Source of the DNA: Bryum argenteum
Taxonomy: Eukaryota; Streptophyta; Bryopsida; Bryales; Bryaceae
DNA length: 64,000 bases
Assembly: GCA_037043015.1 (NCBI GenBank)
Contig: CM073323.1
Coordinates: forward strand, 15,269,258 to 15,333,257
Reading direction: 5' to 3'
The position numbers and the translations under genes were made by a program. The notes under the pieces were generated by a model. That model made no database searches. It saw nothing but the letters and a program-made list of their open reading frames with translations, and was not told where the DNA came from. Positions 1 through 64,000 of this stretch are shown piece by piece (the first letter of the stretch is position 1; each line of letters starts with the position of its first letter).

Positions 1-736
1 TTGGGCGTTGCGATAAAACGTACCGTTGCTCACGCCCAAGATCTTCATCCATGCAATCGGACATACATCAATACCCTCTAAAGTGACTACATTTCGCCTT
101 TCAGCATTTCTGTGAAACTGCCTATGCACATCGAGTTTGACGTGATTCTTGAACTGCAGAGTTGTCTTGTCGTACATGCGACACCTGAGAACCTTAATCT
201 TCTCCCTTGGGTATAGTTGAACACAGTTGTGCTTACAGCAGGTATTACATGCGACCGCATTGATTGACTCCGCTGTCATCAGAAACTGTGCTTTGCGCGA
301 AACTGGAGTAGACTCATTCCTTGAAGAGTTATCATACGATCGAGTTCGAGATGACCCCTGCCGCCGAGTACGTTCCCGGACCCATCTGTTGTAAACATCT
401 TGCTGACTATGGTCAAAAAGAGAAACACCGTCTAGGAGGACTTGTTGGATGGGCTAGGACTTGAAGGAGTATATCCAGTCGTCTGGATCCTCGACCTCAA
501 CAAACAAAGTTGAAACTTGCACCACAAATCGGGAATCACCGAGTAGGCCGTTACAATCGGGTACAGCGCCAGATCGTAGGTTTCGAAGTAAACCCTCAGC
601 GATTCTGAGACCATCGGAATCAAGCATTGCAACAGTCCTCCCTGTCCAGAGCCGTGGAGGAACAACTTGAGCAGCAAGTAAACCAGGATTCATAGGTGCA
701 TCGCCAAAAGTGTCATCGTCTGAAGAGAAATCCATC
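1..736 (-). CDS. Cys-rich, transposon-derived-type protein, 5' part of gene
   Basis: The leftward frame starts at an ATG at 735-733, one base after a splice-acceptor-like ATTGCAG with a pyrimidine tract upstream, so a leader intron probably lies to its right. The protein begins MDFSSDDDTFGDAP and stays open to the window edge, about 245 codons, except for one in-frame TAG at 456-454. The same frame and style continue on both sides of it, so it is either a nonsense change or an unrecognised intron end. Towards the edge it carries a cysteine cluster (CNTCCKHNCVQ, about 62-75 codons after the TAG), then RCRMYDKTT, KLDVHRQFHR, and VTLEGIDVCPIAW followed by LGVSNGTFYR. That order (Cys cluster, basic stretch, VC-x-x-AW, G-V-S-x-x-T-F-Y-R) recalls the N-terminal part of eukaryotic transposon-derived proteins whose catalytic part would lie outside this window. 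Function is unknown. The palindrome array sits in its probable leader intron. Confidence 0.5.
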
Positions 737-818
737 CTGCAATATGGCCTCACAAGGTTAGAAACTGACGGAAAAAAAACATGGTCACAACTCCAAGACT
801 ATGAGAGACGAACGAGTG

Positions 819-1601
819 CAGTTTAGCTCGACTCGAGCTAAATTTACTAAGAGGATACGAGTCGAGCTAAACTGCATTATGTATTCGATCAATCAGATTA
901 ACTCGATGAGATTTAAACTGATTATCCTAAACCCCTAGCGAGAAAGACCGACTCGAGCGAGAAGAAGAGATCTTGTCCCGCTATTGATTAGCTCAACACA
1001 AAGTAAACATTTTTACGAGATTTATGCTTACAGTTTAGCTCAACTCGAGCTAAACAGTCCGACAAGATGCATACAGCAGTTTAGCTCGACTCGAGCTAAA
1101 CTGCAGATACGAATGAATATTATAGTTCAGCTTTAGTCGAGCTGAACTGCAAGAACAAGAATGCAATACAGTTTAGCTCGACTCGAGCTAAATTGTAAGC
1201 GCGCACGTTCCTGCACTTTAGCTCGACTCAAGCTAAACTGTATTCGACCAATTTCCTGCAGTTTAGCTCGACTCGAGCTAAACTGCAAATATATTCATTC
1301 ATGCAGTTTAGCTCGAGTCGAGCTAAACTGTAATCGTGCACGTTCTTGCAGTTTAGCTCGACTCGAGCTAAACTGCATGAGTGAATATATTTGCAGTTTA
1401 GCTCGACTCGAGCTAAACTGCAGGAAATTGGTCGAATACAGTTTAGCTCGAGTCGAGTTAAACTGCATGAACATGTATGCAAGACAGTTTAGCTCGACTA
1501 GAGCTAAACTGCAGAAATTGGCACGCATACGGTTAAGCACGAGTCGAGCTATGCTGCTGATGTATACATCTATACAGTTTAGCTCGATTCGAGCTAAACT
1601 G
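819..1601. repeat. Array of 27-nt palindromes at 45-bp period
   Basis: The repeat is CAGTTTAGCTCGA, one central C or G, then the mirrored arm. Near-complete copies start at 1031, 1077, 1123 (variant), 1169, 1214, 1259, 1304, 1349, 1394, 1439, 1485, 1530 (degenerate) and 1575; looser ones are at 819 and 860. From 1169 to 1439 the period is exactly 45 bp. Spacers are 18-19 nt. The spacer at 1241-1258 (TATTCGACCAATTTCCTG) is the exact reverse complement of that at 1421-1438, and 1286-1303 mirrors 1376-1393 with one mismatch. Block 1214-1330 therefore pairs with 1349-1465 as a ~117-bp stem around an 18-nt loop. Since 45 divides by 3, both strands have open frames (CSLARLELNC-like repeats), a by-product of the symmetry. 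Confidence 0.93.
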
Positions 1602-2300
1602 CAGGGCAAAGTACCATAGATGTCCCGAAAATTCCGGCGGATTTCACGGGATGTTTATGCAATTCAAAATTCCGTTACAACCAGCGCTCTCCCATTCTAT
1701 CGTCACACGCAGGAATCAAAATATACTCTTGTACCAACGTAATCGTCAAATCAAAGTAATATGTCAACAACAACGACTCCGAATGCACAATGCTGAAGTA
1801 CAAGTCATTAGAATACAATCATTAAATTGGAATTGTCAAGTACTACTACTAAAGATCAGGAGAAAACTATGAAGAATAATGAATCTAACAATGCGAGAAG
1901 CTGTGCAAAGCAAAATTAACGACAAACAATCATGCATAAATGCAATCGAGGAACACGTACGCGAAGGTAGAGGGCGAGTTGAAGGAAGCACAGAGAACTC
2001 AAATACGTCGAGGGAGTTCAGAAAACTGAGAGATTGAGAAAAGAATCATTCCGTCCCGGATTTCGAAGGTCATTGCGTAGCGCAATGCCGTTTTCGCGGT
2101 AACCCAGAAATAGGAAATGGGAGGGAATTGACTTTTTAAAAATTGAAAATTGGCGGGAACTGAAGTCTTGACAGATGAAGTGTCAACAGTGAATAATGGG
2201 CGGGAAGAAACGGGCCGCCATTTGAAAATTGGCGGGATTGGGGTTATAGGGTTTAGGGTTTCTATTATAGGTGTGTGATAATTGTTATTGGCAAAGAAAT
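1602..2300 (-). promoter_or_regulatory. Probable promoter and leader of the leftward gene
   Basis: On the minus strand, 2045-1900 is CT-rich like a plant 5' leader. Upstream are three GGCGGGA boxes: TTGGCGGGAAC at 2150-2160, ATGGGCGGGAAG at 2196-2207 and TTGGCGGGA at 2229-2237. They resemble plant E2F sites, which would suggest S-phase-linked expression; that is inference. No convincing coding frame is present. Confidence 0.35.
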
Positions 2301-5300
2301 GTTAATCTTTATACAACGTATTGTGAGGAATACTATGTTAGCAAACACTCAATGACACAATAAAATTTTAGTATAATTACTTATAAGCAATACAATGGAT
2401 ACAACTTTCAATTTCATATTATGTGAATCGAGTATTCTTAACCTTAAAGCTTTATTTCTAAATAAAGTTCCTATACAATGAATTCGATGCAATATTTACC
2501 TTAAGGTGAAGTATGACATATTTAACTAAATAAGTAAATATGGACAGTCCACGATCTACAATTAAGAACAATACGCAAAATGATTTCTATATTTTGGATT
2601 CATGAAGATGCTCTTCAAATATGTAGATTCTAAGGTAATGGATGGAGGGATCTCGCTATGTTTTAAAGTCCATAATAAGCCCAAAGTCCATATTTAATGG
2701 AATGATGTATAATTCTTAGTAAGTATTAAGCTAATGTATATCTTATCTATAAGTTTAATACAACTAACGTTTTTGTGTATATGCTCTTGCTAACAATTCT
2801 TAATTGAATGTTTATTATTAAACACTTTTGATTAATTCTATCATATGCAATATCTCGTTAAAAATGCACGAGTAAACATAACTTTTATTAAATATTGTTT
2901 ACTTCTTCGTATAAACATAATATATTTGATAATTATATATAATTTAATATAGTAAATGATATTTATTACATACTATATTATATAGTATTTATCTATAAAT
3001 GAAAAATATAATATTCGAATTGTAAATTCATACAATGTAAAATAATATAATCTTAGTATATTATGTTAAGTATGAAATTGATTCAACTATAAACTGTACC
3101 GATGAAATCAAATATTTTAACTTCACATTTTAAATCAAATCTTCAAGGTTATCAACGATAAAAAATTTATACTATTTCAAAAATAAGTTCGTAAATCTTG
3201 TTGAATACACTTTGGTATATTTAATGAAAGAAGTTTTAATATACATAAAATTTTATATTTAAACTTAAATTCCTTGTATAGATGCTCAATGGTATATATG
3301 TCATTTAATTCTTTTTAACATAAATCTTACCAAAATAAGATTACTTTTGAATGATTTAATTTCATTTGTAGATGTTTAGCCTTACAATTGGATTATGTAT
3401 TGAAATGTTCAAAATCATTTGCAAATATGGACATCTTTTCGATAGAAAAATGCATTTATCAAATACATTCAATACATTCATTAAGTTTTAAATTTGAAAT
3501 TCAATTTTGTAAATTTGAGTAACTATCAAATTATAAATTACGTATCTTCTCTGTCAAATTTTAATTGGATCCTTGCTGATCGTCCAAGAAATGAAGATTT
3601 CAACATATAGCTAGATTAGATTTTGGGATGTTTCCATCCAAGCGCTCCTTACTTAAAGACATTCGCACGAGATAAACTAACCATCATGCAGTGCTCCGCC
3701 TCTGTTTCGAAAGTTAGACATCCTTAAACGAAAGAGTGGTATTTTAAGATTGGTGTTGACGTTGTATGTCACTACCGTTGACCTATCCTACACATTCAAT
3801 CAAGGTTGTCACTAGAAAGCTATAATAAAGGTGCACGGCGTCTTATCGTCTAGCAGTTGGTACTCCGCATCTTCATGGAGAGTTGAATTTCACTGAGTCC
3901 ATGTTGGAGACAGCAGTGCAGCCATTTTATTTTTATAATTAGTATTACTTATATTACGACGTTATATTAGATTTAAACTTTCATTCTTGAAAATTAAATA
4001 ATTAAATAAACATCTGAGTATTTAAAAATGTCTATGTGTGAGAAATTGAAAGTATTCTATGCTAATGTCTTAAATTATGTGACCTTGTGAAATCATAAGA
4101 ATAAGATTTATAGAAACCAATTACATAAATGAATTTTTTTAGTAGTGGGTCTTCTTAAGCTTAAACGTAAGCTTAGAACACGTAATTCGTTATAATGGGA
4201 ATATTCATATTATCAAATTGATGAAAAGTGAGCAGGAGTTGAGCCAAATGTATTTTGTGGGTACATTTAGCTGGACCCAAACTAAAGTCACACTAATTTT
4301 CTCAAAATCAATGAATAATATAATTATTATGAATTATGTGTTTTAATCGGATTGAGTATATTTCATCATATATTGTTTTCGTTGCAATAATGATTGTGAG
4401 TCATAAACATATGAAACTCTGTACGATTTATTATGATGTATTCCACGCAATATAATATAATTTATATTTATTTTATGTATTGTACTTAATCTTCGATATT
4501 TTATTTTTTAAAACATGTTCGTACTTAAAATTAAGGATTGTAAAAATTATTTACGTATATTGAATTTATACTTTTGAAATTATTTGTTGAAACTATACTT
4601 TTAAAAGAATAAGCTTTTCTATAAGACTATTTTACAGTACTCAGTTTACAATAAAACATTATGCATTAATAACCCCACACTGCAATGTACATTTATATTT
4701 ATCTATACTGTCTTAAAATATAATATATAAAAAAGCAGCATTAAGTAAAATTTATTTATAATTTTACAAGCATGATATCAATCATCTTTCTTAGCAATTG
4801 TATCACGTCAAGAGTTGTGTAGTTTTTAAATCTTGCATCACTTATAGTCATGCGTGGCCATTGAAAACCTAGGAACAGGAATATCAAATCATTATTGCTA
4901 ATCTACCCATGTACTCAACACTCTATTGCCAAATTCAACTGTTTTGAATGCCGCTTGTAATGTAGAAAAGACTCAGCCTCATTGTGAGCCTTCCGGCCTT
5001 AGCAATGCCTTCAAAACGTAGTGTATTCTACGTTTTAGCCGCAGAGCTTCATACTGCGACGAATTGGCTTGATGTAGAGTAAGTACTAACTTTTTTTTCG
5101 AATTGTGTAGCTATGGTATCGACTTTCTTGAGTTTCAAATCAGGGCAAGCAACGTCCGACGCAACATCCTTTGAAGTCTTGATTGCGAATACAAAAATCG
5201 GTGGATTGATTATTAAATTCGAAACGAATGAATTCGAATTTGCACTTCTTCGAACATTCAATTTCTTTACATAATTAATTATATTTATGAATATCTTATT

Positions 5301-6266
5301 CTCAAATTTTGAAATCTAAAATAATATTCAAAGTATTAATGCAGATATTAATTTTTTTGTCACATACTCTATTTATAGAAGTATCGAATATTAATAATAT
5401 TATATTTCATAATAGTCTATATATAAATTAATGTATTTTACCTTAACAGTATTCAATATCAGCTTATTTTCAATGAACAAGTGTAGAACATATGTATTAA
5501 TAATTTATTCGTAATCTTCTTTCAAGTAATCTATTATATAAAAGTGTATTTAATAATGTCATAAACCTACATATAGTATTTTCAAAGCAGCATATTTATT
5601 AGAATCCCTATTTATTAGTTTTTTGATGTCAATAAATATATTAATTGAATGTTCCAAATAATGTATTTATTAACGTACTATTTTCAAACACTATATTCAT
5701 AAAATCATATATTGCATCAAGTATCGGTTCAATATATAGTTATATTAATATATTTAGTAAAAGTATTAGTCAATAATCCCTTATTTCAATTTAGATTCAT
5801 TAATATGTTTATTAACAGTTATCTTTCAAAATACTATATTTATAGGATACAATATCTTATGCTAATCAATTTATAATAATAATGAATATTTATTTATCTA
5901 TTACATTAACATATTTATGAAAAGTCTATGGAATATCCATTGGTTCACAAATGAAATGTCTATTAAATAATCTCTTCATTAATACTTCTATAATCCAAAA
6001 AAAAAATTATGAAAGATATTGTTTATTAACGACTAATACCAAAATAACTTATGTATTAAAAACTTATATTCTTTATTTATTTTATTTTTTTCAAATTATT
6101 ATTATTTATTTATTTTTTTGACATATAGAATAGGTATTGATACATGATGAACATTTAGATTTCTTATTATTTGTCAAAATCATGTGTATAAACTTAGCGA
6201 ATGGACTTGGAAATACCCATCATCAGGAAATAGTACATACTTTAGAAGAAGGAGAAATTAATATGT
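2301..6266. other. AT-rich intergenic DNA, no gene seen
   Basis: Very AT-rich sequence without a convincing coding frame. A small perfect hairpin (AAAACGTAG, 6-nt loop, CTACGTTTT) lies at 5013-5036. A weak tRNA-Glu-like string near 3835-3910 was considered and rejected. Nothing else could be recognised. Confidence 0.6.
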
Positions 6267-6455
6267 ATGAGACAATTCATGGTAAAAATACAGTATACTC
6301 GTTTTACTCTGATGATCAAAAAATTAGACATCCATTACAAAGTGAAGAGCCTCATTGAGTGCAAGGTCACTGACCTTGACCACGTAAAAGAGAAGAAAGT
6401 CATAGCAAAGTGCAGAACCTTCAAGGAGAATTATTTTAACTCCAAAATGGGATCT
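6267..6455 (+). pseudogene. Fragment related to the ParB-like gene
   Basis: The frame at 6267-6473 contains IQYTRFTL, then CKVTDLDHVKEKKVIAKC and RTFKEN. These match IPYTAFLTL, SKITDIDHESEKEVIATC and TTFKEN in the second exon of the ParB-like gene (about 9440-9590), in the same order and spacing. The nucleotide match is clearest at 6362-6434. The rest of the gene is absent and the surroundings are AT-rich, so this is a truncated, probably non-functional paralogue piece. The adjoining frame 6137-6358 was not recognised. Confidence 0.6.
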
Positions 6456-6864
6456 CCTGCATGCATACAGTAGGGGATAAAACCTAAAAATGACACACTT
6501 TTTGTTTCCAAATCATAGGGAACAATGTACTCTCTAAATTTTGTGTTTAAAACTAAGAATTTAGATTACTAAATTTAGTCACAATTTAGTGCAAAACTTC
6601 AATTAATAACCTAAACATTTACTTAGTCAAAATTTGGACAAAACTTGAACACAAACATAGACTAATATTAGTCAAAGCTAAGCCAAGAATTAGTGAAAGA
6701 ATTACTCAAAACATAAGTTAAACGGAAACATTATTATATCAAATAAACAATAGTGTAAAATTAAATTAATTTAAAAAAAGGAAAAGAAAAAAATAAAATA
6801 TTTAAAAAAAAATTTAAAAAACATTAAAAAAACATTTAAAAAAATTTAAAAAAAGAAAAGCGGC

Positions 6865-8686
6865 TGATGATGGGACCCCGACGTCCCACCACCGCCGACA
6901 TTTCAGCGGGGCCCATCCATCCACTCATTGCCTACGAATCATCCCCCACTACCCCCCCCCCACTCCGCGCATTTGCTCCCACTTACGTACTCGCTCTGCG
7001 TTTTCCACCTTTCCGCTGTGTTTGTCGTTTTCTCTTGCGCTGTGTTAGTTTTTGCTCGTGCGCCCTCGTTTTGCGCGTATTTTCTCTGGTTTTTGGGTTC
7101 TGTGCGTTTTGTCGTTTAGCGCTACAGATTGTTTTGCTTTTGGCGCCAAGTTTTTTTGAGTTTCTGCGGAGAGCGGATAGCAGCAAGGAGGAGGGTTTTT
7201 TTTCATCGAGCGGCATTGTTTCTGCGGAGGAGGTGCTACGGAGGAGGAGACTGCGCGTTTCGTGGAGGAGACTGCGCATTTGCGGAGGAGGAGACTGCGC
7301 ATTTGCAGAGGAGGAGACTGCGCATTTGCGGAGGAGGAGACTGCGCGTTTCGTGGAGGAGACTGCGCATTTGCGGAGGAGGAGACTGGAGCTTCGTTTCG
7401 TTTCGGCGGAGGTGGAGGTCCTGCTGCAGGGTGATCGAAGCGAGTGAGGTATTGCTTCCAATTTTATTTTTCTTTAGAAGAACTCGATGTTGTTGTTTAG
7501 TTGTGCGCCCCATCTCTCTGCTTTGGCTGGGAAGAACGGTCGTCATCCCCTCCATCCTTATCAACCCTAACTGCTTGAGACGTCTGAAATGGTTTCGCAG
7601 CATGTGTGTTTAAAAGTAGTGCATCATTCTGTGTTTTTGTGAATCGGTGTGTCTGAGCACACACTCCCTTGGTTGCGTCCTTGATTGGGGGAACTTTCTG
7701 TTCTTTCAGTACTGTAAAATTTGTAAAACCCTAATTGCGTCTTCTCTTTTTTGAATTTCATAGCAATGCCCCTTTTGACCATTTGTAATCAGGTTTGCTT
7801 GGATGAACACGTTCATGGGTACAATAGATCCCTCGTTTCAGTTGGATTGTTTGTTAAAGACCTGTAGCGACCCTATGTGGATTGTTGAATTGAAGTCAAC
7901 TTGGAATTTGCAGTCAATGTGTTTAGCTGTGGCTTGAAAATCAGGATTTAGTGCTTTTCGGGAATCGATGTGCACCGACAGTGTGGAACTTGTATTGGAA
8001 ATGCTTGTAGTTATTTTTTGTGCATTCATTCGTCGACACTGGAAATTCTCATAGCTAATTTCAACCCTGAAATCTAGCAAGTTTATAGTACATGAAATCT
8101 ATCTAGGTCCTTTATTCGCTTATTCACATTCTGTATATGAAGTAAAGCTTGACCTCTAATGCGAATGGCGAATCTGAGGTGCAGATACACTTGTGGGAGA
8201 TAGATTTGCTGAAGATCGGGTTCAAGATTCAACTTCTTCGAAATTGGAGATAGTCGTATTTGAAGAAGAATATCGAGGTAAGCTGACACAAAGTTGGTCT
8301 TGTTATGCTTTTGTGTATTCAGCCAGGACTTGTTATGCTTTTGTGTATTTTGTATTCTCGCTTGCACTGTTGCATTGTTCATAGCACTTCCATTCAAAAC
8401 TAAATGCTGATGCTATGGCTTGTAACTTATAAATGTTTTAGTTTCACGTCAGGTGCAGGATGTAATGCTGGATTGCTTAGTATTGTTAAAAGAAAGCTTG
8501 CTTCCACTTCCACCAAAGTATTCAATAGCCTCTGATTCAAACTACATATGTATTTACTAAACTCCGAATCATACACAACAGACGCTCACAAACAGACCTC
8601 CCCAATCCATAACCATCACATTCTTGTGCAGGTAAAGCACAATCGAAGTGCATCACAGAAGTCCTTCGCCGGTATATACAAGAAAA
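6865..8686 (+). promoter_or_regulatory. Promoter and spliced leader region of the ParB-like gene
   Basis: GC jumps at 6860 after long A-rich DNA. A C-rich block (6940-6965) is followed by a CT-rich stretch typical of plant leaders (6965-7130). A plausible leader intron runs from donor GAG|GTAAGC at 8277/8278 to acceptor TTGTGCAG at 8631, giving the short exon 8632-8697 that holds the start codon. The region has open frames on both strands through the minisatellite, but none looks like protein. The transcription start is not determined. Confidence 0.4.
7227..7390. repeat. GGAGGAGACTGCGC minisatellite
   Basis: About seven tandem units of roughly 20-23 bp built on GGAGGAGACTGCGCATTTG, with some carrying GCGTTTCGT instead. 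It lies in the leader region of the ParB-like gene and explains the long but low-complexity open frames there. Confidence 0.85.
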
Positions 8687-11600
8687 ATGGCCGACAGGTG
8701 ATCATCATCAACAGCAATTGTATTTAAGTCCTCAATTAAAAATGTAGTTCAACTCTAGAATACATAGAATCTGCTACAGTTTAGCTCGACTCGAGCTAAA
8801 CTGCAGTTGTCAGTGGTATCTACAGTTTAGCTCGACTCGAGCTAAACTGTAGAGGCTACGGTAGTTAAAAAATGAAGGATTGAGTCAACCTAAACCGTTG
8901 CCCCCCTATACAATTATAATGACAGCAAATAAAGGATTACGGGAAACCATAAAAAATGTTAAAATGTAACTAAAATACAAGTCCAAAAGCTAAAGCAACC
9001 TATAAAGCAACTACAGTTAATCAAAAGCAACTACAGTTAATCAAAAGCAACTACAGTTTAGCTCGACTCGAGCTAAACTGTCGCCAAAGTACACACCACA
9101 AAGCACCTTAGACGTCTTTAGTACATAAAGAGAAGTCACGAAAATGACTAGAAGCATGTACCATAGGTCGACAAAGATCTAAACAGTTTAGCTCGACTCG
9201 AGCTAAACTGCATGTACTAGGATGTAAGAAATACTCTACATTGGAACTAGAACCTATAGAATGAACTAACTCAAACACTGTATCCACAGTCAAGAGAAGG
9301 CACGAGTTCAAGAGGCGCTCCAGCACTTCTTCAAACTTAGGCCGCTGGACGTTGACGAAGACGATGGAGACGACACGAAGCAGTTGGACTGCTGGGAGTT
9401 CAAAGACCCATCGAAAGTGCTTTCATGGTCTGCCAGGTGGATCCCATACACAGCGTTCCTCACCCTTGTCGTCACATACGAAGGAGACGTCGAAGATCCC
9501 ATGTGCGTTGACATTGACTCGAAGATCACTGACATCGACCACGAATCAGAGAAAGAAGTCATAGCGACGTGTACAACCTTCAAGGAGAATGACAAGGAGT
9601 TTGCCTACAACTACGCCATACTCATTGATATCAAGCAGACTGGTTTCGACTTGGGGCAGTTGGTGGAGAGCTTAGAGGCGTCCAGTTTCGACGACATAAA
9701 AACAACACTGAAACAGGATATGCTTACTAAAGCATGGCAGACCAAACAAGGGGGAGCTCTCAAGGCCAAGCAGCTTGCAATAAAACTGCGATCTGTAGTC
9801 TCGGCTTTGACTCACGCTGACATGGCGGCGAAGACAATACACCTCAAAGGAAAAGCTCCACTAGAGGGCTCTGGGCTGACTGCAACTGGGAGCGGCGTAC
9901 AGAGCATGACTCCATCTCGCCCACAACGTGCGTCAAGACCGGCCCCTACAATTACAACGACTTCTGACTCACCCGTACAGAGGAGAGAAGCTCCTGTGAA
10001 GAAGTCTGCAGAGGCAAAGAAGAAAAAGAGCATGCTCATCCCTGAAGAGGATGCTTTGACGGCTTTGAACGATGCTATACAATGCATCCCAAAGAACGTC
10101 AATACCGTGGAGGAAATTGACTTCGAGAACGTCAACCTCATCTATCAGAAGTTCTTCACGGACTGTCAGGACTGCTTCGTCTTCCCTAAACCTGACACGA
10201 AAATGGAGATAGACACCATGAAGATGATCGAGTCCCCTCCACAATGGACGATTCGGGCATTCGAGAAGAGGGGAAAGACGGACTTGATGAACTTCCTCAT
10301 AAATATGCCCGACAGGTCGCAAAAGCAAACGCTCTGTGTAATGCCTAAATTGGATGTCAAACCAAACGGCATTGAGGATATGCAGGACTGCGAGTTCTGG
10401 ATAATCAACGGCCAGCACAGTGTTGCCGCCTCAAAGCAGATGTTTGAGTCCAAAGTCCCAGAAACCATTCGTAAGGACTTTCGGGTGTGGTCTGCTTTCG
10501 TAGTGTGGACGAAGGATGAAGCCAAGCTGCGCAAAATATCGGCTTTCTACAACAGAGTGAACCATTTCACACCGTTTAAGCCGACATGGGCATCGAATAT
10601 CCTTGCCGCCCGCACCGTCTGGGAAAACTACGGGCGCCCAGCCAACAGACATGCAGCAGCTGGGGTAGCAGACAAACGAGTTCAGGCGAAGCGAGTGCTG
10701 TCACAATTCGCAAATTTCGACGTAAGTATTACCTCATGCCGCATGTCATTTCTACCTTCTTCACATGCAATTAACTTACTGTACATGCAGTTTAGCTCGA
10801 GTCGAGCTAAACTGTAAATGCAGTTTAGCTCGACTCGAGCTAAACTGCCACTGCAGTTTCAAGAAGCCTGAAATACCTGCATCTGTATTGCAGACGCGCA
10901 CATGAAATCTGAATTCTTACATACCTCTGTGGCATTGCAGAAATTCGTTGACTCTATTCGGCATAGGTTCGCCATGATCGATGTTGCCAAGGCCCAAGTA
11001 GAGATGAAGAACAAGGTCTTGTCTCTAACAAATGAGCTAAAGATCATCACCTTCCCCGATGATCTATGGAACCTATGGGCAGAGTTGATCGGAAGTGTCG
11101 CGCAGGGAACCCTTATCGACCCCTACTCCTTGAGGCAGCTCTGTGACAAGCCAGGGTTTAAACCAGATAACGACCAAACCCTCTCAAGGGAATTTTTCAA
11201 AAACCTCGGTAACCTTTCAGAGTCGGACCACAGGAAACTGTGTACCCATATGCTCAATCAGTCAGGTCCTTCGCGGAAGCTGGAATACCCGAAGGTGACT
11301 TTAAAACAACCAGCAACCCTTCTTGAAGATTGCTACTCCGTCAAGGAGTATGTTGAGAGGTTGAAGCGAAAGGCGACCGCCCAGCTTCAGATCCACAAGA
11401 TCAGACCTCAACTCGGAATCTTCAAGAACAACGAGTTCGACGTGGAAGCGTGGAAGAAGTTTAAGACGGACTACCACGTCACGAAGGCTTCCAAGCGCGC
11501 ACACGGAATGGGAATCACGACAAATATTATGCGGACCAGAGGCAGACCCAACACAGGAATACCAGCTGCGAGGATCTCTCTCCGTACGCAAAAAGATTCT

Positions 11601-13348
11601 TCGAAGTTTTCTTGGAGAAGCGCGAGAAGTTCGTCGGCCCTACGGGTAGTGTAATTTTCCGATCCTTCCACCGCAGAACACCACAGAGGCTTGGCGAATG
11701 GCCTGATGACAAATGGCCGGCGGTTGCTCCTGAAATGAACGTTGGAATCATCGATTTCAGATTGATTCCAGGAAGTGGTAGCACCTCCTCAGATTCCTCG
11801 CCAGAACACCCTTTCTTCGAAATGTTCATGACGATATTATCGTCTCAGAACAAGCCAGCTCTCAAAGATGTACCTTGCTGGTTCTTCATTTGCGGGGACG
11901 ACAATGATTACCTGCAAGTCGAGGCATTTGCGAAAAATCCTGCCTACTTCCAAGGGGCAAAATATAAGCTGATTCCTTCGATGTACTATCCATCCCCGCA
12001 CGAACGGATAGCTGGATTTAATGCGAAAGCCAAGCAGGCCTCGCAGCCCGTTCGTCTTCTTTTCATGATCAGGGAAGACATCAAACTTGCGAGATTGCCA
12101 GAGACCGAGTATCGGGCTCCGAAGCACGCGCTTTACGAGAAGCCACGGAAGTACAACGAGTCTCGGTATCACATGTACCCAATCGAGTTGAGGATGGATT
12201 TTTACTTGCAGGTCATCCAGCTATTTTGCCAGGAGCACGAAAATATTTTTCTTGTCTACGCCGGCGGAAAAGCAGTCTGCGCAAGCGTGGTATGCTTCTT
12301 TACATGTAACATACTCAATTACGCTTATTTGTTTCCCTACAGTTTAGCTCGAGTCGAGCTAAACTGCAATACAATATAAGTGCCGTGCAGTTTAGCTCGA
12401 GTCGAGCTAAACTGCAATACAGTTTAGCTCGACACGACACTTATTTTGTATTGCACTTTAGCTCGAGTCGAGCTAAACTGTCTTGTCCAACTTAAGCTTT
12501 ATTTGTAGTCTAAGTCGCTCATTTTTTTGTAGATGTTGTCTCTCGATGCCTACTCCATATTCGATGCCGAAGACAAAGAGGACATCGACCAAGCATACAA
12601 CGATGGGCTTACTCTTGATCCCACTGACTTCTCCGTGACCGGCTATTTCGTCGACAAAGTCGAATATCCGGAGGTTGGGGCCATGCTCTTGAAGGGCAAG
12701 CGCAAAGCTGTTGCGTCTCTGGATGACGAGGCTTTTGACGATGAGGCGGATGCCCCTGACCGGGAGGACTCTGGATCAAGTGGAAGGCAACTTCACGGCG
12801 AAGGCAGCACTTACAGCCTCGGTTCCGGTGGAGACGACGAAGAGCATGACATGGATATCGACACAACCCCTCGGACACCGCAGGAGTCGCGTACCGCTCC
12901 TGGGCGAGGAGGCGGCAGAGGGAGTGCAAAGCGGAAACGTAATCCCCTGTCGAGGGACTCACCCTCAAGTAGGTTCAAGGCCGAGGAGAGTGTTGAATTG
13001 GCAGCACTACAGCGCAAGGTTGAGAAGGAGATGGCACACCGGAAAGAGTTGGAAGAGCTCCTTAAACAGCAGAATATTGAGCAGCGAGAACGCGAAAAGA
13101 GGGAACAGGAACGCCATGACAGGTTGATGGAGATGATGGAGAGTTTAACTGCCGGCCACGCATTAACTTTGGTTCGGGCAATGGCAGCCACTCCTGCTAC
13201 ACAGGCTATACCCACTTCACTGCAACCACTCATGTCCCTGCCGCCTCCAACTACCGAGCCTCCTGCACCTGCGCCTTCCTCTCCTATGCCTGACACTCGA
13301 CCTGTGGGTGACGAAGAAGAAGAAACTCCAGGTCCTCCTTCAACTTAG
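8687..13348 (+). CDS. ParB/DGQHR-like nuclear protein, four exons
   Basis: Exons: 8687-8697, 9290-10721, 10941-12289, 12533-13348. The start AAAAATGGCC has good plant context; splicing gives MADSQEKARVQEALQHFF. All three introns are GT-AG and frame-consistent. The ~1,200-residue product has an N-terminal domain (residues 35-150), a basic, Pro/Ser-rich linker, then FWIINGQHSVAASK (G378-S381), followed by KLRKISAFYNRVNHF. That pattern resembles the ParB-N/DGQHR fold, with Ser where Arg is usual. The C-terminus has an acidic stretch, a basic nuclear-signal-like GSAKRKRNP, a Glu/Arg-rich coiled coil and a Pro-rich acidic tail ending GPPST. One frame change falls at about 11.49-11.57 kb in exon 3; it could be an indel, a sequence error or a missed intron. 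The function is unknown; DNA binding or nucleotide handling is inference. All introns carry the palindrome. Confidence 0.65.
8777..9210. repeat. Four palindromes in intron 1 of the ParB-like gene
   Basis: Perfect 27-nt copies lie at 8777-8803, 8823-8849, 9054-9080 and 9184-9210. The first two are 46 bp apart, the same period as the large array. The copy at 9054 follows about two and a half tandem units of AGCAACTACAGTTAATCAAA (from 9006), whose ACAGTT run matches the start of the palindrome arm. Confidence 0.93.
10788..10847. repeat. Two palindromes in intron 2 of the ParB-like gene
   Basis: Perfect 27-nt copies at 10788-10814 (central G) and 10821-10847 (central C), separated by only 6 nt, inside intron 10722-10940. 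Confidence 0.93.
12340..12480. repeat. Palindrome cluster in intron 3 of the ParB-like gene
   Basis: Copies at 12340-12366, 12388-12414 and 12454-12480 plus a half copy from 12420. The spacer containing GCAATACAATATAAGTG (12366-12382) recurs inverted as CACTTATTTTGTATTGC (12438-12454), so the cluster is itself a larger inverted repeat inside intron 12290-12532. Confidence 0.9.
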
Positions 13349-13463
13349 ATTTTGGATCCAGTGTAAAGTATTTAAGCTGTAAATGCCGGAACACATATAC
13401 ATGTGAAATTTTGTATCAAACTCAGACATTTTTTTGTAATTAATACAGGCCTTTACTATTTTG

Positions 13464-13490
13464 CAGTTTAGCTCGACTCGAGCTAAACTG
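13464..13490. repeat. Rightmost palindrome copy
   Basis: A perfect 27-nt copy lies after the ParB-like stop and before the acceptor (TGCCAG, 13566-13571) of the FCP1-like locus. It is therefore in the 3' region of one gene or an intron of the next. No copy was seen to its right in the window. Confidence 0.93.
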
Positions 13491-13571
13491 TTGCCCTTCA
13501 TCCTGGCTCTCATATTCTATTTCCTTCATCTTACTGTCTCCTGATTCCATGAATTTGTATTGCGCTGCCAG

Positions 13572-14717
13572 ATGTTAATTTGGATGACGAAGCAATCGAT
13601 GTTCCAGTCATGGATGATGTCACGCTTGAATGTTACCTCCATGAGCAGGTTACACCGGTGGAGGACCCACTTAAAATGCATGATGTCTCACATACTGAGA
13701 ACGTTGTTGCTATCCGTGATGAGATAGATTGCACTGAGCAATCACTCGGGTCAATGGGTCTTCAAGTTGACTTAGAAGAGATCAATTATGATAATCAGGT
13801 ATTTTCTGTTCCACAAACACTGCTCTCACCCATGCCATCGTTGCGATGTGTTTGATGTTTCTGACCTTGAATTCATCGCACCAGTGACGAAAGCTCCCCA
13901 GTAATTTTGTCGTGGTGCGCCGTTTTCATTTCAGGTCAACGAAGCATCGGTCAATGATTTAATTTCTAGAGAAGACATAGGTCGGGTTCCAAGCAAATCC
14001 TCCGGTACTTGGTTAAATGTTGTTCTCGACCTCAATGGTATCCTCTGCAGTTGTTCCCCATTTTGGGAAGCTAAAGGATACAGAAATCGTGCCTTCCGTA
14101 TTCACTCGGCCACGTTGCCAACCGAGGTGGGGAAGAAGCTTGTATGGGTGAGGCCCAACTGTAAGGACTTCCTCTCTCTCGGGTGGCATCGTTTGCTACC
14201 ATCACGGTTTGGAGTTCGATGATGAGAACCACCACAGAAGCCATTTGTGATTTTCTCTTCGGTCCAATTAACCCTATAAGGCCACTACGAATTCTTGGTC
14301 AAGAAGACTGTGACATGATTCCGTTGAAATCTGGTGGGAGCCGGCCATTGTTCATGAAGGAACCGGGAACTCAAAAGTCTATCTTCCTTAAGACCTTGTC
14401 AGCTCATCTCTTCAACGACTTTTAATGGTTTTTATTCAGAGGCAAATACGCTCATCATAGATGATAGTCCGGTTAAGCACGTGCTTAATCAACGGGAAAA
14501 TGTTCTTTTACTACCATCTTGGTCTCACAAGGACAATAGGGCACACGAAGATTCTATTTTTTTAGATGAGGTTTTGCCGTATCTGTTAGAGCTCCATGAG
14601 TTTGACGGTTCCCTTAGCAAGTTTAGGTCATCGTTACCATTTGGACGTGCCATGATATATTATGATCGTGCATCATTAGATCTGTATAATGATATACAAA
14701 AAGCATTAATAGAATGA
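13572..14717 (+). pseudogene. FCP1-like (HAD family) phosphatase, decayed
   Basis: An acidic exon (13572-13798, ending YDNQ at a GTATTT donor) is followed by acceptor TTTCAG and an exon from 13935. The second exon carries VVLDLNGILCSC (HAD motif I, with Asn where FCP1 enzymes have the second Asp), KKLVWVRPNCKDF, then ATITVWSSMM, LGQEDCDM, FLKTLSAHLFNDF, and NTLIIDDSPVKH (HAD motif III), ending DLYNDIQKALIE. This is the FCP1/NLI-interacting-factor fold, which removes phosphate from Ser, as on the RNA polymerase II tail. The domain is split over three frames: shifts fall near 14165-14190 and at an extra T near 14421-14424. No 5' exon with a start codon was found. With the Asp-to-Asn change this looks like a dead copy. 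Confidence 0.7.
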
Positions 14718-14829
14718 AAAATTAGTTTACATTCTATGAAATACATTGTAGGACTTTTCATTGCATGAGCTTTATGTACTTTGGATAAGTGATGATTTGT
14801 TTGGAAAATTGTTGAAATAGATTACGCAG

Positions 14830-15580
14830 GGTGATTGTCGTGCTTCTGTGGATTCTTTGATGAATGCTGCGGATTTTGGGCCTTCACTTCGGAGTAGAGG
14901 ACGATTATTGGAGTCAGCTGAAACGGCTCAATCTACCATGGATTTTTCGACAATGGCAGTAGAAGATGGAGTAGTTAACAGCCCTGTCACTATGTGATCA
15001 CCTCCAAAGGTGTTGCAATCGGCTTCCCCCGTGTCGCCTCCAACAATAAATCATATTGGTTCTCTTCAAATTACAATCATGTACTCCTACAAAGCGTATG
15101 TTATACGACATGGACGTGGATGTTTCTGAAGAAGATTTTGTGAAGGTTTGTTCCGAAGTCTGCATTTAATGCGTTTGAGTCTAGTGTTTGCAAGAACGAA
15201 TAACTATTTGTAGATCTCCTTTATGCACTGTAATAGGTTACACAATACTTAGACATTTTACTCATATGCTACATATTGCATGTATGTATCTATTCGCTCG
15301 TTCACTTATAAGAAATGCCATTGTTTTATTTGTTCAGAATCGTGTTTTGGAGAGTCCAAATGCATGTCCTTCGAAGTCTACGGAACACGGAGCAATCAAG
15401 CCTTTGTCAGAAATCCGTCGCCACTCGCTACCGAAGTCAAGCATTGAGGACCGGCGTCGCGAAAGACTGCAACGCCTTCTTGATAGTCCATTGATGCAAG
15501 ACAATGATTCTATTTGGACACGTCGGCGTCAACGAGCATTCATCCAATCTCGTATTGTCGCTTATGGTGGGACTCCGTAG
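14830..15580 (+). pseudogene. Ser/Pro-rich tail exons downstream of FCP1-like domain
   Basis: After acceptor TTACGCAG (14829) the frame reads GDCRASVDSLMNAADFGPSL and on to VVNSPVTM, then a TGA, then SPPKVLQSASPVSPPT. A further frame gives CTPTKRMLYDMDVDVSEED and a donor at 15145/15146. The last exon (acceptor 15337, exon 15338-15580) encodes NRVLESPNACPSKSTEHG and ends SRIVAYGGTP. Together these look like the Ser/Pro-rich tail of the FCP1-like gene, with its own interruptions. They could instead be a separate small gene. Confidence 0.4.
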
Positions 15581-18500
15581 TAGTTACATCTTTTAACTAC
15601 AGAAGTAATTATGTACAGATTTGATAGTCATCACTCTTACATGACATATTCTGTGAATCAGGATTGATATTTACACGTGAATAAATGGAATATTCTTTTA
15701 TTCCCATCCTGTTTCTATTGTACATATTAAAGCTATGTCTCTTTTTACATAATTTCATACCTTGTTTAATGCATGATCTAGTACTTTATACTTAACATTG
15801 ATAGATATTTTAAATGATTCTCTACTCTGAAAACTCCCAAAGTCCTGCATATTTCCCAATATAACGAATATGGGGTTGAAAGTAGGGAAGTGGTTCCTTG
15901 TTTCTTTGCAAATGGTTTTTTTATCTTCAAAGCATAGCTTTTGCTTCTTATAACAAGGAGGAATCTATTTTTCCAACATTAACCCCTATGCGCGTCAAAT
16001 GTAGAGAACAATATTATGGATGGCGAGCTACAAGTTTGGAAGTTTTTTTTAAAAAAGTTGCACATGGGCGCGGAGCCTATGGCAAGTAGCAGCTAGCAGG
16101 TGAGTTTTTTTGGGTTATTTTTGCATTAAGTGGAAAGGTGCGTTTGCAAGGTCAAACAAGAGACCGAATCATGCATGAGTCTTGGGGGCACTAAAGCCCT
16201 CCTCGCCCACCATCCTTTGCCGCTATGGTTGTCATATTGGACAGATTACTATTCATTTCATGTCCTACAGGACGAGTTTCCATTTATCAAATGTACCTTT
16301 CAAGTACATGTGATGAATAGTAACTTGTCCTGTAGAACATGAAATGAATAGTAATCTGTCTGATATGACAACCAAGACTGCCCCAAACGTGGAATTCAAT
16401 CATCTTGGTTAACAATCCAAAACTTCTAAGAGCCATAGTTTCTCCATCTTATGTCTATTTTTGACAAAATTTGTTGTGTGGGCTCCAATGAAGTCTAAAT
16501 TTTTGGTAAAAGCCTCAATTCAGATTAATCAAATTTATAGCATGCATTCTTGTGTTGGTGCCAAATACTCAAGATTGTTCTTGAAATATTGGGCATGTTC
16601 CACTTTTCCAAGCCTATTTTTTTATCAAAAATTTATTTTTCATGAGTTTTTTCTTACATAAGTTTGTTTTATAGATGAATTTCAAATACTTTCTAATTAG
16701 AAGTTTTTGGTTTGAAACAATTAAGTAGTAGATCCCAAATGATGTATCTATATTGAAAAAACAAAAAATCTACATTGTCCTTGAGGAGTTAGATCTACTT
16801 CATCTAACGTTAAAAGTCAAGGTTATTTGTTGGAATCAAATTAAAGTCTTGTTTCTTTGGTAGACAACTTGGTGTTATGAAAGACAACTTGGTGTTATCA
16901 AAGATTTGGGATAGGATATTCATTTGTGCAAAACCCTTAGTTTTGGACACTTTGTCCATTGTATATTTGGGGCAATTTTCACAAATGCAAGCACTTGTAG
17001 AAAAATAGGTCCTCGAAGACTCAATCTCAATAACTAAAAGCGTCCTAAAATAAACTAGCAAAGATTATTATGTGAGCGAGGAAAATATTTGATGAATTTG
17101 TTGGAACAAGAATGAAGGTGTACAACTATCTAAGTGGAGATTTTTACCGTACATTGTGTGTTAGTTGCATTGTCAAAGTAAAATTGATGCATATTCAAAA
17201 TCTATTTTGAGTAAAAATATTTCATGATTCCACAATATATAAAGCCTTATGACCCAAAGTTTTTTTCCAAAGACCTACGAAAATTTTACTACAAGTTTCA
17301 ACGATTGAGATCTAAATAGCTCTTCTTCATTTTGTATATGACACTTAAAAGAAATTTGTGTTTTTGGGCTAACAATCATCAGGACATAAGGAATCAAAGA
17401 AACCTCTCTTTGTCAATGGAGTGTCATTCAATCTTCAGAGGAGACAATTACAATTTGTGTATGAATTTGCGAGTGATCATTATCTGCAAAGAGGCTGCAT
17501 GATTCCAACTCATGTTGTATTTGCTGAAGGAAGAGGTAGTGGATTTCAACTCGTCCACCCCTTCGAGCTTGTTGCTCTTTTCCTCATACTCCTTGAGGCA
17601 TTGTGCAATATTTAAGTGTTTGGTTTTGTTATGTTGAGTTGTTATTTTTTCCTATATTGTATATTGAATATGATTTACCGTAGCTCTTACTCTATGTGTA
17701 CAATAAATTTCTAATTCAATGTTCCTAGTTGGATACCTATTGTTCACTTTTGCCTCATTTGGATATTTCAATCGGAGGCCATAAGATCAATGTTGAAATG
17801 TTGTCCTCTCTCCCCTCTAAAGGGATTAAGGGACACTCATACAACCAGGTCCATGAACTCCACCAAATCTACGGGGGCTAAGGTGGAAAGCACCATGAAA
17901 CGGAACCTCCATCCTCCTCATTGAAGGCCATGACCTGCAATTACCAAACCACCACAAATGATGCCAAACTCTTAATGATCTCATATTTATAATTTCAACA
18001 AAAAAAATCTAAAAAGCTCAAAATTCAAATAACACAAGGAGGATTTTAGACTGCTTCTATGATCTACTAAATTTGACAAGGTACCGATGAAACACTTTTC
18101 GCATAGAATTTATTCCTTAGAATAATCAAACTTCAATCATAGATTCTCTATCAGAACATTTTTTTAATGTAAAAACCACAACACTTTGTTTCCATGCTGC
18201 AGATAGTGTTAATTTCTTGTTTTAATTCTATATCTTATTTTTACCATCTCAATGAGATTCTTAAAAACTAACCAACTATTTATTCAAATTCTACCAAATG
18301 AGTAGTTGCTAATGCTTTATCCGTTCTTCATTCAAATTTAATGCATGCTTGAATTAACTTTTCGCGATGACTTACGTTAGATTCAACTCGTTAATTACAT
18401 TATTCACAAATTTGAACATATGATTTGTATCAAGAAATCTTGTTTGTAATCCATGCTACTACAATCATTATCTAATGTATATGTAGATTTATGGTATTAT

Positions 18501-19782
18501 AGAGCGTGGGTCTATATGCTCATAAAAAAATGACTATAGTGATTTAATTTCATAAATGAAGAAAAAATTTGTAGAATCATATTCCGCATAAATTTTACCA
18601 TAAAACTCAATTTCAAGTTTGAGAACATAATAAATCTTTTGCAAATACAACAAGTTGTAAGACAATAGCTTTCTAATTTTATTGAATTATTTCTTTCATA
18701 TTTTGGAAAGAACATCATATAGAAATAGTATAGTTTAGTAAAAGTCAATCTATCATCAATGACAAAATTTTCAAGGAAAATCAAATCATAACCACTAATT
18801 ACGTAGTTGTCATACTTTGGCTTAGTGGAAATTCAATTTTTTGAAGACCAATTAATGCCTTGAAGGATAGTGTTTTAAGTTTAAGAAGTTGAGTGGTTAA
18901 GAGCATTATAAACCTGGATGTGTTCCAAGCTCTGAAATTTTCCGCAAGATAATGTGAAAAGCAACTATAAGAAAAACTATAACTATTTCCAAGTTTTCCA
19001 TTTCCCAATTCATTGCTTAACTCCAATCAAAGAGCTAGTTGCCTTGCTCATTTGGGATCAAAGATATTGATAAATCTATAATCAAGTGAATCTTGTGTAA
19101 AATTCCAAGTCAAAAGCATTGCTTCAAATACTGTTGAAACTTTGAAATGCTTACTCAATACTAATGAATGTTGAATTTAATCATAAAATTTATTCTATTT
19201 CTCATAATACATTCTCCCAGCCGTAAAAATTAGGTTCTATCTCAAAAGTAGTAAACTAAAATTGGCAATGATAAATTAGAATTTGTGAATATATAGACAT
19301 TTGCAATAGTAAATTCCACTTTAAAATGTTATAATCATTGAGTAAAATGTGAAGAAAGTGACATAGTCATTGATTTTGATGTTAAGCATATTCAAGAGTT
19401 TAAATATTGTGTCCTTTCATCTTTGAAACAACTTATTGATAAGGTTCTCATCATATAAGCAACCAATCATATTGCATCTCCTTAAATCCACTTAATCTAG
19501 AGTGTTCATTTCAACCTCCAATAACTACATATACATTAATATGATAAGTTTTGTTATTTGTTTTGCTTATTACAAAGCACATCCTAATTCTTAGTTGGTA
19601 GATTTCTATTTATAGTATATATTTAGTTGTTTAACCTTGATGTAATAAATAGTTTTACAAAAAAAAATTGTATATTTTAACTCTAAAAATTTTGAACTAG
19701 GAATTTGCCTGCTTATCAAAATTGACCCCTACTAGTTCCATGCTCAATTAGAGAAATTTTTAATAAATTCAACCATAGGGTC
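15581..19782. other. AT-rich intergenic DNA with worn repeat pieces
   Basis: No coding frame of note. A TTAACCCCTATGCGCG string at 15979-15994 resembles the left end of the TTAA element family; no partner end was found. One inverted-repeat element (16227-16373) is listed separately. Confidence 0.5.
16227..16373. mobile_element. Foldback MITE-like element, 147 bp
   Basis: Two ~67-bp arms face each other around a ~13-nt loop. The outer end is GGTTGTCATAT on the left and its mirror on the right, and the inner parts share ACAGATTACTATTCATTTCA. Roughly ten mismatches separate the arms. No clear target duplication was seen, so the superfamily is unassigned. Confidence 0.75.
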
Positions 19783-20400
19783 TTAACCCCTACACATCCC
19801 TGTCATTTTAAGTCAAAAAATGAAGTTTTTTGAAAGCTACCCAAAGAGGAATGAAAGTAAGTTATTCAAATTTCAACCATACAAACTTGTATTACACTTA
19901 GTGTAAATTATGTGGGTCAAATTTGGAGTCATGAGGCCTAATAGATTGCGAGACCGTAATGTATTTGTACCCCAAACTGCTTATGAAATTTCAGCATTTT
20001 CACTTTGAAGTGGAAATACTATCAAAAAACCAATTGCGATCAAGATTTCACCAACAAGAAAGTTCTTCACCTTCATCTCAATAATAATCTTGAATTTAAA
20101 AAACACAAAAAAAATTATTCTTGCAATGGTGAAAATTGCCTTATTATTTACCAAGGAAGAATCATTCAAATCTAAATCTCTTGCACTAATATCCATGCCA
20201 TGTCTTCAACACGTATTGGATGACATTAAGATTTCTACAACAAGATAATGACCTTTTGGAGAAGATAAAGTTCTTTCATCCTACCTTTCCACAAGACCTT
20301 CAATGCTTCAAAATTCCTCATGCACTAGGGCAATTCACCGTCAACGTTTGAAAACATTATGAGAGCATGCTAAAATCTGCCCAAAATTACGGTATATGCT
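19783..20400 (+). mobile_element. TTAA-type element, subtype A, worn copy
   Basis: The left end TTAACCCCTACACATCCC is at 19783. Internal sequence (GTGGGTCAAATTTGGAGTCATGAGG region at 19912-19936, then TTTCAGCATTTTCACTTTGAA near 19988) matches the elements at 23628 and 33556. The right end is not clear, so the end coordinate is approximate. Confidence 0.55.
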
Positions 20401-22063
20401 CATTATTCTCAAAATCTACCTAAAATCAATTAGATTGCATTTACTTCAAATATTCACTAAAAATAAATATTTTACTTTCTCCTAATATTTCTTCTTTCCA
20501 CATGTAAAAAAGGTACTAAGAAATAATTCCATTGTATGGATTTTCAATCCGGATAAATTTCCTTTCTCTTTTTCATCATCAAAGATTTTCTGTTGTATTT
20601 GATTTTCAACCTACCTACATGTGAAAAATCAAGAATATCTATAGGTTTTATAGGTCCTATGAGGATGAAGTAGACATGCACCTATGGTAGAAGTACCTAT
20701 TTTTATGCATTCAGAGAGTTTACTATACTAGGAGGGATGGAATGAGTGATTTATTATTTGATAGAGAATTGCAAATTAAAAAGACAAAGTTTCCTTGTTT
20801 TTGTGGTAATATTCAATACTTACAAATGTAACTACAAATTTTGAAAATGACTCATATAGATACACCTTTTGGCAGTTTACCCTACTACATGTAAGTATGA
20901 GGAACATGCAATCTCAAGGAATCTTTATTCAATTCAGGATGTAACTCATGTAAGTTTCCCAATTATGTGGGGCGCCCAATTTAGTAGTTTTGAAGGTAAA
21001 GAGTGCAAATAGTGCCTTGAAACTTTAGATATCAATAAAAATCTTCATATGAGAAAGTTTGCTTGCACTCGATACTAATATGTAGAGTTGTATCAGGCAC
21101 TACAAGCATTAGCTTGGTGGTTAGGGCCGACGGCCTCCAATAAGGAGGTGGTGGATTCTATTCTCGATGCTTGGCGTAGTGCTCACCACCATAGTCGAGT
21201 AGTCCACCTAACTATGGTGGGGTTTCTTGGACCTTGTCGTATGGGTACCTCAAAGCCCTTCTGGAGAATACCATGTTGGGTACCTCTAAGGCACTAGTAG
21301 CTAAATAGGATTTTTTACTGCAAAGGTAAGTGAGCTTCCAAAGTTGTTCGTAGGATACTTGAGTGGATACTTAAATGATCAAAAGATTTTCTGCTTTTGA
21401 TTTCTTTGGTTTGGAGTGGTTTCGTAATGAGTTCCCAATCAACACTGTGAAATAAAAATCTTTGTTTGAAATTGACAAAAATACTAAAAGAATCAAAGCT
21501 TGACAATAGGGTCTTGAGAGTTATCATGAGGGACCATCCTTCAAGTCCTCGGAAGACATTTGTAGTAGTGTGGAAGGCCCTCACATGATTTAAGAAAAGT
21601 TTACTAGTGATTAGAACTTACCAGAAATTCCTCCAAGCCAAAAACCAAACAAGAACTATATCAATGATTCAACAAGTATGCGCTTAAGTATCCTAAGAAA
21701 AACTTTAGAAACTCATTTCAAATTTGCAATTAAAAATGTATTTTGTAAATGAAGCAAGTAAGAGTAATCAATGGTAGATGGTGTATGAAGCACTTGAAAC
21801 TTGTTGAGTAATATTACAAGGAAAAATTTATCACTTACCCTAGTATTGTCGTGCACACCAATGTGAATCCAAATTACTTTATGGTGCCCTCATCATTTGA
21901 TCTGTTGCCCTTGGTGAATGAGTCTCAAGACAATCATGTAACTGATTGTGTCATTGTTGAAGGTCATGTCTGAATTCTTACACTTTAGATGTAGAGGTCT
22001 AAGATCCCAAGATTGCTTCTTCTTCTCATGAGGCAACAAGAAAACGAAAAAATGATTATAAAC
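20401..22063. other. AT-rich DNA, no gene seen
   Basis: No coding frame stands out. GGTATATGCTCATTATTCTC just before this stretch recurs near 33485 (inverted) and 58619, so part is probably TTAA subtype B. A weak SINE-like head (TTAGCTTGGTGGTTAGGGCC) lies at 21109-21128. Confidence 0.45.
21095..21297 (+). mobile_element. Possible tRNA-derived SINE remnant
   Basis: TTAGCTTGGTGGTTAGGGCC at 21109-21128 resembles a pol III A box and matches the clearer minus-strand copy near 28745-28845. The B box is not convincing here. The boundaries are unknown. Confidence 0.3.
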
Positions 22064-22540
22064 TCAATCGTCACTTCCAAGATTCATGGGCACCCAAACT
22101 CCCATGCGCAGGAGCTCTCATCGGAAGTGACCGTAGAGCTACTCAAGTTCGGTGTAAGGTTTGTTCAGAGGTAGAGGGGAGAGAAATCACTTCATTCCAA
22201 AATCGACTCACTTAAAGCATGGTGGTCGGCAAAAAGCTCTTGCAGACATGGGCAAGATTTGGCGTGGTGAACCCTACTACTTGGGCACTCACCAACATGT
22301 GAAAAAAAAGCAGATTTATTATGCAAAGGGTGGTGATGCAATTGTACAACAACTACAGCTTGGCATTTCGAAGGAGCAAAAGCTGAAGATTGTGGAGCTC
22401 AAGTGCTTGTTCAAGGTCGGCCCATGTGTGACTATTCAGCCATGAAGGGCCTTCTATCATTCAACTATGAATCTTTGACAAATGCCACAAATGATCGGCC
22501 AAGTTCTGACATTGCAAAGATTAAGTAAATCTTTACGGAT

Positions 22541-22886
22541 TGTGACAACCAACAATGGTTGAGTGGTTGAGTGTGCACATCTGCTGCTGCGCAAATTTTC
22601 GCCGTGATAGTCACATGCTGAGTATTCAAAGAGTTCAAGATGCTACAACAACCAAAAACCTTACTGAATTGATTACAGAGCAACTGCATCTCCATGTACT
22701 TGAGAATCCAGCTTGTGACAACCAACAATGGTTGAATGGTTGAGTGTGCACATCTGCTACTACGTAAATTTTCGCCGTGATAGTCACATGCTGAATATTC
22801 AAAGAGTTCAAGATGCTACTACAACCAAAAACCTTACTGAATTGATTACAGAGCAACTGCATCTCCATGTACTTGAGAATTCAGAT
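22541..22886 (+). repeat. 173-bp tandem duplication inside the hAT relic
   Basis: TGTGACAACCAACAATGGTT begins at 22541 and again at 22714. The two 173-bp copies differ at only a few positions, so the duplication is younger than most of the decay around it. Confidence 0.88.
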
Positions 22887-23627
22887 TGTGATTATTCATC
22901 TAGAGTCCAGTTTTTGTTAAAAAAAAAATTTCGTTTAGAGCCGACAGTGCTGCAGTTGTCCACGATTCCAGGGTTGGAGTTATTCAACTCTAGAAGGAGG
23001 AGTTTGCCACTTATGTTATTGATATTCATGACTTTGCACGCCGAACTAATTTTGGAATTGAGGCTCTCACAAATCTCTCTCCCTCTGGTGTCCAGGTTGA
23101 AAACTCTTTACAGATCCTTGTACCAATATTTTAGTTGCTCCCCCATACGCCATCAAGAGTTCACTAAGCTTGTGGAAGTTGTGAAGACAGAAGGTTTGAA
23201 AATTCCCGACAAGGTAGACACCCGTTGGATATCTTTGTTGGAGCCCTTGAAACGCAACTCTAGTGAATAAAAGACATTAATTGAGAAGCTTCCGAGGATC
23301 AGGAAAGAATTGCTCAATGCAGATCTTTTTTGTGATGTTACGACATTGCTTGCTCTACCTTGCATCCTCCCTATGCTGGAATGGGTGCACTCTTTGATTA
23401 AATTTGCACAATCCGGCAATGGTTTTGTATCGTGAAAATTTATCAAAGTGAGTTGTTTGAAATGTATTGTGATGGTGCCACCTTTTGCATTTTCAGCTCT
23501 CCATGGATGTCGTGAATAACCACTCATACACCATTTTGCAAGAATGAAATATGGACTTGAATGAGCAAGGTGAGACATTATCCTCTTACTAGCATGACAA
23601 ACTTATCCGGCTCATTCCATTGACCCT

Positions 23628-24242
23628 TTAACCCCTAAATGGTTTGACTCATTTGTAGTAAAATGAACACATCCTCAAAAGCATTGTCATAGGTGGAGGT
23701 AAAAGTGTGTTATCCAAATCTCAACCGTACAATCTTGTTGTAGACATATTGAACATCATGTGGGTCAAATTTTGAGTCATGAGGCTTCATAGATTGCGAG
23801 ATCATAATGTATTAATACTCAAAAATGATCACATAATTTCATCATTTTCACTTTAAAGTGAAAATGCTACCATTAGACTTATTGCAATGAAAAAGTCACC
23901 AATTAGAATGTTGTTCACCTTCATCTCAGTAGCATCCTTGAACAAAAAAAAACCATGAGAAAAATTTCTTTGTGCAAATTATGGCCCTGCAATGGTGAAA
24001 ACTGCCCTAAATTTTACAAAGGAAAAAGTGTCTAAAACTAGGCTGCTGTCACTGAAATGCATGCCATTAATTCATAATTCATTGTGTGGGTCTGAGATTT
24101 TTATGACATGAACTAAACTTGATTTGGGACCCAACCCAAGTGATTTCGTCCAAAACGGAGTTCGGATGAAGAAGTTATGGCTCTCCAAAGTTTCTGTCAT
24201 CCAGAATGTCGATTTTCGACATTCGGCCCGCTTAAGGGTTAA
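23628..24242 (+). mobile_element. TTAA-type element, subtype A, 615 bp
   Basis: Starts TTAACCCCTAAATGG and ends GCTTAAGGGTTAA, with TTAA at each end (23628-23631 and 24239-24242). Subtype A internal sequence includes ATGTGGGTCAAATTTTGAGT (23759-23778). It interrupts the hAT coding sequence between the part ending QTYPAHSID and the part resuming after 24242. It contains no transposase and would need one supplied in trans. Confidence 0.8.
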
Positions 24243-24949
24243 GTGGGGAAGGACGACTTCCAAGATGCCATTAGAAGTGTTAAAGGACAATATTCACTTG
24301 CTGCGAGGCTCCTGATTTTGTAGTTGGAGAAGTGGTTTCCCAATTGTGATAATATAGAGGCATTAGGCATCACATTTATGCAATTTTCATTGCAATAAAG
24401 CTGTGATGAGCTTTTCTCCATTCACTTGGTCACAATTAAAAACGTGGTTTTGTACCACGAGGTATGTGACGGATCTATCTAACAACGAGTTGCCAAGGGT
24501 GGAAAACGGTGCTCCCCTTTATGCTAGGATCCTGGCATCGTTGTTCTAGATGAGGATGCGCAGTCAAGCGTCGAAGACTATGGATAATCTTGATTGTATC
24601 AATCCCATGACCAAGATGTCGCAAAAACTCGAGTGTAATGCATTGCTCTTGAATAAGCTTAGTGAGTATATGAAACTGGCACAAATTGCCATCACCGCCG
24701 TTTTGGGGTCTTGCAAGGACGAGAGAACCTTTTCAAGATTGGCATTCATAAGGAACCGATTGCGAAACCGGTTGGATGGTGGACTAGATACATGTATTCA
24801 TTTGTATGGCCAAGAGTGGTGGACTCTTGCATTATTCCCATATGCGAACGCATATGACAATTGGAGGCAGATATCACTAATTCTCTTTGGCTTCACTTTG
24901 CTTGTCCATGGCATGTTCTGGTTATCTCATAAAATTGGTCACTGACTGT

Positions 24950-25030
24950 GGTTGGAGTGGGTGGAGTTTGATGTTGCAAAAGGCAGAGTCCTTCGGGGAG
25001 GGGTTCGAATCCCCGTCAAACTGCGTTGAA
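24950..25030 (+). other. tRNA-like fragment or SINE head
   Basis: GGTTCGAATCCCC (25004-25016) is a perfect pol III B box in a T-arm-like hairpin. GTTTGAT (24965-24971) can pair with GTCAAAC (25016-25022) as an acceptor stem, but only ~58 nt lie between the ends, too short for a full tRNA. It is more likely a deleted tRNA-derived sequence. Confidence 0.3.
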
Positions 25031-25733
25031 GTTGAATTTGGTGGGGTCTGTTCTTCAAGGACAAGCTGCAGTCACAAATAACGCTCAACTTGCCATGGCA
25101 GGAAAAAAGGAAAAAATGGTCATACAGGACACGGTTTCAGAGCCCTGATGACAATTAAACTTTCTACATTGCAAATAGTCACTCACCGCAAGTCAGTACA
25201 AGTTTGAGCTTTGGTTTTTGTTGAAAAGTGGGTTGATTGAGAGTGGCAAGGTAATTTGGGTACAGTGGCAAGTGGTTATGTAGGTGATCATTTGCTTGTG
25301 CTATTTGAAAGGTTCATGGTCATATTTGTTGTTCCATGAGGATTCCTTTGTGGGAAAGGTCTGTTGTGCTTCCTTTGTAGAAATTGTGCTTCATTCAATG
25401 TAAACTCAATTTACATTGTGCAAGGCTTTTAAAGTTTTAATCTCTTTTGAAAATTGCCAAATTCAGACCCTGATATGCATGCACATCGCCACTTAACTTT
25501 ACAGTAGATAATACTTGTGTAACCAGTTCAAGTTGCCTATGAATTTCTCCATTCGCATTTACGTGATTTTGCAAAAAAAATGGTGGGTGCCAATAAACCC
25601 TATTCTGAAACTTCACGGTTAGCAAGAGAGGCCCCCGGTATAGGATAGGGGTAGCGACTCGCTCTACCTCCTGAATTTCTCAAATTAAAGACCGGTCTTA
25701 GGGGTCAGAGTGGTCTTGGGGATCTTTGTGATA
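25031..25733. other. Non-coding, no gene seen
   Basis: No convincing frame, repeat end or RNA gene was recognised here. Confidence 0.5.
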
Positions 25734-26001
25734 TTAACCCCTAAAGGCCCTTGATACAAAATTGTCTAAATTATCACAAAGGACCCTCTTCTACTTCAGG
25801 CCCAAAAAAACTCAATCTAAGCATTCATTAGAAGATCCAACCGTAGGATCTTGAAGTGAACTTGACCCTATACTCATATGTCAAATTTGAGCCGTTAATT
25901 TTTTTCCAATTTTGAGATTATAAAGGTCAAAGTTAGCTGACTTTTTTTCCTGCGGAAACCCCAAAAAGCCATTTCGGCTTTCTTGGGCCTTTAGGGGTTA
26001 A
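25734..26001 (+). mobile_element. TTAA-type element, subtype C, 268 bp
   Basis: Left end TTAACCCCTAAAGGCCC, right end GGGCCTTTAGGGGTTAA: 17-nt perfect inverted ends including TTAA. The interior (CTTCTACTTCAGGCCCAAA, GATCCAACCGTAGGATCTTG) recurs inverted at 30877-31144 and direct at 40384-40650. Confidence 0.9.
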
Positions 26002-26615
26002 GGAGGGGTCCAGTTCATTTTTTTGATTGCAAATGCTACATGGGGGTAAATTCAAATCTTTGAATTTTGCAAGTACCATGTGGGAGAGGGTTAGTATAAA
26101 TTTTCTGAACTTACAAGTGTCCGTGGCACTCCCACAAGGGGTCCAAAATGTTCCTTAATCAATTAATGCCTTCTGTAGGAATGGTACCTCATCTCACTAT
26201 ATCCCAAAATCTCAATAACGCCGTGGAGTGCGGGCCGCACAGTACGCCGCAAAATGCGGAGGGGTATGGAGGGGTCTTGTGGCAGGGGTCTTGGGGGTCT
26301 TGCGGCAGGGGTCTTGGGGGTCTTGTGGCAGGGGTCTTGGGGGTCTTGTGACAGGGGGTCTTGGGGGTCTTGTGACAGGGGGTCTTGGGGGGCAGGGGGT
26401 CTTGGGGGAGAGATTTATCCCATATTATTTGCCGCTACTGCCTCCCTTGAAAATGTACTAGGGGGCTGGGGGCTGGGGGCACCACTCAATGAAAAAAAAA
26501 TTACAAAAAGCAATGCACCCATGGGTCCACGTGGCACCCCGTTAAGGGGGTCCATGTGGCATGAAAGACCATAGGTTAATTAATTAATTTTGCATAGTGA
26601 AGGTCACTATAAGGG
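26002..26615 (+). mobile_element. Composite repeat flank with GGGGTCTT minisatellite
   Basis: Together with 25734-26001 this forms a unit that recurs inverted at about 30555-31144. Shared landmarks, in order, are the subtype C element, a GGGGTCTTG-rich minisatellite (26270-26410 here), GGATTTATC/CGCATA-like sequence, a CACGTGG block near 26528, and GCATAGTGAAGGTCACTAT at 26593-26611. The minisatellite produces open frames of Gly-rich repeats that are not genes. Confidence 0.7.
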
Positions 26616-26836
26616 TATATCTCACTAAAAGGGTAAACCTCATTTATTTATTTTTACTCTACATGCTGTGGCAATAGAGCTATGGCAGAAATCGCAATAT
26701 ACAATACATGGCTCACTTCTCAAAGAGAGTTCTCTAACTTCCAAGACTCCTCCCATAATTGTAGACTTTATCAAATTAAAGTTGATTCACAGACTGCCGA
26801 CTCCTTTGTGGTCCGTGCAAACCAGCGCTACCTCCT

Positions 26837-27106
26837 TTAACCCCTAAACGACCACGGCCACCGATTCGGCGTTTACGGTCAAGGCAAAAAAAAAAATTAC
26901 AATCAACTTCAAACGTTATGATCTCACATCTAGTGATGATCCAACGGTTGAAAATTTTCACACTACTACCAATGGTGGTCTACTTCAAGATCCTACGGTT
27001 GAAATTATCAAAAATTTCCAAAAATATTGGACGTACCCCCATTAGTACATAGTGGTCTGTGTTGGGATTTCAAGCTCCCAAAACATTGTGGATCTTTAGG
27101 GGTTAA
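26837..27106 (+). mobile_element. TTAA-type element, 270 bp
   Basis: Left TTAACCCCTAAACGACC, right GGATCTTTAGGGGTTAA, TTAA at both ends. The interior shares the AAGATCCTACGGTTG motif with subtype C. Confidence 0.85.
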
Positions 27107-28744
27107 TTTGCTTAAGCCGACCGATATAGCCTTGAATGTGTTGTTGATGGGGAGTCATTTGAGAAGTTCAAATCCGTAGCTAATGAACAAACAGTGTGAA
27201 CAGAAGAGTGACTTCTTATTAATATCGGTTTCTAAATATTTTGAATTGAATGCTGTGTCGTGTATAGTATATCAATTACAAGGAGATTGAAACATCACTT
27301 CGAAGTAGGCTGTGCGGAAACATTAATATTTTTCTTCTGCACTGGCAAATGTGAATGAGACTTGTATGTCCATGTACGCTGCACCTGGAGTAATGATCGA
27401 AGCTGAACTGAGGACTTCTCGATCATTTTCTTCAAATCTGCATCTATTGCTGTTAGTAATCCTATCAATACATAACACCATAAGCCAGGGTCGTTTCCTA
27501 CTGCCGAGAAACATACGAAAGACTCTCACTCACATGTTGCCTTCCTGCACAGCAGTGCCTTTTCAGACCCATTCAGACAATCGTGCGCTTTGCTTAATTA
27601 CATGTTCTTATCAATCTCTTCTTCAGTCTGTTAGTAATTTTGTGTTGTAAGTTGTAGCAAGGATCAATACTCTTTGAAAACTTACATTCGCAAAAGCCCA
27701 AGCCATGATTGTGTGCACATGAAGCTGGGGCGATCCTGATGCAACTCCTGATGCAGAGACATTATTTCTGACAACAACAACAACAACAGAGTATAGTGCA
27801 GGTCTGGTCTGGCAGATTGAAATCTTGGCCATTTGAGCTGGCACCCCCTGCAAAAGGGAGGATCTAATCGACATTATGATCGTCAACTGGCACAAAAGCC
27901 TGAGGAGCATTTTGTTCACCATCATGGAAGATTATCAAGACATCAACACCTTCTTCATACACTTGAGGAAATTTGCAGTTCATCAGTAGTGCGATCGCAT
28001 GTTCAGGGAGAATCAGGCCCTATTCACACTAGTACGTTGAACAAGGCCTACACTCAATAAAAAAAATTGAAATTTGATTGGTTCAAGTCCAACTCTTGAC
28101 AAAACCCTAGGTAGATATATAGAAACTCCCCAATGAGCCCCAACCAGCAAGCTGTAAGACCCATTCTGGGTTTAAGAGAAAATAGTACATGGTCCCCGAT
28201 AAGATTCCGGGAAAGGCCAAAGAATAACCTTGCCAAACACAAAGAGCCGAAGAATAACCTTGCCAAACACAAAGAGCCGACCTTCGCCAGCACAAGTTTT
28301 CTCTACAAGAGATAGAAAATTGAGGGAAAAGGCACTACCGCTACTCAATTCACTACCTAAGTTGTCAGGCAGTGGGAACCACTATGACAATGACTAGTAT
28401 CATCTACAACTTCAAAACCGAGAACACCAATTGACCTTGAAGCTCGCTCGAATCTTGCAGGTCGTCCGAGAGAACAAGGTCGGCGCTGACCAAAGACGCC
28501 TCAGAGCTGGCCTCATCTGACAAAGGCCATCTAGAACTTCAAAACCACAACGCCGACTGACGTTGAAGCTCGCTCGAATCTTGCAAGTCGTCCGGGAGAA
28601 CATGTATGGTCGGGTCTGGCCAAAGGCGCCTCAGAGGTGGCCTCATCCTGAATCTCTTCTATGATACGCATGATGATCTCTTCTCCCATCCGCTTAGCTT
28701 GGATAAGCGTCAGTAGCTGGAAACAATCATGTTCCAAACTCACC
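27107..28744. other. Gene-poor stretch with small duplications
   Basis: No gene recognised. A 29-bp unit (GAATAACCTTGCCAAACACA and following bases) is duplicated in tandem at about 28222-28279. A ~122-bp unit built on GAAGCTCGCTCGAATCTTGC is duplicated at about 28413-28650. On the minus strand the second duplication reads as weak coding-like sequence (CSPGRLARFERAS), possibly a gene fragment of unknown kind. Confidence 0.5.
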
Positions 28745-28845
28745 GCATGTACTAGGTGGGGACGAACCTCGATACCCGGTCGCTCTACATGCTAACGATG
28801 CCCCAACCACCAAGCTAAGGCGTGTGGTGCTTGCTACTCAATTGT
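28745..28845 (-). mobile_element. tRNA-derived SINE head
   Basis: On the minus strand TTAGCTTGGTGGTTGGGGC resembles a pol III A box. About 45 nt downstream GAGGTTCGTCCCCA is one change from a B box. The spacing fits a tRNA-like promoter. A worn relative lies near 21109. The 3' tail and target duplication were not found. Confidence 0.5.
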
Positions 28846-28970
28846 CTCTCTTTCAACCACTCACAATTTAGGTTCTCTTAATTGGTGGACTTCTCCAACT
28901 TAGTGTGGATTAATCTTAATATTGCAATGTTCTATGACAAGATATTGGCAATCGCTCACTAGTAGGAAAT

Positions 28971-29111
28971 GTGTCCTAAAATGTTGTCTGACCTAAAATG
29001 ATATGAGATGATATGAGAGACTTGTGTCCGAAATGACATAAAATATGTCATTTTGGACATAATTCTCTCATACGGTACTGACACGTAATTCAGGTTAATA
29101 TTTTAGGACAC
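28971..29111. mobile_element. Foldback element, about 141 bp
   Basis: GTGTCCTAAAAT at the left is mirrored as ATTTTAGGACAC at the right. A second inner palindrome, GTCCGAAATGACATA facing TATGTCATTTTGGAC, lies near 29027-29060. It looks like a nested MITE hairpin; the superfamily is unassigned. Confidence 0.65.
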
Positions 29112-30145
29112 AATTCCTTCTATTGATTGCTTTCCTTCTAGTGCACGAACTTCAGAAGGATAATGTCCCTTTGGTTGTTGAAATTTTGAAGTGACATCCA
29201 TAACTTTTGCTGAAGTGTATACATTGTACCTAATCGTAATGAATTTTGAGTTGAAAAATTTTGTTGCTAAAGTAGTACCCAAGAAAGAAGATTTTGTCAT
29301 TTAAAGCGCACACAATAAACATCTACATCCTATAAGATGGGTAGCTATACTTTTCTTGAAGTTGATGCATGCAAATCTCTAAGATCCTATAGAATGGGGA
29401 TTGGTAACTTTGTGAGGTTCATATTTAAGAAGACCTAAAACTTTCAAGGTCCTTTATTAAAACCCCATTGTTTTAAGTGTAAGCTTTAGAATTTTTTTGT
29501 TTTTCAACTATGTCAAAATTACAAAATAAAGTATGTAAAATCAACAAACCAACAAAATACAACAATAAAAAGGAAAAACATTTAAATGCATCAACTCCTC
29601 AATCAAGTGACCTATTAGCAAGTGATGAAAAAAGTGTTGCCTAAATGGCTCGTCTACGTTACCAACAAGAATTTAAATGCATTTTATACTCTCGTACTAA
29701 AGGGTATGTCCACCTTAGATATATCTTATTTAGTTAGGTTACACCTAAGCCGCTCTATTTAAACATGGTTAAGGCGGAGCTTAATTCTTTTGAGGAATTC
29801 TAAACTACAATTGACTCTAAGATTTTCCACCTCCACTTCCTCCTTGTAGAGCTTGCTACAAGAATTGCTACAAACCTCATCAATGTTTTTAGGAAAATGC
29901 ATATATACATATAGAATGGATTAAGAGACCAACTGGGGTTTAAAATAGGCGTTAGTGCAAAGTGTATCAATTTCCACCAGGAGTCGCACAAAGAAGTCAC
30001 CTAAAAATCTCTTTATCCAACACATTTGGTGAAGTTTTTGGTATAATTTTCAATGGCAATCATTTTACTTCTCACAAGTTAATTCACCAGATTGGATCAA
30101 AATGAAACTCTAGAATGGTTGACTGTCATATGTGACCACGCTTTA
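29112..30145. other. AT-rich DNA, no gene seen
   Basis: No convincing coding frame or repeat end was seen in this stretch. Confidence 0.5.
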
Positions 30146-30560
30146 CTAATAGATGCGATACACAAGATTGTGGTAGTAACAAGATTGATTGTGGCAGTGA
30201 GATACGCTTTACTAATAGATGGGATACACAAGATTGTGATAGTAATAAGATTCATTGTGGCAGTGAGATGTTGCTGTGATAGTAACAAGATTCATTGTGG
30301 CAGTGAGATGTTTCTGCAGAGCGACCTTCACTATGCAGCACTATTCAAGATTGTAATAGTAATAAGATTCATTGTGGCAGTAAGATGTTGTGATAGTAAC
30401 AAGATTCATTGTGGCAGTGAGATGGTGTTGTTGTGATAGTAACAAGATTCATTGTGGTAGTAAGATGTTGCTCTGATAGTAACAAGATTCATTGTCGCAG
30501 TGAGATGATGTTGCTGTGATAGTAACAAGATTCATTGTGGCAGTCAGATGTTGTTGCATA
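30146..30560 (+). repeat. Minisatellite of AGTAACAAGATTCATTGTGG units
   Basis: Roughly nine imperfect units of about 40-58 bp built on AGTAACAAGATTCATTGTGG followed by CAGTGAGATG. It abuts the inverted copy of the composite repeat, and the string GACCTTCACTATGCAGC occurs both inside it (about 30322) and at that repeat's end (about 30562). Confidence 0.85.
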
Positions 30561-31144
30561 GTGACCTTCACTATGCAGCGGCATTAATGAATTAATATAG
30601 GTCTTCTAATGCTACATGAACCCCCTTGAGGGGGTACCACGTGGACACATGAGAACACTTTATTTTACAAAATCTTAATCTTCATGGCTAGCCTCAACCC
30701 TCTTGTACTTGCTCAGGGAGGAATCAGTTTCAAATGGTATGCGATAAATCCGCTTCCCGAGACCCCCTGCCCCCAAGACCCCCTGCCTCCAAGACCCTTT
30801 GACCCCAAGACCCCCCGACCCCCCCACCCCCAAGACCCCTTGAGTTGGACCCTCCCATATCCCTCTTCTCCGGCTTTTAACCCCTAAAGGTGCAAGAAAG
30901 CGGAGATCGCTTTTTGGAATTTCCGCAAGGAGAAAATTCAGCCAACTTTGACCATTATAATCTAAAAATTGGAGAAAAAGTAACGGTTCAAATTTGACAT
31001 TCGAGAATAGGGTCAAGTTAGCTTCAAGATCCTACGGTTGGGTCTTCTAATCAATGTTGAGATTGAGTTTCTTTGCACCTGAAGTAGAAGAAGGTTCTTT
31101 TTGATAATTTGAACAATTTTGTATCAAGGACCTTTAGGGGTTAA
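30555..31144 (-). mobile_element. Inverted copy of the composite repeat; subtype C element at 30877-31144
   Basis: The TTAA element proper is 30877-31144 (TTAACCCCTAAAGGTGC to CAAGGACCTTTAGGGGTTAA), the reverse of the copy at 25734. To its left lie the CCCCAAGACCCC minisatellite (30762-30840), the CACGTGG block and TAGTGACCTTCACTATGC, in mirrored order relative to 26002-26615. Confidence 0.8.
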
Positions 31145-32131
31145 GCCTTGATTTGCGGCCCGCATTCCAAGGGCTTTAGTGACATTTTGGGACATAGTAA
31201 CAAGCAAGTGCATTGAAATAACAAAAATCATTCCACTCACTAAGCATCAGTAAGGCGCGCATTGCACGGGGAGTTAAACTGATCTTGAGGCCGAAGGAGG
31301 GCAAAATTTCTCTCCTCTAATTGATTCATGATTCAAGATGTTTCAATAAATGAACCAATCGATCAATAAGAGGAATTATTTTCTCCCTCCCCCATGATTG
31401 ACGTGACTCCCCATGTAAAGCATCCTTAAACTACAACATTCAACTAACATAGTTGATTATAGTAAGAATTGTGTATCTGAAACCTCCTCAAATTCTTATT
31501 ATCAATTTGACATTCAAAAGAATTTTTTATATTGTTAAAAAAAGATATTGTAAATAGAGAAACAAAGGTTTTACTCCACCATGTCGAGCAAAGCCGCACA
31601 TGAGTCCAAGCCAAGGTCAAAGTTTAGCTATATAACAAGGTTAGGTGTTGGAAAAAATGACAAGAATATATGAGCTATAGGGGCGCTTAACACTATGGAC
31701 CAAGAACCGTGATCAAAAACTGAACTTTTTTAGTGGCTTGGCCACTCTTTGTAATGTAAAGTGGATTTCAACATGGACAAGGTTCAGCCCTACTTTCCAA
31801 TATAAATCCTCATCATTCTCTCTGTTACCCTCCTTTGTTCCCTCCTTTCTATTTAAATACATAAACACTAGCTAATTAATGATTTTTGAGCCTCTTCCTC
31901 TCCTCGATTGTAGTTGAATCGTGACAATATCTGCTTGGGAAAATTCACAATTTTTGGGGACTTCAAAGTTAACAGCTATTCTCCTTTTTCCAAGGTAGTG
32001 TAAAGCTGAATGAGAGTGCTCTTGCTCCCATTCAGAATTCCATGATCATGGCTCTTGGTACACAGTGTAAAGCAACCACATCAAATACAGTTATCAATTC
32101 AGAAGAGCATCTTGTGCCGACCCATTTCAAC
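31145..32131. other. Non-coding, no gene seen
   Basis: AT-rich sequence without recognised genes or element ends. Confidence 0.5.
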
Positions 32132-32133
32132 TA

Positions 32134-32235
32134 CTCCCTCTGTCCCATTATGATTTTCCGGTAGGTTCTCTCAAATCTACCTCCAAAGGTAGATTTGAGA
32201 GAACCTACCAGAAAATCATAATGGGACAGAGGGAG
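32134..32235. mobile_element. Stowaway-type MITE (Tc1/mariner), 102 bp
   Basis: Ends CTCCCTCTGTCCCATTATGA and its mirror, the Stowaway terminal sequence, flanked by TA on each side (32132-32133 and 32236-32237). The two ~49-bp arms differ at one base (CCGG against CTGG), so the whole element folds into an almost perfect hairpin. The family is mobilised in trans by mariner-like transposases. The near-perfect symmetry suggests a recent insertion. Confidence 0.93.
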
Positions 32236-33259
32236 TACTTTTTAAGAAAATGTAAAATGCTTGTGGCTGGGGTTGTATTCTTTCTCATGCAATGAAAGTA
32301 CTTTCATTTGTGTCAAAAAAAAATTTAAAAATAAAAATAAATGATTCCATAGTGTCTTAAAACTTCAGACATATTTGGCATTAAAGAATGACATTCCAAG
32401 TGCATGAAAAAAGGATATTTAATTTCCAATTGAAAGGATCGAGTGATTCCTGACAAAACATGCGAATGAGTATGTTTGTTTGTATGTTTGTCATGCAAGG
32501 AATAAGATCATGCTAAAAGAGATACCGTATTAATCAATACATCTGGTCTGGGTGCTTTTATTTAGTGTAGGTGATTTCTATTGGAAAAGCACATCCATGA
32601 CCTTTAGCTCAATGATGGAAGCATCTTGGTGTAGGGACAAAGAGCTGGCAAAAAGCTCAACATTCTGGAAACTTCATCATTCCACCACTAAAGATTTCAA
32701 GAGAGTGTTTGCATGCTTTACCCTCAAAACTGCCCTCATTTAATGCAAAGTGAGATTTATGGAATTGATGCGGATTTTGCAAGCAATGATCGGGAAAAAC
32801 CGACGGCTAGTTCATTATCAGCCGATGGATTTCGCACAGTAGCCGGTCCATTCATGAAACCACCGGCTAAAAACCAATGAAAATTACATATAAATTTCTA
32901 TTCTCGGTATAAAATGAGGTAATTGCCGGAAGAAATTTGTGAAAATCCGATTGTGTGTAGGAAGTGCCGGTTATTAGCCAGTAGAAGTCAAAAAACTTCC
33001 CGAACCCTGTTTGCAAGTATGTAATAGTAGGATCTCGTACTCAACTTGTAGGAGACCGTGCATACCAAATCTTAGACTCAAATTCCTCACTGTTTGTGAG
33101 ATCATTCACCTTCGAAGTTGAAATGAAGCTTCTTTTCACTTGTTGTAAAAAGGGACATCAGTTTTTTGAGGGCTAGATTTATTGTTTTTGAAAATAAATT
33201 TGAATTGAGGCTCTTCACGTTCTTGTTCTCCACTAAGTCAAGAATATTTCTATACAATT
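32236..33259. other. Non-coding, no gene seen
   Basis: No gene recognised. A stretch at 32770-33000 repeats short CCGGCTA/GCCGGT-type words in both orientations, possibly a worn inverted-repeat element, but no ends could be fixed. Confidence 0.45.
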
Positions 33260-33559
33260 TTTACCCCTAAACGACTTATGAGAAACTGAAATACAAAGGC
33301 ACCTTTGTTACCATGCAAAAGGCATTCGAAAAATTATTGGATTGAAAATCTAAATGATGAGAGCATGTCATGGTACCTCTACTTCATGTTCAACAAAAAA
33401 AAATTGAGAAAAAGTAAAATCTCAATTTTTGGTGAATTTTTAAAGTTTATGTGTTTCAATCAATTTTGGGCAGGATAAGTGAGCATATACCGCAATTTGG
33501 GCAATTTTTCGGCAGATTTCAAGTAGTCCTTTCAAACTTTGACTCTGAATATCTCTTAA
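33260..33559 (+). mobile_element. TTAA-type element, subtype B, ~300 bp
   Basis: Left end TTTACCCCTAAACGAC (first base pair of TTAA altered), right end at the TTAA 33556-33559, which is also the left end of the next element. The internal GAGCATATACCGCA (33481-33494) is shared, inverted, with sequence near 20393 and 58617. Confidence 0.6.
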
Positions 33560-34523
33560 CCCCTTGTTTGACTCATTTGTATTGAAAGGAAGACAATCCC
33601 AAAAAAAAAGTTACGAATGAAAACAAGAGTACGTCTTTCAAATCTCAACTGTACAATCTTCTAATAGACATATTGCACATCATGTGGGTCAAATTTTTAG
33701 TCATGAGGCCTCATAGATTGCAAGATCGTAACGTATTAGTATATAAAAAAACATGAAAAAGTTTCAACATTTTCACTTTGAAAGTGAAAATGCTACCAAT
33801 AGACTTAGTTAAATGAAAAATTGGCCAACTACAAAAATATTTACCTTCATCTCAATAACACATGTGCCCAAAAAATAATTATTTAAAAGAATTTCTTGGT
33901 TCAAATGATAGTTTTGCAATGCTGAAAACTACCTCAAGAATTACAAAGGAATAAAAGCCTAAAACTAGACCCCTTGCATTGAAATGCATGCCATGTCTTC
34001 TTCACACCTCGAAAGAATATAAGATCTCTACCACTATAACTAGACTCATCTTAGAGTCCAACCCAATAAATCAAACTTGATATCCCGACAATAGATGAAG
34101 GAGAAATAGCTTCTCAAAACCAATGTATTTTCTTGAAAATATTCATTATAGAAGCATCATTGCAAATACATTAATTAAGTTATTCGAATCAAAAATCTTC
34201 CAACCACAAAGTTGTTAGATTACATATTGAGATCATACTTAAGCAAAAAAAAAATCATAGAAAATTGACTTGAATTAGCTTGCAATGGCAAAACATGCCC
34301 CATGTTTGCAACCCGTAAAGCAAGCACTGCCTTCACTAAAATGCATACCATAAATCCATACTTTCTTATGTGTGTCTACAATTTTTACCACCCAAATTAG
34401 ACTTGATTTGGAACCTAACCCAAATGATTTCATTTAATTTGATTTGTGGATGAAGAAGTTATGGCTCTTCAATGTTGCTGCCTTCCATCCAAAATGTGGA
34501 TTTTCGACATTCAGCGAGCTTAA
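33556..34523 (+). mobile_element. TTAA-type element, subtype A, 968 bp
   Basis: Left TTAACCCCTTGTTTGACTC, right TTTTCGACATTCAGCGAGCTTAA. The internal ATCATGTGGGTCAAATTTTT and the GATGAAGAAGTTATGGCTCT near its right end match the element at 23628-24242. It shares its TTAA with neighbours on both sides. Confidence 0.75.
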
Positions 34524-35264
34524 CCCTTAAACGCTCAAGCAAGCCCGAGGGGCTTGATTCCAACAGAATCTTCCCTGTAGCTCTCACTGTAATCAACTTT
34601 TCACTTATATTTTGATGTCAAACTGGTCACCTTTTGATGTATCACAATTTGTATGAGTGATTTTGTGCTTTGAAAGGATTATGTTAGGTAGGTTGGGGTG
34701 GTACATTACCTTGTAGGACGTTGCAAGCTCATCATTGATTGGTTCATTCACAATGCCCAAGTTCAAAAAGTGCACTATTCATGATGCCCAAGTCCAAAAG
34801 ATGTTGTGATCCAATTTTGGGCTGCCCGCGTGCTCAACAACCAGAACCGATGCGCCCGAGTTCAAGAACGCAGGGACGAGCCGAACGCCTACCACGACAG
34901 GTAGCTTCATTCGTCAGAATTTGGGGGGCCTCAACAGTGTTCTGCGTGATGGTCGAAGGCAAACCCAGGTGGCAGCATCGACCACCAGAGCGAAGCAGAT
35001 TCCAGTAACTTATTTTGCAGCGACTAGCTTAAGTTAGGCCTTGAGAGACTAGGTGGTAGTTTTGTAGGTCCAGGTAATATCAGGTATTCAAAACACAAAA
35101 AGTGCTACTCGCCGGCCTGCACCAGCAAGCCAGGTTTTGCAACGGTGTAATTTTCAATTTGCAATGGATCACACCATTTGACTCAAAAAAAAATAAAAAA
35201 AATAAAAAAAAAAATAAAAAAATTGGGCTGCCCATTTCAGACCCCAAGGGCGTTTAAGGGTTAA
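34520..35264 (+). mobile_element. TTAA-type element, subtype D, split by a retroposed insert
   Basis: Left TTAACCCTTAAACGC, right GCGTTTAAGGGTTAA. Without the insert at 34828-35222 it is ~340 bp and matches, in reverse, the 302-bp element at 56954-57255. Confidence 0.8.
34828..35222 (+). mobile_element. Retroposed, polyadenylated transcript copy
   Basis: The insert is bounded by an 11-bp direct repeat TTGGGCTGCCC (34817-34827 and 35223-35233), and ends in an A-rich tail of ~38 nt interrupted by single Ts (35185-35222). The first ~210 nt form one open frame, reading APEFKNAGTSRTPTTTGSF and on to KQIPVTYFAATSLS, with a stop at 35035-35037. About 150 nt of 3'-UTR-like sequence containing TGTAATTTTC follows. 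This fits a 5'-truncated retrocopy made by LINE machinery. The source gene is not recognised; an unfamiliar SINE is the alternative. Confidence 0.75.
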
Positions 35265-36049
35265 TGGTTTTAATATAAGAAGTTTAGAAGCATACTTTTT
35301 GAAAAAAGTATGGAGAAACTCTACAGCCTGCCAAGTGGTCCAACTTTATGAGGTGTGACCAAAGATAAATCGACCTCATTGAGGTGGGCCTCGACTTTAG
35401 GAGTTAAAATGATTAATTAACACGAATGCCATTCCCTTTTGAACTTTTCCTTTCGTGTGGCTCTTCACCGTGAGGGTGTGTTGACCAGGCCGTGTGGCTT
35501 TCTACTGTCTAAAAGTGCTTGCATATTTATTTGGTTGTCGTGCTTTAGTCCCTAAAGTTTGGAGGCTTTACACCCCCAAAACTGCCCCCATCCATGCTAC
35601 GTGGGATTTTTTGTTATGAGATGTGCTTCGAGGATTGTAACTGTAGAATTTAGTTCCTCACTTATACATGTCAATGTACATGTACACCAACTCTTAAACG
35701 TAAATTCCTCTTTTTTTATGAGATCATAATGATCGAAATTGAAAGGAAAAAAAGACATTACATGATTTCTTGTCACAAACAGATATATAGATAAGAACTC
35801 CAATCTTCAAATCGAAGATTGGCGTGAATACAACGTCTGTTCGTAATGTCTTTACCTCAATGGCCACACGACAAAGAAGTAATAGAACATAACTACTCAC
35901 CCCTTACAAGAATAGACCCTAAACTCTTGTCACAAACAAATATACATTTGACAATGCATTGCACTCAATACGTATTGTATAAAAACCTATTACTCCAAGT
36001 TTAGAGCAGTTTCCGCTATTAACTCGACACTTTCCAATTGCAGTTGTTC
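35265..36049. other. Non-coding, no gene seen
   Basis: A TTTAGGAGTTAA string at 35395-35406 may be another worn TTAA element end. Nothing else was recognised. Confidence 0.4.
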
Positions 36050-36938
36050 CTCCCCCGTGGCAGGTGTAGCTCCTTCGCATAATCTATTGCCCCTTCCGCC
36101 ATCATAGCATCTATCACTTCAAATAGCACTCAATCCAACCCTGAATTTTCGTCCAAAACACACGATGCTTCCACAAACATATGGTTGCCCTTTTCATCTA
36201 CGTGGTTGCCCTTTTCATCTACACGGCGAAATCTCACCCTCTATCGATTGAAGTAGAAACCCTCCTCCTCCGGGATCAATGCGTGCTCGGTGTTTGCCCA
36301 TTCAAAAGGTTCTTGTGAAGATGTTGTCATCGTTGAAAGCGGTAAATCCCCTTTAACCGGTTCTTGAGGTGCTCTATGAGTTCAACTATTATTAACAACT
36401 ACTACAATAATACCCTCCTTTTTTTGCCCACCTGACTTGCAGGTACCAACTAACTTGTATCAACTGATTGACTTGTAGGTACCAACTGACTTGCAGGTAC
36501 CAACTGACTTGCACGTACCAACTGACTTGCACGTACCAACTGACTTGCACGTACCGCATCATAAGTCTTGGAAGTCCTTCTGCCCGTCATCATTACCACT
36601 CATCGCTGCAATGCGTTTGTTGTTCTTGGTTGGTATCATCGTCTAGTGCTGCCGATTGTACAACCCTCTTCCATCTTCCGTCTTCCCTCTAGTGGCTCCA
36701 AAGGTTCTGAGTCTTAGCCAGAATAATCGGAACGATGTTCATCACTATCATCTTCATCGGTACTAATGAACATTTCTTCTTCTTCACATTCTTTATCAGT
36801 ATTTGTTTCATCTCCCTTTTCAATTTCATCTTCAGTACCCTCTATTTGTATTGTTGAAGGTCCTCCTATGTGTGCCAAATTTCGTGGTGATGATTGTCTG
36901 ATGGAGCCCTTGAATTGTTGTAGTAGAGTATTGTACAA
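36050..36938 (-). pseudogene. Decayed coding sequence of unknown kind
   Basis: On the minus strand 36938-36714 encodes 74 residues with an acidic run (STIQIEGTEDEIEKGDETN, ECEEEEMFISTDEDDSDE). Further on, 36340-36140 reads SSQEPFEWANTEHALIPEEE, GFYFNR, a stop, then RVRFRRVDEKGNHVDEKGNH and FVEASCVLDENSG. The VDEKGNH unit is duplicated. The style is protein-like but the frame is interrupted and an 18-bp minisatellite lies within it. No family is recognised. Confidence 0.35.
36430..36557. repeat. 18-bp minisatellite
   Basis: About seven tandem units of GTACCAACTGACTTGCAC with slight variants. Confidence 0.88.
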
Positions 36939-36989
36939 AATGTTGTCCAGGCCTAAAAGACTTGGATCTTTGAGTCTAAATAGACAATT

Positions 36990-37761
36990 TTCCTTGAAAT
37001 GTCATAAATGAGAATGTAAAGATCTCAAATAACTCAAAGATCTTGTAATAGACTTATTGTAAGCCATGTGCACCAAACTTTGAGTCATGCGGCCTCGTAA
37101 GTAGTGAGATCATAACACATTTATACGCAGAAAGACTACAGATATTTATCAATGTCACTTTGAACTGAAAACACTACCAACAAACCACTTGGATCAAATA
37201 AATCACCTACTACCAAGTCACCCACATCTTATGAAGACCCTTGCACCGAAAAAATTCATCAAAAAAACTCATTGGCTCACATAATAGCCTTGCATGGTGA
37301 AACCGCCCAAATGTTTATGAAGAAAAAATCATCTAGAACTAGATACATATCACTCTAGATAAATGTCATGTTTTCATGTTGAATTGAACTAAGCCTTCTA
37401 CCACAAAAAAACTAGGAACACATTGGAGTCCTTCTCCAACAATTAAAGTTGAAATCAAATAGTGAATGAATAAGATATAACTCCTTGAGAACCATGCAGT
37501 TCTTTATTTTTTTCCAATGTAAAAACATGATTGCAAATCTAGTAACAAAATAATTCTAGTAAAAAAACTGCCAACTTGATGTGGTAGAAAGATAAAGCAT
37601 TTACAATATCAAATACCAATTTCACAAGTAACTAATATATCTTAGCCTAAAACAAAACACTTTACTCCATCTACACAAGATATACATACAAGTGTGATAA
37701 AACTTGTAAAAGAATAAGAATTAAGATCTATGAGAAATGTATGCTTACAGGTAGTTCTACC
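36990..37761. mobile_element. TTAA subtype A remnant without clear ends
   Basis: CCAAACTTTGAGTCATGCGG (37072-37091) and the TGTCACTTTGAACTGAAAAC stretch match the interior of subtype A elements. Terminal sequences are too worn to place. Confidence 0.45.
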
Positions 37762-38278
37762 TTTACCCCTAATTATCCTTGAAGCCTGAAATGGGTTTGC
37801 GGGTTTAAGTGGCCTAGATGAAGGTGTTATAAGTAATATTTTTGTCTAATTTTTTATTGAGCGCTCCTTATCCTCTAAATGCGCTGAATGTGGAAAAACT
37901 ACATTTTGGATGGAAGAAGACAACTTTGAAGAGCCATAACTTCTTCATCCAATGTCTGTTTTGGATGAAATCACATAATTTTGGTTCCAAATCAAGTCTA
38001 GTTTGTGTGGTAAAAAGTTTAGACCCATAAAATAAAACATGGTCAAATTGCATGCATTCTAGAGACAAACTTTGGAAGTTATGACCTCTCAAATAGTAAA
38101 CATCCACCGGTTAGTTTTTGGATTAATAACTAAAAATATTATTAGGTGCAAGAATTTACAATTGGAAGTTTGAAAAAAGAAAAAAAGTTTGGTTCACACC
38201 CCGGGAGTGCATAGAGGTAGAAAAGCGCAGTTTTGAGGTTCTAAGCTCTCAAAAACACACATGGACAGTTAGGGTTAA
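37762..38278 (+). mobile_element. TTAA-type element, subtype E, ~517 bp
   Basis: Left TTTACCCCTAATTATCC, right GGACAGTTAGGGTTAA. The internal AGAAGTTATGG-type segment appears in reverse (CATAACTTCTTCATCC, 37939-37954). Near the right end GTTCTAAGCTCTCAAAAAC matches 62214-62232. The right-hand TTAA (38275-38278) is shared with the next element. Confidence 0.65.
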
Positions 38279-38927
38279 CTTTTAGACAACCACGGCGATC
38301 ACTTTGGCTTTTTGTTGTTCACGCAGCCTAGATAACATAAATAAAATCAATAATATTGCCAAAAAAACTTAATGAGTGATTCCTATACTACAAAGTGTAT
38401 GTGGGAAAATTGCAAACTCAAACTCCACTTTTGAGTTTCATTAATGCAAATTTTAGTTTTCAGCCTTGGGCAAGCAAAAAAAAACTTTTGAATTTTTACT
38501 TTTTTGAAGATTCTTTTTGGGGAATCTTTGTCTGATTCTTCTTGTACTAAAATTTCTAAGTAACAGAAGTTGAAAAAGTACTTGTTTCCAAATTTACCGC
38601 ATATCTACATTTTTTTTTAAAATTTCTTTTCAACGAAAATTGAAATTTAGGAAATGTTGGATTTGTTTTGCTTCAAATTCAGAAACTCATGAATGTACCT
38701 ACTGACCGTTCTTTTTTCCATAAAGTATATACAATAAACGTGATGCATGTTCATACAATACCTCTGATGGTAATTCCCTTCAAGATAATGCGGTTCAAAG
38801 TTGAAGAAGTTTCAAATAATGTCTCATACTTCAAAGTTTACAAGATGGTATGAAATTACAGTTATCGAATTTGGAATGAAATTACACTTATCAAGTTTGG
38901 AACTCCCAAAACACCACGGTCGGTTAA
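38275..38927 (+). mobile_element. TTAA-type element, subtype E, ~653 bp
   Basis: Left TTAACTTTTAGACAACC, right CCACGGTCGGTTAA. Internal CTACAAAGTGTATGTGGG (38389-38406) matches 61792-61807. It shares TTAA with both neighbours. Confidence 0.65.
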
Positions 38928-39858
38928 CCCCTAAAAATCCAGGGGTTTCCTCGACCTCCAGAACCAAAAACTGCCATTTTTCACCTTCGTTGGGAGATGG
39001 GGAAATGGAGAAACTTTTTTTTCTGGTTTTAGACTTTGAACCGTAAGATCTTGTACCTAACTTGTATACAAAGGACTGGTCAAAATTTCAACCGTTGGAT
39101 GTTTTTCATTTGTGAGATCATAACAATCAAAGTTTGACCAACACTTTTTTTTTGCCACTGCGTGAGAGGCATTGTCTAAATGGTGCCAAGGGCAACTTGA
39201 TGATTGTTATTCCAAATATTTTTCCCTCATTTTTTTTCATGTAGGTATTCAAGTTGGTTATGCTCATGCAAAATTTTAGAGACCAATTCCACTTTTTGAC
39301 CTTAATGTAAAATATTTTATGAAAGAAGGTCTAAAAACAACCATATAGTAAAACAAGCACCACGTATGATATATTTAGTTTGAGAAAAATCTCGACGGTG
39401 AGAAGCTGCATTTATGATAATGTGAATTTTGAAAAAAAAAATCTTGGAAGAAATCCAAAATCTCGAATTTTGGCAATTTTTGAAAGAAAAAATTGTAAAA
39501 TTACTAGAAATTGTGAAGATTGTTTTTGAAAGTTTTGGAGGCTGCCCTTGTAAAATTGGTAAACTTTTTGACTTCGGACACATTGGAATTTGAATAGTAA
39601 TTTGGTAATGAACATATTTCTAAAAAAAAAAAATTAAAAAAAATTATTTTAAACTGCCCGATTTGGACTTGAAACCTAAAATTTCTAGATGAAGGTTATA
39701 AAATTAAAATTTGACTTTGAAAATTTTACCACATACACATTACTGCATGTGGAGCACCCAATAAAAATCTTAGACAAAAATATCAGTTTAAATGCTTAAA
39801 ATGAGCTGCCCGAAATCTCAGAAAACCGAATCGGCTTTCCTGGATTTTTAGGGGTTAA
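38924..39858 (+). mobile_element. TTAA-type element, ~935 bp
   Basis: Left TTAACCCCTAAAAATCC, right GGATTTTTAGGGGTTAA, a perfect 17-nt inverted pair. The interior matches 40827-41710 (direct) and 41711-48790 (inverted). Confidence 0.88.
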
Positions 39859-40383
39859 GGGTTAATTCCATATTACCTTAATGTCATAAAATTCCTTCTG
39901 ACAATATTGACAAATACAACCGCCAAGTAAACAAATGAACGTCTAAAAATTATGATAGGAGCCCATATGGCTAGTTTGGTCACTGCATTCGTATTGCCTA
40001 CAACAACCATGAAAATAGAATGTTGTTAATCAAGAAACCATCTTACTTTTTGAGCCGTGTTCTTGATTTGTACTTGGACACACAAAGAGACAAATCACAA
40101 CCTATATAATAAAATATTTGGTTAGTAGTTTAATGGCTACTGGTTACTACTTGTGGTTAGAGTGTCCACCCTGAGAGGGGTTAGTAGTCCTACGTCATTG
40201 TTATTTTGTTTCCTGGGCATATCATCAAGGGTAGGTCGAACGGGCATATTATTCACGCCAACCCTACATGAGTCTGGTGTTCTTATTTACTTGGACACAC
40301 AAAGAGGTTTTGCTAAAGGTTTGAGGGTTTCAATGACAGTAACTTTTAATATCACAAGCAAGAATGATGAACTTCTTGATTGA
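39859..40383. other. Non-coding; possible SINE piece
   Basis: GTGGTTAGAGTGTCCACC near 40153 and ATTCACGCCAACCCTAC near 40250 recall SINE-like words also seen at 59930-60035 (TTCATTCACGCCGGCCCC). The match is too weak to place ends. Confidence 0.3.
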
Positions 40384-40650
40384 TTAATCCCTAAAGATCC
40401 TTAGTGCAAAATTGCGTAAAATTAACAAAAAGAACCTCCTTCTACTTCAAAACCAAAATAATTCAATCTAAGCACTATTTGATATATTCAACCAAGAGTC
40501 TTAAAGCTAAGTTGACATACTACTTGCATACCAAATTAGATAATTGATCCTTCTCCATTTGTGAGTTTATAACGGTCAAAGTTGGTTGAATTTTGATCAT
40601 GGGAGAACCCTCAAAATTCATTTCAAGATTTAATAATATTTAGGGGTTAA
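40384..40650 (+). mobile_element. TTAA-type element, subtype C, 267 bp
   Basis: Left TTAATCCCTAAAGATCC, right TATTTAGGGGTTAA. The interior CCTCCTTCTACTTCAAAACC matches 25734-26001 in the same orientation. Confidence 0.82.
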
Positions 40651-40826
40651 CGTAAAGACTGCACAAAAGAAAGAACCAAACAAAAATTATTATGTCTACT
40701 TGGCAAATAAGAGTTGCTTTACATTGATGTGAAGAAGGTCATCAATTGTACAAGAAATCTTGTTCGAGACACAATTGTTTGAAGTAATGAATGATTAATC
40801 GGTGAATATGTAAGACAATAAAATAC

Positions 40827-41710
40827 TTAACCCCAGAAGCCCAAGCGTTTTTTGAACCTCCAATTAAAATTAAAAAATGCGATTTCACCACCTTGTTCAA
40901 ATTCAAGTATGGTTTTAATATTTTTTATTTATTTTTATTTTCAATTGTAGAATCTCAAACTAACTACTATCACAAAAACAAAGTATATCATTGTCATTAG
41001 ATTTGCAGTGTTTATAAGATCAAAACATTCAAAGGTCATGCCGAACTATTTTTTGTGCATTGTCCAAGAGACATAGTCTACTTTGTGCAAAAGGAAACTT
41101 GATGATTCTTACCTCCAATATTTTACACGTCTTTTCTATGTAGATAACCAGTTGATAACCCCAATTAGAAATTCATTATGCTTTTTGAAACTTTATGCAA
41201 ATTATTTTCAAGAACAAAGTTAAAAAAACGATAATTCAATAAAACATGCATTACCTTAATTGTATTCGGTTTACAGAAAAGTGAACAGCCCGTAGGTGCC
41301 TTCACAATTTATTTTTTATTTTATATCTTTTTAGAATAAATTCGGAAATCTGAAATCTTAATAAAAATTGAAAGAAAGAATGGAATACTACTAAAGACGG
41401 TTTGTTTTGTATTTATAATTTTTGGAGGTTGCTCTTGTAAAATTGGTGAAAGTTTTAACTTGGGTAACTTGGAAAATTTTGTGGTGATTTGGTTATGAGC
41501 ATTAATATCTTAATTTTTATATATAGTAAAAGAGTAAAATTGAATTTCCTTTTTTGGCTCAAAACGATTGTTCTAGAAGATTCAAAAACCACAACTTTTC
41601 TTTGGAGGTGTACATGATTTTTTGACCATGTACAACTTGTATATATTGCCACACTTATACCGAATTGTATCCCAAAATTAGGTAGCCCAAAAATTGCAAA
41701 AAAGGTCCTG
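40827..41710 (+). mobile_element. TTAA-type element, worn right end
   Basis: Left TTAACCCCAGAAGCCC. The interior follows 38924-39858, including TTGGAGGTTGCTCTTGTAAA (41424-41443). The right end is eroded where the next, inverted element begins. Confidence 0.55.
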
Positions 41711-44700
41711 ACCACAAAACCCGCAATGGGTTTTTGCAATTTTGGGCACCCTAAATGAAGGGGTTAGAAGTAATATTCTTGCCTAGTATTTTTACAAGGT
41801 GCTCTTTATACTGCAAAGTATATGTGGAAAAATTTGCGAAATCAATTTTAAAACCTTCATTTAGAGATTTTAAGTTTCAACTTCAAAAAAGGTAGTGTGA
41901 AGTTAGACCTCTTTTGAATTTTTGTAAAGAGGTGTCAGGAATCGGTCAGGTTCATGCGGGCAATCCGCTTCTACCTTCGAATCTCATGCGTTTATCCATG
42001 CAAAATCACAATTCATGAATATATGGTATCTCAAAAGATAATGCCATGTATTTACTTATGCAAAAAGTAATTTGTGATGTCAAGTCAGAAGGTGTGATTA
42101 CGTGAACATCGTTATATTGATAAAATGTCGAGTGAGGGACAAGCTCCCCTTACTGAGCTTATAAGCATGATAAAGATGTATCCGTTTGGAACTGACTTAA
42201 CTGCTCATTCGTAATAACTACTTACTATCTCCTCTTCCCTTCTTAGGTTGTTTCTTGTAATCCAGTCCCGTTGATACGACGAAGTCGTAACATTATCCCC
42301 CCTCCAGGTTCGAGTATCTGTTTTGAAATTTTTTGCTTGTCTTGGTCCTGGTGCCGTACGATGAAGTCGATGGAAACGTCGGACCGCATCTTGAGCATTG
42401 AGCAAGTTACTAGCAGGTTCCCATGAATTCTCCTCATGACCATATCCTTCCCACCGCACCAGGTACCGGAGTGTTCTCCAGCGTCCCTTTAGTCGGGAGT
42501 CGAGCACGGAATGCACCTCGGTGTCCCACTCCGGATGACCTTCAAGGGTGATCGTTGGTGGTGGTGGTATTCGTTGATGGCCAGGGATGGTATCCTGACG
42601 ATAAGGTTCAAGCAGGGATATGTGAAAAACATCGTGAATATGCAATTGCTTGGGCAATTTCAATCGATACACTAGGTCTGAGAGTTTTGATATAACCGAG
42701 AAAGGGCCCAAAAATTAAGGAGCCAATTTCTTAGAACGTGAGTCCGTTGCTATGTTGTCATGACGAAGCAAAATTTTGTCTCCAATTTGTAGAGTAGGCT
42801 GTTTGTAAACATTCCGAACATAATTCCTCTTAGCTTGCTCTCCAGCAAGCTTTATCATTGTTTTGATTTCTTCATGTACTTCTTGCAAGTATTGAGTTCT
42901 ATCCTCGGTTGCTTGAACCTTCGCATCCGTAGGGGTTGTGAATGATAATTGAATCCTATCCTCGGTTGCTTGAACCTTCGAATCCGTAGGGGTTGTGAAT
43001 GATAATGAGGAATGATAATCGTAAGTTGCATAAAAAGGAGAAAAACATGTTGCAAAGTGAAGGGAATTATTATACGCAAATTCAGAAAGTGGTAATAAAT
43101 CTGACCAACTGTCTTGACGCTTTGATGCAAACATCCGTAATATTTGTTCCAATGTCTAGTTGACCCTCTCCGTTTGACCATCAGATTGTGGATGGAAAGC
43201 TATACTTGTAGCACGTTGAATGTGTAGGAGGTCACAAAGCCGGCTCATAAACTTGGAAACAAAAACGGGGCCACGGTCCAATATTATTTTGTTAGGGACA
43301 CCATGGTGTTTCTAGATATAGTGAAGGTACAAGGTAGCAACCCCTTGAGCATCAATACTTTCGTTAGTTGGAATGAAATGGGCTAATTTGGTGTTTTTAT
43401 CAACAACCACCATAATGGAATCAAAACTACCGCTTTTTGGTAATTTTACAATAAAGTCAGTCGTGACTTTTTGCCAAGGTGCTTTAGCTGCTATAATTGG
43501 TTGTAATAATCCATATCTTCCATGGCGTGGAGGTTTTGATCGTTCACATAAATCACAGCCGGTAACGTAACGATGTACATATCTGCGTAAGTAGTAGGCC
43601 AATAAAAAGTTCGTGCAACCAAATTGAGGGTTTTTGCTCGCTCCAAATGTCCTGCAGTTGGAGCCTCATGGCGAGAGCGCATTATTTGACGACGTAATTC
43701 CTCATCATCTGGTACAACTATAATATCCCGAAAGCGCAAAATTCCATCACTGAAATCATAGTGAGCAAATTGTTGTCGAAGATCTGATATGCTTTGATGA
43801 GAGCCATTCCAAATAATGCTAATATAATCCAAATGTCGTCCCAGATAGGCTCAGTTGATTCTATAACAGATAAGCGTAATAATGGCCTTGGAATCTCGTC
43901 GAGGTCATCATTGAGGTTTGTTCGTCGTAAGAGCATATCTGCTGGTCCATTGAGTGAACCCAGTCTGTGTTCAATTTCAAAATTAAAGCTTGATTAGAAT
44001 TCAGACCATCAAGCCTGTCGTCGATTGAGTTGTTTAGTAGTTAAAAAATATTATGAATTTTTATGATCTGATATTACTTCAATTGTATGAGGTCAGTCTT
44101 CAAGATATACTCTCCAATGCTGAAAAGCTAGGACAATGCTGAGTAATTCTTTATCATATATGTCATAATTTTGTTCGGATGAAGACATTTTTGAGCTTTG
44201 ATATGCGCAAGGATGTAAATATCCATTTTCCCCATATTGAGATAAAATACCCCTAGTTGCCTTGTCAGATGCGTCAACTTCAACCACAAAAGGTTGATCA
44301 AAATTTGGGTGCACCAAGATTGGAGCTTGGGCAAATCGAGATCGAAGATCTTCAAATGCTTTTTGTGTCAAAGGAGTCCATAAAAATTGTTGATTTTTCC
44401 TTGTTAACTATGTGAGAGGAAGGGTAATTTTTGAATAATCAATAATAAAGCAACGATAAAAATTTGAAAACCCAAGCAAAGCTTGAACTTCTTTAACTGT
44501 CTTTGGAATTGGCCATTCTTGAATTGCTTGCACTTTATCTTTATCCTTTGTCGGAGACTACCATGCCTAAAAATTTGACAAATGTTCGATGAAACTTACA
44601 TTTGGATTCTTTAGCATATAAACCATGTCTTTGCAATTGTTGGAGGACCTTGCAAACCACTAAACACTAAACGGTGATCCTCCAAAGTCTTTGAAAATAT

Positions 44701-47700
44701 TAATATATCATCCAAATAGACTTGACTCATATGTCTAATAGGTCATGAAAAATACATTGCATGTGAGCTTGGGATTGGGCAGGAGCGTTAGTTAAACCAA
44801 AAGGCATTACGAGATATTTAAATAAACCATATCCAGTTTTGAAAGTTGTTTTAAACTCATGTACTCGTGCCATTCTTACACGGTGATGAGCTTGCCTGAC
44901 GTCCAACTTTGAGAAAATTTTAGCCCCCACCAATCGATCAGTTAATTCAAGGATTAGTGGGAGTGGATAATGATTCCTTATTGTTACTCGATTTAAATTC
45001 CTGTAATCCACACACACGCGTATGGATCCATCTTTTTTTTTTTTTTGACAAAAACGATTGGGGCTGAAACTGGGGAGTTGGATCGCCGAATCTACCCCTT
45101 TCCCAAATTCTTTTCCAAATGACGTCACATCTCCTCCAATTCAATAGGAGACATGGGTCGCAATCCAGTATTGCGCACTTCTTCTCCCTACTTAAACCTG
45201 ATTTTCATATCTGACGGGCCATGATCTAGAAGTTCGTTGGATGCTTGCTCGTTGAAAGCTCCTCGAATATTCGTCTAGAATTTGTAGAGCAACTAATTCC
45301 TTGTTTTCTTGTACTTCAAGTACATTCGATATATTTCCAAGGAGAAAGTTTCTTGTGTCGATAACTGAAAAGCAGCTGCCGAGACTATGGCATGCTTCGG
45401 CGTCGGTAACCCAGTTGATACGGTGCCTTTCACTGCACTATTCAACCTCTTTCGTGGCAAGGGATAATCCCCACGGCGAGTGAACAAAACTTTTACGTCA
45501 CCATTCAATTGTGGCGAGCCTTTTAATGGTGGAATTCGATCTTTCCCTATAACAAGGGCCAAGGCACATGAGCTTCCCTCCCTTATGTGATCGTCAACTT
45601 GGTTGTGATCTTCAATGCATGCTCCTGGTTTCAGGGGTATCTTCAAGCACCTAGCCTGACAATATTTAGAATCAAATATTACCTCATTTCGTGACCACCG
45701 GATGGTAGGATCATCTGGACTCAACCATGGTGTTCCAAGGATACAAGCGTAGCGTCCTGTATTGGTTATAGCGGCTTTCAATCTTTCTTTGTGATTTCCC
45801 ACTTGTAGATTGACTGTAACTTCATGGGTAATAAGCCCCGAATTGATTGCTCGACCATCAATTAATCAAACCTCTCGTGATATCAATCTGGATCTCACCT
45901 CCGCGTTGCACTTTTGGACGAATGCTGGATGCATGAATATCCCAGTTGCTCCGGAATCAATGAGTGTACTTGCTTCCAATCCATTGATTTTTGCTTTAAG
46001 TGTTAAGTGAGCCTCAGGGTCTATCATAGCCCTCAAGTAAATAGGAGCCTTAGACTTTTTTCATGTGACAATTGATTGAATTCCTTTCTCTTTTGAAGAT
46101 TGGGATGGATATTGGATTTTCTTACATTTTTGGAAATGCCAAGAAAATGTTGCGTACCCATCTCTGAGCTTCTTCTTTGCAATCGTTGTCTCGAATGTGC
46201 CCGGGTACTGAGGTGAAGGCCTCAATCCTGGGGTATTCCTTTTCTTGATTTCCTCCTCTTCATGATCCATCACTGCAAGGGATAATGGCTTGCTCGGACT
46301 TCTTGGACACTGAGTTCGAATATGGCCAAGTTGACGACACCCCAGCATCTTCCTTGCCGCTAGTACTCCTATCGTTCAGCGGATGTTTTGGCCATTGTTG
46401 TAGTTCCTCAAGTTACATCCAACTCCATTGGAACTGGTCCGGAAGCACTGGAATTTGTTGGCAACCGGCCCACCCGATCTCGTGTGGGAGCAAATGATGA
46501 CAAGGAAGGTCGTCGACTTTGGCGTCAAGACCACAATCTCTCGTCGATCCTTGACGCCATTGCCATCCATTCATATAATCGAAGTGGTTGCGTTTCTGCG
46601 GTTGCAATGGAGTCCAAGATCTCATCTTTCAACCCTCCTCAAAACCGAGCCACTAAACTCGCCTCGTTCCAATCAACTTGCGCAGCATGCTCATTAAATG
46701 ATGAGATGTATGAAGCCACTGCTCCAGTCTGGCGAATCCTTCCTAGTTGGTCGTTGGCATTGCTCCGCGTGATCCATATCTCTATACACGGTAATCACTG
46801 CTTCTCAATATTCATCATAATTGTTTAATAATCGATGAGGACGTCCATCATCGAGAGCTTGAAGAAGCGGCATGCCCGCCCAATTCTGCGATGTCCCGCT
46901 CATATAGGAGAGAGCATACGCAATCTTGTCTTCATTCGAGGCATACGAGTGTGGTTTGCTACGAAAAACCAACCGAAGCTGTGCAAACCACTTGTACACC
47001 TGCCCACCCTTCTTTCCTGAAAACTTTTTGGCGTTGCAACCTTCAATTCTTGGCGATCGTATCCATAACTTTCTCCTCCTACTAGTGTTTGAGTGTCCAT
47101 CTCGGCGGTTCTTCTCGCATCTGATAGAGAAGCGGGTTATTGGAGGTATCACCACTCGTTCAAAAAGCTGCTGCAATATATGCAGAATAGCAGTAGAATA
47201 GCAGTTTGAAGAATAGATTGAATCTGTTGTTGAATGAACTCAGTAAATTTTGAACCCAACCCTTCCATCGTCGGGAACCCTCCGACCGCAACATTCTCCT
47301 CACGCTCCATATTGGTTTTGATTCCAAACCTTGCTAAATTAGTGCTAAGACTTTTGCTTGCTTGCTACGAGTGGTAGCACCAGTTGAAAATAGTTTCGGA
47401 GGAAATTTCGATGAAAGTTGAGGAACCCCATAAAAGCTCGTATCTCCTTTACTATTGTGAAATTGTACTCTTCAAACACCTTTGCCATGCAGGCTCCCTC
47501 CTCATTCCACCTCAACAAAAGCGCAACTTTGGGTATCATGGCTTGTTCTTTATCTGTGTGTAGCACCTTGATGGCCAATAGTCCATGGTGTCTCCAAATC
47601 GAAAGAAGTAGTGCTATGGCTGGAATTGCAAGTGTCACAAAATCTCATCATCAATAGGATCACCATGTCATGCCTAACAGTCCGGATTGCGGAGTGGGGA

Positions 47701-48790
47701 CAAGCTGTAGACTCGTCATTATGTCAGGAACCGGTGAGGTTCATGTTCATGCCGGCACTCCGCTTTTACCTTCGAATCTCATTCGTTTATCTATGCAAAA
47801 TCACAATTCATGAATATATGGTATCTTAAAAGATAATGCCATGTATTTACTTATGCAAGAAGTAACAATACTTTGTGATGTCAAGTCAGAAGGCGTGAAT
47901 ACGTGAACATCGTTATATTGATAAAATGTCGAGTGAGGGACAAGCTCCCCTTACTGAGCTCATAAGCACGATAAAGATGTATCCGTTTGGAACTGACTTA
48001 ACTGCTCATTCGTAATAACTACTTACTATCTGACTCCTCTTCCTCTTCCTCTTATTTCTATAGTTGTTTCTTGTAATCAAGTCCCGTTGATACGACTAAG
48101 TCGTAACAAGAGGTATGTTCATAACCAAATCACTATTGAAGTTCCAAAGTGACCCAAGTCAAATAGTTTGTCAATTTCACAAGGGCAGCCTCCAAAAATT
48201 ACACAAATAGTCTTTACAATTTCTAATAATTTTTGAATCATTTCTTACAACATTTGTCGAAATTCGAGATTTTGGAGTTTTTTCCCAAAAAAATAAAATT
48301 AATTCAAACTTCACAAACTCATAAAGGCATCAACATGCCGTTCGGATTTTTAAATGAACCATGTATATATTTAATAGAATGCATCTTTTACTATATCGTT
48401 GTTTTTAGACCTTCTTGTAGAAATAGTTTGCATGAAGGTGAAAAAAAGGAGAATGCGTCTCTAAAATTCTGCATGAGCCTACGCAACTTGGTAACCTACA
48501 TGAAAAAAAAATATGAGCAATATGTTTGGAGTAATAATCATTTAGTCTCCCTTGGCACCATTTAGACTATATCTTTTATGATAGACTCAAAAAACATTTC
48601 AATCAACTTCGAATGTTATAATACCAGAATTGGTAAATATCCAACGGTTGAAAATATACTTGGTATTGGTATTGGTATTGGTATTAGTAAGGTTTAAGAT
48701 CTTAAAGATACATAAAAAATAAACTAAATTGAACGATACCTCAAAGTGTACAAGGTGGTCAAAAATCAGAATTTATAGTTTTGGAGTGTT
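41711..48790 (-). mobile_element. TTAA-type element split by an LTR retrotransposon
   Basis: Sequence 41711-41932 continues at 48109 without loss. Across the junction it follows the uninterrupted relative at 61668-62254 (AGGTATGTTCATAACCAAAT here, ATATGTTCATGACCAAATCA there). Without the insert it is roughly 900 bp. The outer ends are worn; the coordinates are approximate. Confidence 0.7.
41933..48108 (-). mobile_element. Ty3/Gypsy chromovirus fossil with both LTRs
   Basis: LTRs of ~360 bp (41933-42292) and ~387 bp (47722-48108) start TGTCAGGAA and end GTCGTAACA, and the whole is flanked by the 5-bp target duplication AGAGG. It reads on the minus strand. Parts in order are gag-like (about 46.8-47.2 kb), a CCHC zinc-knuckle region (about 46.1-46.35), a protease-like region (about 45.3-46.0), reverse transcriptase (about 44.7-45.1), RNase H (about 44.1-44.4), integrase (about 42.7-43.8) and a C-terminal chromodomain (about 42.2-42.7), which marks the chromovirus lineage. 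A purine tract adjoins the 42292 LTR. A stray RT-linker-like piece lies at 47.35-47.64 kb, out of the usual order. The coding part is broken, on the order of ten or more disruptions. The LTRs differ by about 4% by eye, so insertion is old but not ancient. Confidence 0.92.
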
Positions 48791-49200
48791 GAAGCAAGCA
48801 ATTGAACTAAATAAGAGAGTGAGCTAAGGGGCACCTTCCCGGTTTATATAGTGCAAATCATAGTCTGCAATCATGGCGCGGTGGCACACCTCCCCGTTTA
48901 TATGATGCAAAGTTCTGCAATCATGGGGTGTGGTGCACCTCCCCAGCTTATATAACACAATATGCAAAGGTTTGCAATCATGGCGGGGTAAGTGGCTCCC
49001 GCCAATCCACTTGACTGTACAACTACCCTACGAAGTGGGTGAACTATGAGCAGACTCAATAATGCAAAGATATGCAATCATGGGGGGCGGTGCACCTCCC
49101 AAGTTTATATGATGCAACATACAAAGGTCTGTCGCCAACCCACTCGACTGTACAACTACCTCACGAAGTCGGTGAACTATGAGCCTAACTCAGCCTAATG
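48791..49200. repeat. GCAATCATGG tandem repeats with TATA-like words
   Basis: About five imperfect units of ~60 bp carrying TGCAATCATGG, GTGCACCTCCC and TTTATATGATGCAA-type sequence. A longer block (CACTTGACTGTACAACTACC and following) is also duplicated at about 49010 and 49141. Confidence 0.75.
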
Positions 49201-51500
49201 TTCGAACTGTGATTAATGGCACTACCGCTTACTCGGGAGTTCTATTGATTGCTCTTCCTAACAGGGTGGTCCAGATAACGCTTGGACCTTTAGTGGTTAA
49301 GAGCTAATCAAGAATTTTGTAAGGTTGGAATCTCTTGAGGTAAGCAAAGACTCTCCACCTTAGAAAATTCTTTGTCCAAGAATTGTTGATACGTAATTGA
49401 TTATATCAATTATCATTGATCCCCCAAGTTTACCACCGATGAGTTCCTAGCCCTAGTTAAAGACCAATTGGTCAAGAGTTTTACTTTTGTCCAATTGCGA
49501 TACTTACTACAATGTATATTTCTCACCAAAAATTAGAAGTTGTGTTTGTGTATTACTTGCTTGTACTTCATCACTTTCATTACTTCTTTTTAATTAGAAA
49601 TTGCAAAATTTATGTTTATACAATACTTATTGAGCTTGCGTTTGTAATTGTAATCCAGATAGATTAGATGGGAAGGCCCCCACTTCTCAAAGTAGTTGAA
49701 AGAACTTGAGCACAAAGAAAAGTTGATAAAGCTTGATATATGGTTCCAACTCATAGCATGTTATGTAATTTAGTCATCACCAATCACTTGTTGGATGACA
49801 AATCAATAGTGATTTCCCAGCTACAATGCGTGCTAGATTGTTGGGCACCTTGAATCCAAACTTTGGTGCTAAGGGCATTCCCAACAGACTAGGTGAATGG
49901 ACAAGACTTGCTATATTTAGCAAAACAAAGGTCATTTTCCTTTCTCGACGAACCGGTTACTTCTGCTCACCAAAGGTAGGAACTCGCCACTACCCTCCTA
50001 CTCACTCAAATACCCCATCCAACTTCCACTTCAACGTGTCATTTACTTCAAATTAGCTTAACCTTTGGTCGATTTCATCCCACCGTTTGGAAAAACCTCA
50101 AAATTTTGAACTTTTGAACTTCAAGAACTTTGACCACAAGTTGGTCTCGACCTATTTTACTTAAGAATTGACTTTACGAAGAAGTTAGAATAGTTACATG
50201 AAGAGGAAAAACTGGAGGACTCCGCTCTAACTTAGGGTAAGTACACCTAAATCTAGATGGCCCCTCCATAATTGGACAACCCAAAATGAAGATCTCCTTG
50301 TGATGGAATATTCCGCAAATGTACATGCAATAGGGTGAACGACTACAGACATTAGTTACTTCTAAAATTTGTAATTAAATACGGAAGTGCTGAAAATTAC
50401 CACAAAAATAGGAAAACCTTGTGTTTTCTATTTGCTAATCATTAAAAAATCACATGTAGCATCACTCCAAGTATGGTGAATGGCTTAAGAGTCCGAAGTC
50501 CGAACCGAAAATAGGTGTACTTACCCTAGTTGTACGAAACTCCAAGATAGTGGTGGAGTTTTCACCCAGATGGGCCTGTTCATGCACAGGCTCTTTTTTT
50601 AATAGACAATAGCAATGTCTCCAGAAAGCCTGAATTTGGCAAAGTGGCATTGAAACCTTGCATGACAGAGCAGAGTCTAATCATTAGCATTTTGCAAGAA
50701 GTAGCTACGCATGTGCTCAAGTGTAAATATGAGCAACCAACTATCGAAGCCCAGGCTACCCCTTTTAGGTACATAGTCATTACATTCCTCCGCTGCCTCA
50801 TGTTGTTGCCATCAATTCCTTTTGGCTTCTTTTTGCCTCATCCCACGGGCGGCTGCAGCATTGTCCCTTTTTCCACCTCGGTGGCTTTAACTTTTGTGAC
50901 CTAGCCACTATCATTCTGCCCACCCCTACTGTACAGTCACCTAAATCTGGTCGTACTCATGAAAAATGGATATTTGTCAGTATTCTCAATTTGAAATTAG
51001 AGAATTAGGAGATCCATGTCATTAGAAACGGAAATCTTCTTTCAACTAATGATTTCACCTCTTGATATAAAATCCATGTTTGGTGAAATAGGAAGGAAAT
51101 ATAATAAGATCATGAACATTTAATGTTGAGTTCGATTCTAGAAATAGTTCATCCTGAAAACGATAACAGGATTTTTCTGATGTAAATTGAAATATAGTTC
51201 TCACAAACAAAAAGTATGACATAGATCTTCTCAGGAGTACTGTAGATAATGTCCTGTTTTCACATGTGCTGGATGTGTACATCTGGAGAACATGTTGTGG
51301 GCAGGCATTGCTTTTGCTTTAGCAGACAAAAACAAAAAAAATTCGTTAGATGGAATTTTGTGGGAAATCCTTTGAAGAAAACGTTAAGACATGGAAAGGA
51401 GGCTCCGACCAACATGGGAGTCCCATGGATGCAAAAGATCAGCCTGGCTTTAGTTCGAATGTGCGGTAACGATTCTATCCCGAAAAGGACATAAACAGGT
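49201..51500. other. Intergenic DNA, no gene seen
   Basis: A right-end-like GGACCTTTAGTGGTTAA lies at 49284-49300 (TTAA family). No coding frame convinces. Short frames near 50.5-50.9 kb lack family features. Confidence 0.5.
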
Positions 51501-52785
51501 GCGGTAATGAATGAAAAAAGATAACTAAATGCAGTCAGACTTGGCTATGGGAAAGAGGATGGATGTTTTGGTGGGTGAGTGGTTTCATCCGTTGAGGCAG
51601 AGGCATGAGGATGGTCGTATACAAGGGGATGCCGAGGAGTCTGTGTGCTTCGTCGTGGTCGTGGTCGTCGAGGTTGCAGCACCAGTTGAGCTAGAAAGCA
51701 CATTTGGCTTGGAGCTGGTGGCTAGCTAGCTCGAGAGTCAACGAGGGAACTGGGGTCCGGTGCTTGGACATGATGCTCCCATTCTCCGCTTGAGATTTGC
51801 CCAACTACATTCCTCGCTCTGCTGCCGAGACGGTGAGAGAATGTTCATGCTACAATCACCTTTCCCTTTCCAGTGCATGACTCGTGAGAACGGTTCGATG
51901 TCGGTGCACTTACAATGTCGCGGTCGCTCCATTCTTATCCATTGTCGTCGTACTGTGTACTGCCCCACATGCGACGCGAGGTGTTGGTTGTAAGTAGAAA
52001 CGAGGAATCAGCTTGGTAGTACCTGAGGGAATGAATGTGTACCAAGGGTGTCGAGATTTTTCCTTCCAGCTTGTGAAGCGGGAAAAACGAAAAGACTTTC
52101 GGCGTGATGTTCGTTCTATGTTAGCTGCGAACAGCGTGATGTTCGTTCTTGTTCCGTGCCCTTATCTGCTTACGGTTGTGCCATACTGTGACAATTGTTT
52201 TCCTTGTCTTCTGTCTGGCTATGCTAGCAATATCGCTAACAGAAGTAGGAAGTCGACTTGTATACTCTCTTCGTGATTCAGCTGCAGCTATTCGTTTTCC
52301 CGTTCGTGTTTTTACGCACTATCCATTTGTTTCGGATTGCAATGCATTTGATTTGCCTCGTGAGATTTTAGGAATGCGGTCGAGCTAGTGACCGAAGGAA
52401 TTATCGTTCGTTCTGCGGATTTGAGAAAAGGTAGTTACAGTAGTTTTCAGCTTTGCTGTGTGAGGAATAGAAGGGGGGATGGAGCGAGTCAATGCAGTGT
52501 GGCTGATATTCAACTGCCGTCGACTTTTCCGTTGTAGTTTACTCGCTGCTTGGGTATTTCGTTTGAGTCCGTTTCTCGTAGATGTGTCGGAGAGAGCGCA
52601 AAGCTTTTAAGGTTCTCACAAGCACGTAGCATTCGTTTGATTGTACTACGTCGGGACGCACTGCTCGACAAAATTCTCTGGCTATGAACGGCACTAACTT
52701 TCGCTGGTAGAACTGGAAATACGAACACGGCAGCTGCCGACATACGTCCTGTGTATTTGACAATCTTTGGAATGTCCGGCTGTGG
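51501..52785 (+). promoter_or_regulatory. Upstream and leader region of the prolyl oligopeptidase gene
   Basis: GC content rises relative to the TE-rich DNA on the left. The words GCGTGATGTTCGTTCT occur twice (52102 and 52134). No coding frame with family features was found, so this is most likely promoter plus 5' UTR; the start of transcription is not determined. Confidence 0.35.
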
Positions 52786-55700
52786 ATGATGCTGCAGGCC
52801 AATCTCTTTTTGAAGTCTTCGCGAAAGCAGACCTTCGACGCGTGCCAGCAATACCGCGAACTTACTTCCGATTCTCAGAGCAGGACCAAGAGACGGTCGG
52901 CCATCGCCGCTGATATGGGATCCATGGGATTACCACAGAGTAATGCGGGGTTGGATATCGGCCAGCTGCAGTACCCAAAAGCTCGCCGTGATGAATCCGT
53001 GAAGGACGTCTATCACGGCGTGGAGGTCGTGGATCCTTTCCGCTGGTAAAACTGCCACTGACAGCCTTTCTGAGCTTCATTGCCGTGCCGAAGTGGTGCA
53101 CTCTTCGGACACGCCTGCCTTCCCGTCTGTTTCTTAACATGTATGAAAATCGTTGCTGCACTGGTGTAGGTTGGAAGATCCTGATTCAACTGAGACGAAA
53201 AACTTTGTTGCCGAGCAACAGGAGCTGGCAAAGAGTGTGCTAGATGAATGCGAGTACCGGGAAACAATGAAGAGGAAAGTCACATCTCTGTACAATTACC
53301 CTCGCTATGGATGCCCATACAAACGGGGAAACTATTTCTTCCACAGCCACAACTCCGGCTTACAGGCTCAGAACGTCCTCTACATAATGGTACACACTTA
53401 TACCGCTTCGACGCGATGGTAGTTATGATGCATGGATTCCGAGATGTGGCACTGATGTCTTGTGCTATCGTGCAGGATTCGGTGGACGGGAAGGCAGAGG
53501 TGCTGCTTGATCCAAACACGTTGAGCGAAGATGGCACTGTGGCTCTTTCGATTAAAAGGTTCAGCGAGAATGCGGAGTTTCTGGCCTACGGATTGAGCAG
53601 AAGCGGGAGCGATTGGCTGACGATCAAAGTGATGCGTGTCAAAGATCGGGTTGTGCTACCTGATACCCTCTCTTGGGTGAGGTACTGCGACCTTGGGCCT
53701 ATTCATTTAATGCTTTGTCCGCGTCCAAGACGTTCTATAACGTCTTCTTCGATCGGAGACCTACAACTTGCAATCACAGAGCTCGCATTCAGTAACTAGT
53801 GAAGATGCTTTGCCACTTGCAGGTGAAATTTACTTCCATAGCCTGGACGCACGATCACAAGGGATTTTTCTACAATCGATACCCGCAACCCAAGTATGGT
53901 CTCTTCCTCAGCAATAATTTTGAGCTTTCGGTTCTGGTCATAGAATCCCCATGCCTGCTAGTGCGATTGCGCCTTTTGAGAATGGGCTTCTGGTTGCCAT
54001 TTTGCGTTTCAGGAATATGGAAGGCACGGATGCCGGCACTGAGACAGATATCAATTTATTCCATGGGCTTTATTACCACTTCTTGGGCACAGATCAATCA
54101 GAAGATATTTTGTGCTGGAGGGACAGCGAGCACGCACTTTGGTTGTCCAGAGCCAGAATGTCTGATGACGGCCAGGTAGGCATTTCACCTCGCGTGGAAT
54201 ATATATATTCTCGTAGGCGCAAGTAAGAACTTTGTCACTTGTCTTGCTGCACAAAACAAAGCAGCATTTTGGTAACCGTCTTCAACTTATGCCTTGCAGT
54301 ACCTAGTGCTGTCCCTCAGTCAAGGATGCGACCCTGTAAATCAGCTCTACTACTGTGACCTCACAACGCTCTCGGGAGGGCTAGCAAGCTTACGTGACTC
54401 AAAATCCATGCTGACCTTCAACAAACTTGTTGACACCTTCAAAGCTCAGTATCAATACCTGGCGAATGATGGGCCTGTGTTCACATTCTTCACCAACGAA
54501 AATGCACCGAGGTACAAGGTGATAAGAGTTGATATCACCAAGCCAAGTTCGTGGTGGGACGTGATCCCTGAATCAGAAACGGATGTGCTTACCTCCGTGA
54601 GCTGTGTTAACGAGAATCAGTTGCTCGTCTGCTACATGCATGATGTGAAGCACTTGCTTCAAGTTCATGATCTGCACACCGGAGCGTTGCAAAGGCGGCT
54701 TCCAATTGAGATTGGAAGTGTGACGGACACTTCAGGAAGACGGCAGGATTCAGAGATCTTCATCAACTTCACCAGTTTTCTAACACCGGGAACTATCCTA
54801 AGGTGTGATTTGAGTGATCCGAAGTCGGAGATGAAGGTGTTGCACGAGGTTGGCTCCGAGATATTCGATCGTTCAAGGTTTGAGACCAAGCAGGTGTTTG
54901 TGACCAGTAAAGACGGAACCAAAATCCCCATGTTCGTTATATCCGAGAAAGGTCTGAATCGAGATGGCAATCACCCCGCGCTTCTCTACGGCTATGGCGG
55001 GTTCAATGTCAGCCTCACCCCAAGCTTCAGCGTGTCGCGCTTGGTCCTGGCCTGTCATTACGGTGCAGTTGTGGCAGTGGCCAATATACGGGGCGGCGGT
55101 GAGTATGGTGAAGAGTGGCACAAGGGTGGCTCTCTCCACAAGAAGCAACACTGCTTCGACGACTTCATATCTTGTGCAGAGTACTTGATCGATGAGGGCT
55201 ACACACAGTCCAACAAACTGTGTATTGAAGGTGGTAGTAATGGAGGGCTTCTTGTGGCTGCCTGCATCAATCAGGTAAGTTAGTGTACTCGCCCATCATA
55301 CTCTGAATGACCACTGCCGAAGTAAAATTATGATGGCCACTCCTTTATGAGATCGCTTTCTAACACCTGTTCTCACACTGCATGATGTTGTGCAGAGGCC
55401 TGAACTCTTTGGCTGTGCTTTGGCTCACGTGGGTGTAATGGACATGCTACGCTTCCACAAGTTCACAATAGGTAACTTACCTTCTGGCAATGTTCGAGTG
55501 CAAGGTGGACATCCATGTCCTCCTGGATCATTGTTATGCTTTTTAATTCCATGAGCTTCTGACTCTGAAAACGTGAAGCTCATAATACGGACATCTTGCA
55601 GGACATGCATGGACCTCTGACTATGGTTGCTCTGACAACAAGGAAGATTTTCACAATCTAATCAAGTACTAGCCCTTTCACTCTACGCACTTCTTCTGAA

Positions 55701-56256
55701 TCCAAAGAGAGCTAAATTATGATGATGAACTTACTTCTTCCACGAAATCAGAGTGACTTTTGAGTTCCTTGCGTACAGGTTTTCGCCCATTCACAATGTC
55801 CGGAGACCGTGGGAAGAGCTGAGTGGAGTGCAGTATCCACCCACTATGCTCTTGACTGCGGACCACGACGACAGAGTAGTCCCCCTCCATTCTCTCAAGC
55901 TTCTTGCGGTATGAACCTACACATCGAACTGAACAACAAGTGCACAGCACAGAAGATTAATAAGAAACCGATTCTTACCGATTGACAAACTCGTGCGCAG
56001 ACTCTCCAGTATACACTTTGCACCAGCGTGGCCAAAGTCGCTCAAACGAATCCGATAATTGCACGCATTGATAGAAAAGCCGGACATGGATCTGGCCGAC
56101 CTACACAGAAGATGGTGAGTATCTATGATCGATGCACCTCTCTTGAAGTTTAGGAACGTCACCTCTAATGTCTTGGACGTTGCTATGCAGATCGATGAAG
56201 TGAGTGATGCCTACTCCTTCTTTGCCAAGATGACAGGAGCAATTTGGGTGGACTAG
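52786..56256 (+). CDS. Prolyl oligopeptidase (family S9A), 11 exons
   Basis: Exons: 52786-53045, 53170-53389, 53476-53676, 53823-53893, 54013-54175, 54300-55274, 55396-55471, 55602-55665, 55779-55908, 56001-56114, 56191-56256. They total 2,340 nt (779 residues) with every junction GT-AG and in frame. The enzyme cleaves short peptides after proline. The N-terminal part has [19 protein letters not shown] and DPFRWLEDPDS; the beta-propeller follows, then the alpha/beta hydrolase domain. The catalytic Ser is in GGSNGG (S618), the Asp in [13 protein letters not shown] (D707), the His in AGHGSGRP (H749); their spacing matches the family. Starting at M44 (52915) would give 736 residues, the usual size. 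The extra 43 residues, rich in Ser, Arg and Lys, may be an organelle targeting peptide or simply leader sequence. It looks intact and functional. Confidence 0.95.
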
Positions 56257-56953
56257 GCGTGGGCAGAATCATCCTGCATCACTTGGGAGCCTGAACACAG
56301 GATCTTAGGGTTATCAGTTGGAGCCCAGTAAATACGAAACCGATGCTGCTCTGTAGTCACAGAAGCGAACAAGGTGCGGCGGCCACAGTTCAACTTCAGG
56401 CCACCTGGTTTTGCGCTACAATGTCCCCACTCCTGTGGGCAATTTTGACACCCATTCACGAGAACGATGCACACTCGTAGCATACGTGAACCATTTCATC
56501 TGAGATGGTGAATTTTTGATAGGCAACTGTACCTGATACTTGCACATATTTTTGGAGTCCCGATTTTCGATGTGGACGAAAGAATGTTTTGTCAGATGCT
56601 TCTCTCCCCGTCCCTGTCGCTGCAAAAATCATGTTCTTCCATCTCCGCGCTCTTCACAATACGAGGGCCAATGTCATCATCAACAATGTAAGCACTGCCT
56701 CTCCTCGGGGAACTGTTGGGCTTCGACCCTCAGCAACAATAGAATCATCTCGTTTCACACAAGTCTTAGGCCAATTTTATCCCTATTTCTTTATGCTATG
56801 ACCATCTCTTATAGGCTAGACGCCTTAAACAAAGGCTGTGCGTGGTAGAATTTGTGGCGTTGTGGGCACCCACCACTATGGATACCTCTTAACATATTGT
56901 AAGTAGAATTGCGTTGTTACAATACAATCATTAATAAAAATTAACTTGCATAC
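56257..56953. other. 3' flank of the peptidase gene
   Basis: No further gene recognised. The first few hundred bases are less AT-rich and probably include the 3' UTR; no firm polyadenylation signal was placed. Confidence 0.4.
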
Positions 56954-57255
56954 TTAACCCTAGTTATACGGATTTGGGCAGCCCAGTATTGGAACACAAC
57001 ATCTTTTGCACTTGGGCATCATGAATGATCCAATCAATGATGAGCATGCAACCTACCTACCACAATCCTTTCAAAGCACAAAATCACTCATACAAATTGT
57101 GATTTGAATTCTAAAATTTCACTTTTTGAATGCATCAGAAGAAGGTGACCAGTTTGACATTAAAATATGAGTGAAAAAATGAGTAAATTGAGAGCTACGA
57201 AGCAGATTCTGTTGGACACGGCCCCCTTGGGGCCGCTCAGACGTTTAAAGGTTAA
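56954..57255 (-). mobile_element. TTAA-type element, subtype D, 302 bp
   Basis: Left TTAACCCTAGTTATACGG, right CAGACGTTTAAAGGTTAA. In reverse it matches 34520-34827 plus 35234-35264, including CACAACATCTTTTGCACTTG and CACAATCCTTTCAAAGCACA, and so shows the state of that element without the retroposed insert. Confidence 0.8.
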
Positions 57256-57256
57256 C

Positions 57257-57330
57257 TTGCATTAAGGTAGAGTGCATTTAGCGCATTAAGGTAGAGTGCA
57301 TTTAGCGCATTAAGGTAGAGTGCATTTAGC
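57257..57330 (+). repeat. 24-bp tandem repeat, three units
   Basis: GCATTAAGGTAGAGTGCATT plus TAGC three times in a row, starting next to the right end of the TTAA element. Confidence 0.9.
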
Positions 57331-57721
57331 TTGAAGCCATACGAACATTGGAGCTCTAGGCTTATTCATCTACATGGATATGACAGCTTTGCAATTTAAC
57401 AGTACCATGTACTAACAGTAGTAGGGTGCCATGTTAGGGCATCATTACATATAAACTCTTATAAGTCTAGTTTCATGATTCATAACAAATTATACAAGAG
57501 TCCAATATTCATGATTCCACTTGGACTATCATTACACTTACTTTGCTTAAGAACAAAAACTACGTGCCCTCTCACCTTTATTGCAAATTAAGCCACTATT
57601 GAGCATCCTACTTTAGCACAAATGCTCATAGATTGCAACGCTTGAGATCCTTGTTACATGGTTAAGGATGTTTGTGATTGTTTTGTCCCCTTACTTGTTT
57701 GTTGTTTGTTTTTTGTTTTTT

Positions 57722-57722
<1 letters not shown>

Positions 57723-57801
<79 letters not shown>
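57723..57801. repeat. 79-nt poly-T tract
   Basis: An uninterrupted run of 79 T after GTTTTTTGTTTTTTG. It may be the poly(A) tail of a minus-strand retroposon or a grown homopolymer. Its length may also be an assembly estimate. Confidence 0.95.
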
Positions 57802-57806
<5 letters not shown>

Positions 57807-60800
57807 CTTAGTGGATGTGTTTATTATGCACTTTTGTGTGCTAAAATTTCTCATTCACTCATGTGATCCGCAATTTAAAAAGATGTGTTGATGGGAGAGG
57901 GGAGGTGAGAATGTTGAAGGGCCTCAAATATTGAAAGGGGTATAATGTATGAATTGAAGTATCCAATAGACTTCTAAGGTCAATATAGAAAGGGGTTGCT
58001 AATCTTATATTGATTACTTTAAGAGTATTTTCAAAATGAACTTTGAATACGTAAATGGCAATTTTGTAATGGATTTAGGCAAAAATGATATATGTAGTTG
58101 AGTTGTTTGTATGACAAGGGTGGTTCATCTCTTTTAGCACAATTTGTAGTGCCTTTGTATTTAACAAATTGTAATTTAGACAAAAAAATGATGGCAATGA
58201 CCTCTGGTGGATCGAATAAAAGAAGTCAAGAAGTAAATTTAGAGCTTGAAGTCCACATGCGGCATAATCAATTTTGATATGATTTTATAGTCATCATGTT
58301 GAGTTACTAGTGTTGTGGTTTTGAGGCAAGTGCTCATTTTTGCCCCAACTTGCACATGCCAATGCTCTATAACTAACAAGTTTGTGGGCAAATAACCCCT
58401 AAGGTAGACTAAAGCCTCGTCGATTAGGGTTTGGTCAGCCTCTAATTTTCTAAATTTAGATTGCATGAAGTTGAAATCTTTTGGAGGTTGTAAACTTTTT
58501 TCCTACCTTTTCAAAAACTCCTTCTGTGCTTCAAAACTTTGCATACTTTAGGAGAAATTCATGGTCAGAGCTTAAAATCACTATTTGGTCATCCTGACCA
58601 TCGAAGTATCCAACTGCGGTATATGCTCATTTATCCTCCATATCTGCCCAAAATTATTAAGATTGCAAAAACTTCAAGAATTCTGAGATCTTACTTTTTC
58701 AGGTTCAGTCTTTTATACATGTACATTAAATTTGGAACCAAGATCTCACTGTTGGGATTTTCAATCACAAAATTTTTGACATGCCATTTTTATTCTTAAA
58801 CACTTGCCTTTGTATTTGAATTTAAGCATACCTCCATGTGAGTAATCAAGTATCTCTTAAGTTATACGTGTCATATGAGGGTAAATTGCACAGAGATATT
58901 CCTAATTCATCTATGAACAAGATTGTTCAAAGCCTCATATCAAATTTGCTACAAGAATGGGTCGTTGGGCCCTCAAAGTATCATTCATGCTTTTTCCAAC
59001 GAGCAAAAAAAAACTTGTTATAAAATTTCAACATTATGATCTTACAATTGGTAAAGAATTTGAATTCAAGAATTCACATACACATACACATACAAGTTAG
59101 TTATTATGGTTACATGTTTGAATATCCATCAAAGTTTGAAAATCTTCACCTTGCATCAAAAGTGGGTAATTTTGAGACCTTTTGGCATTTTTGAGGCTAA
59201 CTGAACTGTAGAGGTTAAGAATGAAAGATCTAAAGGATTTGGCTATTTGAGAAGACACCTCTAACTAATTATTTTGGTTTATTGATAATCTATACTTAAC
59301 AACAAAAGATGTCAAATAATTTGTGAAATCTAGGACTTGTGAAGCAATTCATTGAATATATGGATTACATGGGGAGATTATGGAGGACCATAGATAAAAG
59401 TCAAGATCAATGTGGCATTGTAGCCTTATCCTATGTTAAAGCTATGGAAAATGAGCCAAATATTCTTAAATGCAAAGTAGGATTTCAATTTTCATACAAG
59501 TTGTTACTTTAATGAGTAAACATAAAGAGAATTTTTTAATTAATTTCTAATAAATGAAAATAGTAAGATAAATACAAAATAATTCAAAGAGTTGTCAAGT
59601 TGTCCAAAAATTGGATGCTTGGGTGTTAAAAGTTAAGAGCATTCTCAAGTGACTCACTCGACAAAAATTAGCAAGGGTCATTAAAGAAGACCGTTGTGGA
59701 GGGGTGTAAAGTCCAATGTGAAGACCACTGTGGAGGGGTGTAAAGTCCGTTGTGAAGACGGTTGTGGAGGGGTGTCAAGACCGACTTTAAAGGGCGCTAA
59801 ATATATGTTGCCTTTAGTAAGTCTCATAGTTGTTCCGTGTGGGGTGCTCTAAATATGTAAGTGGACGTGGTTTAAATATGCTAGTGGACATTTGTCTTTA
59901 CAAATTCAAGGATGTAAAAATTAGTTAGTGGCTCTACCTACTTGTTCCAATTTCCCCTTGTCCGGTGGCCATCGGGATATTAGCATTACGAACGGACACT
60001 TCATTCACGCCGGCCCCTTAGAAAGGGACCGGAGTTTCTATCTATCTATCTCTACCTACTTTGTTTTATGAATAATTATGAAAAAAATTCTCATGTACAA
60101 AGTTTTATAGAGTTACATCGCTTCACCACCTATATTACATATCTGATAAAAATACATTTAATTCTTATATGCAAATCTTCTTAGCTCATTGCTTAATCGG
60201 TAAAGGTCCAAGGGTTTTGGAGAAAAACTTAGTTGTGTTATAAAATCAGCATTGTATGACTCTTATGAAAGTTTGCTCAAAAGACATTTTGAAGATCCTA
60301 ATGATTAAAGTAGATTCGTATGGCTAAACCTCTATGACTAAACACTACTCAATTTACAATAATTTGAACAGAGTTAAACTTAAAAAAGCATTAGAATGTA
60401 TTTTTTCTATTATTAGTAACTGGAGATTAATGTATTTGGCTAAAGTCACATATTGTATGATGATATAGAAAAATGCCATTGATAATCAAAGAGAAATATC
60501 ATTGGTTTCCCAAAATAGCAAATTTTCTAAGACAAAGGAAACCTTACGGCTTATTTGTATTTGAAGGCTAAGTCTGAATAGTATCCGGATCCACAAATAA
60601 TCTACAAATTATTTAGAATATTCTAAAAGAAGTTTTGTAAATTGGATGCGGTTCTTAACTCACCAACTCCTGGAGGAAGATACAAAGTTTCAAAAAATTC
60701 TTCTTTTAGTCTTCTAAAACTCCTCAAAATTCAAAACCAACGATAATATGGTTGATTGGGTTGTTAGGGGTTAAGGTGCTTTTATGCTACAAATATAATT

Positions 60801-61667
60801 GGCATACTAAGAAAGGAGAAAAAGCTAACACATCACAAAGAAAGATAACCAAGATTTCATCTATGTTCTTCATATGTGACCTATTGGGTTGATACTTTAT
60901 CATCCAACTGGATATACTTATATCCATAATTTGAGGTAGATTTTGTCTTCATATAACATAGAATCTAGTGAATATTGCATAATGTGTAATCAACACATCC
61001 TAGGGTGTAAAATATATAAATAACAAATATTTTACAAATATATTTTGAAAATTTAATAATGACTTGTGAAGAGACTCTTATGAATATTTGGAAAAACTAT
61101 GTTTTCTTAGTAATAAGTTATTGAAATTCTAACCATGATATACAACACTTAAGAGTCCCACACTATTTAATCTTGCTATACATAGAGTTTATTGTACATG
61201 AGAGAAAAATTTGGAGTTTAAGACCCTTTAAATTTTGTGAATATGTCCACGTTCAAATTTAATTTACATATTTTTGATTTGTAGTAATATGAGAACTTAT
61301 CAAGAGGAGTCTAATTTATTTAGTGATTTAAAGCAGAAGATAAACTACTTTCACATTAACAAACACTTATCCGTGGTTATCTAATTTTTCAATTTCAACA
61401 TTATAAAATTGTAATTTTATTTTTATTTATATTGATGTGAAGTTATTTAACATTTTAAATGTTCAACCTAAAATCAATGTTCATAGAGATAGCAAATTAG
61501 TTCAAATTTTCTCAAATGCACCTACTATAAATTAGAAGTTGTATTTTATAATCACCTCTTAAACTTGGCCTAAATTGACCATCTAATGAATTATTATCTA
61601 AAGCTTTGAAACATAGAGTTACAAGGTACTATTAAATAACTACCATATAACAGATTTTGATCCTAGA
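57802..61667. other. AT-rich DNA with TTAA-family remnants
   Basis: No gene recognised. GGTATATGCTCATTTATCCTC (58619) marks a subtype B remnant. ATAACCCCTAAGG at 58391-58403 and TTAGGGGTTAAGG at 60764-60776 look like element ends without clear partners. Confidence 0.5.
59688..59790 (+). repeat. ~34-bp tandem repeat, three units
   Basis: GTTGTGGAGGGGTGTAAAGT-type units repeat three times with small changes. Confidence 0.88.
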
Positions 61668-62254
61668 TTAACCCCTAAAGATCCAAGAGGACCAAATCGG
61701 GCTTTTGCTATTTTGGGCAGCTTAGATGAATAGGTTAAAAGTAATATTTTTGCCTAAATTTTTTAATGGGTGCTCCCTATACTGCAAAGTGTATGTGGTA
61801 AAATTTACAAAGCTAAATTCCAATTTTTGAGTCTTCTACAACAATTCTTGTTTTGCGAGCCGAATCAGGGCAGTTTAAATTTAGTATTTTTTTTGAGATT
61901 TTTTTGGAAATATGTTCATGACCAAATCACTACTTAAGTTCCAAAGGGCCCCAAGTCAAAAAGTGTACCAATTTTACAAGGCGACCTCCAAAAGTGTCAA
62001 AAATAATCTCAACAATGCCCAAAAAAAAAACTTCGTAGACAAACTTTGGATGCTATAATCTCTCAAATGGTAAACATCCAACGGTCAATTTTTATATCAG
62101 ATACTGAAAATTGGCTTAGGTACAAGATCTTACGGTTGGAAGTTAAGAAAAGAATAAAAAAATTGTTTCGCACCCCTTGAAGTGCATAGAGGTAGAGAAT
62201 TGGAGTTTTGAGGTTTTAAGCTCCCAAAAACAACCAAGGATCTTTAGGGGTTAA
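61668..62254 (+). mobile_element. TTAA-type element, subtype E, 587 bp
   Basis: Left TTAACCCCTAAAGATCC and right GGATCTTTAGGGGTTAA are perfect 17-nt inverted ends. The interior is the uninterrupted counterpart of the element split by the LTR retrotransposon at 41933. It is one of the best-preserved copies in the window. Confidence 0.92.
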
Positions 62255-62374
62255 ACATTAACATTAACATTAACATTAACATTAACATTAACATTAACAT
62301 TAACATTAACATTAACATTAACATTAACATTAACATTAACATTAACATTAACATTAACATTAACATTAACATTT
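62255..62374 (+). repeat. (ACATTA)n microsatellite
   Basis: About 20 perfect hexamer units directly after the terminal TTAA of the preceding element. Confidence 0.96.
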
Positions 62375-62479
62375 ATAGGACTTCAAGGCTTCAAGAGATT
62401 TAAGGGGATTGACATGTAAGTTACACATTGAGGCATCATAATCTTGAAATATATGTTAGGATACTATAAAAAAAACAAG

Positions 62480-64000
62480 AACAAAATCGCTTGTGCCCCT
62501 TGACTGTGATCTTCCAAAAATTAATGCCTAGTCCATCAACTCATCCTCCTAGAAGGCGTCAGCAGAATCTTTGTTATAAAACAACTCCTTCTCGTGCCCC
62601 TAGAATGTCATTTTTGTATCACAAGTTTATCAACTCATCTTCTAGGAAGGTCCAAACAAAAAATTTGCTTTGAATTGGCCGCAACATGTGCCCCCATGTA
62701 ATCCTAGAATGTCCGTTTCAAATGACTAGTCCATCAAATCACCCCTTGGAAAGGCCCCAACAAAATCTTTGTTTAAAAATGACCGCTAGTGACACCTCTA
62801 GTGCCCCTACTCTGTCATTTCAGAATGACTAGTCCATCAACTCATCCTCTAGGAAAGCCCGAACAAAATCTTTATTTTGAAATAACCGCCATGGGTGGCT
62901 GCCACTTGTGCCCTCTTCGTCATCCTAGAATGTCATTTTCAGATGATTGATCCTCAACTCATCCTCTAAAAAGGCCCAAACAAAATCTTTCTTTAGAAAT
63001 GGCCGCAAGAGGTGCCCTTCTTGTCCTCCTAGAATATCATTTTCAAATGACTAGTCTAGAAACTCATCCTTTAGCAAAGCCCAAATAAAATCTTTGTTTG
63101 AAATGACTCCCATTGGTCACTGCTACTGATACCCTCCTTAAGCTCCTAGAATGTCGGTTTCAAATGACAAGTCCATCAACTAAGTATCATATAGGAAGGC
63201 CCCAATTAAATTTTTGTTCTAAAATGACCGCCAGTGGTGCCCCTCGGGCCCCTTAACTGTCATTTTCAAATCACTAGTCTATCAACTTATCCTATAGGAA
63301 GGTCCGACCACTTTTGTTCTGAAAAGAATGCCACAGGTGCCCGAGGAGCCCCTAAACAGTGACTTTCAAATGATTGGTCCATAGACTCATCCTATTGGAA
63401 GGCCCGAACAAAATCTTTGCTCTGAAATGGCCGGTACACGTACCCTTCTTGTCCTCCTAGATGTCCGTTTCAAATGACTGGTCCATGAACTCATCCTCTA
63501 AGAAACCCCAACTCATGCTGCACTGCTCGTGCTCTTAAAATGTGAGTTTCAATGACTAGTCCAACAACTCATCATCTCGGAAGGCATGAACAAAATCTTT
63601 GTTTGGAAACGATCGTCACTCGTGCCCTCCTTGTCCTCCTAGAATGTCAGTTTCAATTGACTAGTGTACCAATTCATTCTCTGAAAAGGCCCAAAAAAAA
63701 ATCCTTGTTCTAAAGTGATCGCCACTAGTGGCCGTGGTGCCCCTAAACTGTCCTTTTTTAACACGTCCATCAAATCATCCTATAGGAAGGCTCCAACAAT
63801 ATCTTTGTTCTTAAATGACCCCCACATGTGCCCCTGGGCCTTGGAGGCCCTAACCTCTCATTTTCAAATGACTGGTCCATCAACTCATCTTTTAGAAAGG
63901 CCCGAATTAAATCTTTCTTTGGAAACGACCGCCAATGGTGCCCCTTGTGCCCCTTAATTGTCATTTTTAAACGACTATTCAATGAACTCATCCTATAGGA
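62480..64000 (+). repeat. ~103-bp satellite array running off the window
   Basis: About 15 diverged units marked by GTCCATCAACTCATCCT (62530, 62832, 63877 and variants between), each also carrying AAAATCTTTGTT and a TGACCGCCA-like word. Spacing runs from ~80 to ~119 bp, mean ~103. A unit near 102 bp is 34 codons, which gives repeated short open frames without protein character. Confidence 0.88.

Follow-up and report, generated by a model that had tools for sequence, protein, structure and literature searches.

Palindrome Sites in the Window

The locus raises the question of why one palindrome should recur within a single cluster of moss genes, and what it could do there. The window, a 64-kb stretch of Bryum argenteum DNA, was searched for CAGTTTAGCTCGASTCGAGCTAAACTG with up to 3 mismatches. 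A total of 22 sites were identified, every one at 819-13490, and none were found in the rest of the 64-kb window at this limit. With up to 6 mismatches there are 24 sites, and there are additional half palindromes, such as those at 858-875 and about 12420. A preliminary description of this DNA had counted about 25 copies and none in the remaining 50 kb, and both statements hold. A chance origin of the cluster is ruled out, since 100 dinucleotide shuffles of the window gave a mean of 0.00 sites (0 expected versus 22 seen).

The features of the window copy are listed in Table 1. Its introns were inferred from GT..AG sites, the reading frame, and homologues. With these limits, 21 of the 22 palindromes are inside putative introns and 0 of the 22 are in coding exons. 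The distribution described earlier was borne out: 4, 2, and 3 (plus a half) in the three introns of the 'ParB-like' gene, the largest cluster, of 12 sites, in the probable leader intron of the opposite gene, and palindrome-free exons. No palindrome is present at 1602-8776, which takes in the non-coding DNA of about 7 kb that separates the divergent leaders. The remaining palindrome (13464-13490) is intergenic, downstream of the last ParB-like exon and upstream of the phosphatase gene.

Table 1. Features of the transposon copy in the window (positions are those of the window)
Feature	Position	Strand	Remarks
Transposon copy, window part	1..15877		whole copy C3:15266645-15285134; left 2613 bases outside window (L039:7388-10000)
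DUF7869 (transposase-like) gene, 5' part	1..736	-	continues into L039; frame interrupted in several places in window copy
Putative leader intron, DUF7869 gene	737..1960	-	acceptor AG 738-737; donor near 1960 tentative; from splice context
Palindrome array	819..1601		12 sites with up to 3 mismatches, 14 with up to 6; spacing mostly 45-46 bp
Putative start exon (ATG), ParB-like gene	8687..8697	+	from frame and splice context
Putative intron 1, ParB-like gene	8698..9289	+	palindromes at 8777, 8823, 9054, 9184
Main exon, ParB-like gene	9290..10721	+	palindrome-free; 90 genomic matches; 41 homologues
Putative intron 2, ParB-like gene	10722..10940	+	palindromes at 10788 and 10821
Third exon region, ParB-like gene	10941..12289	+	frame interrupted in window copy; 64 homologues to L101 counterpart; tblastn
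Putative intron 3, ParB-like gene	12290..12532	+	palindromes at 12340, 12388, 12454; half at about 12420
Last exon, ParB-like gene	12533..13348	+	palindrome-free; ORF; similarity to other copies
Intergenic palindrome, ParB-like/phosphatase	13464..13490		equivalent slot filled in L100 and L101
NIF/FCP1-type phosphatase-like gene, several exons	13572..15580	+	Pfam NIF
Right terminal inverted repeat AACCCCATATTCGTTATATTGGGAA	15853..15877	-	followed by target duplication GAAA

The Transposon That Carries the Palindromes

The palindrome-bearing gene cluster is an 18.5-kb DNA transposon. The earlier interpretation was supported in part and missed this nature of the cluster. Of 39 other scored copies, all end at query positions 1178-1187 on the right, and 36 begin at 1379-1389 on the left. 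Terminal inverted repeats of 25 bp, AACCCCATATTCGTTATATTKGGAA, differing at no more than a few positions, are found at both ends of all 11 copies examined. Each of the 11 also has a perfect 4-bp target duplication, and these differ in sequence. Inverted ends and target duplications of fixed length identify the element as a TIR DNA transposon.

The element possesses three genes, the DUF7869 gene, the 'ParB-like' gene, and the NIF-type phosphatase gene. A 963-aa homologue ORF in locus L093 aligns to window positions 1-738 plus the part of the gene in L039, and the L039 part has a Pfam DUF7869 match (E=1.5e-36). Two pieces of the window match Pfam NIF below its cut-off (0.026 and 0.00082), and the L100 homologue matches it at 2.4e-14. 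Domain profile searches of the element proteins gave no known DNA-binding domain past the cut-off; a sub-threshold match to HTH_Tnp_Mu_2 (0.086) was seen in L101. Of two PDB sequence searches, one gave nothing and the other gave one chain at E=0.081, which is not meaningful. No paper on DUF7869 and no description of the palindrome motif were found in the open-licence literature searched.

Mutator-like transposons make target duplications of 9-11 bp, and the moss element, with its 4-bp duplications and a DUF7869 gene, does not agree with them. CACTA/Spm and Ac/Ds elements carry subterminal repeats that are bound by transposase. The moss element is likewise a plant DNA transposon with many short copies of one motif, but its sites are internal, intronic, and kilobases from the ends rather than clustered there. 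The palindromes could be bound by the transposase during excision in the manner of those subterminal repeats. The presence of a transposase-like gene in this DNA transposon would suit such a role, as would a mixed centre base (C in 240 sites and G in 176). However, in the window copy the left 3.4 kb and the right 2.3 kb are palindrome-free, the inverted ends do not contain any palindrome half, and the palindromes track gene structure in distant relatives. A role in transposition is quite improbable. The Sola superfamily has 4-bp target duplications, inverted repeats of at least 11 bp, and some members above 15 kb, and is reported in Physcomitrella (PMC10741241). The moss element shares the 4-bp duplications and has terminal inverted repeats. 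A Sola-type transposase is of the DDD kind; the transposase-like gene of the moss element matches Pfam DUF7869.

Distribution of the Palindrome in the Genome

A search of the whole genome (258.8 Mb) gave 4766 palindrome places. The palindrome is therefore confined to one gene cluster within the window, as had been stated, and not genome-wide. Perfect 21-nt cores with G/C at the centre number 4929, and those with A/T number 949. A sample of the first 30 places, which form six clusters, all on contig C1, includes 28 that adjoin recognisable element sequence; the remaining two are in arrays with no recognised gene. An intronic micro-hairpin mobile element had been proposed as one option. A free-standing mobile hairpin is rejected because 28 of the 30 sampled places are beside element sequence, and the mobile unit is the 18.5-kb transposon that bears the palindromes. 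Elements in the home genome are concentrated on one chromosome-size contig. A scan of viral contigs for the exact T-type 23-mer, and for that type only rather than C-type variants, gave 0 contigs.

Placement of the Sites in Other Copies and Distant Relatives

In the main exon of 30 copies, the window copy included, 0 of 342 palindrome sites lie inside; 7 apparent in-exon sites of L054 came from an exon start that had been misplaced. Of 19 sites in L093, L100, and L101, 0 are in the coding parts, whose limits were set by hand. In 29 of the 30 copies, the exon match ends 59-69 nt before the first palindrome of intron 2 begins; in L064 the distance is 92 nt. The palindromes of L101, whose proteins are 32-48% identical, flank exon 1 on both sides and also follow exons 3 and 4. 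The proteins of the distant relatives, whose contigs are filed under a cyanobacterial MAG but are evidently of plant origin, are 32-48% identical, and the palindromes occupy equivalent non-coding slots. A second, distant DUF7869 lineage in the home genome (48-54% protein identity) bears an identical core. A divergent lineage is located between L035 and L036 (C1:3.93-3.94 Mb), and still other DUF7869 lineages exist. As far as sampled, the palindromes belong to the element family and to its non-coding slots, and both slot and core are kept over deep divergence.

These positions could also indicate a signal in RNA, with palindrome hairpins in transcribed introns or leaders acting on splicing, export, or the production of small RNAs. 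The probable intronic location of 21 of the 22 window sites, the 7 kb free of sites between the divergent leaders, and the 59-69 nt offset in 29 of 30 copies are consistent with it. However, RNA stems tolerate G-U pairs, and there is no wobble bias in the moss sites: C>T was counted 68 times versus 69 for G>A, and T>C 32 versus 27 for A>G, from sites oriented mostly along the second gene. The centre of a loop should be free to vary, yet it is C or G in 416 of 426 sites of the home lineage. This centre is not general: 949 perfect cores have A/T there, and a sister lineage does not keep to C or G. The sites of an element also have one sequence in common, which is more than a stem would need. A known structured RNA or tRNA is rejected, with 0 Rfam matches at the gathering threshold and 0 tRNAs in window positions 1-16500. 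A signal in RNA is unlikely.

Arm Symmetry and Sequence Constraint

In distant relatives the two arms are altered jointly, from TTTAG..CTAAA to TTCAG..CTGAA. Arm types between lineages include TTC..GAA and ATC..GAT, and the outer base pair is linked across 16 sites (Fisher p=0.036). Within the home genome, the TTTAG to TTCAG type of change is found in one arm at 123 exact places and in both arms at 1, which is about the expectation under independence. Thus, the arms are not routinely symmetrised by copying, and routine arm-to-arm copying is rejected as the cause of the symmetry. In a sample of 426 sites, which are related by descent so that counts are not independent, changes in both arms are more frequent at arm positions 1-3 than independence predicts (13, 17, and 26 versus 3.2, 2.5, and 6.8). 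Position 6, the base of the 123 versus 1 count, has 3 two-arm changes (2 complementary) versus 0.25. This excess at four arm positions indicates that some copying of changed sites does occur.

Palindrome mismatches are fewer in copies with an open main exon (median 0.0215, n=12) than in those with stops (0.053, n=18; one-sided p=0.015). A second comparison, with eight 'recent' copies, is circular in that the eight were chosen partly for low palindrome mismatch; the first makes no use of that choice. In four decayed copies that share a layout, variation is greater in palindrome columns than in spacers (40/251 versus 67/753), which counts against the binding-site reading put forward below. Mutational coldness at the palindromes is rejected.

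A tandem repeat without function could have multiplied by replication slippage and inversion wherever coding constraint is absent. The array before the main exon varies widely between close copies, with 4 sites in L043 and 13 in L044. Spacing is mostly 46, 33, and 52 bp in ten loci, and the excess of two-arm changes also fits. However, retention of core and slots at 32-48% protein identity is not expected of unselected repeats, the adjacent 7 kb of non-coding DNA is palindrome-free, and the palindrome sequence is lost in decayed copies. Hitch-hiking of this kind is rather unlikely.

Protein clade and palindrome type co-segregate, with 10 T-type and 6 C-type proteins on opposite sides of one branch (support 100/100; 0 of 500 shuffles as low). 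This co-segregation also follows from linkage alone. It bears on recognition by the host, where a host silencer or transcription factor would bind the palindrome and the element would exploit it or suffer from it. The identical core in the second DUF7869 lineage of the same genome points toward a host factor. Tracking of the element's protein clade by the palindrome type, subject to the same caveat of linkage, points away from one, and a target of silencing should vanish, yet the palindrome is kept in open-frame copies. Recognition by the host is very improbable.

Putative Function of the Palindromes

The palindromes are perhaps cis-acting sites made of half-sites for a dimeric protein, and a binder encoded by the element would sustain expression of the element's genes or counter their silencing. 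Judged from sequence, this has about an even chance of being correct. Of the functions first proposed, binding by a dimeric protein has the most support, since slots are kept in distant relatives, arms are changed jointly, and there is no wobble bias; it stands as a prediction, and a splicing or RNA-processing signal is disfavoured. Each arm would be a half-site, read twice by a homodimeric DNA-binding protein. The binder is most likely encoded by the element, and the multi-exon 'ParB-like' gene is the first candidate. Less surely, binding may keep the element's own genes on by countering silencing or activating transcription. Dense arrays could provide element-specific targeting, and array length could be changed via tandem duplication. 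The site-free stretch at 1602-8776 counts against a pure DNA anti-silencing signal because such a signal would not require the gap.

The 'ParB-like' label comes from a single ParB/Srx-like motif, INGQHSVAAS. Among 21 relatives of the protein, 0 had a Pfam ParB match and 1 had a weak match to NCBIfam DGQHR (E=0.0085). Compared by hhalign with three ParB proteins from bacteria, the profile of the ParB-like exon scored a probability of 0.1 of 100. The label is provisional. As in ParB-parS systems, palindromic sites are clustered both in and beside the gene for a protein with a ParB/Srx-like motif; in contrast, the moss element is a eukaryotic transposon where profiles lend ParB no clear support, and parS is shorter than the moss palindrome. 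It is a long shot that a dimeric element protein, possibly of ParB/Srx fold, loads at palindromes in each intron and leader, spreads along the element, and prevents silencing, with lineage-specific protein-palindrome pairs that coevolve. If true, this would be anti-silencing of an origin independent of VANC, in a parS-like mode of nucleation and spreading.

To our knowledge, sequence-specific detail on plant transposons that defend their own expression comes mainly from the VANDALs. One study of Arabidopsis places motif arrays of VANDAL21 upstream of VANA21 and within introns of two genes, VANC21 and VANB21 (PMC5735166). The motifs of VANDAL21 and VANDAL6 are given there as transposon-specific, mainly non-coding tandem arrays of varying length that differ between sister families, and VANC proteins as anti-silencing factors that act on these arrays (PMC5735166). 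The moss arrays are also non-coding and are found in introns of an accessory gene and upstream of a transposase-like gene. However, the moss motif is a palindrome of 21-27 nt and the VANDAL motif has 9 bases arrayed one way. The moss element also differs in its 4-bp duplications, its DUF7869 gene, and slots kept over deep divergence. With thousands of perfect 21-nt palindromes, conserved slots, and lineage-specific matched arms, the moss family would be an independent case. With a defined motif and three gene products as candidate binders, binding and silencing are directly testable. The palindrome can also be used as a ready-made annotation tag for moss elements. Relatives of these elements are present in bacterial metagenome bins.

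Distribution of the palindrome and the element that carries it

The 27-nt palindrome CAGTTTAGCTCGASTCGAGCTAAACTG is present in 22 copies in the window at up to 3 mismatches, where shuffled sequences give an expectation of 0, and in 24 copies at up to 6 mismatches, close to the 25 or so of the preliminary description. All 22 lie in the one cluster to which they had been said to be confined. That confinement holds within the window but not in the home genome, in which a whole-genome search identified 4766 places and the reversed control none. Perfect 21-nt cores in this genome number 4929 with a C/G centre versus 949 with an A/T centre.

The palindrome cluster is part of a transposon. The window and two other palindrome clusters have long stretches in common, and genome searches with two edge queries located sharp ends. 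At the right edge (40 copies scored, one of them the window's), the 39 others end at query 1178-1187, and one additional inverted piece ends at 1096. At the left edge, where 40 were likewise scored, query 1379-1389 is the start for 36 of the 39 copies other than the window's; of the last three, two show a separate piece with its start there. The ends, AACCCC...GGGGTT, form a 25-bp inverted repeat. A perfect 4-bp target duplication was found in 11 of 11 copies, namely the window copy and ten with both ends among the matches listed (GAAA, AATA, AATA, AATC, CATA, CTGG, GTAT, GTGC, TTAA, CTAT, and TTGG). The window copy has 18,490 bases and starts 2613 bases to the left of the first window base.

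On the minus strand lies a gene with a Pfam DUF7869 match (1.5e-36) whose reading frame is broken in the window copy. Annotated relatives occur in Ceratodon purpureus and Physcomitrium patens, and a moss is accordingly the most likely host. The gene likely encodes the transposase, because DUF7869 occurs together with terminal inverted repeats and fixed target duplications. In its 4-bp duplications and size, the element agrees with passages describing the Sola superfamily (PMC10741241), of which it may be a member. The plus-strand gene has 41 protein relatives for its main exon and 64 for the next exon region, one of these from Physcomitrium patens; no recognised domain was found in it. Behind its earlier label, ParB-like, stand the motif INGQHSVAAS and, in one of 21 relatives, a weak match to DGQHR; comparison of the exon with three bacterial ParB proteins gave the label no support. 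The last gene encodes a NIF-type phosphatase (2.4e-14 in the relative on contig L100; below the cut-off in the window pieces).

Positions of the palindrome within the element

Palindromes and neighbouring features of the window copy (inferred introns and exons)
Feature	Position	Sites or description
Palindromes, up to 3 mismatches	819-13490	22 sites
DUF7869 gene, leader intron		12 sites
Large inverted repeat in the leader array	1204-1475	130-nt arms, 94% complementary, 12-nt gap
Interval between the two leaders	1602-8776	0 sites
Fragment between the two leaders	6353-6431	79 nt, 81% identical to ParB-like exon 9512-9590
GC-rich tandem repeat upstream of ParB-like gene	7239-7387	GGAGGAGGAGACTGCGCATTTGC
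ParB-like gene, three introns		4, 2, 3 sites
Exons		0 sites
Ahead of phosphatase gene		1 site
Outermost 3.4 kb on the left, 2.3 kb on the right		0 sites

The intron counts, the placing of the largest cluster in the leader intron of the opposite gene, and the freedom of the exons from palindromes were all as first described. Among the best 30 of 90 main-exon matches, the window's own included, 342 sites (up to 4 mismatches) were found with 1.5-kb flanks, and every one of them lies outside the exon, on one side or the other. A sample of the first 30 genome places, drawn from six clusters on contig C1, comprises 23 in or beside DNA or exons resembling the window element, 5 adjoining a DUF7869 gene of only 48-54% identity, and 2 in long arrays with no recognised gene within 3 kb.

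Two arrays, L032:250-2189 and L035:17-1958, are similar in layout, with 24 palindromes in about 2 kb each. Unlike the window lineage, the L032 array has both A/T and C/G centres; A/T-centred cores group at a few places among the C1 matches listed. The inverted repeat in the leader array has the look of an inversion produced when palindromes recombined, and the fragment at 81% identity is, by its sequence, a stray piece of the ParB-like exon.

Relatives in other organisms

The exact 23-mer of the window type (T-type, TTTAG..CTAAA) was absent from the viral contigs and occurred in a single contig from the prokaryote collection: L093, catalogued under the cyanobacterial MAG AVDCRST_MAG81. This contig encodes a 963-aa DUF7869 relative with palindromes directly upstream. 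This MAG has two further contigs, L100 and L101, with the second gene, joined in L100 by the phosphatase gene; their proteins are only 32-48% identical to the window's. L101 has sites before exon 1 and after exons 1, 3, and 4, slots that are also filled in the window. L100, covered here from exon 1 onward, has them after exons 1 and 3, before the phosphatase gene, and once past it. None of the 19 sites (up to 1 mismatch) in the three contigs is within coding parts. The palindromes of L100 and L101 differ in both arms together (TTCAG..CTGAA and ATCAG..CTGAT).

Such a palindrome is also read through into by 26 of 105 protein relatives and by 0 reversed sequences, with patterns drawn up after inspection of the alignment and with P0028, P0036, P0042, and P0043 coming from the same contigs. 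In a tree of 42 main-exon proteins, 26 of which carried no label, one branch (support 100/100) splits 10 T-type from 6 C-type (TTCAG..CTGAA) proteins, and 0 of 500 shuffles were as low. This split would also follow from linkage alone.

P0036, P0042, and the three contigs are filed under uncultured cyanobacterial MAGs (AVDCRST_MAG81 and MAG94). These bins look contaminated, since their contigs and proteins include intron-bearing, moss-type transposon genes.

The palindrome as a putative dimer site

The palindrome is quite probably a selected site for a dimeric protein, judging from its pattern of change. In otherwise perfect sites of the home genome, the third core base is changed in one arm only at 123 places (66 + 57) and in both arms at 1, about as independence predicts. 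The symmetry between lineages is therefore not explained by routine copying from arm to arm. Counting against that argument is an excess of double changes in 426 sampled sites: 13, 17, and 26 at arm positions 1-3 (3.2, 2.5, and 6.8 if independent), and 3, two of them complementary, at position 6, which corresponds to the third core base (0.25 if independent). These sites are kin, and the doubles can be a few events copied or several events.

An RNA stem would be expected to show neither the lack of wobble bias nor the C/G centre found here. Wobble-tolerant changes are not commoner than their mirror changes (C>T 68 versus G>A 69; T>C 32 versus A>G 27), and 416 of the 426 sites have C/G at the centre; A/T centres occur too in a sister lineage.

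Working elements appear to keep the palindrome and non-working ones to lose it. In the 12 copies whose main exon is open, palindrome mismatches are fewer than in the 18 stop-bearing ones, with medians of 0.0215 versus 0.053 (one-sided p=0.015). Mutational coldness was rejected, since palindrome columns vary more (40/251) than spacers (67/753) in four decayed copies.

A role at the element ends in transposition is disfavoured because of where the palindromes lie. By analogy with VANDAL21 of Arabidopsis, a putative dimer encoded by the element would most likely bind them, and this binding would keep the element expressed. Anti-silencing or activation as the function goes a step beyond a selected dimer site, and we see about an even chance for it. 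Among systems of known function VANDAL21 comes closest, with motif arrays likewise in introns and upstream. Passages of PMC5735166 describe arrays of a short motif upstream of VANA21 and inside introns of both VANC21 and VANB21, binding of this motif by VANC21, and loss of methylation along with it.

Other observations

DUF7869 genes are abundant in the home genome (1812 first-look candidates; 150 scored, across C1 to C11), and distinct motifs may exist in further lineages. Contig C1, 44.1 of 258.8 Mb, holds 72 of the 90 ParB-like exon matches from a search in which 88 of 982 candidates were scored. Possibly it is a sex chromosome, or else a repeat-rich chromosome of another kind. A named DUF7869 relative, KC19_VG296900 of Ceratodon purpureus, is on the V chromosome, going by its name.
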